Shown: in pieces, positions 1 through 64,000 of the stretch
Numbering within the stretch: the first letter of the stretch is position 1
Layout of the letters: every line of letters starts with the position of its first letter
Origin: Oceanococcus sp. HetDA_MAG_MS8
GTDB taxonomy: Bacteria; Pseudomonadota; Gammaproteobacteria; Nevskiales; Oceanococcaceae
Length of the DNA: 64,000 bases
Direction: 5' to 3'
Assembly (NCBI GenBank): GCA_019192445.1
Contig: JAHCMK010000008.1
Location: 1 to 64,000, forward strand
The notes under the pieces: model-generated
What the model saw: the letters and a program-made list of their open reading frames with translations, nothing else
The model's database searches: none
Told to the model about the DNA's origin: nothing
Program-made: the position numbers and the translations under genes

Positions 1-1
1 G

Positions 2-218
2 CATATCAGAGCCCCTCAAATCGTTCGATACAAGGCGCGCTCCGCCGGGAATGGTTATTCCCTTGCCAAGGAGCGCAACGCGGTAGCGGGCGATTTGAGG
101 GGCTCCCTGCGGGCGAGCCAGAACGCGGCGTTCCGCGGTGTTGCGCTCGCTTGAAATGGAACAACCATTCCTGCGCGAGCGCGCCTAGCGGCACACCGCG
201 TTCTGACTCGCTGATATG
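2..218. repeat. Inverted pair of a ~100-bp structured repeat
   Basis: Two related copies of about 100 bp face each other. Both outer ends begin CATATCAG (2-9 and, inverted, 211-218). The copies share a core: AGGCGCGCTC (33-42; inverted 177-186), then GGAATGGTT (48-56; inverted 163-171), then AGCGCAAC (72-79; inverted 140-147). Each copy is closed by its own terminal stem. In the left copy 9-23 pairs with 91-105; in the right copy 114-127 pairs with 196-211. The stem sequences differ between copies, yet each still pairs within itself. The pattern fits a small hairpin-forming repeat or non-autonomous mobile element. No coding frame of known type covers it. The rest of the stretch up to 389 shows nothing further I can identify. 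Confidence 0.75.
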
Positions 219-389
219 TAACGAACTTCGGAGACAGGACACTAACTTCTGCCGCTACCGCCATGGTGCGTCACCCTTAGGCCAGCACCAGGCTGCACGC
301 AATGTCCATGAGAACCGAATCCTCAGGAAGGTTTCATTCTCATGCTGGGTAAGGCCGTGAGTACTTCAGCCTTCGTCAATCGCAGCCAA

Positions 390-926
390 CTAACGGCGCT
401 TAGGGCGCATTTGATACACCGCATGGCTACGAGCAACGACTGTGCCATGTTTGTCCTTGAGCTCACCACGCAGCTCAAAGGTTGACTTGCCATCACGATC
501 CGTCTCGGTCTGCACCCGCTCTATCTCTTCCGGGCTCATGCGCAGCTCCACGCTGACGTCGGTTTTGGCCACCTTCACGAAGTCCATATCTAAGGACGTC
601 ACAATGGGGATATACCGCGACATCCCATAAGTCGCCAGTAATAAGGGCCCGCCGGGAAACTCGGCCAAGGTGAACAAGGCTCCCGCGTACATGGTGCCGA
701 TGTGGTTCACATTGCCTCTAATCGGCATGCGACACACCACACGACCACGCTCCAAAGTCTCCACCCTCACCCCACTGCGACGCACAAAAGGGATCACGAA
801 GCGGGAGAACTCCTGAATGAACTTGGGTAGGAGCCTATCGGCATAGAACTGTTGGGCGGTCTCAACGGGCAAGCCCAACGACTCAGCTTGGCTCATAAGA
901 GCCTGAGGATTCATTTTGAAGGCCAT
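390..926 (-). CDS. DUF4442 / PaaI-like hot-dog fold thioesterase
   Basis: This 178-residue protein looks like a single hot-dog domain of the DUF4442/YiiD C-terminal type, related to acyl-CoA thioesterases. The segment around residues 70-95, reading NVNHIGTMYAGALFTLAE, matches the HxGxxxAGALFxLAE pattern in which the family helix and catalytic acidic residue lie. The C-terminal half is the expected antiparallel beta region, ending in a basic tail. No signal peptide is visible. The gene is divergent from an iron alcohol dehydrogenase across a 288-bp spacer that carries a strong dyad. The substrate cannot be read from sequence; hydrolysis of an acyl-CoA or acyl-ACP is the family inference. The ribosome site is weak, and a second ATG lies four codons inside. 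Confidence 0.75.
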   Translation of the reverse strand: MAFKMNPQALMSQAESLGLPVETAQQFYADRLLPKFIQEFSRFVIPFVRRSGVRVETLERGRVVCRMPIRGNVNHIGTMYAGALFTLAEFPGGPLLLATYGMSRYIPIVTSLDMDFVKVAKTDVSVELRMSPEEIERVQTETDRDGKSTFELRGELKDKHGTVVARSHAVYQMRPKRR

Positions 927-1040
927 TTGGAGCTAAACGAAATTGGTGACGAGCGAGAATAATACCCCGCTCATTCATAGCTAGGCGGCAACTGGGCCCC
1001 ATGGCCATCGATGCATCCCATTTCGGGCCAGATCAACGAG

Positions 1041-1084
1041 GCTGCCACTAGCGCCACACAAATTGTGTGCATCTAGATGGCAGC
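1041..1084. promoter_or_regulatory. Nested dyad between divergent genes
   Basis: The 927-1214 spacer contains a nested inverted repeat. GCTGCCA at 1041-1047 pairs with TGGCAGC at 1078-1084. CTAG recurs on each side (1048-1051 and 1073-1076). The centre is CACACAA-A-TTGTGTG at 1055-1069, a perfect 7-1-7 dyad. Its position between the divergent thioesterase and alcohol dehydrogenase genes suits a repressor operator, but a hairpin role is equally possible. Nothing else in the spacer looks coding. Confidence 0.45.
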
Positions 1085-1214
1085 TGCGATTGTGGTCAAT
1101 GTCGAGTGCTTCAACGTAGGCCCATATTGCATAGCCACCTAAAACGCTTCAGCAGCCGCAAAAATGGGGTAGAGTGGCGCTCGGATTAGGGATGCCGAAC
1201 AGAGGAGAATGTAG

Positions 1215-2426
1215 ATGCTGCACGCCATTGAGGTCCTATTTTTACGAATCTATATGGTCATTTTTAAAGGCGTGACGGCCATCCTGCCCTTCAAGTGGCC
1301 ACACACCTTTGAAGGCCCGGAGTCGTCCCTGGCCTTATGCCGGCATATCGCGGCCGAGGGCCATAGCAGCGTGTTGATCGTTACCGATGCCATGCTGGTC
1401 AAGCTGGGCCTGCTGGATAAGATGCAAGCCGAGCTCAAACAAGCTGGCGTGAATTTTGTGGTGTATGACGGCGTGCTGCCCGACCCAACGGTAGAACAAA
1501 TTGAAGCCGGCTACAGCTTGTGCCAGCAGCATAACTGCGATGCCATTCTGGCCGTGGGGGGCGGCTCTTCGATCGATGCTGCCAAAATGATCGGCGCCCG
1601 CGCCAAGAACAATAAGCCCATCGTCAAAATGACGGGGTTGTTCCGAGTGTGGCGTGGCATGTTGCCCTTGTACGCGGTTCCAACCACCGCTGGCACCGGC
1701 TCTGAGGTGACCATTGCTGCGGTCGTGTCCGACCCAGCGCAGCAGCGCAAGCTGCCAGCCATGGATCTCAAGCTCATGCCCACCGCCGCTGCTCTCGACG
1801 GTGCCTTAATGACCGGACTGCCAGCACCGATTACCGCCGCCACAGGCATGGACGCTCTCACCCATGCTGTGGAAGCATTCATCTCCCGCAATGCCATGCA
1901 GCGCACTGACGAAAACGCCATCGAAGCTACCCAGCTCATCATGGCCAACTTGGAACGTGCTTTTGATGAAGGCAGCGACTTAGAGGCCCGCCAGAATATG
2001 GCTCGGGCGTCGCACCTAGCGGGCATGGCCTTCACCCAAGCCGGGGTCGGCTATGTACACGCCATCGCGCACAACTTTGGCGCTCGTTACCACGTGCCAC
2101 ATGGCCTGGCAAACGCTATCGTCATGCCGCATGTGCTTGATTATTCCTTGGCCAACTGTGCCCCACGCCTCGCAAAGCTTGCTAAGGAATGCGGCATCGG
2201 CCCCCAAGGCGGTGACGACCAACAACTCGCCCAGGCTTTCATTGCTCGCATTCGCGAACTCAATTCCAAGTTCGGCATTCCCAGCACCGTGGAACAACTC
2301 CAGCCCAGCGACGTGGCCCCCATTGCTCAGGCGGCTCTGGCTGAAGCGCGTTTTACCTATGCCGTACCGCGTTACATGGATCAAAGCAAAGCCGAAACCC
2401 TGATTCGACAGATGCTCCCCGCCTAA
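1215..2426 (+). CDS. Iron-containing alcohol dehydrogenase
   Basis: Group III iron-dependent alcohol dehydrogenase of 403 residues, expected to oxidise or reduce an alcohol/aldehyde pair with NAD(P). Family marks are the nucleotide loop AVGGGSSIDAAK (about residues 112-123), TTAGTGSEVT (about 156-165) and the metal-binding stretch with HAVEAF and then HAIAHNFGARYHVPHG (about 279-294), which supplies the histidine ligands. The first 35 residues are unusually hydrophobic for the family and resemble the N-terminal extension of some long-chain alcohol dehydrogenases. GAGGAGA sits 8 bases ahead of the ATG. The fatty acyl reductase gene 2 kb downstream makes a fatty alcohol substrate plausible, but that is inference. 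Two strong hairpins follow the gene. Confidence 0.88.
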   Translation: MLHAIEVLFLRIYMVIFKGVTAILPFKWPHTFEGPESSLALCRHIAAEGHSSVLIVTDAMLVKLGLLDKMQAELKQAGVNFVVYDGVLPDPTVEQIEAGYSLCQQHNCDAILAVGGGSSIDAAKMIGARAKNNKPIVKMTGLFRVWRGMLPLYAVPTTAGTGSEVTIAAVVSDPAQQRKLPAMDLKLMPTAAALDGALMTGLPAPITAATGMDALTHAVEAFISRNAMQRTDENAIEATQLIMANLERAFDEGSDLEARQNMARASHLAGMAFTQAGVGYVHAIAHNFGARYHVPHGLANAIVMPHVLDYSLANCAPRLAKLAKECGIGPQGGDDQQLAQAFIARIRELNSKFGIPSTVEQLQPSDVAPIAQAALAEARFTYAVPRYMDQSKAETLIRQMLPA

Positions 2427-2441
2427 AGCCTTCAAGACACT

Positions 2442-2521
2442 GGGGCTGGGCAGTCATTGTCCAGCCCCTGTGCTGACGCGCCAGCGAAAGCACGGTTCAA
2501 GGCCGCCTTAACGGCGGCCTT
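2442..2521 (+). terminator. Two consecutive hairpins after the alcohol dehydrogenase gene
   Basis: GGGGCTGG (2442-2449) pairs with CCAGCCCC (2461-2468). A second hairpin follows, with AAGGCCGCC (2499-2507) pairing with GGCGGCCTT (2513-2521) and then CACATTTTC. Neither has a long T run, so termination strength is uncertain. The hairpins argue that the next gene starts at 2589 rather than at the upstream in-frame TTG at 2457. Confidence 0.5.
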
Positions 2522-2588
2522 CACATTTTCTCGACAGCCCTGTTGGAACACTGACGGCAAACTCAGGTTTGCCCCGGGAGGGCAGTCC

Positions 2589-4388
2589 ATGCCCACAGGT
2601 TTCGCACCACGCCAGACGCCCGTGACACAGCGGCAGCAGTCCGGCGCTGCAGCCATTTTATTTGCTGTCATCGTTATCGCCCTGGTTCTGAGCGTGGGTT
2701 TCGCGATGACCTTGGGCAACTTGTACATGCACCAAACCGAGTTGCGTAAGGTGGCTGCGATTGCGGCTTTGAACCAGGTGCGTACCATCAGTGGCTGCGC
2801 AACGGGTGCAGCTGGCAGTTTAGATGGCCCGGCCGCCGACTCTGTAGACATTGGCCAGTTACTCGCGGATAGCCTCATTGGGGCCGAGGCGGCAGCACAA
2901 GCGACCTTTGAAGTGATTCCCGGCGTGCAGCAGTCCGTGAACAGCCTACGGGTACTCGATGCTGAGTTACCGCCAGAGCTAGCAGATGCTGTTGCGGTAA
3001 CCATCGACGCTCCCATGCCGCAATCCTTCTTGCCCATTTTTTCCAGCCCTGAATCGCAGCGGATGAGTGTCACTGCCGGCGCCGCCCAAGTCGTTGTGGG
3101 GCGAGTTGTCGTCGGTAGTGGCTTGCTGGATGTAGACAGCGACCAGTCCCTGATTCTGGATGCACTGCTGGGTGGCTTGCTGGGCTCTGCGGTCAACCTC
3201 ACCGTCGCCAGCTACAACGGCTTGCTCGACGCTCAAATCACACTGTTAGAACTGATTGAGGCTAACGGGGCCGTTGCCAGCGTCGAAGGCCTGCTGGACC
3301 TGAACCTGCAACTTCCAGGAGCCCTGCAGCTGCTAGGCGATGCCCTCAATGCCAGCGCGGATGCAACCGATCAAGCCGCAGCAAACTCTGCCTATACCTT
3401 AGCAACAGCTGCCAGTGGCATTAGCCAAAACATCACTCTGCGGGATTATCTTCAGGTGGATCCAGACCACACCGAGCAGGTTGCCAGACTACCCATCAAC
3501 GCCTTGGACCTCATCATGGGCTTATCCATGCTGGCCAATGAAGGCAACGACGTCGATATGGCCATGCCATCTTTAGTGGGCCTCGTCATTCCTGGCGTCG
3601 CAGACGTCAACGTCAACTTACGCTTACGCATCGTGCAGCCTCCGCAGGAGGGTTTGGGTCGGCCCGGTTACGCTGAAGACGGTTCTGCCCTCACTCTGGC
3701 ACGGAGTAGCCAGGTTCTGGCCTTGGTCGAGGTTGGGGTGCGCTTACTGCCCATAGGCAGCTTCTCTTTGCTAAATCTCAACCTCGATTTGGGCGTTGAG
3801 GCCGGAGCGGCGGAAGCCGAACTTGCCAGTATCCGCTGTGCCACGCCCGCCGAGCCCTTTACCCAAACCCAGGTGTTTGCTCAGTCGCAGGTGGGGCAAA
3901 TCGGCATTGGGAACTTCGACTGGACTAGCGTCGACCCCATTGGCAGCGCAGGGCCCAGTACGCTGCTGGAATTGTTGGGCCTCCCCCTCCTCCGTGTAGA
4001 CCCCGCTATTGTGGTTGGCCTGGGTAGCAGCGGTGCCACCACCATGGGCTTCGATGGGCCTTTTGTACCGCTCATTGAGGAGCCTGCCGGCACCCACGTT
4101 GATAGTGTGAGTGCTGATGCGGATCAGGTGTTACCAGACGCCATCGGTTCCTTGCTCGGCCAGCTTTTACCCAACCTCGTCAGTAATGTTCCAGTGCTGG
4201 GCTTGCTCGCGCCATTACTGCAGCCCGTGGTTAACCTTGCAACGGGCCTACTCACGCCGCTGCTCGAAGCCCTTGGGCTTGTGCTGCTCAACCCACTCTT
4301 CGAGCTCTTGGGCGTCAGCGTAGGCAATGCCCAAGTCACCATGGAAGCGGTCTACGTAGAACCACCCGAACTCTTCGAACTACGCTAA
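2589..4388 (+). CDS. TadG-like pilus-assembly-type secreted protein
   Basis: This 599-residue protein starts with a short basic segment, then QSGAAAILFAVIVIALVLS (about residues 17-35), a single membrane anchor of the kind found in Flp pilus TadG/TadE proteins. A HxxELRKVAAIAALNQ helix follows, matching the post-anchor helix of the TadG N-terminal domain. The remainder is predicted extracytoplasmic: rich in Leu, Gly, Val and Ala, with repeated LL-G-LLxP blocks near the C-terminus (about 515-570) and few cysteines. The start was placed at an ATG preceded by GGGAGGG; an in-frame TTG at 2457 lies before the hairpins and is less likely. No other tad gene is in the window, so a pilus role is not supported by context. 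Confidence 0.6.
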   Translation: MPTGFAPRQTPVTQRQQSGAAAILFAVIVIALVLSVGFAMTLGNLYMHQTELRKVAAIAALNQVRTISGCATGAAGSLDGPAADSVDIGQLLADSLIGAEAAAQATFEVIPGVQQSVNSLRVLDAELPPELADAVAVTIDAPMPQSFLPIFSSPESQRMSVTAGAAQVVVGRVVVGSGLLDVDSDQSLILDALLGGLLGSAVNLTVASYNGLLDAQITLLELIEANGAVASVEGLLDLNLQLPGALQLLGDALNASADATDQAAANSAYTLATAASGISQNITLRDYLQVDPDHTEQVARLPINALDLIMGLSMLANEGNDVDMAMPSLVGLVIPGVADVNVNLRLRIVQPPQEGLGRPGYAEDGSALTLARSSQVLALVEVGVRLLPIGSFSLLNLNLDLGVEAGAAEAELASIRCATPAEPFTQTQVFAQSQVGQIGIGNFDWTSVDPIGSAGPSTLLELLGLPLLRVDPAIVVGLGSSGATTMGFDGPFVPLIEEPAGTHVDSVSADADQVLPDAIGSLLGQLLPNLVSNVPVLGLLAPLLQPVVNLATGLLTPLLEALGLVLLNPLFELLGVSVGNAQVTMEAVYVEPPELFELR

Positions 4389-4473
4389 ACTGGAAATACC
4401 GTCCTGGGGTGGACGCGTAGCCGCGCATCGCCACCAACAAGAACCCTGCCGCCATCGGTGTTTCGATAAAGCT

Positions 4474-4497
4474 GGGCTGTCACCCAAAGGACAGCCC
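4474..4497. terminator. Hairpin between convergent genes
   Basis: GGGCTGTC (4474-4481) pairs with GACAGCCC (4490-4497) in the spacer between the converging TadG-like and acyl reductase genes. There is no strong T run on either strand, so a bidirectional terminator is only probable. Confidence 0.45.
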
Positions 4498-4519
4498 GGC
4501 TAGCCCGGCGTGTCTGCGT

Positions 4520-6505
4520 TTAGAGGTGAGAGCCACGCAGCAAATAAGCCAAGGCCATGCCTTCGCGCGTTACCTTCTGCTCGGGGGCGGCTTGCCCCTT
4601 GGCAGCGGAGGATGATGGGAAGAGCTGGAAGGCACGACCTAAAATGGTGTCATTCACCTTAGGCATGAGTGCATAACTAATCTCGGCCATCCGCCCTACG
4701 CTGGTTTTCACCCGCTTGGTGCGATGAATAGCGGTATCGATGACCGTGTCAGAGGCCGCATCCACGGACCATGCCGGCACATAGTTGTACAACTTGGTGG
4801 GCGCAATCATCGGCGTCCGCACCAGAGGCATGTAAATGGTGCTGATATCGATGTTGTATTGCTTGACCTCGGCCGCGAGGCAGCGGCAGTAGGCATCCAG
4901 CGCCGACTTGGATCCGATGTACGCTGCAAAGCGAGGCGCATTGGATAACACGCCAATTGATGAGATGTTGATGATCTGCCCGCGACGGTTGTCCGCCATA
5001 GCCGGCAACAGCCGATGAATCAGCCGGACTGCGCCCAGGTAGTTCAATTGCAGCGTGCGCTCAACATCGTGGAAACGATCCAAGGACTCCATCACGGCGC
5101 GCCGAATAGAGCGCCCTGCATTATTCACCAGAATATCGACCCGGCCGTGATCCGCCAGGGCCTTTTCGGCCATCTCATCAATGGCCTCCATGTTATTCAG
5201 GTCACAGCTGTAGGCAAACGCTGAACCGCCCTTGGAGTGAATCAAATCGACCGTAGCCTGCAATTTGTCGGCACTGCGTGCGACTAGCAACACAGTGGCG
5301 CCGTTGGCAGCAAATTTGCGGGCCGACTCAAAGCCAATTCCGCTAGAGGCCCCAGTGACCATGACCACCTTGCCGGATAGGCGCGCGGTCGCGCGACGAT
5401 CAGGCTGGGGATAGTCCATCACCGTAGACCAATAATCCCATAAGGTGTCTGCATATTCGCTCAGTGGCGGGCAGCTGATGCCAGTACCGGCCAGGGCATC
5501 GCGGGTACGCCGATCACAAAAGGCTGAACGGTTGGTGATATAGCCTAAGGCCGATACGGGCACCCCGATCGCCTTGGACATTTGCTTGAAGGCCAAATCA
5601 GTGGGCAAGGCCCGGCTGGTTTCACGCAGACCGCTTTGCACCAGCGAAGGCAGCTGAGGCAGCTCAAACTGTTTTGCGAAGCCTGGGCCATGGGCCGCAT
5701 TGAACAGAATCTCCATGACCTGCCCTACGGAGTCCTGTGGTTTTTGCACCAGATGGAAGGCCTGACCATCCAAGCCTTCTTTATGAGCAATAGCCACCAT
5801 CGCATCGGCTACGTAATCGACCGGGGCGAGAGGAATCTTGCCGCCTTCTACGCCGAGTAGCGGTAACCACTTGGGAACAGAATTGGTGATCTTTTGGATG
5901 GTTTTGAAGAAGTAATAGGGACCATCAATTTTGTCCATCTCACCGGTCTGCGAGCAGCCCACCACAGCTCCAGGACGATACACACGCCAGGGCTGGCGGC
6001 ATTCCTCGCGGACAATTTTTTCCGACTCAAATTTTGTCCGGAAATAAGGGTGAGAAACATCCTGCCCCTCATCAAACATATCTTCGCTGAAGTTCCCTAC
6101 CCAGCGACCGCCAGCGACTGCTACAGAACTCACATGCTGCAAACTAACCTCACCACCGAGGTCATTGACGAAGTTCACAACATTGCGCGTGCCTTCGTTG
6201 TTCACCTTATCGCCGGTCGCGTCATCCATATTCAGGTCGTAAACGGCGGCCAGGTGATACACCTGATCGACTTTGCCCTGCAGTGACTTCAGGGTTTTGG
6301 CGTCGACCAAACCTGGCTGGGTGATATCGCCATACACCGGCTTCAAATTCTTGGCTGTTGCACCCAAACGCTTCTTCAGGTCTTCGAACTTTTGTTTGGA
6401 TGACTCCCGCACAAGGACATGCACAACCGCATCATCCTTTTGCAGCAAACGCGCCACTACAAAACGACCAATGAATCCTGTTGCACCTGTGACGAAATAC
6501 TGCAT
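4520..6505 (-). CDS. Two-domain fatty acyl-CoA/fatty aldehyde reductase (wax-ester type)
   Basis: This 661-residue protein has two Rossmann domains. The N-terminal one is an extended short-chain dehydrogenase of the thioester-reductase class: TGATGFIG at residues 6-13, YFRTK as the YxxxK catalytic pair near 158, and a DGPYYFFK segment. The C-terminal one (from about residue 378) is a classical SDR with VTGASSGIG, NNAGRSIRR and a YIGSK catalytic pair. Length and motif order match from memory the Marinobacter bifunctional reductase (Maqu_2220 type), which reduces fatty acyl-CoA to fatty alcohol for wax-ester synthesis. No wax synthase is in the window. AGGAGAAAC precedes the ATG, and a small GC hairpin lies just upstream of that site. 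Confidence 0.88.
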   Translation of the reverse strand: MQYFVTGATGFIGRFVVARLLQKDDAVVHVLVRESSKQKFEDLKKRLGATAKNLKPVYGDITQPGLVDAKTLKSLQGKVDQVYHLAAVYDLNMDDATGDKVNNEGTRNVVNFVNDLGGEVSLQHVSSVAVAGGRWVGNFSEDMFDEGQDVSHPYFRTKFESEKIVREECRQPWRVYRPGAVVGCSQTGEMDKIDGPYYFFKTIQKITNSVPKWLPLLGVEGGKIPLAPVDYVADAMVAIAHKEGLDGQAFHLVQKPQDSVGQVMEILFNAAHGPGFAKQFELPQLPSLVQSGLRETSRALPTDLAFKQMSKAIGVPVSALGYITNRSAFCDRRTRDALAGTGISCPPLSEYADTLWDYWSTVMDYPQPDRRATARLSGKVVMVTGASSGIGFESARKFAANGATVLLVARSADKLQATVDLIHSKGGSAFAYSCDLNNMEAIDEMAEKALADHGRVDILVNNAGRSIRRAVMESLDRFHDVERTLQLNYLGAVRLIHRLLPAMADNRRGQIINISSIGVLSNAPRFAAYIGSKSALDAYCRCLAAEVKQYNIDISTIYMPLVRTPMIAPTKLYNYVPAWSVDAASDTVIDTAIHRTKRVKTSVGRMAEISYALMPKVNDTILGRAFQLFPSSSAAKGQAAPEQKVTREGMALAYLLRGSHL

Positions 6506-6868
6506 GTTTCTCCTCTAGCCCCGTAGCGGGGTTTCCATCCCAACATTCAAGCCGGCAAGAATAAGCCGTGGACGCCCAACAAAAAAGCCCCTGACTAAAG
6601 TTTGACGGAGCTTCATCGAATGCGCGATCCGACCCAGCAAACACAAAAAGAGTTCCCCAAGGCCCAGGACATCATAAAAACACAGCAGACAGCCTCCCCG
6701 GTTCAGCGCCTAGATTCCAACCCGCATGAGGCACGTCGATAAGGGCGCTGCAGACACAGTGCGCAGCTGAGCGCGCCAGGCTTAGTGCGCCGCGGCAAGG
6801 AATATCAACGAAAGCACGGCCACCTAGCCACAGAAGACCCTGACTAATAGCCCTCACACATTAAGTAA
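6506..6868. other. Spacer upstream of the acyl reductase, no gene seen
   Basis: This stretch has no credible reading frame on either strand. The only structure I see is CCCCG-tag-CGGGG at 6519-6531, which on the minus-strand mRNA forms a short hairpin immediately before the acyl reductase ribosome-binding site. The rest leads into the tandem hairpin-rich repeats. Confidence 0.5.
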
Positions 6869-7383
6869 CAAGCGCAGCGATTCACCCCGCGCCAACGCAA
6901 GGGAGCGCCGAGACAATCCGCGAGCACAGCAAGGTGGAGCGCCGCCGGAACGCAGACCGGTTTGACTGTATCAAACCGGCGCGTAGCCCCGCAGGGGTGA
7001 GCCGCATGGACGCGGCGAACAAGCCGCAGCGTATGGGCAATACGTGAGGACTTCGACCAATCGGCAGGACAGCCGATTGGGACGGCGCAGCCGCCGCTTG
7101 CGGTGCGGGACATAGACGTCCCGCATCAATACCGCAGGCGCTCCAGATTGCAAGCGCAGCGATTCGCCCCGCGCCAACGCAAGGAAGCGCCGAGACAATC
7201 CGCGAGCGTAGCAAGGTGGGGCGCCGCCGGAACGCAGAAGCCGCAGCGTATGGGCAATACGTGAGGACTTCGACCAATCGGCAGGACAGCCGATTGGGAC
7301 GGCGCAGCCGCCGCTTGCGGTGCGGGACATGGACGTCCCGCATCAATACCGCCGGCGCCCCAGATTGCAAGCGCAGCGATTGG
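6869..7383. repeat. Tandem hairpin-rich repeat, two units plus a partial third
   Basis: Unit 1 spans 6869-7150 (282 bp) and unit 2 spans 7151-7367 (217 bp). The first 14 bases of a third unit follow at 7368-7381. All start CAAGCGCAGCGATT. The units are nearly identical except for a 65-bp block, 6956-7020, present only in unit 1. Each unit is a string of short hairpins; in unit 1 these are 7030-7044, 7057-7080, 7083-7093, 7094-7103 and 7105-7124. The extra block adds three more: 6957-6979, 6987-6997 and 7001-7016. Reading frames crossing it are low-quality and strand-symmetric, so I do not call genes. It looks like a modular intergenic repeat rather than an insertion sequence; no transposase or CRISPR spacing is present. 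Confidence 0.85.
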
Positions 7384-7395
7384 CTCGGTGCTTCC

Positions 7396-8547
7396 TTAAG
7401 CGACCAGTGCTCTCCCGATGATCAGCTTCATAATTTCATTCGTCCCCCCATAAATCCGCTGCACCCGTGCATCGGCGAAGGCTCGCGCTACGGGGTACTC
7501 CCACATGTAGCCATAACCGCCATGCAGCTGCACGCATTGGTCACAGACTTTGCCCTGCAACTCGGTAGCAATGAGCTTGGCTTTAGCCGCCGTCACCTGA
7601 TCCAGTTTGTGATCCAGGTGCAATTCCAGGCAACGGTCAATAAAGGCCCGGGCTGCGGTGACCTCCGCATCCAACTGAGCCAGCGTGAACTGGGTGTTCT
7701 GGAAAGTCATGATCGGCTTACCAAAGGCCTTGCGCTCCTGAACGTATTTGATGGTCTCGCTAAGCACACCCTCGCAAGCTGCAACAGCGCCCAGAGCAAT
7801 AGACAAACGCTCCTGGGCTAACTCCTGCATTAAATACACGAAGCCCATGCCCTCCTGGCCTAAGAGGTTCTTCGCCGGGACCCGGCAATTGCGGAAGAAT
7901 AGCTCGGAGGTGTCCTGGGCTTTCATGCCCACCTTCTTCAGGTTGCGCCCACGTTCGAAGCCCTCCATCCCCTCTTCTACCAAAAGCAGGCTGGTGCCCT
8001 TGGCACCGGCACTGGGGTCGGTTTTGGCTACCACCACAATCAGGTTGGCTAACTGACCATTAGTAATGAAGGTTTTAGAGCCGTTGAGGATGTAGTCATC
8101 TCCATCACGCACAGCAGTAGTCGCCACGCTTTGCAGGTCTGACCCAGTTCCCGGTTCGGTCATGGCGATAGCGGTGATGGTTTCTCCGCTGACACATCCG
8201 GGAATAAAGCGCTCTTTAATGTCTTCCGAGCCATAGTTCAGCAGATAGGGCACGGCAATATCCGAATGCAAGCTCCAACCAATGCCGGATAAACCAATAC
8301 GGCTCACCTCTTCCACCACAATGGCGTTGTAGCGAAAATCTACGCCGACTCCGCCATATTCCTCCGGCATAGTGGGCGATAAAAAACCTTGCTCACCCGC
8401 TTTGCGCCACAGTTCGCGATCCACATAACCACGTTCCTCCCAAGCCTCATGATGAGGCACGGCCTCGGCCTCTAGGAATTTACGGACAGAATCGCGAAAT
8501 AAGTCATGTTCGGCCTCAAATACCGGCCGTGGCAGGGCTGCGCCCAT
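7396..8547 (-). CDS. Acyl-CoA dehydrogenase
   Basis: FAD-dependent acyl-CoA dehydrogenase of 383 residues that would introduce the first double bond in beta-oxidation and pass electrons to electron-transfer flavoprotein. AMTEPGTGSDLQ (about residues 130-141) is the family flavin/substrate signature. QERLSIALGAVAACE begins the C-terminal helical domain, and the final segment has HGGYGYMWEYPVARAFAD and YGGTNEIM, the latter holding the glutamate used as base in most members. The ATG at 8547 was preferred over a TTG two codons earlier because GGAGGAG lies at proper spacing. Chain-length preference cannot be read from sequence. The stop codon lies only about a dozen bases from the hairpin repeats. 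Confidence 0.92.
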   Translation of the reverse strand: MGAALPRPVFEAEHDLFRDSVRKFLEAEAVPHHEAWEERGYVDRELWRKAGEQGFLSPTMPEEYGGVGVDFRYNAIVVEEVSRIGLSGIGWSLHSDIAVPYLLNYGSEDIKERFIPGCVSGETITAIAMTEPGTGSDLQSVATTAVRDGDDYILNGSKTFITNGQLANLIVVVAKTDPSAGAKGTSLLLVEEGMEGFERGRNLKKVGMKAQDTSELFFRNCRVPAKNLLGQEGMGFVYLMQELAQERLSIALGAVAACEGVLSETIKYVQERKAFGKPIMTFQNTQFTLAQLDAEVTAARAFIDRCLELHLDHKLDQVTAAKAKLIATELQGKVCDQCVQLHGGYGYMWEYPVARAFADARVQRIYGGTNEIMKLIIGRALVA

Positions 8548-8775
8548 AGTCAATCTCCTCCAATGAGTCCGCGACCCAAGGCCTGGGAGACAATACTCGC
8601 TGTAACGCGGCCTAGAGCCGTACAGCCCAGCCTTGAATCAGCGCGACTAAGGCGCCAAAGGCTGTGACTGAACGCCGAGGGTACGCGCCAAGGCCAGCGA
8701 GGTAGTGTGAGTCCCCATGGCCAAAGCCGTGGTGAAAATTACGCTTGCAGACACAAGCCGTGCAGTTAGCATAAT

Positions 8776-8798
8776 AAAAAACGCATCTTGGGGATGCG
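8776..8798 (-). terminator. Minus-strand hairpin with T-run upstream of ceramidase gene
   Basis: Read on the minus strand, CGCATC (8798-8793) and GATGCG (8787-8782) form a stem with a five-base loop followed by six T residues (8781-8776), a compact intrinsic-terminator shape. On the plus strand it is a hairpin just ahead of the ribosome site of the next gene. The rest of the 8548-8813 spacer shows no gene. Confidence 0.5.
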
Positions 8799-8813
8799 CT
8801 CGAGGAGACAACA

Positions 8814-11800
8814 ATGGTTATCAAGCGCGCAATCGCGACCGCTTTGCTATGCAGCACCCTACTAGCCTGCGGCCAAGGGGGGCGCGACGGATTGAGCAGC
8901 CGGGACGCCGCTACACCATCCCAACCCCACGCCGACGGTGCCAGCCGCGCAGAGGATGGCTTTCTAGCAGGTGTGGCCAGCGTCGATGCCAGCTGGCATT
9001 TGGGAGCATCCGCTGGCCAGTTCGCAGCCACGGGTGTGGGTATCGATAACGCACGGGGCTTTGACCCCTACATGCACAGTATCCGCAAGGTGGGTTCCGA
9101 CATTCTGGGCTCACGGATTTTTACCCGCGCGCTGGTGATGCAGGGCAATAACGGCAAACGGGTGGCGATTGTCGCCAACGATTTGTATTTGCCCAATGAC
9201 TTGCTCCGTCGGCGCACCGCACAAATTCTGGCGCAAGGCGACACCGGAATTGCCATCGACAATCTGGCCATTACGGTGAGCCACAGCCATACCTCTCCGT
9301 TTTATTCCACACCGTCCTGGGGCACCTGGATTTTCCAGGATGTGTATGACCTGCGCTTTTACGAGTACATGGCCCAGCGCATGGCCGAGGCTGTGACCCA
9401 AGCCGTTGCCCAGTTGCGCCCGGCACAGGTTGGCGGCACCGCCTTTTACGCCAATGACGTACGCGGCCACACCTACGGCCCCAAAGTCTCTCCTTTAGAC
9501 AACACGCCGGCAGGCCAGCCGCGTAACTACACCACGCGCCAGGCTTATGTGATGACCTTCCAAGACCCAGCCTCTGGTGAGCCCATTGCCAACTGGATCA
9601 CCTTGGGCGTGCATCCCGAATGGGTCTGGGGTGAGGAGATCATGAATGGCGATCTCACCCACGCCATCATGCGGGTGCTGGATCGCGAAACCGGCGCCAT
9701 GACCATCATGAGCCAATCCGAAACCGGCACTTCTGGTCCGCATAAAGATCAGCGCGCGCATCCAGGTTCATCGCGGCGGGAATTTCAGGAGTCGAACCTG
9801 GCCGGCGCCGACCATGCTGCCCGCCTGTTTGCCGACCGTGTGCATACCGCTCTGGCCAGTATCGAATCGGGCCAGCCCTGGGACCCCACCCAGTTCATGC
9901 CCTTGCAGCAAGACATCCCGGTGGATTTCTTTCATCAGCGTTTTGCACCGCCCACCATTCGCCCTTACCCCGGCTTGTCGAACTGCAATACCGATCAGCT
10001 CTATCAACGAGGCAATGTAGGCGTACCAGTCGCTGGCTTTCCCGACTGCGAACGACCAGCTGAGCCTTTGATTGAGGCCTTTGAAGCGAACAGCCCCGTA
10101 GCGCCTGGAGACCTCACCGGGCCCCTCACCGATCAGCTATTGGCCCTCGGTGTTCCCTTACCCACCTCATACTCAGCAACAGCTCTTACCGCGGTTGAGG
10201 AACAGGCGACTGTGCCCATTCAGGCCTTCAGAGTTGGCAACACGGCCCTGGCCTTTTGCCCCTGTGAGCAGTTCACCGACCCTGCCCTGAACCTCATTTC
10301 TAGATTGAACCAAGTCGAGGGCGATTTACATACCGGCTGGGACTGGCATCAGGGTTATCCCGAAGATCTACGCAAACCCACAGAGGTGGATTACTCCGAC
10401 TCGGTGGGCTGCATTCCGGAGGGCGACGGCTGGAGTTGTCCGCACCCCAGTCGTTTCAACGATAGCCGCTTGCATATGAGCGATTTGGCATTCAGACGCA
10501 TGCAAGCCCAAATTCACAACGACGCCAATGGCTGGGAAGATCTGCAAAACCTGTTGCATGCTGAATCCGAGCCGGTGGAGCCTACCGAGATCTGGGGCAA
10601 CTTCACGCACGAAGAACTCACCGAATTTGGTTACGAGCTGGTCATTCCGGTTGGCATGGCCAACGACTATTGGGGATATATGCCGGCCTATCGTGAGTAT
10701 CGCTCCCACGATCATTACCGCAAAGCCTTGGCCGGCTTAGGTCCACATGGGGCAGATTTTTTGAATAATCGGCTGGCCCGTGGTGCGGCCTCCTTGAAGG
10801 GGCATCCGGGACCCGCAGCGGGCCCCTTAGACACCCTGTACTTGGCGGAGTCCGCTCGCGCCGAAGCCTTGGCCCTGGGCTTAGGCTTAGCGGCACAGGC
10901 GGTTGTACCCGTCTATGAGGCCACGCTGCCCAACGATGGGGGCAACCCGCAAATTGTGGAACAACCCAAAGATGTGCCACGTTTTGCCGCAGCCAGTTTG
11001 CGTTTTGTGGGCGGTTCTAATTACACCGATATGCCCACTGTCGAGGTTCAAAGACTGATCAACGGTGTGTGGACCACGGTTGGCGATCAAACTGGTGAAG
11101 TCCAACTGCATTTGGATTTCTTAGGGGCCACCGAAGTTTTTGCTCCAGACGATTCGGTGTCCGTACCCAACCCCGATGACCTCGCCGCTTGGCGTTTAGG
11201 CCAGTTTATCTGGGAGTGGACAGCCACCTATGAGGCCTTTGCCAGCGACATTCCACTGGTGGAAGCGCATCAGGTAGGGCAAGGCCGTCCGCAACAGAGC
11301 TATGTCACGCCAGCTGGGCGTTATCGTTTTGTAGTGCAGGGAGAACACAAGGGCACCGGTAATTACAACCTCGTCAGCGATAGTTTTGCTGTGCTGAACG
11401 CAGCCCATATGCCCATCGATGAGTTGCAACTCAACGGGCAGCAGCTGAGCGCTCGCTTGGGCGTGAGTCTGATGAGCGAATTCAAACGTGGCGCAGGCAC
11501 AGATGACACCATTGAAACCTCGCTTCGCAGTTTTGGGCCCATCGACTACAACGATGTGGCCGAATCCCCCATCCCCTGGGCCCGACCGGGCAAAAACATC
11601 CATACCTATGCAGAAGGCGATGATGACGATGAATTCTATTGTCACCGCTGTAGTTTCCGCCCCTGGCGCGATACTGGCGACTGGGAGCGCATTTGTGCCA
11701 GCCTCGTCCGGGCTAACGGTGAGCGCGAGCAAGCCTGCTTGGACAACATCGCTCTGGACCAGGGCCAAGCCAGCTTCCGCTTCCGCCAAGTACCCCAAAG

Positions 11801-11888
11801 CGGCGACAAAGTGGGCTTTGCCCAGGGAGATTTACGCGACACCTTAGGCCAAATCAACCACAACGAAGCCTGGCTAGATATCCCCTAG
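8814..11888 (+). CDS. Neutral/alkaline ceramidase-like lipoprotein hydrolase
   Basis: A 1024-residue exported protein. Residues 1-19 form a lipoprotein signal with lipobox LLAC, predicting acylation at Cys19. The region from about 60 to 330 follows the neutral ceramidase amidase domain: LGASAGQFAATGVG near the mature start, ITVSHSHTSPFY (the HTHS-type zinc segment), LGVHPEWVWGE, and SETGTSGPH where characterised enzymes have GDVSPN around the catalytic serine. The last 150-200 residues resemble the family beta-sandwich. Family members hydrolyse the N-acyl bond of ceramides. The protein is much longer than the usual 650-700 residues and the active-site motif is diverged, so another amide or ester substrate is possible. 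GAGGAGA precedes the ATG. It stands alone in its orientation block. Confidence 0.75.
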   Translation: MVIKRAIATALLCSTLLACGQGGRDGLSSRDAATPSQPHADGASRAEDGFLAGVASVDASWHLGASAGQFAATGVGIDNARGFDPYMHSIRKVGSDILGSRIFTRALVMQGNNGKRVAIVANDLYLPNDLLRRRTAQILAQGDTGIAIDNLAITVSHSHTSPFYSTPSWGTWIFQDVYDLRFYEYMAQRMAEAVTQAVAQLRPAQVGGTAFYANDVRGHTYGPKVSPLDNTPAGQPRNYTTRQAYVMTFQDPASGEPIANWITLGVHPEWVWGEEIMNGDLTHAIMRVLDRETGAMTIMSQSETGTSGPHKDQRAHPGSSRREFQESNLAGADHAARLFADRVHTALASIESGQPWDPTQFMPLQQDIPVDFFHQRFAPPTIRPYPGLSNCNTDQLYQRGNVGVPVAGFPDCERPAEPLIEAFEANSPVAPGDLTGPLTDQLLALGVPLPTSYSATALTAVEEQATVPIQAFRVGNTALAFCPCEQFTDPALNLISRLNQVEGDLHTGWDWHQGYPEDLRKPTEVDYSDSVGCIPEGDGWSCPHPSRFNDSRLHMSDLAFRRMQAQIHNDANGWEDLQNLLHAESEPVEPTEIWGNFTHEELTEFGYELVIPVGMANDYWGYMPAYREYRSHDHYRKALAGLGPHGADFLNNRLARGAASLKGHPGPAAGPLDTLYLAESARAEALALGLGLAAQAVVPVYEATLPNDGGNPQIVEQPKDVPRFAAASLRFVGGSNYTDMPTVEVQRLINGVWTTVGDQTGEVQLHLDFLGATEVFAPDDSVSVPNPDDLAAWRLGQFIWEWTATYEAFASDIPLVEAHQVGQGRPQQSYVTPAGRYRFVVQGEHKGTGNYNLVSDSFAVLNAAHMPIDELQLNGQQLSARLGVSLMSEFKRGAGTDDTIETSLRSFGPIDYNDVAESPIPWARPGKNIHTYAEGDDDDEFYCHRCSFRPWRDTGDWERICASLVRANGEREQACLDNIALDQGQASFRFRQVPQSGDKVGFAQGDLRDTLGQINHNEAWLDIP

Positions 11889-11987
11889 ACAGGCACTTGG
11901 GCAGCAAAAAGCTGGCGATATCTCTGACAGCACAAAAGACCTTGTACCGGGGAATCTGCGAGGCTTTGACCTGCTTGTAACTGGCGA

Positions 11988-12368
11988 ATGGTGAACGCGA
12001 GGGTCATGCCGAACTCTTACCGCAAAATGCAGCAGGTCTGCCGCTTAATTCCCGCTGGCTGTGTTGCCAGCTACGGCCAGGTGGCGGCCTTAGCCGGAGT
12101 GCCACGCGGTGCCCGCATGGTGGGCCGGGCGCTGGGCGCCGACCCCGACCGCGACACCCTGCCCTGGCATCGTGTTTTACTCAGCGATGGACGTTTAGCC
12201 TTTGCCGACGACTCCCAAGCTTTTGCCACCCAGCGTGACCGCTTGGTGGCGGAGGGAGTCCTGGTGCGCAATGGACGCGTCAACATGACCACCCATCGCT
12301 GGCAGCCCAGCGTGATGGACCTAGCCTTTGGCTTTGAGGATAACCATGACGAAGACGCCCCTGACTAA
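11988..12368 (+). CDS. Alkyltransferase-like protein (ATL), non-catalytic MGMT relative
   Basis: This 126-residue protein has the DNA-binding fold of O6-alkylguanine-DNA alkyltransferase. It keeps the helix-turn-helix region ASYGQVAALAGVPRGARMVGRAL (two overlapping stretches near residues 27-48). The active-site PCHR motif reads PWHR (about residues 59-62): the acceptor cysteine is replaced by tryptophan, the hallmark of ATL proteins. These bind O6-alkylguanine without repairing it and channel the lesion to nucleotide-excision repair. The C-terminal 25 residues are acidic and not typical. Starts at 11988 or 12006 are both possible; neither has a strong ribosome site. The 3' end overlaps the next gene by 23 bp, suggesting co-translation. 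Confidence 0.85.
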   Translation: MVNARVMPNSYRKMQQVCRLIPAGCVASYGQVAALAGVPRGARMVGRALGADPDRDTLPWHRVLLSDGRLAFADDSQAFATQRDRLVAEGVLVRNGRVNMTTHRWQPSVMDLAFGFEDNHDEDAPD

Positions 12369-12936
12369 CAGGCTCACTAATGAGATGCAAAGCGCAACCC
12401 AAGCCCACCGGGTTCTCGACTTTTGGTTTCACGAATTGGAGGAAGGTGACTGGTGGCGGGTGAACCCAGAGCTTGATCAGCGTATCCGTGAGGAATTTGG
12501 CGACCTGCATACGCAAGTGGCTGCCGGTATGGCCTGGCCCTGGCGGCGGAGCAGCCGCGGTCGCTTAGCGGAGATTGTGGTGCTGGACCAGTTCAGTCGG
12601 CAGATTTACCGGGACAAACCCCAGGCCTTTGCCTTTGACGGTATGGCTGTGGCCTTAGCCCAGGAAATGGTCAGCCTGCACCAAGATCAACAACTGCCCC
12701 TGCGCGAGCGCGCCTTTTGCTATCTGCCCTTCATGCACAGCGAGTCATTGGCCATCCACGATTCTGCTGCGCATCTCTTCGGCACAGCGGGTTTGGAAAA
12801 CACTGCCGACTTTGAACGCCGCCACCGCGATATCATTGCGCGCTTCGGGCGCTACCCGCACCGCAATGCGGTGCTCGGTAGAGCCTCGACGCCAGAAGAA
12901 TTGGAATTTCTCAAGCAGCCTGGCTCGAGTTTCTGA
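12346..12936 (+). CDS. DUF924 family protein
   Basis: A 196-residue protein of the DUF924 family, predicted to be an alpha-helical, TPR-like cytosolic protein of unknown function. Diagnostic segments are VLDFWFHELEEGDWW (about 16-30), the EIVVLDQFSRQIYRDKP block (about 70-86), and LPFMHSESLAIHDSA. All are close to family consensus as I recall it. The ATG at 12346 was chosen because GAGG lies just before it; a TTG at 12328 is less likely. It overlaps the ATL gene and probably shares its transcript. No role can be inferred beyond the pairing. Confidence 0.85.
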   Translation: MTKTPLTNRLTNEMQSATQAHRVLDFWFHELEEGDWWRVNPELDQRIREEFGDLHTQVAAGMAWPWRRSSRGRLAEIVVLDQFSRQIYRDKPQAFAFDGMAVALAQEMVSLHQDQQLPLRERAFCYLPFMHSESLAIHDSAAHLFGTAGLENTADFERRHRDIIARFGRYPHRNAVLGRASTPEELEFLKQPGSSF

Positions 12937-12994
12937 ATCTGTATCTAAGCCCATGATTCGCAATAGTTATTGCCATCAACAAGAGTCGTTCTTA

Positions 12995-13738
12995 ATGTTG
13001 CATTCCTCGTCTGCATCCACCAGCCTCATCGCCCACACCGTTGCAGCGGCGGTGCTGTGCAGCGTGACTGCGATCGCGTCTGCGGGAGGATTTGATCAAC
13101 AAATGCCGGTCACACTCGGTGCGGGCCTCGATCATCCCCTGGCACTGTCGTCTACGCGTGCCGAGCTTGTTGCCAGCAGTGGTGACAGCGACCTCCTCCT
13201 AGCCAACATCCAAGCCGAACGACCTTGGCGCCAATGGGCCAATGACGAACAAAGCTTCAGCCTGAGCCCCATGGGCAGCCTTAGCGCCGGTGAAGCCAGT
13301 CGCGGTAATGACGATGCTAGTCTCCTCGCCGCACGCGCCGGTCTGAAGCTCAGTGCACCGGTCGCTAACGTCCCTGGTTTGTGGCTGGGGGGCAACATCA
13401 GCGCTCAAGTACAGCGCTTTGATGGAGACAATGAGGTGGACTTACAGGCCGCTGTGAGCGCCCGATACCAGGCGCGTGGTACCACCATCGGCGCTCCGGT
13501 GGACTTCTACACCAGCCTGCCCCTGGCCGCCGAAGGCATCAGCGACACCGGATTGCTTGTGGGCTTTGCGACCCCCTGGGCCAATCGCAGTATTGGCGCC
13601 GAGTTTGCCTCCGAAGGTGACCGCTTGAATGGCTTTGTGAATGTACCCTGGCGGCCCAATCAACGGTTGGGCCTCGTCCTGGGTGTTGCCGATAACACCG
13701 ATCTCAACGTGCAGCTGCAGTGGACTCAAACCCTCTGA
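12995..13738 (+). CDS. Exported protein of unknown function, possible beta-barrel
   Basis: I do not recognise this 247-residue protein. It starts at an ATG followed by a clear signal peptide (hydrophobic core about residues 12-28, likely cleavage after AIASA). The mature part is rich in Gly, Ala, Asn, Gln and Asp, with alternating polar/hydrophobic stretches such as LWLGGNISAQVQRF, VDLQAAVSARYQA and RLGLVLGVADNTDLNVQLQW. These resemble amphipathic strands and end close to the C-terminus, as in outer-membrane barrels, although the last residue is Leu rather than Phe or Trp. There are no cysteines in the mature region. An upstream in-frame start at 12812 would bury the signal peptide and overlap the DUF924 gene, so I rejected it. 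Confidence 0.6.
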   Translation: MLHSSSASTSLIAHTVAAAVLCSVTAIASAGGFDQQMPVTLGAGLDHPLALSSTRAELVASSGDSDLLLANIQAERPWRQWANDEQSFSLSPMGSLSAGEASRGNDDASLLAARAGLKLSAPVANVPGLWLGGNISAQVQRFDGDNEVDLQAAVSARYQARGTTIGAPVDFYTSLPLAAEGISDTGLLVGFATPWANRSIGAEFASEGDRLNGFVNVPWRPNQRLGLVLGVADNTDLNVQLQWTQTL

Positions 13739-13790
13739 GACCACGCTGCCTACCCTCCACAAGTTCTCAAGTTCTGCGAAGGAACACATT

Positions 13791-14180
13791 ATGGCGATCA
13801 CCGCCCTTTACGCTGGCCTGCTGGGCCTTGTTTACCTGGTCCTCACCATGCGCGTCATTCGCCGGCGCCAAACCCGCGGCATCAATCTTGGCGATGCTGG
13901 TGATGCAGCCATGGAAAGGCGCATCCGCGGCCATGCCAATTTCAATGAGTACGTCCCCTTCATACTCATTGTGATGGCTTTGCTGGAAAGCGGCCAAGCC
14001 TCCAGCAAATTGCTGCATAGTTTAGGCGCACTGACCTTGGTCGCAAGGGTGCTGCATGGCTACTCCTTTGCCTTTACCGAGCAGTGGTTCCTGGGTCGCT
14101 TCTATGGCGCATTACTGACCCTCATTGCACTGGCTCTCGCGGCGCTGGCTGCCCTGCATATGGGCCTGAGCGGCCTATAG
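13791..14180 (+). CDS. MAPEG family integral membrane protein
   Basis: A 129-residue protein with four predicted membrane segments, matching the MAPEG family (membrane-associated eicosanoid/glutathione metabolism proteins). The conserved loop is ERRIRGHANFNEYVPFILI (about residues 44-62), whose RxxxNxxEY signature is the glutathione-binding site in characterised members. The second half has LGALTLVARVLHGYSF. A glutathione-dependent transferase or peroxidase activity on a hydrophobic substrate is the family inference; the substrate is unknown. The start at 13791 has GAAGG a few bases upstream, and the upstream in-frame extension lies within the previous gene's end. It follows the exported orphan by about 50 bp in the same direction. 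Confidence 0.85.
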   Translation: MAITALYAGLLGLVYLVLTMRVIRRRQTRGINLGDAGDAAMERRIRGHANFNEYVPFILIVMALLESGQASSKLLHSLGALTLVARVLHGYSFAFTEQWFLGRFYGALLTLIALALAALAALHMGLSGL

Positions 14181-14240
14181 GCAATGCGTCATCGTTGCCT
14201 GGGCAGTGTCCATCGGCGGAAAGCTGCCTTCGGACATGCG

Positions 14241-15551
14241 CTAAGGCTGCGCCTGCGCCAAGCCCTCACAGGCCGCAAACAACTCGGCCGAGTTGGACGC
14301 GCCCACAGCGTCCAGCTCGGCTGCATGGCATTGCGCTAAACGGGGAGCGTAGTCCTGCATAGTGGACTCAACATCGTCGTCGCCATTAACCGCTTGAATG
14401 CTCTGCGCAAACCTGGGCTCGGGCAACATATGCCGGTACACCGGAAAGCCGCGATCTTCCGCGCCCCAGGGCAAAGAATTGATGGCCAGTGCTGAAGCCC
14501 TAACATTTGGCATCGCGTCAGCACGGCTGATCCATATCGTGGCGTAGCCATTGGCGTCCAGCGCCGCATCCACGTCATGAACACAACCGGCGACCGGCGC
14601 CGTGAGCAAGCCTTGCTGACAAACCGACCAAAAACGCAGCTGAGCCGGTTGCAACAAGGGGCTGAGCAAAGTCTGCTCGGCTGGCACACGTGGGGCCAGC
14701 AAACGCATCAGTAACACCTCCCCCGCCCGATATTCTGGCAGCGCATAGAGGTAACTCACATGGCGATTCACAAAAGCGCCCTCGCCCTGACCAATGGCTC
14801 CTTGAAATTTGCGCATACGCGGTGGGTCATCGGCCGGAACTCGTGGCGGGCCTACCGCAGCCTGATCCAAGCCCAAATACGCCCGCCGATACTCTTCCCG
14901 AATACCAGCGCAAGCCGCTACATCTTCCACTTCAGCCAGAGGCTGTTGACCGGATGGTGTCTCCACGACCAGTTCCGGCAATACCGGCGCATCCTGCGCC
15001 AAATACTCCCGATACATCAGTATGCTCCGCCGTTGCCGCGCATCGGCGGCCAAAAGTCGCCCCCTGTATAGAGTGTTGGCCCGCCGTGATTCCCGCAATG
15101 GCGCAGGCCCAAACTCAACGGCTACAGAATATGACCCACCCGGCGTCAAGGCATCAGGAATGAGCTCAGGGAAGCGATAAGGATTGAAGCCCTGACCGGG
15201 GTCAACATCCACATCCGCCAGCGCGTCTCGCGACTGCGCGTTGCCGTCATACAGATGCAAGGAAAAATAACGGGCGTTGGGATAAACCCCCTCGGCCACC
15301 AAACGCGTACCTGGCTCGGGCTGCGTAGGCCCTAAAGCCACCCAATAGCGCGCGGAGCTGTCCGCCAAGCTGAAGTAGTCCTCCCCCTCGCGAAAAACCT
15401 CGAACCAGTGGCAACCGGCCGCAAGCTCCACCGCATCGAGTGCTTCGCTCACCGCGAGCGCATCACTGGAAGACTCCACGCCTCGCCCACCGCCACCGCA
15501 AGCGGCCAAGCCAATACCAACCGCCAGATAGAGCAACCCCACCGCCCGCAT
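14241..15551 (-). CDS. Lipoprotein of unknown function
   Basis: This is a 436-residue predicted lipoprotein: a short signal ending in lipobox LAAC with Cys18, followed by a Gly/Ser-rich linker. The mature protein has GCHWFEVFREGEDYFSLAD, ARYFSLHLYDGNAQ and, near residue 220, a run with PPRMRKFQGAIGQGEGAF. ARYFSLxLYD recalls proteins of the DUF1254/DUF1214 type, in which a similar strand is common, but I cannot assign it firmly. The C-terminal part has several scattered cysteines that could form disulfides. GGGAG lies six bases before the ATG at 15551. The gene is convergent with the MAPEG gene and divergent from the PhoD phosphatase. Confidence 0.6.
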   Translation of the reverse strand: MRAVGLLYLAVGIGLAACGGGGRGVESSSDALAVSEALDAVELAAGCHWFEVFREGEDYFSLADSSARYWVALGPTQPEPGTRLVAEGVYPNARYFSLHLYDGNAQSRDALADVDVDPGQGFNPYRFPELIPDALTPGGSYSVAVEFGPAPLRESRRANTLYRGRLLAADARQRRSILMYREYLAQDAPVLPELVVETPSGQQPLAEVEDVAACAGIREEYRRAYLGLDQAAVGPPRVPADDPPRMRKFQGAIGQGEGAFVNRHVSYLYALPEYRAGEVLLMRLLAPRVPAEQTLLSPLLQPAQLRFWSVCQQGLLTAPVAGCVHDVDAALDANGYATIWISRADAMPNVRASALAINSLPWGAEDRGFPVYRHMLPEPRFAQSIQAVNGDDDVESTMQDYAPRLAQCHAAELDAVGASNSAELFAACEGLAQAQP

Positions 15552-15760
15552 CACCAACTCCCGAATGTGCCTGCAACCAGCATGACCAATCCGGCCCCGG
15601 AAGCCTGTCGGAATGTGACGACAATGCCTGTGGTGAAGTGCAGCGCTTGGGGCGGTCGTAGCTCAGTTGTATAACCTCAGCGCCCTTTTGCCAGCAGCTG
15701 TCATTTTCAGGTAACCCTGAGCTGCCAAGCTGAACAGCCCTTGGATAAACGGAGACCGCC

Positions 15761-17521
15761 GTGCCCTCCACACGTCGCGACTTTCTTGCGCGCTCAGCAG
15801 CGCTAACGGCGGGCGTACTGCTCACTGGTTGCGAAGGAAATAGCCCGCAAACACTGCGCTCCGTCAAACAGAGCATCTTTCAGCATGGTGTTGCCTCAGG
15901 CGACCCCCTGCAGGATCGGGTGATTTTGTGGACACGCGCTAGTAGGGTCGGCGACGGCACAGTCATTGACTGGGTGGTGGCTCGCGACCCGCAGTTGCAG
16001 CAAGTGGTGCGGCGCAGTGGTGATGGGGTGGACCAACAACCGCAAGTGGTGGAGGCTGCACGCGACTTCACGGTGAAGCTGGATGTATCCGGCCTGCAGC
16101 CGGGTACCACTTACTACTACCAGTTCACCATTGACGGCGAAGCGTCTCCGATTGGACGGACCAAAACTTTGCCATCGGCAGGTGTAGACCGGGTCCGATT
16201 AGGCCTCGTGGCCTGCTCCAATTTCAGCAATGGCTGGTTCAATGCTTACAAGGTCTTGGCCCGACGGGATGTGGACGCCGTTCTCCACGTTGGAGATTAC
16301 TTCTACGAGTACTCGGGTAGTAACAGCCCCATCGGGCGCCCACATGAGCCGGAAAAAGAGACAGTAAGCCTCAGCGATTACCGCATGCGACATGCGCAGT
16401 ATCGGACCGATCCCGACTTGGCCGAGATGACCCGCCAACATCCGCTCATCGCCGTTTGGGATGACCACGAATCCGCTAATAATTCCTGGATTGATGGGGC
16501 CGAGGAGCATGACCCTGCTACCGAAGGCGATTGGGACACGCGCAAAAGCGCTGCAGCTCTTGCCTATGCCGAATGGATGCCCATCCGTCTGCCCAAGCCT
16601 CAGGACCCGCTCACCATTTGGCGCCGCTTCGAGTTCGGTGACCTCGTCGACTTATTCATGCTGGATACGCGCCTACAACGGAATGCCCCGGAGATCGAGA
16701 CCATCAACGACCCGGCGGCCGACGACCCCAGTCGGAGCATGCTGGGCGCCGAGCAAAAGGCCTGGCTGAAGGAAGGCCTGCAGCAGTCCGCCAGCCGCAA
16801 TGCCGCCTGGCGCATTCTAGGTCAGCAAACCATGATCTCGCCGCACCGCGGCTTTCTACAGGGGGAAGTCCCTCTGCCCTATCTGCCCGAAGAGGTAGCG
16901 CAGGAAATGGGCATTCGCCAAGGTGGCGGCAACGAAGGCACCGATAATTGGGCTGCCTATGTGGCCGAGCGCAACGAGTTGATGGCTTTTTTGCGCGACG
17001 GCGGCATCGCCAACAATGTGGTGCTCACCGGCGATATCCACACCGCCTGGGCCGCCGACATCACCGAAGACCCGTATACGCTGTTTAACCCCATCACCCC
17101 CAATATCACGGGCGTACCCGGGTACAACCCCATCACCGGCCAAGGCTCGGTCGGCGTGGAATTTGTGGCTATGAGCGTCACTTCCAACAACGCCATCGAC
17201 TTCGTTCCCGACGCCCAAACGGCAGCCGAAGTGGCTGCCGAGGGCTATAACCTAGGCGTAGAGCTAGGCAACCCCAATGTGATGCACCACAACGCCGCTA
17301 TTCACGGCTTTGTGCTGATTGATGCCACCCCAGACCGTATTCAGGGCGAGTTTTGGCAAACGGGGCCGGCCTCGATCCCCTTCGCTGACACTGCGGACGC
17401 CACCCTGGACGAGGCTTGGCAATCCCGCCGGGGCGCCCCTGGCGCTATTGGGACTGATCATCTAGTGCCGGCGCTTGGTGCCAGTGACCCCCGTGCGAAC
17501 GCGCCGACACTGGCACCCTAA
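15761..17521 (+). CDS. phoD: Alkaline phosphatase D family metallophosphatase, Tat-exported
   Basis: A 586-residue PhoD-type phosphatase/phosphodiesterase. The N-terminus STRRDFLARSAALTAGVLL is a twin-arginine signal, so export in folded state is expected. It is followed by the PhoD N-terminal beta domain (about 40-140) and the metallophosphatase core: LVACSNF, VGDYFYEYSG, WDDHESANNSW and VLTGDIHTAW, which carry the metal ligands. A cysteine at the end of the hydrophobic stretch (LTGCEG) may allow lipoprotein anchoring as well. The likely role is phosphate scavenging from organic phosphate esters. The start is GTG at 15761 with GGAGA upstream. No Pho box could be identified by eye. Confidence 0.88.
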   Translation: MPSTRRDFLARSAALTAGVLLTGCEGNSPQTLRSVKQSIFQHGVASGDPLQDRVILWTRASRVGDGTVIDWVVARDPQLQQVVRRSGDGVDQQPQVVEAARDFTVKLDVSGLQPGTTYYYQFTIDGEASPIGRTKTLPSAGVDRVRLGLVACSNFSNGWFNAYKVLARRDVDAVLHVGDYFYEYSGSNSPIGRPHEPEKETVSLSDYRMRHAQYRTDPDLAEMTRQHPLIAVWDDHESANNSWIDGAEEHDPATEGDWDTRKSAAALAYAEWMPIRLPKPQDPLTIWRRFEFGDLVDLFMLDTRLQRNAPEIETINDPAADDPSRSMLGAEQKAWLKEGLQQSASRNAAWRILGQQTMISPHRGFLQGEVPLPYLPEEVAQEMGIRQGGGNEGTDNWAAYVAERNELMAFLRDGGIANNVVLTGDIHTAWAADITEDPYTLFNPITPNITGVPGYNPITGQGSVGVEFVAMSVTSNNAIDFVPDAQTAAEVAAEGYNLGVELGNPNVMHHNAAIHGFVLIDATPDRIQGEFWQTGPASIPFADTADATLDEAWQSRRGAPGAIGTDHLVPALGASDPRANAPTLAP

Positions 17522-17753
17522 CTGGAGTCCGGTCACCCAGCCTCACTGAGATGACATATTTCTTTGCCTCGCTATCTATTGGGCCTGATCTCAAATGCAG
17601 CTTAATCCCAGCTAGAAGAAGAGCGAAAATGCCGTCTCGATACCTTTCGCCGAGGTTACACCGCGGTAGGTGCCACCGGCGCACCACTGAGACCAAAGAC
17701 TAGAATCATTGGTGGTTGCTGGCGTTTGCATCTGCCAGATGAGCAGCGTGTTT
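17522..17753. other. Convergent spacer without a recognisable gene
   Basis: The spacer between the converging phosphatase and alcohol dehydrogenase genes has no supported coding region, RNA gene or clear terminator. A short minus-strand frame reaches into it but ends without family resemblance. Confidence 0.4.
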
Positions 17754-18791
17754 TCAGCTAAGCTCTGAGGCCAAAGGCTGATCCTGCTCCAACACCACCC
17801 GGTAGCGCGCCTTACCGGCGCGGGCGTGGTCAATAGCGGCGTTCACCTCCGACATGGGGAAGGTCTGCACTTGGGGCTGGATGTTATGACGGGCACAAAA
17901 CTCCAGCATTTGCCGGGTTGTTGTGGGCGTGCCCATGGGGGAACCCGATAGGCTGCGCTGGCCTCCAATGAGGGAAAAAGCGGGCACGGGCACCGGCTCT
18001 AGCACAGCGCCCACAAAGTGCAGGCGGCCTTTGGGTGCCAGGGCCTGGAGGTAGCGCTGCCAATCCAGCGGCACGTTCACGGTGACCAGCACCACATCAT
18101 GCCGGCCGGCCTCGCCTTTGAGCGCCTCTTTGTCGCGGCTATTCACCACGCGGTGCGCGCCTAATTCTTGAGCTTCATCGGCTTTGTCAGGCGATGAGGA
18201 CAAGGCCGTCACCTCACAGCCCCAGGCCTTGGCGAACTGCAACGCCAGATGGCCCAACCCACCCACGCCTACCACCGCCACGCGGTCGGTCGGCTTAATG
18301 TCGAAGGCCACAAAGGGATGAAATACGGTAATCCCCCCGCAGAACAAGGGCCCCGCACTAATAGGGTCTAAGGCATCAGGAATGGGAATGGTCCACATCC
18401 AGTGAGCGCGCACCACTTGGGCAAAGCCGCCATGCCGGCCAACAATGGTTTCGGCGCTTTGGCCGCAGAGGTTCTGCGCGCCGTCCAAGCAGCTCGCGCA
18501 GCCGCCACAAGCGTGGCTGAACCAGCCTAGCCCCACCCGTTCGCCAAGCTCAGGACCTTGTGCTGCAGCCCCTTTGGCGATAACCCGGCCCACCACTTCA
18601 TGACCGGGTACCAAGGGGTAGTCACTCCGCCCCCACTCGTTATCCAACATGGACAGGTCGGAATGACACAAACCGCAGCTCTCGACCGCAATTTCCACCT
18701 CATTCTCGCCCAGTGGACCCGCCTCGATGGTGGTTTGGCTGAGTTTGCCTCCGACTTCAGTCGCGGCCCAGGCCTGATAGCGTGTGGTCAT
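17754..18791 (-). CDS. Zinc-dependent alcohol dehydrogenase / aldehyde reductase (Ahr-YahK class)
   Basis: A 345-residue medium-chain dehydrogenase. The catalytic zinc site is CGLCHSD with GHE (about residues 39-66) and a third ligand in GPLFCGG (about 149-155). The structural zinc loop is [15 protein letters not shown] (about 95-109). The cofactor fold shows [17 protein letters not shown], and SSPDK after the second strand suggests NADPH preference. This layout fits the cinnamyl-alcohol/aldehyde-reductase branch (E. coli Ahr and YahK), which reduces many aldehydes. With the fatty acyl reductase nearby, a fatty aldehyde substrate is possible but not shown. It is divergent from fabH; the two start codons lie about 70 bp apart. 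Confidence 0.88.
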
Positions 18792-18862
18792 GTAAGGTGT
18801 CTCCGGCAGGGTGGAGCGTCACGGTAACCGACCCAGATGCCCGCCGCCACTCCGGAGGAAGA

Positions 18863-19822
18863 GTGTACGCACGCATAAGTGGAACTGGGAGCTACCTGCC
18901 CCAGCGCCAGGTTCATAACACAGAGCTGGAACAGCGCATCGACACCAGCGATGCCTGGATCTTCCAGCGCACCGGCATTCGCTCCCGTCATGTGGCTGCG
19001 GACGATGAGTGCAGCTCTGATCTGGGCGTAGCCGCGGCCCGCCAAGCTTTGGACGCGGCCCAGCTCAGTCCTGCCGATATCGACCTAGTCATTGTGGCCA
19101 CCACCACACCCGATTTGGTCTTTCCCTCCACCGCCTGCATCGTGCAGCGCCAATTGGGTATCCCCGAGGGGGCCGCAGCCTTCGATATTCAAGCGGTCTG
19201 CAGCGGCTTTGTCTATGCCTTGGCCGTAGCCGACAAATTCATTGCCAGCGGGCAGCATCGACATGCTTTGGTGATTGGTAGCGAGGTATTCTCGCGCCTA
19301 CTGGACTGGTCCGATCGGCGCACCTGCGTACTTTTTGGAGATGGCGCAGGCGCCGTGGTGCTCAGCCAAAGCCCCACGCCAGGCATTCGCTCCTCGCATC
19401 TGCATGCAGCCGGAGATTACGGTGACATTTTGCAGGTCCGCGGCTCTCCGACCAACCCGGCTCTGGCAGATGGCGTATTTCTGGAAATGGACGGCCAGGC
19501 CGTGTTCCGGTTTGCGGTCAAAGCCCTGGATGGGGTTTGTCGTGAGGCCTTAGAGGCCAATCAGCTCACAGGCCCGCAGATCGATTGGCTGGTGCCCCAT
19601 CAAGCCAACATCCGCATCATCCTGGCCACGGCGGCCAAGCTGGGTTTGCCCGCAGAGCGGGTGATTACCACGGTGGAGAAACAGGGCAACACCTCCGCCG
19701 CATCGGTGCCCTTGGCGTTGGACCAGGCGGTGCGCGATGGCCGTATCCAGCCCGGCCATACGGTCTTGTTGGAAGCCGTCGGCGGGGGCATGACCTGGGG
19801 CGCTGTACTGCTCGACTTCTAG
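18863..19822 (+). CDS. fabH: 3-oxoacyl-ACP synthase III (KAS III)
   Basis: KAS III starts fatty-acid synthesis by condensing an acyl-CoA primer with malonyl-ACP. The triad is complete: cysteine in [11 protein letters not shown], histidine in [10 protein letters not shown] and asparagine in [22 protein letters not shown] near residue 35 is also typical. I chose the GTG at 18863, preceded by GGAGGAA, giving 319 residues, the usual size; the in-frame ATG upstream at 18782 lies inside the divergent dehydrogenase gene. The gene is not in a fab operon but stands before the phenylalanine catabolic cluster, so it may be a second copy with specialised primer use rather than the housekeeping enzyme. 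The following 180-bp spacer holds a possible promoter. Confidence 0.9.
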
Positions 19823-19924
19823 CCCGCAGCACAGCTGGCCAACGCTATAGGGTCAGGCCCTGCAGGAAAGGGCTTGCTCTGCGCTGCGGTAGCTCCTAGG
19901 GCCTGGTGACTCCCCTTCGCAGAC

Positions 19925-19953
19925 TTGGGAGGGCCGGTGGCATAGCGTATGCT
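19925..19953 (+). promoter_or_regulatory. Possible sigma-70 promoter for the phenylalanine catabolic cluster
   Basis: TTGGGA (19925-19930), a 17-base spacer and TATGCT (19948-19953) sit about 50 bp ahead of phhA, whose ATG is preceded by GAGGAGA. Each hexamer matches consensus at four of six positions. No activator site was recognised. Confidence 0.35.
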
Positions 19954-20004
19954 TTGCTCTGAGGGTGGTGTCGCGCAAGGAATACTGCCCCTGAGGAGAC
20001 AACC

Positions 20005-20835
20005 ATGGGACAACCAGCCGCGTATACGGCGCATGTTCCGAATGCCAAAGGCTATGTGGACTATTCCACCACCGAGCATTCGACCTGGGCCACCTTAATC
20101 CAACGCCAGCTTGCGGCGGTGGAATCGGTGGCCTGTGCGGAATTTTTGCAGGGCTTAGATGCGCTGCAGCTGCCCCAAGACCGCATCCCTCAGCTACCCG
20201 ACATCAACCGCCGACTCAAGGCCGCAACCGGCTGGGAAGTCGCAGCTGTCCCGGCATTGATCCCATTTTCCGAGTTCTTTGCCTTACTGGCCGCGCGCCG
20301 CTTTCCGGCAGCCACCTTCATTCGGCGCCCGGATGAGCTGGATTACCTGCAAGAGCCCGACATCTTCCATGAAATTTTCGGCCATGTGCCCATGCTCATG
20401 CACCCGGACTTTGCCGAATTTACTGCCCATTACGGCCAGCTTGGCCTCAAGGCACAACCCGCCGAGCGCAGCTATTTGGCCAGGCTGTATTGGTTTACGG
20501 TGGAGTTTGGGCTGATTCAACGCCCGGCGGGTTTGCAGATTTACGGCGGCGGCATCTTGTCCTCCATTGGCGAAACCCAATACGCCCTGCGCAGGGACCA
20601 AGCGCGACATAGCCCCTTTGACCTGGACACCGTGCTGCGCACTCCTTATCGCATCGACATCATGCAGCCGCAGTACTACCTGTTGGACGACTTCCGCACC
20701 CTGCTCGATCTCACCCGTATCGACCTGATGGCCCATGTGCGCGAGGCCATGTCCAAGCCTTTGCTTCCGGCGCTGTTCTCTGCCGGCTCTCCAACTGGCT
20801 CGACCCGTAGCCATATGGCCAACGATCACTACTGA
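20005..20835 (+). CDS. phhA: Phenylalanine 4-monooxygenase
   Basis: Pterin- and iron-dependent hydroxylase converting phenylalanine to tyrosine, the entry step of the cluster. The 276-residue length matches bacterial single-domain enzymes. Iron ligands are visible: the two histidines of IFHEIFGHVPMLMHP (about residues 122-136) and the glutamate of YWFTVEFGLI (about 163-172). GGGILSSIGETQYAL follows as in the family. The last 20 residues are a Ser/Gly/Thr-rich tail not needed for catalysis. No pterin carbinolamine dehydratase (phhB), often adjacent in Pseudomonas, is present nearby. The gene is followed after 34 bp by hpd in the same direction. Confidence 0.95.
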   Translation: MGQPAAYTAHVPNAKGYVDYSTTEHSTWATLIQRQLAAVESVACAEFLQGLDALQLPQDRIPQLPDINRRLKAATGWEVAAVPALIPFSEFFALLAARRFPAATFIRRPDELDYLQEPDIFHEIFGHVPMLMHPDFAEFTAHYGQLGLKAQPAERSYLARLYWFTVEFGLIQRPAGLQIYGGGILSSIGETQYALRRDQARHSPFDLDTVLRTPYRIDIMQPQYYLLDDFRTLLDLTRIDLMAHVREAMSKPLLPALFSAGSPTGSTRSHMANDHY

Positions 20836-20869
20836 GGCCACCGGCCCTCTCATCCATGCGAGTTCGCCC

Positions 20870-21949
20870 ATGACCACCAACAACAGCAACCCCCTCGGCA
20901 CCGATGGATTCGACTTTGTCGAATTTACGGCCCCTACCGCCGCCGGTATTGACCAGCTGCATACGCTCTTCGAGCTGCTGGGCTTTAGCGCCATCGCCAA
21001 ACATCGCAGCAAAGACGTCACCCTGTACAAACAGGGCGATATTCATTTCTTGATCAACGCCACGCCTTATTCGCACTTCCAGCAGTTTGCGCATGCGCAC
21101 GGGCCTTCGGCGTGCGCCATGGGCTGGCGGGTGAACAATGCGCCTGCCGCTTTGGAATATGCCATCTCCAGAGGGGCGCATCGTTTCGATGCCCCCTGCG
21201 ATTTCATGGAACTCAAAATGCCGGCCGTTTACGGCATTGGCTCCAGCGTGCTGTATTTCACCGACCGCTACGGCGAACAGTCCATCTTCGACGTGGACTT
21301 CGTTCCTCTAGAGGACGCCGATGAAGACACCAGCGGCGTCGGCCTGCACACCATCGACCACCTCACGCATAACGTAGAGCGCGGCAACATGGATAACTGG
21401 GCGGGTTTCTACGAAAACATCGGCAATTTCAAAGAAATTCGCTATTTCGACATTGAAGGCAAACTGACCGGCCTGCTCTCCCGCGCGATGACCAGCCCCT
21501 GCGGCAAGATCCGCATACCGATCAATGAGTCTGCCGATGAACATTCCCAAATTGAGGAGTTCTTGCGCGAATATCGGGGGGAAGGTATCCAGCATATTGC
21601 CCTGGCCACCGATGATATTTATGCCACTGTGGCCGCTTTACGAGAGCGCGGCGTGGTGTTTATGGACACGCCAGACACCTACTACGACAAGCTCGATACG
21701 CGCCTCCCCGGGCATGGCGAGTCCGTGGACGACCTGCGCAAACTACGCATATTGGTGGATGGTGCTCCCGCCGATGGCGGCGGCATCCTCCTGCAGATTT
21801 TCACCAGCACGGTAATTGGCCCCATCTTTTTCGAGATTATCCAGCGCAAGGGCGATGAAGGCTTTGGCGAGGGCAACTTCAAAGCCTTGTTTGAATCCAT
21901 CGAAGAAGACCAAATCCGCCGGGGCGTGATTCAAGACAAGGCCTCCTAA
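20870..21949 (+). CDS. hpd: 4-hydroxyphenylpyruvate dioxygenase
   Basis: Converts 4-hydroxyphenylpyruvate to homogentisate using non-haem iron and oxygen. The 359-residue protein consists of two vicinal-oxygen-chelate domains. Iron ligands lie in the second: histidines in TIDHLTHNV (about 160-168) and GIQHIALATDDIY (about 239-251), and glutamate in FFEIIQRKG (about 318-326). The conserved C-terminal GFGEGNFKALFESIE is present. I chose the ATG at 20870; an upstream frame at 20735 lies inside phhA. The stop is followed after two bases by the next start, so co-translation with hmgA is likely. Confidence 0.95.
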   Translation: MTTNNSNPLGTDGFDFVEFTAPTAAGIDQLHTLFELLGFSAIAKHRSKDVTLYKQGDIHFLINATPYSHFQQFAHAHGPSACAMGWRVNNAPAALEYAISRGAHRFDAPCDFMELKMPAVYGIGSSVLYFTDRYGEQSIFDVDFVPLEDADEDTSGVGLHTIDHLTHNVERGNMDNWAGFYENIGNFKEIRYFDIEGKLTGLLSRAMTSPCGKIRIPINESADEHSQIEEFLREYRGEGIQHIALATDDIYATVAALRERGVVFMDTPDTYYDKLDTRLPGHGESVDDLRKLRILVDGAPADGGGILLQIFTSTVIGPIFFEIIQRKGDEGFGEGNFKALFESIEEDQIRRGVIQDKAS

Positions 21950-21951
21950 AC

Positions 21952-23097
21952 ATGGGACGCCAATGGATTCGGATTCCGCAGCGCGCCGGTGTGCATTCGC
22001 GCCAAGCGCACTGCGACCTGCCCCAAGAGGCGCCTTTTGAGCGGGAAATGGGCAAGGCGGGCTTTTTTGGCCCCACCGCGCATTTTCATCACCGGCACCC
22101 TCCAACCGCGTGGACTCAATGGGAAGGGCCATTGCAGCCGCGGGCATTGGATCTCACCCTGTGCAACGACCGCAGCACCAACCCCTGGGAGGCCCCGGTC
22201 ATCTTGCACAATGCACATTGCCAAATGCGCTGGTGGCAGTTGCCAGAGTCCATGCCGGCCTTGGCCAGAAACGCCGATGGGGATCAACTGCTGTTCCTGC
22301 ACCACGGTGAGGCCGAGCTGTACTGCGATTGGGGGCACCTCAGCCTCCACAGCGGCGACTATCTCATCCTGCCGCGTGGCAGTTTATGGCGCCTGGAAGT
22401 CAATGCCCCCATCGCGGTATTGATGGTTGAAGCGCGTAATGAAGCCTTTGGCCTACCCGACCGCGGCCTCTTGGGTCCACAGGCCCTATTTGATCCGGCG
22501 GCATTGGACTGTCCGCAGATGGATGCCGCTTTCGTGGCGCAGCAAACCGAAACCTCCACCCAGGTTTGGATCAAGCGCCAAGATCAGCTCAGCACCGTAG
22601 GTTTTGACTTTAATCCCCTGGACGCCTTGGGCTGGCATGGCGACCTGTGTGCCGTGCGCCTGAACTGGCGCGATATTCGGCCGGTAATGAGCCCGCGCTA
22701 TCACCTGCCACCGTCTGCGCACACCACCTTCGTCAGCGCACGCTTCGTGGTGTGCACTTTCGTGCCCCGCCCCATGGAAAGCGACCCCGGCGCCCTCAAA
22801 GTGCCCTTCTTCCATAACAACGACGACTTTGACGAAGTGCTGTTCTACCACGCCGGAAACTTCTTCTCGCGCGACAACATCCACCCCGGCATGCTCACTT
22901 GGCACCCCGCAGGCTTCACCCATGGTCCGCATCCCAAAGCATTGGCCAATGCCGCTGATCTAGGAGCCGATGCCAAAACAGACGAAGTGGCCGTCATGAT
23001 TGATACCCGTGACCCTCTGCAAGCCGGCAAGGCCACGGCTCACCTGGAGCAAGCAGACTACCTATACTCCTGGGGAATGCCGCGCCCACAAGTCTGA
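21952..23097 (+). CDS. hmgA: Homogentisate 1,2-dioxygenase, short form
   Basis: Ring-cleaving dioxygenase turning homogentisate into maleylacetoacetate. The C-terminal cupin has NNDDFDEVLFYHAGNFFSRD (about residues 284-303) and WHPAGFTHGPHP (about 316-327), which carry the glutamate and histidine iron ligands and are close to family consensus. At 381 residues it is shorter than the 430-440 residues of the classical Pseudomonas and human enzymes; the N-terminal half is more diverged but keeps HFHHRHPPTAW and the central EARNEAFGLPDRG. This looks like a separate bacterial clade. Position between hpd and fahA supports the assignment strongly. Confidence 0.88.
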   Translation: MGRQWIRIPQRAGVHSRQAHCDLPQEAPFEREMGKAGFFGPTAHFHHRHPPTAWTQWEGPLQPRALDLTLCNDRSTNPWEAPVILHNAHCQMRWWQLPESMPALARNADGDQLLFLHHGEAELYCDWGHLSLHSGDYLILPRGSLWRLEVNAPIAVLMVEARNEAFGLPDRGLLGPQALFDPAALDCPQMDAAFVAQQTETSTQVWIKRQDQLSTVGFDFNPLDALGWHGDLCAVRLNWRDIRPVMSPRYHLPPSAHTTFVSARFVVCTFVPRPMESDPGALKVPFFHNNDDFDEVLFYHAGNFFSRDNIHPGMLTWHPAGFTHGPHPKALANAADLGADAKTDEVAVMIDTRDPLQAGKATAHLEQADYLYSWGMPRPQV

Positions 23098-23174
23098 AAA
23101 CACAGGGCCGGCGCGATGACACGCTTGTTGGGGCAAGCCTACACACCACACCGTGATCGATTATGGAAGGACGC

Positions 23175-23780
23175 ATGCAGCTACTAGGATCATTAACCTC
23201 GCCCTACGTGCGGCTAGTACGGGTACTACTCGCAGAAAAGGGACTGGCTGATGAAGTCGAGCTAGTACTCACCAACCCCATGGCCGACAGCCCAGAGCTG
23301 CGCGCTGCCAACCCTCTGGGTAAGGTCCCGGCGTTGGTGAACACTCCCGTGGGCACCTTGTTTGACAGCCGCCTCATTTGCGAGTTTTTGGATGCCTGGC
23401 ATCCACACCCCTCACTGATCCCCAGCCATGGCAGCGAGCGCTGGGATTGCTTGCAGCGTGTGGTGCTGGCGCAAGGCTTGATGGACGCCGCTGTCGCCAC
23501 GGTATTTGAGCGCGGCCGCCCAGAGGCCAATCAATCACCCCTGTGGCTACAACGTTGGGATACCGCCATGGACGCCGCTTTGCAGCAAATCAGTCAACAA
23601 GATCTAGACCCCGCTGCAACCGACCTAGGGCGGGCCACTACAGCCGTGGCCCTGGGTTACCTGGACTTTCGTCATCCGCATAAACTTTGGCGTGACCATT
23701 ATCCGGCCCTAGCCGCCTGGGCCGATACCTGGATGGCTCGGCCATCTATGCAGACCACCCAGCCCCCTAAAGACGCTTAA
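23175..23780 (+). CDS. Glutathione S-transferase family protein
   Basis: A 201-residue two-domain GST. The thioredoxin-like domain opens with SLTSPYVRLVRVLLAEKG (about residues 5-22), where the serine would activate glutathione, and has NPLGKVPALV with the cis-proline and the DSRLICEFLD glutathione-binding turn. The C-terminal helical domain ends in a DFRHPHKLW segment. The ATG at 23175 follows GGAAGG and is preferred over one four codons upstream. It lies inside the phenylalanine cluster but differs from the true maleylacetoacetate isomerase downstream, so it is a second, unassigned GST. A 119-bp gap to fahA suggests a possible internal promoter. Confidence 0.85.
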   Translation: MQLLGSLTSPYVRLVRVLLAEKGLADEVELVLTNPMADSPELRAANPLGKVPALVNTPVGTLFDSRLICEFLDAWHPHPSLIPSHGSERWDCLQRVVLAQGLMDAAVATVFERGRPEANQSPLWLQRWDTAMDAALQQISQQDLDPAATDLGRATTAVALGYLDFRHPHKLWRDHYPALAAWADTWMARPSMQTTQPPKDA

Positions 23781-23899
23781 ACAGAACACCTTGGGCCTGG
23801 GTACCCTTCCAAGATGCAGGGTATGAACTTGCGCCTACTTGTCTGGCGCGCATACTGGATACACTTCGCTTTAGGCCCGTCACTCGCAGGAGCTTATGT

Positions 23900-24919
23900 A
23901 TGAAACTGGCCTCGCTCAAAGCCCCATCCCGCGATGGTCAATTAGTCGTCGTCAGCCAAGATGGCCGAGTCTGTGCGCCGGTAGGCAATATTGCTCCCCA
24001 TCTGCGTGGCGCCTTAGAGAACTGGGACGAGGTGTACCCGGCTTTGCAAGACCGTGCCGCCTTGCTCGACCGCGAGCCGGCCCTGGGGGAACCCTTCGAG
24101 CCTCACCAATGTAGCTCGCCACTACCGCGCAGCTGGGCCTGGGCGGATGGCAGCGCCTACGTCAATCATGTGCAACTAGTGCGTCAGGCGCGTGGTGCCC
24201 AGATGCCAGAGTCCTTTTGGACAGATCCCTTGATGTACCAAGGAGGGAGCGACACCTTCCTCGGCCCCTGCGATGACATCCCTTTGGCGGATAACAGCTG
24301 GGGCCTGGATCTGGAAGCCGAAATCGCCGTAGTAACTGGCGATGTTCCCCAAGGGGCCGATTACGCCACGGCTCTCAACGCTATACGGTTAGTCATGCTG
24401 GTGAATGATGTATCGCTACGTAACCTCATTCCAGCAGAACTCGCCAAGGGATTTGGCTTTTTCCAATCCAAGCCCAGTAGTGCCTTCTCACCCTTAGCGC
24501 TCACCCCTGACGCCCTAGAGAGCCAATGGCGTGAGGGCAAGCTTCATGGCGCCCTTCACAGCTTTGTCAACAATCAGCCGCTGGGCCATCCCGATGCTGG
24601 CGTTGACATGACCTTCGACTTTCCCACGCTCATCATGCACGCCGCGCGCACTCGTAGCCTGAGTGCCGGCACCATCATTGGTTCGGGGACAGTGTCCAAC
24701 CGGGATGCCGATGGCGGTCCGGGTCGCCCAGTCAGTGAGGGAGGCTTGGGGTACTCCTGCTTGGCCGAACAGCGCATGGTCGAAACGATTCTGCAGGGGC
24801 AGGCCCGCACTCCATTTCTGCAGGTCGGCGACCGGGTGCGAATTGAAATGCACGATGCCCAGGGCAGCAACCTTTTCGGCACCATCGAGCAAACTGTCGT
24901 GGAACACGCCGGTGCATAG
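23900..24919 (+). CDS. fahA: Fumarylacetoacetate hydrolase family protein
   Basis: Final hydrolase of the homogentisate pathway, splitting fumarylacetoacetate to fumarate and acetoacetate. The 339-residue protein has the FAH fold with metal-binding DLEAEIAVVTGDVP (about residues 136-149) and MLVNDVSLRNLIP, and GFGFFQSKPSSAFSPLAL (the KPxxxF loop). The C-terminal part has GTIIGSGTVSN, also typical. It is shorter than the 420-residue animal enzyme and matches the bacterial form found next to maiA. The ATG at 23900 is preceded by AGGAG. Its last eight bases overlap the start of the isomerase gene. Confidence 0.9.
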   Translation: MKLASLKAPSRDGQLVVVSQDGRVCAPVGNIAPHLRGALENWDEVYPALQDRAALLDREPALGEPFEPHQCSSPLPRSWAWADGSAYVNHVQLVRQARGAQMPESFWTDPLMYQGGSDTFLGPCDDIPLADNSWGLDLEAEIAVVTGDVPQGADYATALNAIRLVMLVNDVSLRNLIPAELAKGFGFFQSKPSSAFSPLALTPDALESQWREGKLHGALHSFVNNQPLGHPDAGVDMTFDFPTLIMHAARTRSLSAGTIIGSGTVSNRDADGGPGRPVSEGGLGYSCLAEQRMVETILQGQARTPFLQVGDRVRIEMHDAQGSNLFGTIEQTVVEHAGA

Positions 24920-25562
24920 CCCATTACGCCTGTACGGCTATTGGCGCAGCTCCTCCACATGGCGCGTTCGTATTGCGCTGGCCCTGAAAGGCTTGGAGGC
25001 GCAGCATTGCCCCATCAACCTCATTCAGGATGGAGGGCAGCAACATTTGCCGGAGCATTTGGCACGCAACCCTCAAGCCCAGGTCCCGGTACTGGAGCAC
25101 AATGGCCGCTGGCTCAGTCAGTCGCTGGCCATCTGCGAATACTTAGATACCCTCAGCACTCAAGGTCGCCTGCTTCCAACCGACCCTTGGCAGGCTGCCC
25201 AGATTCGCTCACTGGCCCAGGTCATCGCCTGTGATATCCAGCCTTTGCAAAACCTACGCGTACTACAAACCGTCGAAGATTGGGGCATCGCAGATCACCG
25301 GGCGCAATGGGCCTCGCATTGGATTAGCCAAGGCCTGACTGCCCTGAACAATCGGGTGGAGCACGCTGCAGACCTATTGAATACAGCAAATTGCCCAGGC
25401 TTGTTTGAGCTCTGCCTCATTCCGCAGCTTTTTAATGCCAGGCGATTCGATATCGATGTTGCTGCCTACCCCGCATTGGAAGCCATCGAGCAAAGCTGCA
25501 TGCAGCAAGATGCCTTTGTTAGCACCCGTCCCGAAAACCAACCTGAGGCCACCTCAGCATGA
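24912..25562 (+). CDS. maiA: Maleylacetoacetate isomerase (zeta GST)
   Basis: Glutathione-dependent isomerase producing fumarylacetoacetate from maleylacetoacetate. The zeta-class signature SSSTWRVRIALALKG lies near residues 11-25, followed by NPQAQVPVLE and QSLAICEYLD. The C-terminal domain has the LRVLQ helix region expected after DIQPLQN. I placed the start at the GTG overlapping the fahA stop (24912-24914), which gives 216 residues, the normal size; a frame extending upstream to 24663 lies wholly inside fahA. The stop overlaps the next ATG by four bases, so fahA, maiA and the synthetase form one translationally coupled block. Confidence 0.9.
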   Translation: MHSPLRLYGYWRSSSTWRVRIALALKGLEAQHCPINLIQDGGQQHLPEHLARNPQAQVPVLEHNGRWLSQSLAICEYLDTLSTQGRLLPTDPWQAAQIRSLAQVIACDIQPLQNLRVLQTVEDWGIADHRAQWASHWISQGLTALNNRVEHAADLLNTANCPGLFELCLIPQLFNARRFDIDVAAYPALEAIEQSCMQQDAFVSTRPENQPEATSA

Positions 25563-27490
25563 GCCGCGCAGAGCTACTTTGGCAGCCGGATCAAGAGCGC
25601 CGCTCGACATCGCTACTGAGCCAATTTGCGCAACGTTTTCGGCCGCAGGCGACGAGCTTTGCCGAACTGCATAGCTGGAGCGTAGATAAACCGGAAGAGT
25701 TCTGGCCCGGTCTATGGCAATTTGCTCAGGTGAAGGGGCAACTGAGCGGCCCGGTGAGCACCGGCGAGGGGATGCCCGGCACGCAATTCTTCCCCGAGGC
25801 CCAACTCAATTTTGCGCGTAACCTGTTGGAACGCGGCCACCCCGACGACGTTGCCATCCTGGCCCGCAGCGAAGACGGGCGCAAGCAGGTGTGGACTCGG
25901 GAGCAACTCAAGTTCGCCACCGCGGGCATTGCTCGGCAGCTACGCCAAATTGGTGTAGAGCCTGGGGACTGTGTGGCCGGCATTCTGCCGAACCGCCCAG
26001 AAACTGTAGCGGCCATGCTCGCCACCACCGCCCTTGGCGCTGTTTGGTGCTCATGTTCGCCAGACTTCGGTCGCGGAGCCTTACTCGACAGGCTGGGCCA
26101 AGTGCAGCCCGAGGTGTTGTTTGGAGTCACCGACTATCGTTATGGCGGCAAGCCTTTTGACTGCCGTGAGCGACTAACCCAGGTGCTTGATGCTCTGCCC
26201 AGTGTGAAACAGGCCTACTATCTTTGGGATGAGCTAGACCCGCCAGAGCATGACCGCCTCCACTCCTGGCCAGACCCAGACCCCTTAGCCGGTGTGCCCT
26301 ATCGCGAGTTGCCCTTCAACCATCCGCTGTATGTCTTGTTCTCCAGCGGAACCACCGGCGCACCGAAGGGTATCGTGCATGGTGCAGGCGGCACCCTGCT
26401 GCAACATCTCAAAGAACACCAGCTGCATTGCGATATTCGCCCCGCAGATCGCGTGTTCTACTACACCAGCTGCGGCTGGATGATGTGGAACTGGCTTGTC
26501 TCAGCACTGGCCTCAGAGGCCACCTTAATGCTGTACGAGGGCTCGCCTTTTTGTCCCGACGCGAATGCCCTATTCGATTTTGCCCAAAGTGCACGCTGCC
26601 AGTTCTTTGGTGTGTCGGCCCGTTTCATTGATGCCTGCAAGCAACAAAACCTCCGACCGCGGCTGGATCATGACCTGTCCAGCATTCGTACCATTGCCTC
26701 CACCGGCAGCCCGCTATCGGCAGAGAGCTTTCGTTATCTGTATGCCGAGGTTCATCCCAACGCAGCTGTGCATTCCATTTCTGGCGGCACCGACATCGTA
26801 TCCTGCTTCGTGCTGGGCAATCCCTGGCAGTCTGTGCACGCCGGCGAAATCGTTGGCCCCGGACTCGGCATGGCGGTGGAAGTCTGGGATGAAGACGGCC
26901 TCCCCTCCGCAGCAGGCCATAAAGGGGACTTAGTGTGCACCAAGCCCTTCCCCTGCATGCCCGTCCGCTTTTGGAATGACGAGGACGGCAGCCGCTACCA
27001 TGCCGCCTACTTCGATACCTATCCCGGCGTTTGGCATCATGGCGATTTTGCGGAGTGGCGTGACACGGGCGGCTACGTCATTCATGGCCGATCTGACGCC
27101 ACCTTGAACCCGGGCGGGGTCCGCATCGGCACCGCAGAGATTTACCGCCAGGTGAACCAAGTCGCCGCGGTGCAGGAGTCATTGGCGATTGGCCAGAACT
27201 GGGATAACGATATCCGCATTGTGCTGTTCGTGGTACTGGAGCCAGGACTGACCTTGAGCGTGGAACTCATCCATGCCATTCAATCCCAAATTCGACAAGG
27301 CAGTAGTGCGAGACACGTGCCGGCCAAAATCATCCAGGTGCTGGATTTACCACGCACCCGCTCGGGGAAATTGGCCGAACTGGCTGTGCGAGCTGTGGTG
27401 CACGGAGAAGCCGTGCGAAACCGCCATGCCCTCGCTAACCCAGAGTGCTTGGAGCAGTTTGCCCACTTGAGTGAACTCAGCGTCGCTTGA
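25559..27490 (+). CDS. Acetoacetyl-CoA synthetase (acetoacetate-CoA ligase)
   Basis: ATP-dependent ligase activating acetoacetate to acetoacetyl-CoA, which thiolase can split to two acetyl-CoA. The 643-residue protein belongs to the adenylating superfamily, with the P-loop [15 protein letters not shown] (about residues 259-273), SCGWMMWNW, and the A8/A10 region with [16 protein letters not shown] and RTRSGKLAE, whose lysine is the predicted catalytic one. AcsA-type acetyl-CoA synthetases differ around the acyl pocket; the FxQFxQxRP-type N-terminus and length favour acetoacetate. Coupling to maiA places it as the last step of tyrosine breakdown here. Two hairpins follow the gene. Confidence 0.9.
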
Positions 27491-27515
27491 GGGTAATCGC
27501 GCCGAGACTCTAGAT

Positions 27516-27587
27516 TCGCTAATGTCACTCACACTCGCACGCGAACATTAGCGATGCCGGCGAGCACCCCGAAGATGCCCGCCGGCA
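27516..27587 (+). terminator. Two hairpins in the convergent spacer after the synthetase gene
   Basis: TCGCTAATGT (27516-27525) pairs with ACATTAGCGA (27545-27554). Directly after it, TGCCGGCG (27555-27562) pairs with CGCCGGCA (27580-27587). There is no long T run. They likely end transcription from one or both converging genes. Confidence 0.45.
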
Positions 27588-27592
27588 CTGAA

Positions 27593-29299
27593 CTAAGGCG
27601 CCGGTGGTCTAAGCGTCGCGAACTCACTACTGGGTAGCCATTGCGGAGGCCGCGTGGTATTCGCCACCGCTTGCCCAACCAAATACAACAGTTGCATATC
27701 CTGAGCGGCGCCAGTCATCGGCCAAGTGGGGTCATACTCATCATCGACCTTGTGGTAGCGATCGCGCACGTAATCGGCGTTGTAGTCGTGCAAGAGTTCT
27801 GGGTTACCCAAACGCGGAGTCTTGCCTGAGTCTGCGTACAACGCAGGTACACCCCGTTTGGCAAACTCAAAATGGTCAGAGCGGAAGTAATAGCCCTTCT
27901 CCGGCGTGCTTTCCGACACCAGCACACGACCTTGGGTAGCTGCTGCGGTTTCTAAAACCTGCTCCAGAGTGCTTTGGCCGCGACCAATTACAACGATGTC
28001 TTTGGTGGGAGCCAATACATTGAGTCTATCCATGTTGATATTGGCCACGGTTTGGGCCAGCGGCACCAGAGGGTTCTCCGCATACCAACGCGCTCCTAGT
28101 AGGCCTTGCTCCTCGGCGGTCACGGCCAGGAACATGGTGCTGCGACGGGCGGGCTGCTGAGCAAAGGCCGCGGCAATTTCTAACAACCCGGCAATGCCCG
28201 TGGCGTTGTCTTCGGCCCCGTTGTAAATCTGGTCGCCAGGCAAATCCGGATTCACCCCCAGGTGATCCCAGTGCGCGGTATAGGTCACCCATTCATTGCG
28301 GAGTGCGGGGTCGGTTCCAGGCACCGTCGCGACCACATTATGCGAGCGCACCCGGCGAATTTTATTGCGCACCATCAGGCTGGCGCTGGCGGGCAGCTCG
28401 AAACCGGTAAACCCAGGGCGCGCAGCCTGCCGCTTGAGCAGTTCATAGTCATAACCAGAACGCGCAAAAAGCTCGCGTGCGAAGTCCTCATGGAGCCAGC
28501 CCTCAGCCGCAACCCGCTGCGCATTACCATCATCGCGGTCCAAGGTGAAGTTCTCGGTACCCCAGCTACCAGCGACGACCTCCCAGGGGTAGCCAGCCAT
28601 GGCCGTGTTGTGAATCACGAGGGCTCCGGCAGCGCCCATTCTGGAGGCTTGCTCGAATTTATAGGTCCAGCGGCCGTAGTAGGTCATGCTGCGACCCTTA
28701 AAATATCCTGGGTCCAAGCGGCCATCACTGGCTTCCACCTGCGGGTCATTCACCAGCATCACGGCGATTTTCCCGCGCAGATCGACACCTGCGTAATCAT
28801 CCCAACCATGTTCAGGGGCCTGCACGCCATAGCCCACGAATACCAATGGCAAGCGGCGTAATACGGTGCGCGGCGCAACCCGCTGCGAGACCACCACTGC
28901 ATCGCGATTCATCCGCAGCGGTAGGGGCTTGCCTTGGACCTGGAGCCCCATGTCGGCATCGGATTGCAAACCCACCAAGGGGACGCTTTGCAGGTAGGAG
29001 CCTTGCGGACCTGGCTCCAGCCCCGCTTGCTCAAAAGCTTCAACTAAGTATTGCGTGGTGAGCTCCTCGCCAACAGTGCCCGGTGCGCGTCCAGCAAAGG
29101 CGTCCGAGGCCAATATCTGCACATGTTGATGAAGGTCGGCTGGACGAATCTCAGCGCTCAGGGCGGGTGGCTCGGCCTCACTACCAAACAGGCCGTCTAA
29201 GCCGACCAAGCCCAGGGTGTTGTCGATGGTCGCGCATGCGCTCAACAACAGCAGTGCCGGGCAGGCCATGACCAACCTACCAATCAATGTCGTGTTCAA
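27593..29299 (-). CDS. M28 family zinc aminopeptidase, lipoprotein
   Basis: A 568-residue exported metallopeptidase. After a TTG start with GGGAG upstream, the signal ends in lipobox LSAC (about residues 19-22). A PA-type insert (VFVGYGVQAPEHGWDDYAG to AGALVIHN) precedes the M28 catalytic domain. Zinc-site residues are visible in AHWDHLG, NGAEDNATGIAGLLE, TAEEQGLLGARW, NINMDRLN and FRSDHFEFAKRGVPALY. The family trims N-terminal residues from peptides, here probably at the outer membrane or periplasm. Starts further upstream would place the signal peptide inside the protein. It precedes nothing in its direction except a convergent spacer. Confidence 0.88.
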   Translation of the reverse strand: MNTTLIGRLVMACPALLLLSACATIDNTLGLVGLDGLFGSEAEPPALSAEIRPADLHQHVQILASDAFAGRAPGTVGEELTTQYLVEAFEQAGLEPGPQGSYLQSVPLVGLQSDADMGLQVQGKPLPLRMNRDAVVVSQRVAPRTVLRRLPLVFVGYGVQAPEHGWDDYAGVDLRGKIAVMLVNDPQVEASDGRLDPGYFKGRSMTYYGRWTYKFEQASRMGAAGALVIHNTAMAGYPWEVVAGSWGTENFTLDRDDGNAQRVAAEGWLHEDFARELFARSGYDYELLKRQAARPGFTGFELPASASLMVRNKIRRVRSHNVVATVPGTDPALRNEWVTYTAHWDHLGVNPDLPGDQIYNGAEDNATGIAGLLEIAAAFAQQPARRSTMFLAVTAEEQGLLGARWYAENPLVPLAQTVANINMDRLNVLAPTKDIVVIGRGQSTLEQVLETAAATQGRVLVSESTPEKGYYFRSDHFEFAKRGVPALYADSGKTPRLGNPELLHDYNADYVRDRYHKVDDEYDPTWPMTGAAQDMQLLYLVGQAVANTTRPPQWLPSSEFATLRPPAP

Positions 29300-29318
29300 C
29301 AGTGTTCTCCCAGTGGTT

Positions 29319-29828
29319 CTAGCGGTCCGTAGTCGCTTCGTCTTGGGCCGCACGCAGTATTTCACCGCAGCGCCGGCATAAATACCGTTCTCCGCGCAGC
29401 ACCCGGTGATGGCGTGTGGTTGAAAGCTCGTGGACCGTCGTACAGGCACAAGCGTACCGGAAACGCCGCTGTCGTCGCGAGGGGCTGGCTGCAAGGTCGT
29501 GGCAGCGCTTGGGCTCCTCCCCCATTGCGCGCATCAAATTCTGCCATTGCGGCCCGTGAGGCCGGGCGCGCCGCCCGTGGCGGCGCCATACTGCCAAGTG
29601 GCATAGCTCATGAATAAGCGTATGGCGGGTCATCTGCTCGCCCGCGCTTTGCAGCAGCTCGGCATTTAAACGCACCGTGTGTGTTTGCAAGATGGCCTGG
29701 CCAGCGGCTTGGCCGCGTAAGTCCCAGCGAATTGTGGGCTCGCACTCGAGGCCGTAGCCCAATTGAGCAAAACGCAGCAAGGCAGCGCGCACGATCGCCT
29801 GCAGGCTGATATCGGAAGGTAGGTCCAC
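29319..29828 (-). CDS. sprT: SprT-like zinc metallopeptidase-fold protein
   Basis: A 169-residue SprT-family protein. The zinc motif HELCH lies in TLIHELCHLAVWRRHG, followed by HGPQWQNLMRAMG as in the family. A C-terminal zinc ribbon with paired cysteines is visible (CAC ... CRRCGEIL). Eukaryotic SPRTN cleaves DNA-protein crosslinks; bacterial SprT function is unsettled. A GTG at 29828 gives the expected length; upstream frame extension runs into the divergent gene. The M28 peptidase gene starts only 19 bp after its stop on the same strand, so the two are probably co-transcribed. Confidence 0.82.
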   Translation of the reverse strand: MDLPSDISLQAIVRAALLRFAQLGYGLECEPTIRWDLRGQAAGQAILQTHTVRLNAELLQSAGEQMTRHTLIHELCHLAVWRRHGRRARPHGPQWQNLMRAMGEEPKRCHDLAASPSRRQRRFRYACACTTVHELSTTRHHRVLRGERYLCRRCGEILRAAQDEATTDR

Positions 29829-29884
29829 GGCGCGGATTCTGGCACGATACGGGCCGACAACACAGCTTTTGAGGAATTGAGTCC

Positions 29885-30994
29885 ATGGCGACGAGCCCGC
29901 AGCCCATACAACAAGAATGGATGATCTACGGAGCCAATGGCTACAGCGGACGATTAATCGTGCGCGAAGCCGTTCGGCGCGGGCATAAGCCAGTACTGGC
30001 CGGACGCAACGCCGCTGCTTTGGAGGATTTGGCCGTAGAGTTGGGCTTAAGCTGGCGCGTTTTCGGCCTGGAACAAGCAGACTCGGTAGCCCATGCCCTC
30101 GCGGATATGGCTCTGGTAGTGAATTGCGCCGGCCCATTTTCGGCCACAGCCGAAACCATGATGGATGCCTGTCTGCATAGCCAGACGCATTACCTCGATA
30201 TCACCGGAGAGATTCAGGTGTTTGAGGCGGCTAAAGGTCGCGACTCCCAAGCGCGCAAAGCCGGAGTTGTTCTGCTTCCTGGAACCGGCTTTGATGTCAT
30301 ACCGACCGACTGTCTGGCGCGCCTCCTGGCCGACAAAATGCCCGATGCCCAGCACCTCAGCCTGGGCTTTGCCGGCGGCAACAGCCTATCTCCTGGTACC
30401 GCCAAAACAACGGTAGAAGGGATGCGCGAGGGCGTGAAAGTTCGCCGCCATGGCAGTCTTGAAACCCGGGCTAATGGCTTTTGCGTCCGCCACATTGACT
30501 TTGGTCAGGGCCCACGCCAAGCCACGCCTATTCCCTGGGGAGATATCTCAACCGCTTTCACCAGTACGGGGATTCCCAACATCACCGTCTTTGTACCGGC
30601 GTCCAAACGCACGCTCAAAGCCATGCGTATGGGCAATTGGTTACGCCCCTTGCTGCGCCTAGGCTTGGTGCAAAACTTCCTCAAGGGGCGGATCGCGAAA
30701 AAAGTCCACGGCCCCAATGCCAGCAAGCGTGAACAACAGCGCATGCAGGTTTGGGGAGAAGTTGTGGATGCTGACGGCAATACGCTCAGCGCCCGAGTGG
30801 ACACCCCGAACGGATACCAAATGACCAGCTATGGCCCCGTATTTCTGGCCGAGCACATTCTTAGCCATGCGGATTTGGCGGGCTATTACACCCCATCCAT
30901 GATGATGGGTGGCGCTTGGCTGGAAACCCTCCCCGGCGTACAGGCCGTGCGCTGGTCGCAGGGTGAGCAATCACCTCTGGACTCGGCGGCCTAA
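29885..30994 (+). CDS. Saccharopine dehydrogenase-like NADP-binding oxidoreductase
   Basis: A 369-residue protein whose N-terminus YGANGYSGRLIVREAVRRG (about residues 14-32) is the nucleotide-binding loop of the saccharopine dehydrogenase superfamily, followed by VVNCAGPFS and YLDITGE, both characteristic. It resembles the branch that includes mycobacterial trans-acting enoyl reductases, in which real lysine metabolism is not involved. PGTGFDVIPTDCLA is also conserved there. The substrate is unknown; a lipid-linked reduction is possible given the branch. The gene is divergent from sprT and followed after 12 bp by an orphan exported protein. Confidence 0.78.
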   Translation: MATSPQPIQQEWMIYGANGYSGRLIVREAVRRGHKPVLAGRNAAALEDLAVELGLSWRVFGLEQADSVAHALADMALVVNCAGPFSATAETMMDACLHSQTHYLDITGEIQVFEAAKGRDSQARKAGVVLLPGTGFDVIPTDCLARLLADKMPDAQHLSLGFAGGNSLSPGTAKTTVEGMREGVKVRRHGSLETRANGFCVRHIDFGQGPRQATPIPWGDISTAFTSTGIPNITVFVPASKRTLKAMRMGNWLRPLLRLGLVQNFLKGRIAKKVHGPNASKREQQRMQVWGEVVDADGNTLSARVDTPNGYQMTSYGPVFLAEHILSHADLAGYYTPSMMMGGAWLETLPGVQAVRWSQGEQSPLDSAA

Positions 30995-31006
30995 GCGATG
31001 CGCTAA

Positions 31007-31924
31007 ATGTCTGGCCCCCGGCGCAACGGCGCCGCGCAACGACTCACAATATGGCTTGGTCTGGCGCTGCTTATCCCTGCGCTGGTCTGGGCCATCAGAA
31101 TACTTCTGCAGCCGCCCGCATTAGTGGAGGCCAGCGGAATGACTCTGGCCAGCGTGCCCGGTGTGCACTATTGGGCCCATAACGACAGTGGGCACGCTGC
31201 GGTCCTTTTTGGCTTAGACCGGGAGTTACAGCTTAGAAGGCGGGTTCGCTTAGCCGCATCCCTGCGTGACCCCGAGGATATGACCCGCTTCCAGCATGCC
31301 GGACAAGCCTACTTACTCATCGCTGACGTCGGAGATAACCGCGCCCGGCGTGCAGAAGTTCAAGTGATATGGTTCCCAGAACCCCAGGGCGATGCGGTTA
31401 CCGAGCTAAACAGGCTGAGCTTTAGCTACCCTGATGGGCCCCGTGATGTAGAGGCCGTGAGCGTTGACCCCCAGTCGGGGCAGCTGTTGCTACTCAGTAA
31501 ACGCGAGCCTAGTCCTCATCTCTACGCCTTGGACTTTCTCAACGCTCAGACGCAAGCGCGGCTCTTGGGCAAGGTCCACACCCTGCCCCCGCCCCGTGCG
31601 GAGGACTTGGCCGCCGATCCCCGTCATGGGGCCTATTCCAGCCAACCCACGGGAATGAGCATTGACCCTAGCGGCAAGCGCATGGTCATTAGCACGTATG
31701 CCAGGCCCTACCTATACCGGCGCGGGGATCAGCAAACCTGGCACCAAGCGCTGGAGCAACCGGCACTCGCCGTACCCATGCAGCGCCTAGAACAAGCCGA
31801 GGCTGTGAGCTGGGACCATGACAACAACATTATTGTCTTGTCCGAGGGCCACCCTACTCCTTGGGCGCGGGCACGGGTGGAGCCCAAAACGTCGACTGCG
31901 CCAACTCCGCTGTCAGCGCAGTAA
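31007..31924 (+). CDS. Membrane-anchored beta-propeller-like protein of unknown function
   Basis: A 305-residue protein with one N-terminal membrane segment (about residues 14-33) and an extracytoplasmic domain. YWAHNDSGHAAVLFGLD, LLIADVGDNRARR, DVEAVSVDPQSGQLLLLSKR and SWDHDNNIIVLSEG look like repeated propeller blades of the phytase/esterase-like type, each with an Asp-rich loop. The specific reaction cannot be assigned. It probably shares a transcript with the preceding oxidoreductase. Its 3' end overlaps the convergent LOG gene by 71 bp, and the last 24 residues are encoded only there, so their sequence may be a by-product of overlap. Confidence 0.6.
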   Translation: MSGPRRNGAAQRLTIWLGLALLIPALVWAIRILLQPPALVEASGMTLASVPGVHYWAHNDSGHAAVLFGLDRELQLRRRVRLAASLRDPEDMTRFQHAGQAYLLIADVGDNRARRAEVQVIWFPEPQGDAVTELNRLSFSYPDGPRDVEAVSVDPQSGQLLLLSKREPSPHLYALDFLNAQTQARLLGKVHTLPPPRAEDLAADPRHGAYSSQPTGMSIDPSGKRMVISTYARPYLYRRGDQQTWHQALEQPALAVPMQRLEQAEAVSWDHDNNIIVLSEGHPTPWARARVEPKTSTAPTPLSAQ

Positions 31925-32600
31925 ACGCGTCCTCTACATTATCTGCGCGTAACACCCCGTCCAGATCAGAGGGTGCGATGAGTTCCTGGCGCAGCAAGGC
32001 CGGCAAGGCGAGCAATTCATCCCAAAATTCACGACCAAAAAGCAGCACCGGTCGTGGCTGAGCTTTTCGGGTCTGAATCAAGGTCAATACTTCGAATAAT
32101 TCATCCAGGGTGCCAAAGCCCCCCGGGAACACCACCAGCGCAGCAGATAGGTTTAAAAACCAGTACTTGCGGGTGAAAAAATAGTGGAACTCGAAGAGCT
32201 GGTCCTGGGGCACAAAAGGGTTGGGCTTTTGTTCGAATGGCAGACTGATGTTGAGGCCTACATTGAGCCGCTTATCCACCTGCGCAGCTCCGGCATGCGC
32301 AGCTTCCATAATGCCGCCACCGGCCCCCGTTAAAACATGGAAGCGCTCTCCTGCAGGGTGGTTGTGGTGCGTCCAGTGAGCCAGCTTCTGAGCTAGATCT
32401 GAGGCCAATTGGTAGTAGTCCCGCCCATCAGCCACCTGCTTTGCGCCGGGCTGGATCCGCGCCGAACCCCAAAATGTGATGGCGCGGTGAATGTGATTCT
32501 CCCGCAGCCGCTTCTCCGGCTCCATGTACTCCGCCAGAATACGCAGCGGCCTAGCATCCGGGGAATCGATAAACTCTGGGGATTTATAAGCTTTGGTCAT
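31854..32600 (-). CDS. LOG family protein (TIGR00730), nucleotide phosphoribohydrolase-like
   Basis: A 248-residue Rossmann-fold protein with the LOG signature PGGFGTLDELFE and an upstream FTRKYWFLN segment that supplies catalytic residues. LOG enzymes hydrolyse the N-glycosidic bond of cytokinin or other nucleoside monophosphates; bacterial homologues have also been tied to nucleotide housekeeping. The long N-terminal part (SARIQPGAKQVADGRDYYQLA) resembles the larger group of this family. The ATG at 32600 was preferred over a GTG at 32663, although both lack strong ribosome sites. Convergent overlap with the previous gene is described there. Confidence 0.82.
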   Translation of the reverse strand: MTKAYKSPEFIDSPDARPLRILAEYMEPEKRLRENHIHRAITFWGSARIQPGAKQVADGRDYYQLASDLAQKLAHWTHHNHPAGERFHVLTGAGGGIMEAAHAGAAQVDKRLNVGLNISLPFEQKPNPFVPQDQLFEFHYFFTRKYWFLNLSAALVVFPGGFGTLDELFEVLTLIQTRKAQPRPVLLFGREFWDELLALPALLRQELIAPSDLDGVLRADNVEDAFTALTAELAQSTFWAPPVPAPKE

Positions 32601-32713
32601 AGCGCCAGCGTAGCGCGAATTTATGACGAGGCATTGGCATTTTTTGCGACTCCCCTGGGACACCTAGCGCCCTACACTATGCAGGAAACATTCCTTGGGA
32701 GGCATGTCGCCAA

Positions 32714-33262
32714 ATGAGTCACTTTGCACAGAAAATGGCCTTTTACTCGGCCTATCATCAAGAGCCCACCAACATCTGGATTCATGTTGCGGGCGTTCCC
32801 ACCATCACATTCTCGGCCTTCGTAGCCTTGTCCACATTGCCACTGGCTAACCTTAATGGTGTAGTCATCACCGCCGCCAGCGTGATGTACCTGTTGAGCA
32901 CCATGTATTACCTCTGGCTAGACCGCGCTATTGGTGGCGTGGCCGCCGTGCTTTACGGCGTGCTTTTATTGGCTGCAGCTGAAGTCGCAAGCATGGGCCC
33001 AGTCTGGACCTGGAGCGTGTTCGCTGCCGGGCAGATCATCGGTTGGGGAACGCAGATCTATGGCCATCTCCACTTCGAAAAGAACCGCCCAGCGTTCTAC
33101 GAAAACATCAGTCAAAGCCTCATTTCAGCGCCCATATTTGTGGTAGCTGACGTGTTCTTTCATCTGGGTTTCAAGCAAGAACTCCAGCGTGAAGTCACCC
33201 AAATTCTGGCTGACACTGGACGTTTGCGGGAGTTCTCCTCGGCTCAAGCGCACGGCGCCTAA
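32714..33262 (+). CDS. Mpo1-like 2-hydroxy fatty acid dioxygenase
   Basis: This 182-residue membrane protein belongs to the DUF962/YGL010w family. It has a conserved N-terminal FYSAYHQEPTNIWIHVAGVP (about residues 10-29), four to five membrane segments, and the histidine-rich GTQIYGHLHFEKNRPAFYEN (about 112-131). Yeast Mpo1 is an iron-dependent dioxygenase that removes one carbon from 2-hydroxy fatty acids made from phytosphingosine. The same His residues are visible here, so alpha-oxidation of 2-hydroxy fatty acids is a fair inference, although bacterial substrates are not established. No ribosome site stands out besides GGGAGG a little upstream. Confidence 0.85.
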   Translation: MSHFAQKMAFYSAYHQEPTNIWIHVAGVPTITFSAFVALSTLPLANLNGVVITAASVMYLLSTMYYLWLDRAIGGVAAVLYGVLLLAAAEVASMGPVWTWSVFAAGQIIGWGTQIYGHLHFEKNRPAFYENISQSLISAPIFVVADVFFHLGFKQELQREVTQILADTGRLREFSSAQAHGA

Positions 33263-33277
33263 TCTCGCCCAGACCAC

Positions 33278-33313
33278 AAAAGCCCCGGCGGTCGCATGAC
33301 CGCCGGGGCTTTT
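33278..33313. terminator. Strong bidirectional terminator
   Basis: A perfect 16-bp stem with a four-base GCAT loop runs from 33278 to 33313, flanked by AAAA on one side and TTTT on the other. It can end both the Mpo1-like gene (plus) and gpmA (minus). Confidence 0.92.
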
Positions 33314-33382
33314 GCATACGCGTTAACCAGCGAGCAGGCCGTGAGTGCATCTAGGGCACTCATTGTCGCTAAGACCCTGTGA

Positions 33383-34126
33383 CTAGGCCTTGGCTTGGTT
33401 GGCCACCGCCGCTGCTTTAGCCGCCGCTGCTTGGGCGTCGCCCAAGTAGCCGTAGTCGGTCACTTCCAGTTCCTGGTTGAGCTCAAACTTCAGCGGAACG
33501 CCGGTGGGGATATTCACGCCGACAATGTCGGTTTCGGCGACATCCAGTAAGTACTTGTATAACGCTCTTAAGCTGTTGCCATGTGCGGTGACCAACACGG
33601 TGTGGCCAGCGCGAAGCTGCGGCGCAATCACGTCATGCCAATACGGTAGTACACGATCCAAAGTTGTGGCTAGGGATTCGGTCGCAGGAAGCACGCGAGG
33701 GTCCAAATGGGCATAGCGCGCCTCGTTTCGCGGATGTCCGGGATCATCGCTGGACATGGGCGGTGGCGGTGTTGCGTAGGAGCGTCGCCAAACCGTGACT
33801 TGCTCTTCGCCGTGTTTTTCGGTGGTCTCCGCTTTGTTCAGACCCTGCAATGCCCCGTAGTGTCGTTCATTCAAACGCCAGCTACGCGCCACAGGCACCC
33901 ACACCTGATCCAATACTTCCATTGCCGTAGACAGTGTGCGAATCGCACGCTTGAGAACGGAAGTATGCGCCGCATCAAAATGCAACCCGGCATCTCGCAT
34001 CAGCGCACCCGCTTCGCGAGCTTCCGCCATGCCTTGGTCGGTGAGGTCTACATCCACCCACCCCGTAAATCGGTTTTCTAAATTCCACTGACTCTGGCCG
34101 TGGCGCAGCAATACTAATGTGGGCAT
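33383..34126 (-). CDS. gpmA: 2,3-bisphosphoglycerate-dependent phosphoglycerate mutase
   Basis: Glycolytic mutase interconverting 3- and 2-phosphoglycerate. The 247-residue length is standard. [18 protein letters not shown] at residues 6-23 contains the catalytic histidine, followed by [24 protein letters not shown] and, near 180, [15 protein letters not shown] with the second catalytic histidine complete the site. AAGGGATT precedes the ATG. The C-terminal tail is Ala-rich ([15 protein letters not shown]), longer than in E. coli but common. It is monocistronic, ended by the bidirectional terminator. Confidence 0.96.
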
Positions 34127-34219
34127 GCCAATCCCTTGAACAAATAAAAACGGCGCCCAGTGTACCCGCTTGGCGCTAGAGTTTAGGGCTGCCTCGCCGC
34201 TTCAGCTTGAGCGACGAGC

Positions 34220-36349
34220 TCAAGCACCCCCACGCCGCCAACGGTGATACCGCTCGACCCATTGCAACAGAGCCTCAGGCTTGTGCGCCTGCTTCCATTG
34301 ACCAGCCGCATATTTGTTGGCCTCGGCCATGGTGGGATAAGGATGAATGGTGCCCAGGATCTTATTCAGCCCGAGTCCATGTTTCATCGCCAATACAAAT
34401 TCGGCGAGCAACTCACCGGCCTGAGCTCCCACAATGGTCACCCCTAAAATGCGGTCTTTTCCGGGCACAGTGAGAACTTTGACAAAGCCTCGAGCATGGC
34501 TGTCGGCAATGGCACGGTCTAGATCATCCAGTCCATAACGGGTGACTTCGTAGGCGACCTTCTCTGCCTGAGCTTGCGTTTCGTTGAGCCCCACCTGTGC
34601 CACCTCCGGGTCGGTAAAGGTCACGCGGGGCATCACGCGGTAGTCCACCCGAAATTTCTTCAAGTTTCCAAACAAGGCATTCACGGCGGCATACCAGGCC
34701 TGATGCGCCGCTGCATGGGTGAATTGGTATGGCCCGGCCACATCGCCTACGGCAAAGATGCTGGGGATATTCGTGCGCAGAAAGTCGTCGGTATCGATGG
34801 TGCCAGAAGCCCGCACACCCAGATCTTCGAGCCCATAACCCTGCAATCTAGGCTGTCGGCCTACCGCCACCAAAATCGCATCAAACCCAATGCGGTGGCG
34901 CTGGGTGTCCTGCTCCACCTCAAGCACCCAGCCCTCATCATTTTTCAGAACCTGAATCGCCTGAGCGCCCAGGTGCAGATGAATGCCTTCCTCGCGAAAG
35001 ACACTCTCCACCAGCTCGGAGACTTCGGCGTCCTCTTTGCCCAATAAGCGCGAATTGCGGTCCACTTGGTGAACCTGCGAGCCCAACCTGTGGAAAGCCT
35101 GGCTGAGCTCACAGCCGATGGGACCGCCGCCCAGCACCAGTAATCGGGAAGGCTGCTCACGCAGAGTCCAGACCGTGTCGGAGGTGTATACGGGGGCATC
35201 GCTCAAGCCTAGTATATCCGGCATACGCGGCTGCGCCCCGGTTGCTAGAACAATGTGACGAGCGGAGAGCCGCTGCCCATTGACCTCAACCTCCCAGGGT
35301 GAGACCAAGCGTGCTTCACCCTGAATACACTCCACACCCAGCTGGGTATAGCGCTCGACCGAGTCATGCGGCTCGATGGTCTTGATGACCTCTTGAACCC
35401 GCTGCATTACCGCCGCGAAGTCAAAATCGACCTGGATGCTGTTCAAGCCTAATGTCGATGCCTTGCTCGCCTGATGCACGGCCTTGGCTGAACGAATGAG
35501 GGCCTTGGATGGAACACATCCTGTGTTCAGACAATCTCCACCCATTTGGTGTTTTTCGATCAGGGTGACTTTGGCTCGTACCGCAGCCGCAATATAAGCC
35601 GACACCAACCCGCCGGAGCCAGCGCCAATCACGATAAGGTTGCGGTCGAATTGCTTGGGCCGGGTCCAGTCCTGCATTGCTCGACGGTGTTTGAGCCAAT
35701 CCAAGCCTTTGCGCGCCAGCAAGGGGAACAGCCCCAGCAGCACAAAAGAGCCCAGCAAGCCTGGGGATAACAGCCCACTCAGAGAGTCGAGCTGCCCAAG
35801 TTGCGTACCCGCGTTCACGTAGACCACAGTCCCCGGCAACATGCCCACCTGGCTCACCCAGTAAAAGGTCAGCGTGCGCATGGCTGTGAGCCCCATCAAT
35901 AAATTGATCACGAAGAACGGGAACGCAGGCACCAAGCGCAGGGCGAACAGATAAAACGCCCCGTCCTTATCGACGCCCCGGTCAATAGCAGCTAAACGCT
36001 GACCAAAACGCTGCTGAAGACTACTACGCAGCAGATAGCGCGCTACCAAAAACGCCAGGGTTGCCCCTAAGCTGGAAGCGAAGCTGACCAACAACAAGCC
36101 CCATCCCAAGCCGAATAATGCGCCCCCGGCCAGAGTCATGATGGCCGCTCCCGGCAAGCTCAGCGCCGTTACCGCGACATAGATCGCGAAAAAGGCCCCA
36201 GCGGTCGCAAGGGGATGCTCGGCGAGCAGACGGTCAAAATCTGCGCGGGACTCCTGCAAATACCCCAAGCTGAAGTACTGCCCAAGGTCAAAGGAGAAAA
36301 AGGCCAAGACGGCCAGCAGGACCGAGGCTGCCAAGAGCAGTTTTTTCAC
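34220..36349 (-). CDS. TVP38/TMEM64-type membrane domain fused to FAD-dependent disulfide oxidoreductase
   Basis: A 709-residue fusion. The first ~215 residues form a multi-pass VTT/DedA-like domain with LPGAAIMTLAGGALFG, and the re-entrant segment FALRLVPAFPFFVINLLMG. From about residue 240 comes a class I pyridine nucleotide-disulfide oxidoreductase: IVIGAGSGGLVSAYIAA, GGDCLNTGCVPSK with the redox-active CysX4Cys pair, GGGPIGCELSQAF for NAD(P)H and FAVGDVAG for FAD. The C-terminal dimerisation domain has GEL-type residues but FTDPEVAQVG and IHPYPTMAE resemble mercuric reductase relatives; no mer genes are nearby. A membrane-tethered thiol oxidoreductase is the inference. The start is uncertain; GTG at 36349 has GGGGAAG before it, ATGs at 36364 and 36397 are alternatives. 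Confidence 0.8.
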   Translation of the reverse strand: MKKLLLAASVLLAVLAFFSFDLGQYFSLGYLQESRADFDRLLAEHPLATAGAFFAIYVAVTALSLPGAAIMTLAGGALFGLGWGLLLVSFASSLGATLAFLVARYLLRSSLQQRFGQRLAAIDRGVDKDGAFYLFALRLVPAFPFFVINLLMGLTAMRTLTFYWVSQVGMLPGTVVYVNAGTQLGQLDSLSGLLSPGLLGSFVLLGLFPLLARKGLDWLKHRRAMQDWTRPKQFDRNLIVIGAGSGGLVSAYIAAAVRAKVTLIEKHQMGGDCLNTGCVPSKALIRSAKAVHQASKASTLGLNSIQVDFDFAAVMQRVQEVIKTIEPHDSVERYTQLGVECIQGEARLVSPWEVEVNGQRLSARHIVLATGAQPRMPDILGLSDAPVYTSDTVWTLREQPSRLLVLGGGPIGCELSQAFHRLGSQVHQVDRNSRLLGKEDAEVSELVESVFREEGIHLHLGAQAIQVLKNDEGWVLEVEQDTQRHRIGFDAILVAVGRQPRLQGYGLEDLGVRASGTIDTDDFLRTNIPSIFAVGDVAGPYQFTHAAAHQAWYAAVNALFGNLKKFRVDYRVMPRVTFTDPEVAQVGLNETQAQAEKVAYEVTRYGLDDLDRAIADSHARGFVKVLTVPGKDRILGVTIVGAQAGELLAEFVLAMKHGLGLNKILGTIHPYPTMAEANKYAAGQWKQAHKPEALLQWVERYHRWRRGGA

Positions 36350-36513
36350 GCTGTGCTTCCCCATCCGCATGCCGCAAGCGCGACATGCATGGATCATTGT
36401 TTACCAGCGCATAGCTTAGGCAATACCCCCGGTCCGCGTATGTTCGCTAGGCCGCCTGGGCTGCTCCCGAATACGGCATCGCGCATTGAGCGCTGCAGCG
36501 CAGGCGCACGGCG

Positions 36514-36894
36514 TTATCCGGACTCCAGGTCGGCAAACTTACGCCGCAACCTCGCCTCGGCCGAGTGCAAGTATGATTCGATGCGGTCCAAGCGGCCGCC
36601 GATGTCTTGATAGCGCTCATGAATACTGGCGTTGCGACGTTGAGCGCGTTCGGCTTGAGGATCCGGCCTTGGGTCGCGCACTTCGTCCACCGTCGGCAAC
36701 AAAATCACGGCGGCGAGATAGGCCACCGCTAAGGCTCCAAAGAGGCCGAAGAATAAGGCCAAGATGATGATAATCATCCGGGTCAGGCGTAAGCGCCACC
36801 CCATGACCTCACAGATTCCGGCAACGACGCCAAAGGCCCAGCCATCTTCCGGCTTTCTATAGAGCTGGGATAGTTTCTTAAATACGCTACTCAT
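36514..36894 (-). CDS. pspC: Phage shock protein C
   Basis: A 126-residue inner-membrane protein of the Psp envelope-stress system. The PspC domain occupies the first 75 residues: KPEDGWAFGVVAGICEVMGW followed by a membrane segment IIIILALFFGLFGALAVAYLAAVILL. The C-terminal half is charged and helical (ERAQRRNASIHERYQDIGGRLDRIESYL), probably a coiled coil that contacts PspB or PspA. The start codon overlaps the pspB stop by four bases. In E. coli PspB and PspC sense membrane damage and free PspF from PspA. Confidence 0.92.
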   Translation of the reverse strand: MSSVFKKLSQLYRKPEDGWAFGVVAGICEVMGWRLRLTRMIIIILALFFGLFGALAVAYLAAVILLPTVDEVRDPRPDPQAERAQRRNASIHERYQDIGGRLDRIESYLHSAEARLRRKFADLESG

Positions 36895-37124
36895 GAGGGA
36901 TTTCTCCAGCGCGGGTCTTCGGTATCGAGCAACTGCTCAATAACCTCCAGCCGCCGCTCCAAACGGTCCGCCAAGGACTCCAATTCATCTTGGGTGCCAG
37001 TAATTTGCCGGCGCTCACGCTTCTCCCGCCGCCAGATCGTTGCGTAATGCATGATGATCCAGATCGGCAGAACCACTGCCACAAATACAATCAGCGGGAC
37101 GAATATCAGTTCCACGGCGTCCAA
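36891..37124 (-). CDS. pspB: Phage shock protein B
   Basis: A 77-residue membrane protein. One N-terminal membrane segment (VFVAVVLPIWIIMHY, about residues 13-27) precedes a charged helix ending in the heptad-like ESLADRLERRLEVIEQLLDTEDPRWR, which is the conserved PspB tail. It partners with PspC in sensing inner-membrane stress. The start is TTG at 37124, preceded by GGGAG; GTG at 37115 is the alternative. It lies 14 bp after pspA and overlaps pspC, consistent with a single operon. Confidence 0.9.
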   Translation of the reverse strand: MDAVELIFVPLIVFVAVVLPIWIIMHYATIWRREKRERRQITGTQDELESLADRLERRLEVIEQLLDTEDPRWRNPS

Positions 37125-37138
37125 TCTCGACGTCTCCC

Positions 37139-37822
37139 TTAACTTTGCGAGGTGGAATCATCTTTGCTCCGCAGGCGCTCTTTCAAACGTGCCAGCTCTG
37201 CTTCCACCCGATCCTGTTTCTCGAGGTTGGCAAATTCTTTGTCCAGTACCTCGCCTTGGCCCAGGTCTTGAACCTCGGACTGTGCTTCTAGATCGTCCAC
37301 TTTACGCTCAAAGCTCTCAAATCTGGCAACAGCCTCGGCAATCTTTTGATCATTAATCTGATTCTTCGCCCGCAGCTGAACACTCGCCGTTTGCTGACGC
37401 AGTAAGAGTTGCTTTTGCCGCGCCTTGGCATCCTTGAGTTTGTCATTCAATCGACCGATATCGGTATCCAGTTTGTCCAGGCTTTCATTGAGGGCCTGGA
37501 GCTCGGTATCGAGCTCGTCTTTTTTGTTGGCAAAGTCTTCTACCAGCAGCAAGGCTTGGCGGGCTAAATCTTCGCGATCCTTGGCCAGGGCCAGCTCAGC
37601 CTTGGCTTCCCATTCCTGAGCTTTATCCTGCAAACGTTGCTGCTCGCGCTCAAGATGCTTGCGGCGAGCGATGCTGGAGACTGCATTCGAGCGCAGTTCT
37701 ACCAGCGTATCTTCCATCTCGCCAATGGCGAGGCGGATCATTTTTTCAGGGTCTTCGGCGCGGTCCAACATGGCATGCAGGTTGGAGTTCACGATATCCG
37801 ACAGACGACTATAAATACCCAT
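37139..37822 (-). CDS. pspA: Phage shock protein A
   Basis: Peripheral membrane protein of the PspA/IM30 (ESCRT-III-like) family. The 227 residues are almost entirely coiled coil, beginning MGIYSRLSDIVNSNLHAMLDRAEDPEKMIR, of which the opening amphipathic helix binds membrane. It forms oligomers that repair or stabilise the inner membrane, and in resting cells binds and inhibits PspF. GGAG lies eight bases upstream of the ATG. It follows the small exported protein gene by 50 bp in the probable operon. Confidence 0.95.
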   Translation of the reverse strand: MGIYSRLSDIVNSNLHAMLDRAEDPEKMIRLAIGEMEDTLVELRSNAVSSIARRKHLEREQQRLQDKAQEWEAKAELALAKDREDLARQALLLVEDFANKKDELDTELQALNESLDKLDTDIGRLNDKLKDAKARQKQLLLRQQTASVQLRAKNQINDQKIAEAVARFESFERKVDDLEAQSEVQDLGQGEVLDKEFANLEKQDRVEAELARLKERLRSKDDSTSQS

Positions 37823-37872
37823 GTCAGGCTCCGTATCAGTGAATCGGGGGTGTTAGCAGTCTGCGCAGTGGT

Positions 37873-38133
37873 TCAGCCATTCACTTGCTGATGGGGCTGG
37901 ACCCCTTCGGGCTGCGCATTTAAAAATGGAATAGGCGCCAACTCCGGCTGGATTTGGCGCAGCGATTGGCGCAGCTCATCCTCAATATGCGCCACGGCTG
38001 CATTCCCTTGCGCCGAAATATCCTGGTGTAATGACTGGGCAAGCTCGGCACGCGTGATGCTTTGTGCCTGGGCAACTGTGCTCATCATCATGCTGATGGC
38101 GGCGACGGCGAGTAGAGGGTTGAATGAGCGCAT
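37873..38133 (-). CDS. Small exported protein leading the psp operon
   Basis: I do not recognise this 86-residue protein. It begins with a clear signal peptide (RSFNPLLAVAAISMMMSTV, cleavage predicted after AQA). The mature part of about 60 residues is helical and polar (ITRAELAQSLHQDISAQGNAAV), without cysteines, ending in a Pro/Gln-rich tail. AAGGA lies seven bases before the ATG at 38133. It is the first gene downstream of the sigma-54 type promoter at 38179-38194 and lies just before pspA, so it should be induced with the Psp response. A periplasmic or lipid-side accessory role is possible but only inferred. Confidence 0.7.
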   Translation of the reverse strand: MRSFNPLLAVAAISMMMSTVAQAQSITRAELAQSLHQDISAQGNAAVAHIEDELRQSLRQIQPELAPIPFLNAQPEGVQPHQQVNG

Positions 38134-38178
38134 GGTCAAATCCTTTTGAACATTGAGTGAAGGTGCACACTCAGTGTT

Positions 38179-38194
38179 CCAAGTCGCGTGCCAA
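38179..38194 (-). promoter_or_regulatory. Sigma-54 type promoter for the psp operon
   Basis: On the minus strand TTGGCACG-N4-TTGG matches the -24/-12 consensus TGGCAC-N5-TTGC, except that the last base of the -12 TTGC is G. It lies about 45 bp ahead of the small exported protein gene and faces away from pspF, the expected sigma-54 activator. A perfect CATAAGCTTATG palindrome at 38208-38219 lies just upstream and could be part of the activator site. Confidence 0.7.
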
Positions 38195-38303
38195 CTTTCG
38201 CATGGCTCATAAGCTTATGTTTTCACTATCTTTTTATTTTCATGGACGGCCACACTAAAAACAGATAAGGTATTTTTCACCACCTATAGGTGAATTTTCC
38301 GCC

Positions 38304-39368
38304 ATGCCGCACCCCGAACTTCCATCCCTGATTGGTGAAGACGACCACTTTCTACAAGCCGTAGAGCGCGCCTCCGCAGCTGCCCCGCTGGATAGGCCAG
38401 TGTTGATCATTGGCGAACGAGGAACCGGTAAAGAGCTGATCGCGGCACGTATTCATTATCTGTCTCAGCGCTGGTCCGACCCGTATGTTGCAATCAACTG
38501 CGCCGCACTTTCCGATGATCTCCTCGAGACGGAACTTTTTGGCCATGTCCCAGGCGCGTTCACTGGGGCCACCAAAGCCCGCAAAGGGCGTTTTGAACAA
38601 GCACAGGGCGGCACCCTATTCCTGGACGAGCTCGCATCGATGCGCATGCGCCTCCAAGAGAAGTTACTAAGGGTGATTGAATATGGTCAGTTTGAACGCG
38701 TAGGCTCCAGCACAACAATGGAGGTGGACGTACGCCTGATTGCCGCTGCCAACGTGGATCTACCAGCAGCCGCCGCGCGCGGCGAGTTTCGAGCCGACCT
38801 CCTGGACCGCCTGTCGTTTGAAGTCATCACTCTACCGCCGTTACGAGCCCGCCCCATTGATATTGGCCTGCTCGCCCAACACTTTGCCGAAAGCATGAGC
38901 GCCGAGTTAGATCGACCCCATTTTGCTGGCTTCAGCATGAAGGCCTTGGAAACCCTGCGTGCCTACCGCTGGCCGGGCAATGTACGGGAGCTGCGAAACG
39001 TCATCGAACGCGCGGTTTATCGCCTCGCCGAGTCAGACGACCCCATCGACGAGATCATCATTGACCCTTTCGACTCGCCCTGGCGCCCTCCTGCCCACTT
39101 AGCAGAACAGCCCACGCTAACAGGACAGCACGCGCCAGCAGGACAACCTGGAGCGACGACGGAGGCCGCCACGATTACAGAGGAGACGGAGTTGCCCGCG
39201 GACTTTTTCGCATGGACCGCGAAGCAGGAGTCGAGCGTGCTGCGCCAGGCACTGACAGAGCATGGCTACAACCAACGCCGCACAGCCGAGAGGCTGGGCT
39301 TGAGCTACGACCAATTGCGTCACTTACTCAAGAAATACGCGATTCGTCGACCCGACACAGCGGTGTGA
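38304..39368 (+). CDS. pspF: Psp operon sigma-54-dependent activator
   Basis: Bacterial enhancer-binding protein of 354 residues that lacks an N-terminal receiver domain, as PspF does. The AAA+ domain has Walker A GERGTGKELIA (about residues 34-44), the GAFTGA loop that contacts sigma-54, and GTLFLDEL as Walker B. The C-terminal NQRRTAERLGLSYDQLRHLL is a Fis-type DNA-binding helix-turn-helix. An unusual Ala/Gly/Thr/Pro-rich linker (about 255-305) separates the domains. It is divergent from the psp operon, and PspA would inhibit it. Confidence 0.93.
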   Translation: MPHPELPSLIGEDDHFLQAVERASAAAPLDRPVLIIGERGTGKELIAARIHYLSQRWSDPYVAINCAALSDDLLETELFGHVPGAFTGATKARKGRFEQAQGGTLFLDELASMRMRLQEKLLRVIEYGQFERVGSSTTMEVDVRLIAAANVDLPAAAARGEFRADLLDRLSFEVITLPPLRARPIDIGLLAQHFAESMSAELDRPHFAGFSMKALETLRAYRWPGNVRELRNVIERAVYRLAESDDPIDEIIIDPFDSPWRPPAHLAEQPTLTGQHAPAGQPGATTEAATITEETELPADFFAWTAKQESSVLRQALTEHGYNQRRTAERLGLSYDQLRHLLKKYAIRRPDTAV

Positions 39369-39414
39369 TAGCCTCCGGCGCTGATATCTTCTGAATATTG
39401 TCTCAAAGACCACA

Positions 39415-40767
39415 ATGAGCATGAGCTGCTTCAAGGCCTACGACATTCGCGGCCGCCTCCCAGACGAACTCAACGTCGACATCGCCTATCGAATTGGGCG
39501 CGCATACGCCCAGGTGGTTCAACCCCGGCGCGTGGTCACAGGGCGCGACGTCCGCCTTAGCAGTGAAGAGCTACAACGCGCTCTAGCCTGCGGCCTACGT
39601 GACGAAGGCGTGGAGGTGCTTGATCTGGGCCTCTGTGGCACGGAGGAGGTCTATTTTGCGACCTTCTACTACGAACTTGATGGGGGGATCATGGTGACCG
39701 CCAGTCATAACCCCATGGATTACAACGGCATGAAGTTGGTGCGTGAAGGCTCGCGCCCGATTGGCGCAGATTCTGGTTTAGCCGATATTGAAGCCAAGGT
39801 CGCCAGTGATACCCGGGTGTACCCCGAGCATGCCCAGGTGGACATGACCGCGCTGGATCACCGCGCCGACTACATCCAGCATTTGCTGGGCTACATCGAC
39901 GTTCAAAGTCTGAAACCGCTCAAGATCTTGGTAAACGCCGGCAATGGCCCTGCCGGCCTCATTGTTGATGCGCTGGAACCCCACCTGCCCTTGCAGTTCG
40001 AACGCCTGTTTCATGAGCCCAACGGCAACTTCCCCAACGGCATTCCTAACCCCATCCTCGAGCAAAACCGCCCTCCAACCTCGGAGGCTGTGCGCGCGGC
40101 TGGAGCTGACTTCGGCGTGGCCTGGGATGGCGATTTCGACCGCTGCTTTTTATTTGACGAAAACGGCGACTTCATCGAGGGCTACTACATCGTCGGGTTA
40201 CTGGCTGAGGCCTTATTAACCGAATCGCCCGGCGCCACCATCGTCCACGATGTGCGTATGACCTGGAATACCATCGACATGGTCGAGGCCGCCGGCGGCA
40301 AAACCGTGCAAAGCCGCACCGGACACGCTTTCATCAAAGCCATCATGCGCGAGCATGACGCAGCCTATGGTGGGGAGATGAGCGCGCATCATTACTTCCG
40401 CAACTTCGCTTACTGCGACAACGGCAATATTCCCTGGCTACTGGTTGCGGCCCTCATTAGCAAAACTGGCAAACCCTTGTCGGCGCTGGTCGCCGAGCGT
40501 ATTGCCCGCTACCCATCCAGTGGGGAGATTAACCGCACTGTAGACGACCCCGATGCCGCAATGGCCAGGGTGCATGCTGCCTTCGCTGCCGACGCGCTCA
40601 GCGAAGATCGGACCGACGGCCTATCCATGGAATTTGCCCAGTGGAGGTTCAATCTGCGCAAGAGCAACACCGAGCCAGTCACCCGGCTGAACGTGGAGTC
40701 GCGCGGCGACAAAGAGCTGATGCGCGAGAAGACCGAGCAGCTGCTACACATTATCGAGCAGGCCTGA
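39415..40767 (+). CDS. Phosphomannomutase/phosphoglucomutase-type enzyme
   Basis: A 450-residue phosphohexomutase (CpsG/ManB type) that interconverts mannose 6- and 1-phosphate for sugar-nucleotide and surface polysaccharide synthesis. The catalytic serine lies in [11 protein letters not shown] (about residues 95-105) and the metal loop is [11 protein letters not shown] (about 239-249). A sugar-binding [11 protein letters not shown] and phosphate-binding [15 protein letters not shown] near the C-terminus complete the four domains. Whether glucose phosphate is also used cannot be told. No clear ribosome site precedes either of the two close ATGs (39415, 39421). It stands alone, followed by two hairpins. 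Confidence 0.9.
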
Positions 40768-40792
40768 TTACGCCAGCGCAGGCAATGAACCG

Positions 40793-40812
40793 CCGAGGCG
40801 GAGAAGCCTCGG
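40793..40812 (+). terminator. Hairpin after the phosphomannomutase gene
   Basis: CCGAGGC (40793-40799) pairs with GCCTCGG (40806-40812) about 25 bp after the stop codon. CTTTTATAG follows at a distance, so its strength as a terminator is uncertain. Confidence 0.4.
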
Positions 40813-40875
40813 CTGCAGCACACTGTCTTTTATAGCTCAGCGCAGAGGGCGATTGCTCGGCCGACACTGAAAACG

Positions 40876-40895
40876 CCCGCCCTCATCGGGGCGGG
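40876..40895. terminator. Bidirectional GC-rich terminator
   Basis: CCCGCCC (40876-40882) pairs with GGGCGGG (40889-40895). A TTTT follows shortly on the plus strand (40901-40904), and CGTTTTC follows on the minus strand. It separates the convergent phosphomannomutase and DUF1249 genes. Confidence 0.65.
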
Positions 40896-40920
40896 GATAC
40901 TTTTAAGGCGATCGGGCGAG

Positions 40921-41349
40921 TTATGCGGCGTCTTTACGAATCCAGAACCCGTGGCCCTGCTCCAAGCACCAATCAAGCCACTTATTCAACATGGCATTGC
41001 GCTGGATTTGCAGGTAGAGATTCTCGCCAAAGTCACCCTTTTCCACGTCCAGGGCTTGGGCCGCCTTGGCATCAAAGAACACCCGCACCTTCAACCGGGG
41101 CACTTCTCCCTTATCCGGAAACCGGTGAGTCAGGATAAAAGTGGCCGTATAGCGTTCATGGTGAACGCTGTGCAGATGCAAGGGACAATTGGCATCGCCG
41201 CGTGATACCGAACCACTCGGCACTTTACGCAAGTCAGGAATCAAACGCTCCAACAGGGCGTAATTGGATTCCCACAATGCAACCAATGCAGAAAAGCTGT
41301 TGGGGTCGGTAACCCGCTCCCAGGGTTTGAGCGTGGTGGTCTTAGCCAT
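40921..41349 (-). CDS. DUF1249 family protein (YqiB-like)
   Basis: A 142-residue cytosolic protein of the DUF1249 family. Family-typical stretches are ALWESNYALLERLIPDLR (about residues 24-41), HHERYTATFILTHRF and the C-terminal NAMLNKWLDWCLEQGHGF. In enterobacteria and pseudomonads this gene usually sits beside the ADP-ribose pyrophosphatase and cAMP phosphodiesterase genes; here it is isolated. The function is unknown. Confidence 0.85.
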   Translation of the reverse strand: MAKTTTLKPWERVTDPNSFSALVALWESNYALLERLIPDLRKVPSGSVSRGDANCPLHLHSVHHERYTATFILTHRFPDKGEVPRLKVRVFFDAKAAQALDVEKGDFGENLYLQIQRNAMLNKWLDWCLEQGHGFWIRKDAA

Positions 41350-41536
41350 CCTCGGATTCTAGCAACGCTGATAAAAGCTGGCGAGTGTGCTAGGGCTGCA
41401 CATTCGCATGATGGCGCTGTAGACCTCGATCTGACGGGCTGAGTTCCCTGCACTGCAACATTTTTCACCGAGGCGAGTTGCTCACTTTAGCGCGCCGTTT
41501 GCGCAAAATTGCGCTGAAAGCAGCATCTTAGCTAGA

Positions 41537-41606
41537 CCCTGCGCAGCCGGCGATTGATGCCGACTGCGCAGGGGTACAGCCCCGCGAGCCCCTCTTGAGG
41601 GCTCGC
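41537..41606 (-). terminator. Two hairpins after the acyl-CoA ligase gene
   Basis: GCGAGCCC (41584-41591) pairs with GGGCTCGC (41599-41606), just past the ligase stop on the minus strand. CCCTGCGCAG (41537-41546) pairs with CTGCGCAGGG (41564-41573) further on. The rest of the 41350-41614 spacer has only a short GCGCAA/TTGCGC dyad (41501-41514) and no gene. Confidence 0.5.
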
Positions 41607-41614
41607 TGGCTAGC

Positions 41615-43333
41615 TTAAGCCGCTTCAGCTGGGGCTTGTTGGCCCTGTGGCGATGACCCATCCCAGATCACGCGCTGGCGGGCGGCATACCAGCCGTCGA
41701 CACGATCCGCGTAATGCGCCTCGATCACATTACGCTTAATTTTCATAGTTGGCGTCAAGAAGCCGTTCTCGATGCCCCAAGTGTCGCTCACAACCACCAC
41801 GAACTTCACATTCTCGTGGGGGTCCAGACCTTCATTGACCTTGTCAACCAGCTCGCAGAACTGCTGCTCCAACTCGGCGCGGTCAATTTCGCCTTTGCTG
41901 AGGTGATCACGCGCTTCATCGGCGAGCATAAATAGCGCGAAAGGCGCAGTTTGGTCAGCCCCGGCGACGCAGACCACTTCCAAAGCCTCGTGATTCGCCA
42001 ATTTATTCTCTATGGGCACCGGAACCACATATTTGCCCTTACTAGTTTTGAACAACTCTTTGATACGGCCGGTAATCCGCAGGCGGCCTTCGGCATCGAT
42101 TTCGCCCATATCACCAGTTTTCAGGTAGCCATCTTCGGTGATGTCTTCCGCCGTTTTCTCCGGTTGTTTGAAATAGCCCATCATCATTCCTGGGCTCTTC
42201 ACCAACACCTCTCCGTTATCGCCAATCTTGGTATCTACACCGGGGTTGGACTGGCCAACGTAGCCCACCCGCGCGAGCCCTGGACGCGTGCCATGGCTAT
42301 AACCGAAGTTCTCGCTCATCCCGTAGCCTTCCAGCAGCTCCAGCCCTAAGGAGCGATACCAAGACAGGGTTTCAGCCGACAGCGGCGCGGAGCCGGTCGC
42401 CGCATAACGCACATGCTCCAAGCCAAGTTGAGTAAGGATCTTCTTCTTGATCACCCCAGAAAGCAGCGGGATTTTGAAGAGAACTTTTTGCTTGCGCTCT
42501 GGCAGCTTGTCGCATACGCCGGCCTTGAACTTGGTCCAAAGCCGGGGGACCGAGGCAAAAATGGTGGGCTTGGCCCGGCGCAGGTCTTCCACGAAAGTGT
42601 CCAAACTTTCCGCAAAGAACACCTCGAAGCCATAGCGCAGAGAGTTTGTCTCCACGACCCAACGCTCCAGCACATGCGCCAATGGCAAATAGCTCAGCAT
42701 GCGCTCGTTGTTATCCAAGCTCATGATGTCGGAGAAGCCAATGGAAGCGGCCGCCATGCCCCCAAAGCTGGTCATCACCCCTTTGGGTCTGCCCGTCGAG
42801 CCAGAGGTGTACACAATCGTGGCCATTTCCTCGGGAACGCGCTGCACCTGCTCGCTCATGGGCTCCGTGGTCGCAATGACATCATCCCATTGCAGGGCGT
42901 CCTCGGCGGGTGCCAGAGGCAAGGCGATGGTGGGCATATCCTCTGGAATACCCTCGCGCACCATATCCCAGTCGTCGAGCTTACCGATGAATAGCAGCTT
43001 GGCCTCACTGTGCTCCAGGATGTAGGCCACCGTATCGCCATTTAACGTGGGATACAGAGGCACGCTGACGTGTCCTGCCATCCAGATGGCCAAGTCCGCG
43101 ATGATCCAATGCGCAGAGTTCTTACCGACGAGCGCAATCTGACTCTTGGGTGGCAGTTGCAGGGACTGCAAGTGCGCCGCCATCCGCCGAGCTTGGTCAC
43201 CAACTTCTGCCCAGGTATATTCCTTAACTTGGCCACCGCCGATGGGCTGGGTGAAGTAGCGCTTGTTTGGTTGTGCTTTTTCCCAATAGTAGAAGCAGTC
43301 CAAAGGCGTTGCTTTGGGGTCCATTGCGTGCAT
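41615..43333 (-). CDS. Long-chain acyl-CoA ligase (AMP-dependent synthetase)
   Basis: A 572-residue adenylating enzyme activating long-chain fatty acids to acyl-CoA. The ATP loop VYTSGSTGRPKGVM (about residues 173-186), the linker YGMSENFG and TGDMGEIDAEGRLRITGR, and the C-terminal LTPTMKIKR with its catalytic lysine resemble the eukaryotic-like LACS/FadD15 branch rather than classic E. coli FadD. The start is placed at the ATG at 43333, preceded by GAGGGGA; an earlier in-frame start at 43387 has no ribosome site. Acyl-CoA from this enzyme could feed beta-oxidation or the acyl reductase, an inference from the lipid gene content. Confidence 0.9.
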   Translation of the reverse strand: MHAMDPKATPLDCFYYWEKAQPNKRYFTQPIGGGQVKEYTWAEVGDQARRMAAHLQSLQLPPKSQIALVGKNSAHWIIADLAIWMAGHVSVPLYPTLNGDTVAYILEHSEAKLLFIGKLDDWDMVREGIPEDMPTIALPLAPAEDALQWDDVIATTEPMSEQVQRVPEEMATIVYTSGSTGRPKGVMTSFGGMAAASIGFSDIMSLDNNERMLSYLPLAHVLERWVVETNSLRYGFEVFFAESLDTFVEDLRRAKPTIFASVPRLWTKFKAGVCDKLPERKQKVLFKIPLLSGVIKKKILTQLGLEHVRYAATGSAPLSAETLSWYRSLGLELLEGYGMSENFGYSHGTRPGLARVGYVGQSNPGVDTKIGDNGEVLVKSPGMMMGYFKQPEKTAEDITEDGYLKTGDMGEIDAEGRLRITGRIKELFKTSKGKYVVPVPIENKLANHEALEVVCVAGADQTAPFALFMLADEARDHLSKGEIDRAELEQQFCELVDKVNEGLDPHENVKFVVVVSDTWGIENGFLTPTMKIKRNVIEAHYADRVDGWYAARQRVIWDGSSPQGQQAPAEAA

Positions 43334-43469
43334 CCCGTGTCCCCTCGAGAATAGTGGAAAGCAATTTGTAGGTAAGGCCGCAACCAAGGCGGCCCGAACA
43401 GGCTTAGCACTATACCCCGACCAGCTTCGCCAGGTCGAAATTCTCGGCGAAGACCGAAGCAGAGGCCGC

Positions 43470-44540
43470 TTAACCCAAGCGGAACGAGCGCAGCCGCCAG
43501 CCAGCGATCAACATCAGCAGGAGAGCCGGCGCGAACGCCGCCACAACAGGCGACCACCGATACACGGCCCCCAAACTCACAGCCGTCTCGTTGACGACGT
43601 AGAAGCCGATGCCAATTAATACACCAATAAATAGGCGCTGGCCGGCGCCGGTGTCACGCAGTGGCCCAAGCACAAAGGGCACGGCCAACAGCATCATCGC
43701 GACCACGCTGAGAGGAGCTGCGAGCTTGCGCCAAAACTCCAATCGCGGGCGATGGGAGTCGAGTTTGTTCCGCTCCAGGTAATCGATATAACGACGTAGA
43801 CCCGGCAGGGAGAGGGCATCGGCCTGGAGCAAGAAGAGTCGCAAAACCTCGGGCTCGAACTGCAAACTAAGATCACGCAGCGACTGTTGGCGTCGATCCA
43901 GGCTGCCCTGGCCCACATGGTCCTTTTGCCATGCCTGCCCCTGCCATTGACCATCAACAAAGTCAGCCCGGCTGATGGTTTCTACCCCTAACAGGCGGTC
44001 ACCTCTAGCGCTCATTTCAAAGATGCGTAGCTGCTCCAATTGGGTGGGACTGTGGACCTCAGCCACGTGAACAAACCGTGTTCCCTCGCGCAGCCAAAGC
44101 TCCGGTACGGATTGGTTACGTTCTGTCGCCCCATGCTTCACCGCTGCCGCCGCCGTTTTCGCCCAGGGAACGGCGCGATCCCCTAAGAGTAATGCGGCAC
44201 TTCCCAGCAGCAGCCCCACCACGGCCACCGATAGCGCCATACGCCATACCGGCATGCCTGCTGCCTGCATGACAACCAACTCTCCAGCAGCAGCCAAACC
44301 GCCGAGGCCCAAAATTGCACCGAGCAGCACCATGATGGGAAACATCTCGAAGGCCAGCTCCGGCAACTTATACAACGTGAGAAGCATGGCAGCATCAGCT
44401 CCGCGGTCGTGTCGCCGCGCCCAATCTAGCTCTTCCACAAAGCTCACAAAACCGACCAGTGCCAACAGCACCATGGCTGTGGCCAATGTCGCTGTCAGGA
44501 CCGCAACGGCCAGATGCCTGTCGAGTAGCGACAATCTCAT
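43470..44540 (-). CDS. lptG: LPS export ABC permease LptG
   Basis: Inner-membrane permease of the LptB2FGC transporter that extracts lipopolysaccharide. The 356-residue protein shows membrane segments in the first 110 residues, a periplasmic beta-jellyroll (about 125-255: ELWLREGTRFVHVAEVHSP and following), then further membrane segments from about 275 on, the usual LptF/LptG layout. FWRKLAAPLSVVAMMLLAVPF is the conserved cytoplasm-side segment near the C-terminus. The ATG at 44540 overlaps the lptF stop by four bases. Upstream frame extension to 44861 lies inside lptF. Confidence 0.93.
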   Translation of the reverse strand: MRLSLLDRHLAVAVLTATLATAMVLLALVGFVSFVEELDWARRHDRGADAAMLLTLYKLPELAFEMFPIMVLLGAILGLGGLAAAGELVVMQAAGMPVWRMALSVAVVGLLLGSAALLLGDRAVPWAKTAAAAVKHGATERNQSVPELWLREGTRFVHVAEVHSPTQLEQLRIFEMSARGDRLLGVETISRADFVDGQWQGQAWQKDHVGQGSLDRRQQSLRDLSLQFEPEVLRLFLLQADALSLPGLRRYIDYLERNKLDSHRPRLEFWRKLAAPLSVVAMMLLAVPFVLGPLRDTGAGQRLFIGVLIGIGFYVVNETAVSLGAVYRWSPVVAAFAPALLLMLIAGWRLRSFRLG

Positions 44541-45625
44541 AGCAAGCCCCGCCGCAGGCGCTGGCGATAGCGGCCTGCGCGCAGCCACATAGCGCAGCCG
44601 ACAGCCGCGACGATGGCATGGACCCACCACAGTCCAAAGCTCGACGGCAGCTGTCCCGCCTCCAGCCACGCTTGACCCACACCAAGAGTATTGAAGTAAA
44701 TGATGAAGCCCAGTATTCCCCAGCCCAGCCGCCCATAACGCCCCCCACGACTGGAGGTGCGCGCCAGCGGCACGGCAAGGAGCACCAAAAGCCAGGTCGA
44801 CAGTGGCGTCGCCAAGCGCCAGTGCAGCTCCGCACGATCTTCTGGCTGAGCGCTGTGCCATAACTCCAGTGATGGCTTCAGTGAGGTCTTGGATAAGCTG
44901 TAAACAAACGCGGGCGGCATGATCGATACGCCATGCCGTGCGAAATCCATCATACGAATGTCCCCGCGTATGGCGTCGCGCTCGAATCGACTACCCTGCT
45001 GCAATAAAAGCTGGTAGCGGCCTTGCTCATCGGTACTCAGCGCCCCCTCGCGGGCCAACACGATGCTGTCTCCGGCGCTATCCCGCACCTGGGCAAATAC
45101 TTGCTTGAGGCGTCCGTCATCGTCGGCATAATCCTCAATATAGAGGGTGCCTCGCCCGTCCGGCAGGGTGCGAAAACGGCCGGGCTCTAGCAGGCCAAAG
45201 GTCATTCGACTGGCTGCCTCTTTCACCAAAAAGTCGGCCGTTCTCCCAGCCAAAGGACTCCACCACAGGCTTAGCAGGGCACCGAGAAGGGCGAGCATCA
45301 AGCCGAGGCGCAAGAATGGACGGTACAGTCCGCCCAAACCCAAACCTCCGGCCTGCATCGCTGCCACCTCGTTGTCTTGGTAGAGCTTGCCTAAAGTGAG
45401 CATCACGCTGATCAGCAAGGACACCGGAATCAAAATGGTGAGGTAACGCAGGCTGGATAACCCGACCAACACCAAGAGCAGCGAGGGATCAATATTGCCC
45501 TTCGCCGCTTCGCTCAGGAATCGCGCCAAACGCGTCGCCAACATGATGGCAAGCAGCACGATGGTCACCGCCACCCAAGTGCGCGCAGCTTCGCGAAACA
45601 AATACCGCTGCAGCAATGCGTTCAT
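44537..45625 (-). CDS. lptF: LPS export ABC permease LptF
   Basis: Partner permease of LptG, 362 residues with the same layout: N-terminal membrane segments, periplasmic jellyroll (about 135-265: GRGTLYIEDYADDDGRLKQ and following), C-terminal membrane segments. LHWRLATPLSTWLLVLLAVPLARTSSRGGRYG is the conserved loop region and is split here for length: the first part runs to VLLAVPL, the second from ARTS. FYR-type N-terminus MNALLQRYLFREAARTW matches the family. The gene is divergent from pepA across 117 bp, the usual gammaproteobacterial arrangement. Confidence 0.93.
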   Translation of the reverse strand: MNALLQRYLFREAARTWVAVTIVLLAIMLATRLARFLSEAAKGNIDPSLLLVLVGLSSLRYLTILIPVSLLISVMLTLGKLYQDNEVAAMQAGGLGLGGLYRPFLRLGLMLALLGALLSLWWSPLAGRTADFLVKEAASRMTFGLLEPGRFRTLPDGRGTLYIEDYADDDGRLKQVFAQVRDSAGDSIVLAREGALSTDEQGRYQLLLQQGSRFERDAIRGDIRMMDFARHGVSIMPPAFVYSLSKTSLKPSLELWHSAQPEDRAELHWRLATPLSTWLLVLLAVPLARTSSRGGRYGRLGWGILGFIIYFNTLGVGQAWLEAGQLPSSFGLWWVHAIVAAVGCAMWLRAGRYRQRLRRGLL

Positions 45626-45742
45626 ACACCGCTCCTACAGCGAGGCCGAGCATTGGTCGACCGCGGCAAACCTTGTATCCTGACGGGCTGATTCAATGTG
45701 CTGGATAAACCCGTGCAAAGCGGGTTGGAGAAGAGAACCACT

Positions 45743-47215
45743 ATGAAGTATGCCTTGCTCAGTCAACTCGATGCCCTGGCCGCCAACGACACCCTGGTTT
45801 TGGGAGTGGTCGGCAAGCAGCCTGCGCTGGCTGATCACCTACCGCCCGCCATCGTCGACGCCGCAAAATCAGCCATTGCCGCGGGCGACGCCAAGTCCAA
45901 GCCAGGACAGCTGTGCACCATGATGCTGCCACCCGACGTCGGCCCAGGCCGTCTCATCTTGGTGGGGCTTGGCGACAAGGCGGACGACATCGACGCCAGG
46001 GATAAAGCCATTCGCGCCACCACCAAAGCGGCGCTGAGCTTGGGCAACAAGCGTCTTGTCATTAGCTTGAGTGCCCTGCCACTCGACGTCGACGCCGCCA
46101 CCAGTCTGCGCCGCGCTATCAGCAGCGCTGGCCAAAGTTGTTACCGCTTCACCGAATGCAAAAGCGAGAAGGCCGACAAGCGCGCCCTCACCAGCCTCGC
46201 CTTTCTGAGCCCTGCTGATTTACCAGCCGCCCAAGCGCGCACGGCGCTGCAACAAGGTCAAGCTGTGGTCAATGGACTGGCGCTGGCCTGCGACCTCGGC
46301 AACCGTCCGGGCAACTGGTGCACCCCCACGGATCTCGCCAACACGGCCAAAGAGATGGCCAGCGAATACAAGGGGCTGAAATTCAAAGCCCTGGGTGAAG
46401 CTGAGATGGCTGAGCTGGGTATGGGCGCCCTGTTATCAGTGTCTCGCGGCAGCCGCGAGGAGGCCAAACTCATTGTTTTGGAGTGGAATGGCGGAAAGAA
46501 AGGGGAAAAGCCGGTGGCCCTGGTGGGCAAAGGCCTCACCTTCGATGCTGGCGGCATTAGCCTGAAACCCGCTGCCAAAATGGAAGAAATGAAGTTCGAC
46601 ATGATGGGCGGCGGCACCGTGCTGGGCACGATGCGCGCGGTGGCTGAAATGAAGCTGCCGCTGAATATCGTCGCCGTTGTGCCCTCCTCGGAAAACTTAC
46701 CCGACGGCGCGGCCAACAAACCCGGCGATATCGTCACGAGCATGTCCGGGCAAACTATTGAGGTCATCAATACCGATGCCGAAGGCCGTTTGATCCTCTG
46801 CGATGCCCTGACTTGGGTGCAGCAAGAGTACAAACCCAGCACCATCGTCGACTTGGCCACCTTGACGGGCGCCTGCGTCGTCGCCCTAGGCGATAAGGCC
46901 GCTGGTGTGTTTGCTAACGACCAAGCCCTTGCTGATGCCTTGCTGGCCGCCGGCGAAACCGCGGGAGATCGCGGCTGGCAACTTCCCTTGTGGGAGGACT
47001 ACCAAGAGCAGCTCAAGAGCCCGGTAGCAGATATGCAAAATGTTGGCGGCCCTGGCGGCGGCGCCATCACCGCTGCGAGCTTCCTGCACCGCTTTACGCG
47101 CAAGTCCACCTGGGCGCACATCGATATTGCCGGGGTTGCCTGGAACTCCGACAAGTTGGCCAGCGGGCGTCCTGTGTCGCTGCTGGTGCAATGGCTGTTG
47201 AATCAAACCGCCTAA
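45743..47215 (+). CDS. pepA: Leucyl aminopeptidase (PepA)
   Basis: Cytosolic M17 dizinc aminopeptidase of 490 residues, which also binds DNA in E. coli. The catalytic domain has GKGLTFDAGGISLKP (metal-binding lysine and aspartate) and NTDAEGRLILCDALTW, the family signature. The N-terminal domain is Ala-rich, starting MKYALLSQLDALAANDT. The start at 45743 has GGAGAAGAGA upstream; an in-frame ATG at 45698 is less likely. holC follows after 23 bp. Confidence 0.95.
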   Translation: MKYALLSQLDALAANDTLVLGVVGKQPALADHLPPAIVDAAKSAIAAGDAKSKPGQLCTMMLPPDVGPGRLILVGLGDKADDIDARDKAIRATTKAALSLGNKRLVISLSALPLDVDAATSLRRAISSAGQSCYRFTECKSEKADKRALTSLAFLSPADLPAAQARTALQQGQAVVNGLALACDLGNRPGNWCTPTDLANTAKEMASEYKGLKFKALGEAEMAELGMGALLSVSRGSREEAKLIVLEWNGGKKGEKPVALVGKGLTFDAGGISLKPAAKMEEMKFDMMGGGTVLGTMRAVAEMKLPLNIVAVVPSSENLPDGAANKPGDIVTSMSGQTIEVINTDAEGRLILCDALTWVQQEYKPSTIVDLATLTGACVVALGDKAAGVFANDQALADALLAAGETAGDRGWQLPLWEDYQEQLKSPVADMQNVGGPGGGAITAASFLHRFTRKSTWAHIDIAGVAWNSDKLASGRPVSLLVQWLLNQTA

Positions 47216-47238
47216 GCCAACAACGACTGAAGTCAGCA

Positions 47239-47684
47239 GTGACACGCATCACATTTTATGTGCACGAACAGGCGGCAGACACCGAGCTTTGGATCTGCCG
47301 CCTGCTCGATAAAATTCAGCGGCAAGGGCAACAATGCACAGTCTGGGCACCGGACACAGCCGCGTTAGATAGCCTGGATCGACGCCTATGGACCTACTCT
47401 CAGGGTAGTTTTGTGGCGCACGAACAAGAGCGACAATCGGTCGGCGATGCCCCCATCATTCTGTGCTCGGCAGAACCGCTCAATCCTCAGCGGCAAACCG
47501 TGTTGATCTGGGCCGCAGCGGAGTACTCCGAGCCACCCGCCTTCTTTGCTAGCTTTCAGCGGTGTTTGGAGATCGTGGCCGGTGAAGAGCAGCTCAAGCA
47601 AGCGGCCCGAGAACGTTATAAGTTCTATCGCGACCGCGGCTATGAGCTGGAGACGCATAACATCACGCCAGCTCAGATCAGCGA

Positions 47685-47688
<4 letters not shown>
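47239..47688 (+). CDS. holC: DNA polymerase III chi subunit
   Basis: Clamp-loader accessory subunit (149 residues) that links the polymerase III holoenzyme to single-strand-binding protein. It begins with RITFYVHEQAADTELWICRLLDK, split at about residue 20, whose ITFY strand and cysteine-containing helix are typical, and has GQQCTVWAPD, LDRRLWTYSQGSFVAHE and AAAEYSEPPAFFASFQR. GTG at 47239 is the start; the ATG upstream lies inside pepA. valS usually follows holC but is absent here; instead cysG converges and overlaps by four bases. Confidence 0.9.
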
Positions 47689-50212
<2,524 letters not shown>

Positions 50213-50381
50213 GCATCTGCCAGCCTAAGCCACCGCCTCGCTGGGCAAATCAAGTGCAGCAGATGACGCGAAGGCAGCGCACAAACGAGTGCCTCACTTG
50301 AAGCCAGCCCCCGCAGCACCTATGCTTCGCGGCCTTCATTCACATGCGGTCATTGGTAGCGATCGCCACTGTCTGGACACC

Positions 50382-52271
50382 ATGATCACCATTACCCTCC
50401 CTGACGGCTCCGAACGACAATTCCAAGCCCCGGTCACTATTGCCGATATTGCGGCCGACATTGGCCCAGGCTTGGCCAAGGCCGCCCTCGCCGGCCGTAT
50501 CGACGGCCGCTTAGTCGACCTCAGTACCCCCATCCACAAAGATAGCGCTGTGGCTATCGTGACCGGACGCGACCCCGAGGGGTTGGAGGTCATTCGCCAC
50601 TCCACAGCGCACCTGCTTGCGCATGCCGTGAAGCAGCTTTATCCGCAGACCCAGGTCACGATCGGTCCGGTGATCGACGATGGCTTTTATTACGACTTCG
50701 CCGCCGAGAAGCCCTTCACGCCCGAAGACCTGAGCGCCATCGAAACGCGGATGCAGGAATTGGCCAGCGCCGACCATGGCGTACAACGTGAAGTGATGCC
50801 ACGCGCGGAGGCTGTGGATTACTTCCGCAACATGGGCGAAGAGTTCAAAGCCCAAATCATTGCGGATATTCCGACCGACGAGGACATCAGCCTTTACCGG
50901 CAGGCCGATTTTGTGGACCTTTGCCGAGGCCCCCATGTTCCCAGCACCGGGAAGCTGGGTGCGTTTAAGCTCACCAAAGTTGCCGGTGCTTACTGGCGTG
51001 GCAACACCGACAATCAGCAGCTACAGCGGATTTATGGCACCGCCTGGCCGGATAAGAAACAACTCAAGGCCTACCTCAAACGCCTTGAAGAGGCCTCCAA
51101 ACGCGATCATCGGGTTTTAGGCAAACGTCTGGACTTCTTCCACTTTCAAGAAGAAGCACCCGGAATGGTGTTCTGGCATGACCATGGCTGGCGTATTTAC
51201 CGGGTGATCGAAGACTTTATTCGAGACCGACTGGATAAAGCCGGCTATCAAGAAGTGCGTACGCCACAGATCATCGATAAGGTCTTGTGGGAACGCTCTG
51301 GGCATATGGATAAATATGCCGAGCACATGTTCTTAACCCAGTCAGAGGACCGCACTTACGCGGTCAAACCGATGAACTGCCCGGCGCATGTGCAAATTTT
51401 CAATCAGGGGCTCAAAAGCTATCGTGACCTGCCCTTGCGCATGGCCGAGTTTGGTTGCTGTCACCGCAATGAGTTCTCCGGAGCCCTGCATGGGTTGATG
51501 CGGGTCCGCGGATTTACTCAGGACGACGCCCATATTTTTTGCACCCGCGAGCAAATCGCGGAAGAAGTCACGGCTCTACTCAAACTGACCTTCGAGGTGT
51601 ACGAGCAGTTTGGTTTCGAAGACGTCACCCTGGCCTTATCCACGCGCCCTGAAATGCGTGTTGGCGAAGAAAGCCTCTGGGATGAGGCCGAAGCGGCCCT
51701 GGAGCATTGCCTCAAAGACAGCGGTCACGACTACGTACTGCAACCTGGTGAAGGAGCTTTCTACGGCCCGAAGATTGAATTCACTCTGCATGACTGCTTG
51801 GGCCGTGCTTGGCAGTGTGGAACTGTGCAACTGGACTTCTCCATGCCACAGCGCTTGGCTGCGCAATATGTGGACGCGAATGGCGAGCGCAAAGTGCCGG
51901 TGATGATTCACCGCGCCATCCTGGGGTCCTTGGAGCGCTTCATCGGCATTTTGATTGAACAACATGCCGGAGCCCTGCCCACATGGTTGGCACCGGTCCA
52001 AATCGTGGTTGCTAGCATTACCAACCGAGTCGATGAACAGGCTCAAAAGGTCGTGGAACAATTGCGCGAAGCTGGCTTGCGGGCAGAGGCAGACTTGAGG
52101 AACGAGAAGATAAACCTTAAAATCCGCGAGCTTTCGATGGCCAAGGTCCCCTTGGTGGCGGTTATTGGCGATCGAGAAGCTGAAAACAACACCGTGGCTG
52201 TGCGTGCACGCGATGGATCCAACCTTGGAGTGATGACGGTTCCCGACCTCATCGCCCACGTTCGCTCCTGA
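50382..52271 (+). CDS. thrS: Threonyl-tRNA synthetase
   Basis: Class II aminoacyl-tRNA synthetase of 629 residues. It has a TGS domain at the N-terminus ([16 protein letters not shown]), the editing-domain motif [16 protein letters not shown], the catalytic core with [10 protein letters not shown] and [17 protein letters not shown], and a C-terminal anticodon-binding domain ([17 protein letters not shown]). Zinc ligands of the core are in place. The ATG at 50382 gives the canonical start; the upstream in-frame ATG is not supported by homology. It heads the conserved thrS-infC-rpmI-rplT-pheST cluster. No autoregulatory operator structure was identified by eye. Confidence 0.96.
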
Positions 52272-52318
52272 GCATGGCGTGATGGCCGTCTTTTTGTTGG
52301 GCTGAAGGAAGTACCAGG

Positions 52319-52837
52319 ATTAGCAAGGACAAGGAAACTCGCCGTAATGACGAGATTACCGCACGTGAAGTGCGGGTGATCGACAGCGAAGGAGAACAGC
52401 TCGGCGTCATGCCGACCTTCAAAGCTATCGAAGCCGCTCGCGACGCGGGCATGGATCTCGTGGAAGTCTCGCCGCAAGCGCGACCGCCGGTGTGCAAAAT
52501 GATGGATTACGGCAAGTTCGTATTCCAAAAGAACAAGGCACAGCAGGCCGCCAAGCGCAAACAAAAGCAGACTCAGCTCAAGGAAATTAAATTCCGGCCG
52601 AATACCGAGCAAGGTGACTATGACACCAAGATGCGGCGGCTAGTGGAGTTTCTTGAGGAAGGCGACAAAATCAAAGTCACCCTACGTTTTCGTGGGCGGG
52701 AAATGGCGCATCAGCAACGCGGAATGGAGTTGCTCATGCGTGTTCGCGATGATTTGTCCGAGCTTGCTCAGGTCGAGCAGATGCCCAAACTGGAAGGCCG
52801 CCAAATGATCATGGTGATGGCCCCTAAGAAGAAGTAA
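52319..52837 (+). CDS. infC: Translation initiation factor IF-3, AUU start
   Basis: IF-3 prevents premature subunit joining and checks start codons. The 172-residue protein reads [19 protein letters not shown], then [20 protein letters not shown], with [19 protein letters not shown], and [18 protein letters not shown] in the second domain; all are conserved. No ATG or GTG precedes these residues at the right place. An ATT at 52319-52321, preceded by AAGGA at 52305-52309, fits the rare AUU start typical of infC, which IF-3 itself discriminates against (autoregulation). A GTG at 52370 would remove conserved N-terminal residues. Confidence 0.93.
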
Positions 52838-52856
52838 AACCGGCCTTAACGGTTTT
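52836..52856 (+). terminator. Hairpin between infC and rpmI
   Basis: AAAACCG (52836-52842) pairs with CGGTTTT (52850-52856), immediately after the infC stop codon, followed by ATC rather than more T. It may be a partial terminator or part of the L20 control region that lies here in enterobacteria. Confidence 0.45.
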
Positions 52857-52888
52857 ATCTCATTAAATTCGCCGTAAACGAGTTCACA

Positions 52889-53086
52889 ATGCCTAAGATC
52901 AAAACTAACCGAGGCGCCGCAAAGCGCTTCAAGCGGACCGCTAGTGGCGGTTTCAAACGTTCGCAGTCACATAAGCGTCACATCTTGACCAAGAAGCCAC
53001 GCAAACGCGTGCGCGACCTGAACAAGAATGCAATGGTCGCTAAGTGTGATGTCGAATCGGTCGCCCGGATGCTGCCCTACAGCTAA
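52889..53086 (+). CDS. rpmI: 50S ribosomal protein L35
   Basis: A 65-residue ribosomal protein of the large subunit, standard length. The start [20 protein letters not shown] is the family signature, followed by [14 protein letters not shown]. The gene lies between infC and rplT, as expected, and in E. coli is translationally controlled by L20 through an mRNA structure upstream. Confidence 0.98.
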
Positions 53087-53164
53087 AGGCTGACCTCGGA
53101 CACGCGTCGGCGCGCTGCCATTGCCCGACCGTTCCCTTCCCCCCCAATTTTTTAGGAGTAAAAA

Positions 53165-53524
53165 ATGGCACGAGTAAAACGTGGCGTTACCGCCAAAGCA
53201 AGACATAAGAAGGTTTTAAAAGCGGCTAAGGGTTATTACGGCGCCCGTAGTCGCAGCTATAAAACCGCCCGTCAGGCCGTATTCAAAGCCGGCCAATATG
53301 CTTACCGCGACCGCCGCACCAAAAAGCGTGACTTCCGCAGCCTGTGGATCGTACGTATCAACGCGGCGTCCAAAGCGCAAGGACTGTCCTACAGTCGCTT
53401 CATCGACGGTCTCAAGAAGGCCGGTGTAGAACTGGATCGTAAAGTGTTGGCTGACATCGCCGTACACGACGAAGCCGCTTTTACCAGCCTGGTGGAGCAA
53501 GCCAAGAGCGCCCTGGCTGCTTAA
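53165..53524 (+). CDS. rplT: 50S ribosomal protein L20
   Basis: A 119-residue large-subunit protein that binds 23S rRNA and is an early assembly factor. [19 protein letters not shown] and [18 protein letters not shown] are the conserved N-terminal part; [20 protein letters not shown] is the core. TTTAGGAG lies before the ATG. It ends the infC-rpmI-rplT block, and is followed by palindromes and a terminator. Confidence 0.98.
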
Positions 53525-53578
53525 GCTCTCGCGCATTCATTATGCGCACCCGGTGCAGTGCACCGGGTCTTCAATTGG

Positions 53579-53611
53579 GCGCAGTCTAGAATCTAGACTG
53601 CGCTTTTTTTT
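53579..53611 (+). terminator. Strong terminator between rplT and pheS
   Basis: GCGCAGTCTAGA (53579-53590) pairs with TCTAGACTGCGC (53592-53603), followed by eight T residues (53604-53611). A separate palindrome without T run lies upstream at 53548-53568. The stem should separate the ribosomal protein transcript from pheST. Confidence 0.9.
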
Positions 53612-53638
53612 GCCCCGAACCTCGGCCCGCAAACGCTC

Positions 53639-54628
53639 ATGAGCACATTGAACCCTGACCTCGCCGTCAGCAAAATCCAGCAGGCAGACACCCTGGATCA
53701 ATTGGAAGACCTGCGTCTGGAGTACCTCGGACGCAAGGGCCTGATCACCCAACAAATGATGGGCCTGAAGGATTTAGCGCCCGACCAGCGCAAACAGCGT
53801 GGCCAAGAGCTCAATCAGGTGAAACAGGCATTACAAAAAGCCTTGGAGCAGCGCAAAGAGCAGCTGGAAACAGCAGCCCTGGAGGCCAGTCTGCGTAGAG
53901 ACGCCGTGGATGTCACGCTGCCTGGACGACGCCAGTTCCAAGGCAGCCTGCACCCCTTGCGTCTTGTGGCGCAGCGCATCGAAGACCTGTTCCGGCAAGC
54001 GGGTTTCAGCGTTGCCGAAGGCCCGGAAATTGAAGACGACTTTCACAATTTTGAGGCGCTGAACTTCCCTGCCGAACATCCGGCACGGGCCATGCATGAC
54101 ACCTTTTGGATGCAAGACCAGCAAGGACTGCTGCGTACGCACACCTCACCGGTGCAAATCCGCGTGCTCAAGCAAGCGCAGCCGCCGGTGCGCATCATCG
54201 CTCCTGGACGCGTGTACCGCTGCGACTCTGATCGCACCCACAGCCCGATGTTTCACCAAATCGAAGGCTTGTTCATTGACCGGGAGGTCAGCTTTGCGGA
54301 CCTGCGACATGACTTACAGACCTTCTTGTCTGCGTTCTTTGAGCGCGAGGTGAATCTCCGACTAAGACCATCCTATTTCCCCTTCACCGAACCCTCAGCC
54401 GAAGTCGACATTGAATTTGCCGGCACCGGAGAATGGATGGAAGTGGCTGGCTGCGGCATGGTTCATCCCAATGTGCTCGCTGCGGCCGGCGTAGACGCGC
54501 AGCAATGGCGGGGCTATGCCTTCGGCTTCGGCATTGATCGTTTGGCCATGTTGTATTACGGAATTCAGGATCTGCGCTTGTTCTTCGATAACGACCAACG
54601 CTTCCTGCGCCAGTTCCCCACCCGCTAA
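53639..54628 (+). CDS. pheS: Phenylalanyl-tRNA synthetase alpha subunit
   Basis: Catalytic subunit (329 residues) of the (alpha-beta)2 enzyme. An N-terminal coiled coil (QQADTLDQLEDLRLEYLGRKG) binds tRNA. The class II core has HPLRLVAQRIEDLF, DDFHNFEALNFPAEHPARAM, DQQGLLRTHTSPVQIR, and the signature GIDRLAMLYYGI close to the C-terminus. Phenylalanine pocket residues are in GRVYRCDSDRTHSPMFHQIE. Separated from pheT by 37 bp in the conserved arrangement. No phenylalanine-rich leader peptide precedes it. Confidence 0.97.
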   Translation: MSTLNPDLAVSKIQQADTLDQLEDLRLEYLGRKGLITQQMMGLKDLAPDQRKQRGQELNQVKQALQKALEQRKEQLETAALEASLRRDAVDVTLPGRRQFQGSLHPLRLVAQRIEDLFRQAGFSVAEGPEIEDDFHNFEALNFPAEHPARAMHDTFWMQDQQGLLRTHTSPVQIRVLKQAQPPVRIIAPGRVYRCDSDRTHSPMFHQIEGLFIDREVSFADLRHDLQTFLSAFFEREVNLRLRPSYFPFTEPSAEVDIEFAGTGEWMEVAGCGMVHPNVLAAAGVDAQQWRGYAFGFGIDRLAMLYYGIQDLRLFFDNDQRFLRQFPTR

Positions 54629-54665
54629 CACGGTTGCTTTTTTTCCTAATTTCGACGAGTCCGCG

Positions 54666-57050
54666 ATGAAACTGTCTGATTCTTGGCTGCGCGAGCTGTG
54701 CCCTCATAGCGCGTCGGTGGAACACACCGCTGCCGTCTTGACCAGTGCTGGCCTGGAGATCGAAGAACTGATCCCCGCCGCACCAACCTTGGACGGCGTT
54801 GTTGTCGCCCGCATTATCGAGGCCGCCCCCCACCCCAATGCCGACCGACTGCAGGTCTGTCAGGTTGATGCAGGGGCGGAAGAGCCGCTACAGATTGTCT
54901 GCGGCGCCCCCAATGCGCGCCCAGGCTTAGTCACTGCACTGGCGACCATTGGCACACGCCTACCGGGCGACTTCAAAATCAAGAAAAGCAAAATCCGGGG
55001 GGAAGTGTCCTTCGGCATGCTCTGCTCGGTCACAGAGCTTGGCTTAGAAGGTGATGGGGATGGCATTTTTGAGCTTCCCATCGACGCCTCACCCGGCACA
55101 CCCCTGCACGATGCTCTGGGCTTAGCCGACACCATTTACGATATTGCCCTGACTCCCAACCGGGGGGACTGCTTATCGGCGCTGGGCGTCGCTCGCGAGC
55201 TTGCCGCCATGCAGCTCGGTGAGCTGACTCTTCCTGCACAGGTCGACACCCGCATCGACATCGATGCCGAGCGCAGCGTGCGCATTGCCGATGCGCAGCT
55301 CTGTGACAGTTACTGGGGACGAGTTATCGATGGCTTAGACATGGATCGGCCCACACCCTGGTGGATGCAAGAGCGATTACGCCGTTCCGGACTGCGGCCC
55401 AAAGACCTGGTTGTTGACGTCACCAACTATGTGCAGCTGGAGCTAGGCCAACCGCTGCACGCCTTTGATGACGAACAGCTCAGTGGTGCCATTCAAGTAC
55501 GGCGCGCACAAGCTGGTGAACAGCTGACAATTTTGGACGGCAGTGAGCTGAGTCTCAATGTCCAAGATATGGTGATCAGTGATGACAATGGCCCCATCGC
55601 TCTGGCTGGCGCCATGGGCGGCCTGCACAGCGCTGTGACCAAGACAACGCGCCGCGTGTTTTTGGAAAGCGCATGCTTCCAGCCCAAAGCGGTTGCCGGC
55701 CTGGGGCGGCGCCATAAACTCCATAGTGAGGCCCTGCACCGATTCGAGCGTGGCACCGACCCGGCATTGCCGAAGCGCGCCCTGGAGCGCGCCACTGAGT
55801 TGATATTGGCACTTGCTGGTGGCCAAGCCGGTCCCATCACCCACGTGCAGACGGACTCGCAAAGGCCTGAGTCCATCCTGCTCGACCTTGATCGCACCAA
55901 CGCCATCTTGGGGAGCCAGGTCGATATGGATGAGGCCAGCCAACTGTTACAACGCCTTGGTTGCCGCGTAGATCCAGCCGGTGATACGCAGCTGCAAGTC
56001 CATGCGCCGACATGGCGCCGGGACCTGCAAATTGCAGAAGACCTCATGGAGGAGATTGCCAGGCTCATTGGCTATGATGCCCTCGGCGGACAGCCCTGCC
56101 GGATTCAATCCGAGTTCCGTCCCCTGCCTTACCCGCGGGAACAATTGCTGCGGGCCCGGCAGTTCCTGTCCGCTCGTGGCCTCAATGAAACTGTCAGTTT
56201 TAGTTTCGCCGCAGCGCAAACCTGCCAAGACTTAGGTATGCCAGTAGAGGCCGACGCCCTCAGACTTGCCAATCCCATTAGCGACCAACTCAGCGTGATG
56301 CGCCCTAGCCTGTGGGCAAGCATGGTGCCGATCTACAGCCAAAACCTGCGACACGCCAACCGCGACCTGGGCCTGTTTGAATGTGGCCGCATCTTCCTCA
56401 AAGATGGCACTGGCGGCGTGTGCGAACGCGAATCACTGGCCATCATGCTGGGCGGCCAGCGAAACCCTGAAAATTGGGCGCAACCACAACAACCCTACGA
56501 TTTCTTTGATCTCAAAGGGCTTTGTGAAGAACTCGTCCAAGTTTTTGCGCCAGGGCTACAACCCAGCTATGAGCGCACAGAGCACCCAGCACTGCATCCG
56601 GGCCAATGCGCACAGCTCCGTCTGAATGATCAAAGCTTAGGTTGGATTGGACGGCTGCATCCCTCGGTATGGAGTCGCCGCGGCGAGTCAGGCCCGGCTC
56701 CCTTTGTGTTGGAGTTGTACTGGAACGACCTGCAACCGAAGGCGCACAGAATTGGACCTCCGGCACAATTTCCAGCATCTCGGCGCGATCTTAGCCTGAT
56801 CGTGCCAAACGAGCTGCCGGCCGCCTCGGTGCGTGATTATTTGCGCTTGCACAGCCCTCTGCCCTTGAATGATGTGTTGATATTCGATGTATTTAGCGGT
56901 GAAAGCTCTGGTGACAGTTTCAGGAGCATCGCTTTTGGCTTGATTTTTCAGGACTTTTCCCGCACTCTGGAAGACGGAGAAGTTGACGCAGCCATTGCGG
57001 CGTTGACGTCGGGGTTGGATCAGGAATACGGCATCCGCTTGAGGGACTAA
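54666..57050 (+). CDS. pheT: Phenylalanyl-tRNA synthetase beta subunit
   Basis: The 794-residue beta subunit, with an N-terminal tRNA-binding domain (VVVARIIEAAPHPNADRLQV, about residues 40-59), B3/B4 editing domain, B5 domain, catalytic-like core with SFGMLCSVTELGL-type stretch and a C-terminal anticodon-binding domain (RDLSLIVPNELPAASVRDYL). The start MKLSDSWLREL is the usual one; the frame upstream to 54516 overlaps pheS. ihfA follows after 6 bp. Confidence 0.97.
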   Translation: MKLSDSWLRELCPHSASVEHTAAVLTSAGLEIEELIPAAPTLDGVVVARIIEAAPHPNADRLQVCQVDAGAEEPLQIVCGAPNARPGLVTALATIGTRLPGDFKIKKSKIRGEVSFGMLCSVTELGLEGDGDGIFELPIDASPGTPLHDALGLADTIYDIALTPNRGDCLSALGVARELAAMQLGELTLPAQVDTRIDIDAERSVRIADAQLCDSYWGRVIDGLDMDRPTPWWMQERLRRSGLRPKDLVVDVTNYVQLELGQPLHAFDDEQLSGAIQVRRAQAGEQLTILDGSELSLNVQDMVISDDNGPIALAGAMGGLHSAVTKTTRRVFLESACFQPKAVAGLGRRHKLHSEALHRFERGTDPALPKRALERATELILALAGGQAGPITHVQTDSQRPESILLDLDRTNAILGSQVDMDEASQLLQRLGCRVDPAGDTQLQVHAPTWRRDLQIAEDLMEEIARLIGYDALGGQPCRIQSEFRPLPYPREQLLRARQFLSARGLNETVSFSFAAAQTCQDLGMPVEADALRLANPISDQLSVMRPSLWASMVPIYSQNLRHANRDLGLFECGRIFLKDGTGGVCERESLAIMLGGQRNPENWAQPQQPYDFFDLKGLCEELVQVFAPGLQPSYERTEHPALHPGQCAQLRLNDQSLGWIGRLHPSVWSRRGESGPAPFVLELYWNDLQPKAHRIGPPAQFPASRRDLSLIVPNELPAASVRDYLRLHSPLPLNDVLIFDVFSGESSGDSFRSIAFGLIFQDFSRTLEDGEVDAAIAALTSGLDQEYGIRLRD

Positions 57051-57056
57051 TTCATC

Positions 57057-57353
57057 GTGGCAGTGACTAAGCTCGACCTGGCGGAAAGGCTTTTTGAGAC
57101 ATTGGGCTTGAACAAGCGCGAGGCCAAGGAATTCGTTGATCGTTTCTTCGAAGAAATTCGCGTGGCCTTGGAGTCTGGCCAATCGGTCAAACTCTCTGGT
57201 TTTGGCAATTTCGAGTTGCGAGACAAGGGCGAAAGGCCCGGGCGCAACCCAAAAACTGGTGAAGAAATTCCCATTTCGGCCCGTCGCGTTGTAACCTTCC
57301 GACCCGGACAAAAGTTGCGAGCAAGGGTGGATGCGGATGCAGCAGACGAATAA
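57057..57353 (+). CDS. ihfA: Integration host factor alpha subunit
   Basis: A 98-residue nucleoid protein of the HU/IHF family that bends DNA together with Ihf[21 protein letters not shown] at the start, [20 protein letters not shown] in the middle and the beta-arm with [20 protein letters not shown] are very close to E. coli IhfA. GTG is the start codon. It overlaps the next gene by 23 bp, and lies in the usual place downstream of pheT. Confidence 0.97.
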
Positions 57354-57711
57354 CCATCAGTCTTCCGAGCTTCCAGTAATACCGGAGAAGCGCTATTTCG
57401 CTATCGGCGAAGTCAGCGACCTCTGCCATGTAAAGCCGCATGTCCTGCGTTACTGGGAACAAGAGTTTCCGCAGCTCCGCCCGGTTAAACGGCGTGGTAA
57501 CCGGCGGTACTACAAATATCACGACGTCGAAATCGTGCGTCAGATCCGTAACCTCCTTTATGAAGAAGGGTTCACGATAGGTGGGGCACGTAAGCAGCTG
57601 CGCGAACAGGCGAAGCCCGCGGATAGCCGAGAGCCTGAGCACGGCGTGGCCGAACAATTACGCGCCGTTCGCAAAGAAATCGAAGCAATCATTCAAGAAA
57701 TCACGGTATAA
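57331..57711 (+). CDS. MerR family transcriptional regulator
   Basis: This 126-residue protein has an N-terminal MerR winged helix: [20 protein letters not shown], followed by [21 protein letters not shown] and the [20 protein letters not shown] hinge. The C-terminal part is a short coiled coil without cysteines, so it is not an obvious metal sensor. This gene is conserved immediately downstream of ihfA in gammaproteobacteria and its targets are not well known. Its start lies within the ihfA end. Confidence 0.9.
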
Positions 57712-57720
57712 TTACCGGCT

Positions 57721-57797
57721 CGGGGTGTAGCGCAGCCTGGTAGCGCACCTGCATGGGGTGCAGGTGGTCGGAGGTTCAAATCCTCTCACCCCGACCA
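57721..57797 (+). tRNA. tRNA-Pro (anticodon GGG)
   Basis: The 77-nt cloverleaf has a CGGGGTG/CACCCCG acceptor stem. The anticodon loop ATGGGGT sits between CCTGC and GCAGG, giving anticodon GGG. GGTTCAAATCC is the T loop region, and an encoded CCA follows discriminator A. It lies just after the MerR gene. Confidence 0.97.
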
Positions 57798-57893
57798 ATT
57801 TTCCCCGGCGGTCCAGGCCAACCGCCCGGCTTTCGTCCCGCAATTTCCCAGTAGCCTGGCATTTCTTCAGGTTCTAACGCGACCCGCCAGTTC

Positions 57894-58724
57894 ATGAACG
57901 ACACAAGCCCTGCCGAAGCCGACGAAGGTCAAACCATCAGTCCTGAGGCCACTACCGATTCTGAGCGCAGCGCCTCTGAAGCGACGGGTGGTAAAGCTGC
58001 GCCAAAAAAGACCAAAACGCCGGCACAGCGTGCCGCAGCAGCACGTAAACGCGCTCGGCGTTTAGCCAAGCTCAAGCCACCCGCTGAGGTAGCAGAGTTT
58101 TTGTACAAAGCTTTTCCCAAAGCCTTCTTTGCCGAGTCGCGTGCGCGCCAACCGCTGACTGTAGGCATTCACCTCGCGGTGATTGAAGCCACCGAGGGCA
58201 AGCTGCATAAACTGGAAGTTCAGCGATTTCTGAACAATTACGCCCATTCGCTGGGCTATTTGCACGCGATTGCCGAACGTAAGCCGCGCCTAGACCTGAA
58301 CGGCGAGCCCACAGAGGAAGAGATCACCGACCAAATGGTCGCTGATGCGCGCGCCGAGATTGATCAAATTCAAGAAAAGCGCGCTGCCCGTGGAGACAAA
58401 GTACAGCGTGGCCCGGCCAAACCAGGCGCAAAAGGCGGCAAGCCGCCACGCGGAGGCCGTAAGCCGCGTGCGCCGCAAATGGGCGTGAGCAAAGAGCGCG
58501 GGCGCCCGGTTGCCGGAAGCGCTGAGGAAATAAAGCAAGCGGCCATGCGCAACCAACGCCAGGCCAAAATTATTGAGAAAAAGCGTCGCGTGCGCAGCCC
58601 GGCAACACCGACCCTCATGGCGGCCAAACTCGCTGATGCTGGGCTTGGCTCGGGCAACACAGCCCCCCGAAAAAAGCTGCGTTTGGGTAAGAAGAGCGAC
58701 GACAGCGACAATAGCGCTGACTGA
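57894..58724 (+). CDS. ProQ/FinO-domain RNA-binding protein
   Basis: A 276-residue protein with a FinO/ProQ domain (about residues 62-145), recognisable by FLYKAFPKAFFAESRARQPL, TVGIHLAVIEA and LRxFLNNYAHSLGYLHAI, which resembles the RNA-binding core of E. coli ProQ. The N-terminal ~60 residues are acidic and low-complexity, then Ala/Lys-rich. After the domain comes a Lys/Arg/Gly/Pro-rich tail (QRGPAKPGAKGGKPPRGGRK), probably disordered, in place of the ProQ C-terminal Tudor domain. Global sRNA chaperone function is plausible. It lies alone between tRNA-Pro and fabI. Confidence 0.82.
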   Translation: MNDTSPAEADEGQTISPEATTDSERSASEATGGKAAPKKTKTPAQRAAAARKRARRLAKLKPPAEVAEFLYKAFPKAFFAESRARQPLTVGIHLAVIEATEGKLHKLEVQRFLNNYAHSLGYLHAIAERKPRLDLNGEPTEEEITDQMVADARAEIDQIQEKRAARGDKVQRGPAKPGAKGGKPPRGGRKPRAPQMGVSKERGRPVAGSAEEIKQAAMRNQRQAKIIEKKRRVRSPATPTLMAAKLADAGLGSGNTAPRKKLRLGKKSDDSDNSAD

Positions 58725-58820
58725 TCACCCTGCTCTGCTGCAGGCTTTGGTCTATGGCGCCAGCCTCCTAGTGCGCGTGGAGGTTACTATGGGCGCTGAA
58801 TTCAGAACAAAGACACAGGC

Positions 58821-59609
58821 ATGGGATTTCTTGCGGGAAAGCGCGCCCTCATCACTGGTATCGCCTCTGACCGGTCTATAGCGACTGGCATCGCCGAAGC
58901 AATGGCCAATCAGGGTGCCGAGCTAGCCTTCGCGTATCAGGGCCAGAAACTCCATAGTCGAGCCCTAGCCGTGGCCGAGCGCACCAACGGCGCTAACCGC
59001 CTGTTTGAATGCGATGTGAGTGAGGACACTTCCATCGAGAACCTTGCCAAGAGTCTGGCCCAGTGCTGGCCTGATGGCTTGGATATCGTGGTTCACTCCA
59101 TTGGCTTTGCGCCGCGTGAGCAATTGGCCGGCAATTACCTGGACTCGGTGACGCGTGAGGGATTCCAGATCGCCCACGACATAAGTGCGTACAGCTTTGC
59201 CGCGCTGGCCAAGGCCCTCAGGGCGCAGTTGCGCGCGCAATCAGCGTTGCTCACCCTGACCTACCTTGGCGCTGAGCGCGCTATCCCACGCTATAACGTC
59301 ATGGGTGTAGCCAAAGCAGCCTTGGAAGCCAATGTCCGTTATATGGCCGCCGATCTGGGGCCGCAAGGGGTACGGGTCAATGCCATCTCCGCTGGCCCCA
59401 TCAAAACATTAGCAGCCGCTGGCATCAAAGGCTTCCGCAGCATGTTGAGCAGCGCCGAAGAAGCGAGCCCATTGGGCCGCAATGTGAGCATTGAAGAAGT
59501 CGGGAATGTCGCCGCGTTTTTATGCTCAGACCTCGCCTCGGGAATGACCGGAGATATCGTCTATGTCGACGCCGGATTCCACATTCAAGCGATGCAATCG
59601 CTGGAGTAA
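58821..59609 (+). CDS. fabI: Enoyl-ACP reductase (NADH), FabI type
   Basis: A 262-residue short-chain dehydrogenase that reduces enoyl-ACP in the last step of fatty-acid elongation, the triclosan-sensitive type. The N-terminal [20 protein letters not shown] is the FabI nucleotide loop; the active site [19 protein letters not shown] holds both tyrosines and the lysine. [14 protein letters not shown] is the substrate-loop stretch. A 97-bp spacer separates it from the ProQ gene. The 410-bp gap downstream is empty. Confidence 0.95.
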
Positions 59610-60019
59610 GTCGCTCGCTGGCCCGCGGCCTAATTCTTATTGCTCACAAGCTAGCACGCCGGCAGAGCCTCGAGGGCGTCCGCGAAGACAGTCAAGAACA
59701 CGTAGCTTCAGCCGCCGCCCGAGGCTGTCAGCAGGCCAAGACGCTAAGCACTGAGCAAAGAGACCAGGCTGAGTAACACTGCCTACAGCGTCTGCAGACG
59801 CGCAGTGAGCTTGTCATCAGCACCGTGCGGAGCGCGCACCACAGGCGGAAAGCATCAATGCGGCATACCGTCCAATGCCGGTGCCTGCAGCCGGTCCCCC
59901 GGCCGTATTAGCATCCCCTCGTTCGTTCGCCAACCAAACCCAGGCTGGAAGGACCGGCTCTGCCCAGGCAGACCGCCCCCAGAGCCGGCGGCGACCTATG
60001 TCACCGCCTAGACCTGTCC
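59610..60019. other. Convergent gap of 410 bp without a supported gene
   Basis: Between fabI and ppiD there is no gene I can support. A minus-strand frame ending at 59867 reads GMLIRPGDRLQAPALDGMPH but is broken by a stop 150 bp upstream and has no start; it may be a gene remnant. CCGGCTCTG and CAGAGCCGG (about 59954-59990) form one hairpin. Confidence 0.4.
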
Positions 60020-61900
60020 TTAGTTGCCCTGACTATCCGTAGCCCGAGCCCGAACGATGTCTGCTTCGGCCCGCATATTTTGGATAACGAGCTGCATTTC
60101 CGTCGCTGCGCGGGAATTATTGAGCTGGCGCCGCAGTGCCTCTACCGTCGCTTCGTCAGCCTGGGCGATATCGGCGTCGCGAATATCTTGCACCTGGATC
60201 AAGGCCATATCCCGACCATTGGACAGCACGGAGGTTGTGGCCTGGTCTGCAGCATCGACCTCGAAAGCGGCACGCAGCATAGCGCGGTCTACACCGGGCT
60301 CGTCCCGCTGAACCGAGCGGGCATCCTGAATGGTCACACCATCGTGATTGGCAAGCTCACCCCAATTCGACGACTGCTCTTGTACGGATGCCAAGTCAGC
60401 ATTCACGGCCTCCCGCAGCATTTCCCGCGCCGACTTGTCGCGCAGTTCCGCCGTGAGATCATCACGCACTTCTTCTAATCGCAGCGGACGCTCTTCCTCA
60501 CGAGCGTTCAGACGTAAGGCAACGACGCGCTCTCCAACCTGTAACAAGCCGCTGTTATCACCATCCTCAAGCACAGCCGGGCTGAAGGCCGCCTCGACGA
60601 TCGACGGATTACCGGTGATCCCCGCGCCACCTTGGCGGGTAAACCAAGCGCTGGTTTGCAGCTCCAAATTCAGGGCCTGTGCTGCAGGCTCCAAGGATGT
60701 GGGGTTCTCGAACACAAGTTGATCAAACTCATCTTGAAGGTCGAGTAAGGACTCACGGGCAGCCTGAGCCCGCAGCTGAGCCACGACTTCATCACGCACC
60801 TCCTCCAACGGAGCGACAACACCGCCGGATATGGACGTCACTTCAATAAGGTGCCATCCAAACTGAGTTTCCACGGGCGCACTGAGATCACCAAGGTTCT
60901 GGCTGAAAACCGCCTCTTCAAAAGGCGCGACCATCACGCCGCGTGAAACCACACCCAAATCACCGCCAGATGCGGCTGAACCGGGGTCTTGGCTGAACTC
61001 CGCTGCGAGCTGAGAAAACTCCTCGCCGGCCAGAATTTTCTGCCGTAGCTCATTCGCCTCCGCCTCAGAATCCACCAGAATGTGTCGTGCTTCACGAGTT
61101 TCTGGAGTGGCAAAGCGTTGGGAGTTATCCGCGTAGTACGCGGTGATCTGCGCATCAGAAACGCTGATATTCGCGGCGATCTCTGCGGGATCCAACACCA
61201 GATAATCGACACGGACCCGCTCAGGAGCCCGCAAATTGGACTGACGCTGTTCAAAAAGCTCTTGGACCTGCTCTTCTTCAACAGTCACTTTTTGAGCGTA
61301 GTGTTCCAAGGCATAGCGCCGCCAGCGAATTGTCCGCGTCTGTTCATTGAACGCGAACTCGGCAGCCAGTTCCTGTGGACTCACAAAGCTGCTGGCCCGC
61401 ACCGCAGTTTCAAACTGGTTTGCCGATAAGTAATCCCGAACCTGCGCCTCATACAAGCTAGGGTTGCTCCCCTGGCGACTGAGTGCATCACGGTAAAGTT
61501 GCGGCGAGAAGGCGCCATCGGCATCCATAAATGCCTCCTGGGATGCCACAAATTCCGCGACCGCAGCATCGGAAATGCTGTGCCGAGTGGCGGATAGATA
61601 CTGATCAATCAACTCTTGATTGATGAGCTCCTCCGTCACCGCCTGGCGAATTTGGTCCCGATTAATGAGATCCGGGCGGAAGTTGTCTCCGAGCATTTGG
61701 CGCAGTTGGTTGAAGCGCGCGTCGACACGGTTATCAATGGCGAAGCGGCTGATCTTTTCGCCATTGACTTTAACGGCGTAGTCCTGCCCCCCGCCGCTGC
61801 GAAATGCCTCCACGCCGAAGAAGGCGAAGGGCACCGAGATGATTCCGACGACGACCCAGGCCAAAGGGCCGGTCACTTTTTCACGAATTGACTGCAGCAT
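60020..61900 (-). CDS. ppiD: Periplasmic folding chaperone PpiD
   Basis: A 626-residue membrane-anchored SurA-like chaperone. Membrane anchor at residues 13-33 (PLAWVVVGIISVPFAFFGVE), SurA-type N-terminal chaperone region, then a parvulin domain (EARHILVDSEAEANELRQKI and SGGDLGVVSRGVMVAPFEEA, about residues 265-350), and a second, degenerate domain. In E. coli it assists periplasmic folding near the Sec translocon and is heat-shock regulated. It sits in the lon-hupB-ppiD neighbourhood as in related species, here with two tRNA genes in between. Confidence 0.93.
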   Translation of the reverse strand: MLQSIREKVTGPLAWVVVGIISVPFAFFGVEAFRSGGGQDYAVKVNGEKISRFAIDNRVDARFNQLRQMLGDNFRPDLINRDQIRQAVTEELINQELIDQYLSATRHSISDAAVAEFVASQEAFMDADGAFSPQLYRDALSRQGSNPSLYEAQVRDYLSANQFETAVRASSFVSPQELAAEFAFNEQTRTIRWRRYALEHYAQKVTVEEEQVQELFEQRQSNLRAPERVRVDYLVLDPAEIAANISVSDAQITAYYADNSQRFATPETREARHILVDSEAEANELRQKILAGEEFSQLAAEFSQDPGSAASGGDLGVVSRGVMVAPFEEAVFSQNLGDLSAPVETQFGWHLIEVTSISGGVVAPLEEVRDEVVAQLRAQAARESLLDLQDEFDQLVFENPTSLEPAAQALNLELQTSAWFTRQGGAGITGNPSIVEAAFSPAVLEDGDNSGLLQVGERVVALRLNAREEERPLRLEEVRDDLTAELRDKSAREMLREAVNADLASVQEQSSNWGELANHDGVTIQDARSVQRDEPGVDRAMLRAAFEVDAADQATTSVLSNGRDMALIQVQDIRDADIAQADEATVEALRRQLNNSRAATEMQLVIQNMRAEADIVRARATDSQGN

Positions 61901-61955
61901 GGATTACTTCATGTTGTTTGGAGCCTGTGCGCTGCAACAGCAACCTACAGACACG

Positions 61956-61978
61956 AAAAAGGCACCCGAAGGTGCCTT
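61956..61978 (-). terminator. Terminator for the Val/Asp tRNA transcript
   Basis: Read on the minus strand, AAGGCACC-TTCG-GGTGCC is an eight-to-nine-pair stem with a stable UUCG loop, followed by TTTTT. It lies 11 bp after the tRNA-Asp 3' end. Confidence 0.92.
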
Positions 61979-61988
61979 CTTCCAAAGA

Positions 61989-62065
61989 TGGCGGAGCGGA
62001 CGGGACTCGAACCCGCGACCCCCGGCGTGACAGGCCGGTATTCTAACCATCTGAACTACCGCTCC
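61989..62065 (-). tRNA. tRNA-Asp (anticodon GTC)
   Basis: A 77-nt minus-strand cloverleaf: GGAGCGG/CCGCTCC acceptor, anticodon arm CCGGC-CTGTCAC-GCCGG giving GTC, T arm with GGTTCGAGTCC and an encoded CCA at 61991-61989. It lies 4 bp downstream of tRNA-Val. Confidence 0.97.
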
Positions 62066-62069
62066 GCGG

Positions 62070-62145
62070 TGGTGGGTGCTGACGGGATCGAACCGCCGAC
62101 ATTCGCCTTGTAAGGGCGACGCTCTACCAGCTGAGCTAAGCACCC
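62070..62145 (-). tRNA. tRNA-Val (anticodon TAC)
   Basis: A 76-nt minus-strand cloverleaf: GGGTGCT/AGCACCC acceptor, anticodon arm CGCC-CTTACAA-GGCG giving TAC, T arm with GGTTCGATCCC, and an encoded CCA. It is first in the two-tRNA transcript. Confidence 0.97.
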
Positions 62146-62192
62146 AAGCTCAGCCTAGGGAAGCTTTCGTTGCCGCCCTGGTGAAGACGACC

Positions 62193-62221
62193 ATTCTAGA
62201 CTACTTTGAAACCACCAACAA
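62193..62221 (-). promoter_or_regulatory. Promoter for the tRNA-Val/tRNA-Asp pair
   Basis: On the minus strand TTGTTG (62221-62216), a 17-base spacer and TAGAAT (62198-62193) form a good sigma-70 promoter about 47 bp upstream of tRNA-Val, followed by a GC-rich stretch as in stable RNA promoters. Confidence 0.65.
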
Positions 62222-62282
62222 GTATTTTTAACAATTTATTTGCTGGTGAGTTGCCTAACGAAACGCCTCCCTGGCAAGCCCC

Positions 62283-62555
62283 TTAGTTTACTGCGTCTTT
62301 CAGCGCTTTGCCAGCTTTGAAAGCCGGCGTCTTGCCCGCAGCAATCTTGATGATTTCACCGGACTTGGGATTGCGGCCTTCACGGGCTGCACGTTCACGC
62401 ACCATAAAGGTACCAAACCCAATCAGCGAAACCTTGTCGTCCTTAGCCAGAGCCTCGGAAATGCTATCGACGACCGCGTCAACGGCACGCGCAGCATCTG
62501 CTTTGCTCAGCCCGGCGCGCTCGGCGACATCTTCGATCAGTTCCGTCTTATTCAT
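62283..62555 (-). CDS. hupB: DNA-binding protein HU-beta
   Basis: A 90-residue nucleoid-associated protein. [20 protein letters not shown] and [20 protein letters not shown], then [20 protein letters not shown], are the HU signature. It bends and compacts DNA, as a dimer. In related bacteria it always lies just downstream of lon, as here. GAGGGG precedes the ATG. Confidence 0.97.
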
Positions 62556-62710
62556 AAAAGTTGTATCCCCTCAAAGCGAGATGGTGTAGTTCTTCAATAT
62601 CGTCAACGAATGGGGATCGGCCAAACTGTCCGATCGACCTCCCCTGCGTTACAGACTGCAACGACCCCCGTACTTTGCAGCAAATGTCGCCTGCGGTCCA
62701 GTCTTTTCCT

Positions 62711-64000
62711 TTAATGCGCGCGGGTTTCGGCCGGTTGTGCCTCCGCTCCACCATCCGTTGGTGGTGCCATAGGCTGCAATTCATCCGCCAAAGCCACTTT
62801 GAGCACATCTTCAATCCAACGCACTGGCTGGATACTGAGCTGGTCCTTGATGTTGTCAGGAATATCGCTGAGATCCTTTTCGTTCTCGATCGGGATGAGC
62901 ACAGTCGTGATACCACCGCGGCTAGCCGCCAGAAGCTTCTCTTTGAGGCCACCGATGGGCAGCACCTCGCCACGCAAGGTGATTTCACCTGTCATGGCCA
63001 CGTCCTTGCGAACCGGCACGCCCGTTAGTGCTGAGACCAGAGCCGTACACATAGCAATCCCGGCACTGGGACCATCTTTAGGAGTGGCCCCCTCGGGCAC
63101 GTGCACGTGAATATCTGCTTTATCAAAGCGCTTCGGGTCGATGCCACAGTGCGCGGCTCGAGACCGCACCACCGTTGACGCCGCCTGAATTGACTCTTGC
63201 ATCACGTCACCAAGACGGCCGGTGTAGGTCAGCTTGCCTTTACCATCGAGAACTGCCGCCTCGATTCGCAAAAGCTCACCGCCGACTTCCGTCCAGGCGA
63301 GTCCCGTGACCTGCCCTACCTTATCTTCTTCGTCCGCACGCCCGAAGCGGTACTGCGGAACGCCGAGCAGCTCTTCGACCATGGCAGCGTCCACCTTGAT
63401 CGTTTTCAGTTCACTGGACTCCAGTATGGATTTCACCGCTTTGCGGCATACCTTGCTCAGCTGTCGCTCCAGATCACGAACACCAGCCTCCCGGGTGTAG
63501 CGACGAATAATCTCCAACAAGGCCTCATCCGACACATCCAGCTCAGACTTGCGTAGGCCATTGAACTCCATTTGCTTAGGCAACAAATAGCGCTTCGCGA
63601 TGGCTGTCTTTTCGTCCTCGGTATAACCCGCCAAACGAATGACTTCCATCCTGTCTAACAGTGGCGCCGGAATGTTGAGCGTATTGGCCGTGGCAACGAA
63701 CATGATGTCCGACAGGTCTAGGTCGACTTCTAGATAGTGGTCGTTGAAGGTGTGGTTTTGTTCCGGATCGAGCACTTCCAACATCGCAGAAGCCGGGTCA
63801 CCCCGAAAGTCCGAAGCCATCTTGTCGATCTCGTCCAGCAAAAACAGCGGGTTCTTTACGCCGACCTTACTGAGGTTCTGGACGATCTTGCCGGGCAATG
63901 AACCAATATAAGTTCGTCGGTGACCGCGAATCTCCGCCTCATCCCGCACACCGCCCAGACTCATACGGGTGAATTTTCGGTTCAGCGAGTGCGCAATGGA
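62711..64000 (-). CDS. lon: ATP-dependent protease Lon, C-terminal part (cut by window end)
   Basis: The 429-residue C-terminal portion of Lon; the frame is open at the window edge (ARMSL-type sequence [20 protein letters not shown]). The AAA+ remainder has Walker [19 protein letters not shown] and sensor [19 protein letters not shown]. The protease domain carries the catalytic serine in [20 protein letters not shown] and the lysine in [18 protein letters not shown]. Lon degrades misfolded and regulatory proteins. The C-terminal 25 residues are a Pro/Ala/Glu-rich tail. hupB follows after 155 bp. Confidence 0.97.

Follow-up and report, generated by a model that had tools for sequence, protein, structure and literature searches.

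The BOX elements of Streptococcus pneumoniae are modular repeats in which a variable number of internal modules is repeated between fixed ends. MITEs of the IS5 family are short, with IS5-type inverted ends of about 20 bp, YTAR-type flanks of 4 bp and no evident coding capacity, YTAR being given as the IS5 target duplication motif in PMC10359306. Correia, ERIC and QMITE elements are also small, with inverted ends and foldback transcripts, and effects of RNase III or RNase E have been reported for Correia and ERIC (PMC10969869). Additionally, REPs are palindromes of 20-40 bp that include GTAG- and CGTC-tagged forms (PMC3733652). The Xanthomonas sRNA sX9 (Rfam RF02228) is among the most abundant bacterial sRNA annotations according to PMC9029176, and its genes are described as upregulated by copper in Xanthomonas in PMC10924375.

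A repeat array in Oceanococcus sp. HetDA_MAG_MS8 resembles each of these systems in part. Its element shares the short length, inverted ends, flanks and lack of evident coding capacity of IS5-family MITEs, but differs from them in having a rod body that is common to elements with quite different ends and in having hairpin modules inserted at an internal loop. The variable hairpin modules recall those of BOX, whereas here they interrupt a rod at an internal loop and the host belongs to a different phylum. GNAG-hairpin motifs are held in common with the tagged REPs, although the element is longer and has inverted ends and matching flanks. The sX9 model matches one half of the core (apex, left arm and left end) on the opposite strand; at 76 nt, the model covers half of the element. 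Small size, inverted ends and predicted foldback transcripts link the element with Correia, ERIC and QMITE, which are presumably other sequences. A limited literature search found no earlier description of the whole element.

Graded sizes, inverted ends and matching YTAR-type flanks together make up the anatomy of a MITE with IS5-type ends. The array is therefore probably two tandem copies, with a remnant, of a non-autonomous MITE that has IS5-family-type ends and was presumably moved in trans by an IS5-family transposase; on this reading, a peculiar local repeat becomes an instance of a recognised class. The window under analysis is the 64,000-nucleotide stretch G000:C8:1-64000 (positions 1 to 64,000 of contig JAHCMK010000008.1), and the genome searched (G000) is a draft assembly of 3,529,516 bases in 20 contigs. 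The features of the array and its neighbours, in window coordinates, are as follows:

4520..6505, minus strand: fatty acyl-CoA reductase-type neighbour (NAD_binding_4 and short-chain dehydrogenase; Pfam)
6869..6882, plus strand: remnant of a third unit, of which the right-arm end is left (the identical 14-mer recurs at 7151-7164 and 7368-7381)
6901..6919, plus strand: left terminal inverted repeat of unit A, diverged from GGGAAGCGCTGAAGAAATCC (by-eye comparison with 22 genome pattern matches)
6920..7160, plus strand: unit A core, a rod hairpin that carries two hairpin modules as inserts (covariance model R1, 40.7 bits)
6957..7021, plus strand: hairpin module M2, inserted on the left-hand strand of the CGCAG/CGAG internal loop and missing from unit B (by eye, from units A and B and from L150 and L138)
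7057..7129, plus strand: unit A copy of hairpin module M1, which follows TTCGA on the right-hand strand of the CGCAG/CGAG internal loop (by eye against the forms of about 147 nt, L141 and L153)
7183..7201, plus strand: left terminal inverted repeat of unit B (sequence)
7202..7377, plus strand: unit B core, a rod hairpin that carries module M1 (R1, 58 bits, E 3.6e-13 in 967 kb)
7274..7346, plus strand: unit B copy of hairpin module M1 (CCAATCGGCAGGACAGCCGATTGG; GC-rich hairpin; TGCGGGACATGGACGTCCCGCA) (sequence, direct copies and perfect-hairpin list)
7378..7395, plus strand: right terminal inverted repeat of unit B (by-eye complementarity to the left repeat)
7396..7399, no strand: YTAR-type flank TTAA, with a stop codon within it at 7396-7398 (sequence and reading frames)
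7396..8553, minus strand: acyl-CoA dehydrogenase neighbour, transcribed towards the array, which lies downstream of the gene (Pfam)

The initial annotation had described two near-identical units followed by a third stub, with recurring loops, between a fatty acyl reductase and an acyl-CoA dehydrogenase. Pfam matches on both sides agree with this placement, and the loops recur as ATAGAC at 7112 and ATGGAC at 7006 and 7329. The units are real, as displayed by direct copies that are 94% identical (6869-6956 vs. 7151-7238 with a spacing of 282, and 7016-7174 vs. 7233-7391 with a spacing of 217), but they are unequal by a 65-nt insert found in unit A only (6957-7021), and the stub is leftmost rather than last. 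The 14-mer CAAGCGCAGCGATT occurs three times (6869, 7151 and 7368) and corresponds to the right-arm end of a unit; its leftmost occurrence is thus the remnant. The two units and the remnant run up to the TAA stop codon of the acyl-CoA dehydrogenase gene: the array ends at 7395 and is followed by the TTAA flank, of which TTA is the complement of that stop codon. A second TTAA at 6861-6864 is a possible, unproven partner of this flank.

Within the array, folding as RNA was much stronger than expected from dinucleotide shuffles on both strands (z of -5.1 and -6.4 on the plus strand, -5.1 and -4.8 on the minus strand), and none of 200 shuffles folded as well in any of the four tests. The array was absent from the Tandem Repeats Finder output; its units are unequal. 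An Rfam search of 6500-7500 gave no match above the cut-offs, and no promoter-like site was found in the array. As to the transcription or topology barrier that had been suggested as a possible role, 6500-7500 contains a single terminator-like site, which is not part of the array and is within shuffle expectation. Open frames run through the palindromes on the minus strand at 6882-7370 (162 aa) and 6971-7330 (119 aa); these are likely spurious translations of palindromes, which automatic annotation might call genes.

The array belongs to a dispersed family. A DNA search of the genome returned 30 matches, and covariance model R1 located the core at 34 distinct places (E 0.01 or better; 38 rows, less four opposite-strand rows of places already listed). 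The genome-wide copy count thus bears out the earlier suggestion of an intergenic repeat family, and because the unit is neither unique in the genome nor absent from relatives, the array is not a chance local duplication. By eye, the copies follow a common plan of a left end TAGGGAAGCGCTGAAGAAATC, the core and a complementary right end, with inverted ends GGGAAGCGCTGAAGAAATC in common. The 21-nt end pattern, with up to three mismatches, was matched 22 times in 3.53 Mb, compared to 0 for the reversed-pattern control, so that the dispersed copies share terminal inverted repeats as a MITE would. Right ends were located in 15 of the 16 own-genome elements tried, and these 15 elements are short (54-283 nt) and contain no transposase gene.

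Element sizes are graded, in agreement with the modular nature proposed initially: 54 nt (L139, ends only), 80 nt (L140, L143), 147-161 nt (L141, L145, L147, L148, L149, L153, L155, L156, L159), 219 nt (L138, L146) and 283 nt (L150). Longer forms correspond by eye to shorter forms with inserted hairpin modules; unit B is built like the 219-nt form and unit A like the 283-nt form. M1 follows TTCGA in the right arm, M2 follows CGCAGA in the left arm, and the two insertion points face each other on opposite strands of one internal loop (by eye); a different insert occupies the same left-arm position at L193 in another genome. Some copies in the own genome carry other outer arms (e.g., L023). Tandem copies are also found by eye at L002, L014 and L017, and the tandem arrangement, there and in the window, needs a duplication step. 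Relative to genes, 28 own-genome elements were codirectional forward (3), codirectional reverse (9), convergent (7), divergent (3) or inside long open frames (6, including the spurious frame of the window), and 32 elements elsewhere were codirectional forward (11), codirectional reverse (7), convergent (2), divergent (3) or unclassified (9); orientation showed no clear bias.

Target site duplications were found in the own genome, where the flanking 4-mers are identical in 9 of 15 elements (shuffled mean 2.8, p 6e-5), as CTAG (four), CTAA (two), TTAG (two) and ATAG (one), and unequal in the remaining six. In other genomes identical flanks were seen in 4 of 16 elements (p 0.24), and no YTAR flanks occur at the unit boundaries within the array. 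The count left out L142 (right end not sought), L144 (no right end found) and second ends of elements already counted. Targeting of stop codons was considered and rejected: 6 of 16 own-genome elements, the window included, start exactly at the stop codon of a gene, but of the 246 YTAR sites outside coding sequence in 264 kb of the genome, 93 (38%) are themselves stop codons, which is the neutral expectation. The positions therefore fit plain insertion outside genes, with nothing more needed.

The inverted ends and matching flanks point to a transposase, so the earlier proposal of a dispersed family spread by a partner enzyme was largely right, although the enzyme itself was not found. The one PF01609 gene of the own genome was best described by a model of the IS1182 family (411 bits); it also scored just above the cut-off of the IS5 model NF033581 (144.0 vs. 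140), and its ends are unrelated to those of the element (5 of 21 positions). Searches of the own genome for PF01609 and Y1_Tnp thus yielded no cognate transposase, in a 20-contig draft that may lack repeated IS copies. PF01609 was sought in 15 genomes of the order and matched in nine, at 51 places, of which 30 were inspected. The order has four IS5-type elements (L200, L201, L202 and L210), and model NF033581 assigned L201, L202 and L210 to the IS5 family. The ends of these four, such as TAGGGATGCTCTGCACAAC or TAAGGAAACACTGATCAAGTC, agree with the element ends at 13-15 of 21 positions, a level for which the shuffles gave at most 0.00085, compared to 5-8 of 21 for the ends of four other DDE elements (L160, L204, L206, L215). 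Judged by this likeness to autonomous IS5-family elements, the ends of the element are of IS5 type. No ends identical to those of an element were found among the 30 of 51 PF01609 places or among the 16 loci of a partner search outside the order (G256, G111, G196, G216), which gave no matching ends. L223 (G068), an IS5-type element that duplicates L210 in type and ends, was left out of the comparison; it is inserted precisely at the CTAG centre of a palindrome, with arms TGAACTTTTGTTAAAGGACA on both sides.

Nearly the same ends were also seen by eye around unrelated bodies (L175 and L180 in G001; L169, L177 and L184 in G018; L182 in G076; L171 in G077; L168 in G068), as expected if ends and cargo are separable. 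The other-body foldbacks of G018, G076 and G077 contain palindromes of the CCTTCGACAGGCTCAG type. In the proposed mechanism, an IS5-family DDE transposase would act in trans on the inverted ends of about 20 bp, and insertion into YTAR targets would leave 4-bp duplications. The body is a rod-like foldback of about 104 nt with conserved internal loops, one of which has taken up further hairpin modules, and this gives the string-of-hairpins appearance. Since the element sits on the acyl-CoA dehydrogenase stop codon, read-through transcripts would carry a long 3' hairpin. By analogy with the reports on Correia and ERIC, a passive effect on mRNA, through 3'-end processing or stabilisation (protection), would be likely.

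The structure of the core is conserved. Alignment A1, made by sequence alone, comprises 23 cores without inserts from seven genomes, with cores that have inserts or are decayed or partial excluded. Its consensus fold is a single rod without branches. Of its 35 pairs, 22 have changes on both sides, and the double-change cells number 113, compared to 36.1 (sd 4.9) in shuffles and at most 32 with the partner slid. Conserved stretches include GCGAGCG, GGAGCGCAG, CGNAG...TGAG and CGAGCACCG; 20 columns are invariant, 13 of them in paired and 7 in unpaired positions. Compensatory changes could also arise without selection, through arm-to-arm correction of palindromes; such correction should also erase internal loops such as GCA/GA, yet these are kept, which is an argument rather than a test. 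On 29 pairs common to both strand folds, G-U cells exceed A-C cells (32 vs. 11; nominal p 0.002, with sequences that are not independent), which hints at selection as RNA on the given strand. The class-wide count on 26 cores gave three G-U and no A-C, few cells being informative, and a sequence-only alignment of these 26 cores supported 12 apical pairs rather than the whole rod.

The core is not lineage-specific, contrary to the initial suggestion: R1 matches were found in 61 of 229 sampled gammaproteobacterial genomes, the own genome included (E 0.001 or better, with rough E-values), leaving 168 without a match. The sample was spread evenly over the class, with at most 17 candidates scored per genome, a number reached by G000, G111, G256 and G257. 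A covariance model and boundaries are thereby given for a family that matches about one quarter of the sampled genomes. Left arms compared between genomes score 6.2, near the mixed-pair background of 5.6, whereas the two arms of one element have a mean match of 13.1; of 33 such comparisons, 16 exceed the mixed-pair 99th percentile and 17 do not. The arms match within elements and differ between genomes; therefore, the body is shared and the ends are local. The window array is local as well. At the most similar named locus (L058, from an uncultured Ectothiorhodospiraceae bacterium MAG; reductase 85% identical), the reductase and acyl-CoA dehydrogenase genes adjoin across a short intergenic stretch (by eye), with no core match by R1. 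Among plasmid records, the window array itself had no match, and relatives matched entries from Aeromonas, Yersinia, Pseudomonas and Halomonas. Single cores at L037 (G005) and L038 (G017) lie between genes that appear trp-operon-like by eye from the reading frames, their outer arms bearing a stop codon on one side and, on the other, a ribosome-binding-site-like stretch before the next start codon.

It is tentatively proposed, as a possible but rather doubtful extension, that the rod is selected cargo: a conserved structured element, with purine-rich CGCAG/CGAG internal loops and pairing that favours one RNA strand, that would have been passed between unrelated transposon ends across Gammaproteobacteria, with sX9 as one half and with the internal loop as a docking site for hairpin modules, including one common to tRNA-3' repeat arrays. 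More generally, the analysis makes it testable why a transposon body keeps its secondary structure while its ends change.

With respect to sX9, Rfam matches at gathering score were obtained in 2 of 19 loci searched (L293, 56.9 bits; L294, 51.6 bits), and a permissive search of nine loci returned these two plus four weaker matches. Every match lies on the minus strand of the core in one register, corresponding to apex, left arm and left end, and the full rod is present in L293 and L294 (72.1 and 71.0 bits). The window scored 22.1 bits against sX9, below the cut-off of 44, and the own genome gave no matches in a search where control genomes also gave none. At an sX9 locus of Xanthomonas sacchari (sX9, 54.7 bits), the rod is only eroded (12.8 bits, E 0.005 in 675 bases) and the fold is not better than shuffles, so the identity of sX9 with half of the rod rests on L293 and L294. 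Some of the annotated sX9 copies may be halves of a mobile foldback element. At L293, L294 and L337, the sX9 model spans half of the element on the minus strand, and annotation as a stand-alone sRNA gene may need revision.

These matches also bear on an alternative in which the family is a functional structured RNA, either an sX9-like sRNA or a cis element, that is multi-copy by chance and whose ends are a basal stem. The strong covariation of the core, the G-U excess, the gathering-score sX9 matches to half of the core at L293 and L294, and basal arms that vary by genome yet pair within each would all agree with such an RNA. This alternative was nevertheless judged improbable, because the ends are alike within the genome and set in matching 4-bp flanks, most sampled genomes have no match, orientation to genes is inconsistent, and the sX9 strand is opposite to the strand favoured by the G-U count.

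A REP/BIME-type repeat, in which GNAG-tagged hairpins are spread by a REP-associated tyrosine transposase (RAYT), was considered very improbable. GCAG or GTAG precedes many internal hairpins, comparable to GTAG-tagged REPs (PMC3733652), and the own genome encodes one Y1_Tnp gene that falls just below the REP_Tyr_transpos cut-off (74.1 vs. 80). However, the 20-40 bp palindromes of REPs contrast with the inverted ends and matching YTAR-type flanks of the window element, and no core match adjoins the RAYT-like gene (C1 near 464 kb). A RAYT was rejected as the partner on this last ground.

Several M1 and M2 loops resemble the CsrA consensus. A CsrA/RsmA sponge, with GGA loops (CAGGACA, CATGGACG, CACGGATG) in a hairpin string like CsrB/RsmZ and a weak RsmW match (17.8 bits vs. 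a cut-off of 52), is extremely improbable and was set aside, since few GGA loops lie outside the modules, GGA is at the core apex in only 2 of 23 cores (A1) and 3 of 26 (class set), and neither CsrB/RsmZ nor any other Rfam family matched at cut-off. Across 264 kb of the genome, the raw count of perfect hairpins with GGA or TCC in the loop was 18 of 182, three of them in the window array.

Apart from these alternatives, repeat units downstream of tRNA genes and terminator-like hairpins were observed by eye at L022 (G000:C3 near 565761), L036 (G006), L040 and L049 (G010), and L042, L045, L048 and L054 (G001). In these units a module of hairpins related to M1 of the window array (CAATCGGCAGGACAGCCGATTG ... 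GGCCANGGATGGCC) interrupts a duplicate of the tRNA T-arm (GGTTCGA / AATCCC), and several units stand in tandem.
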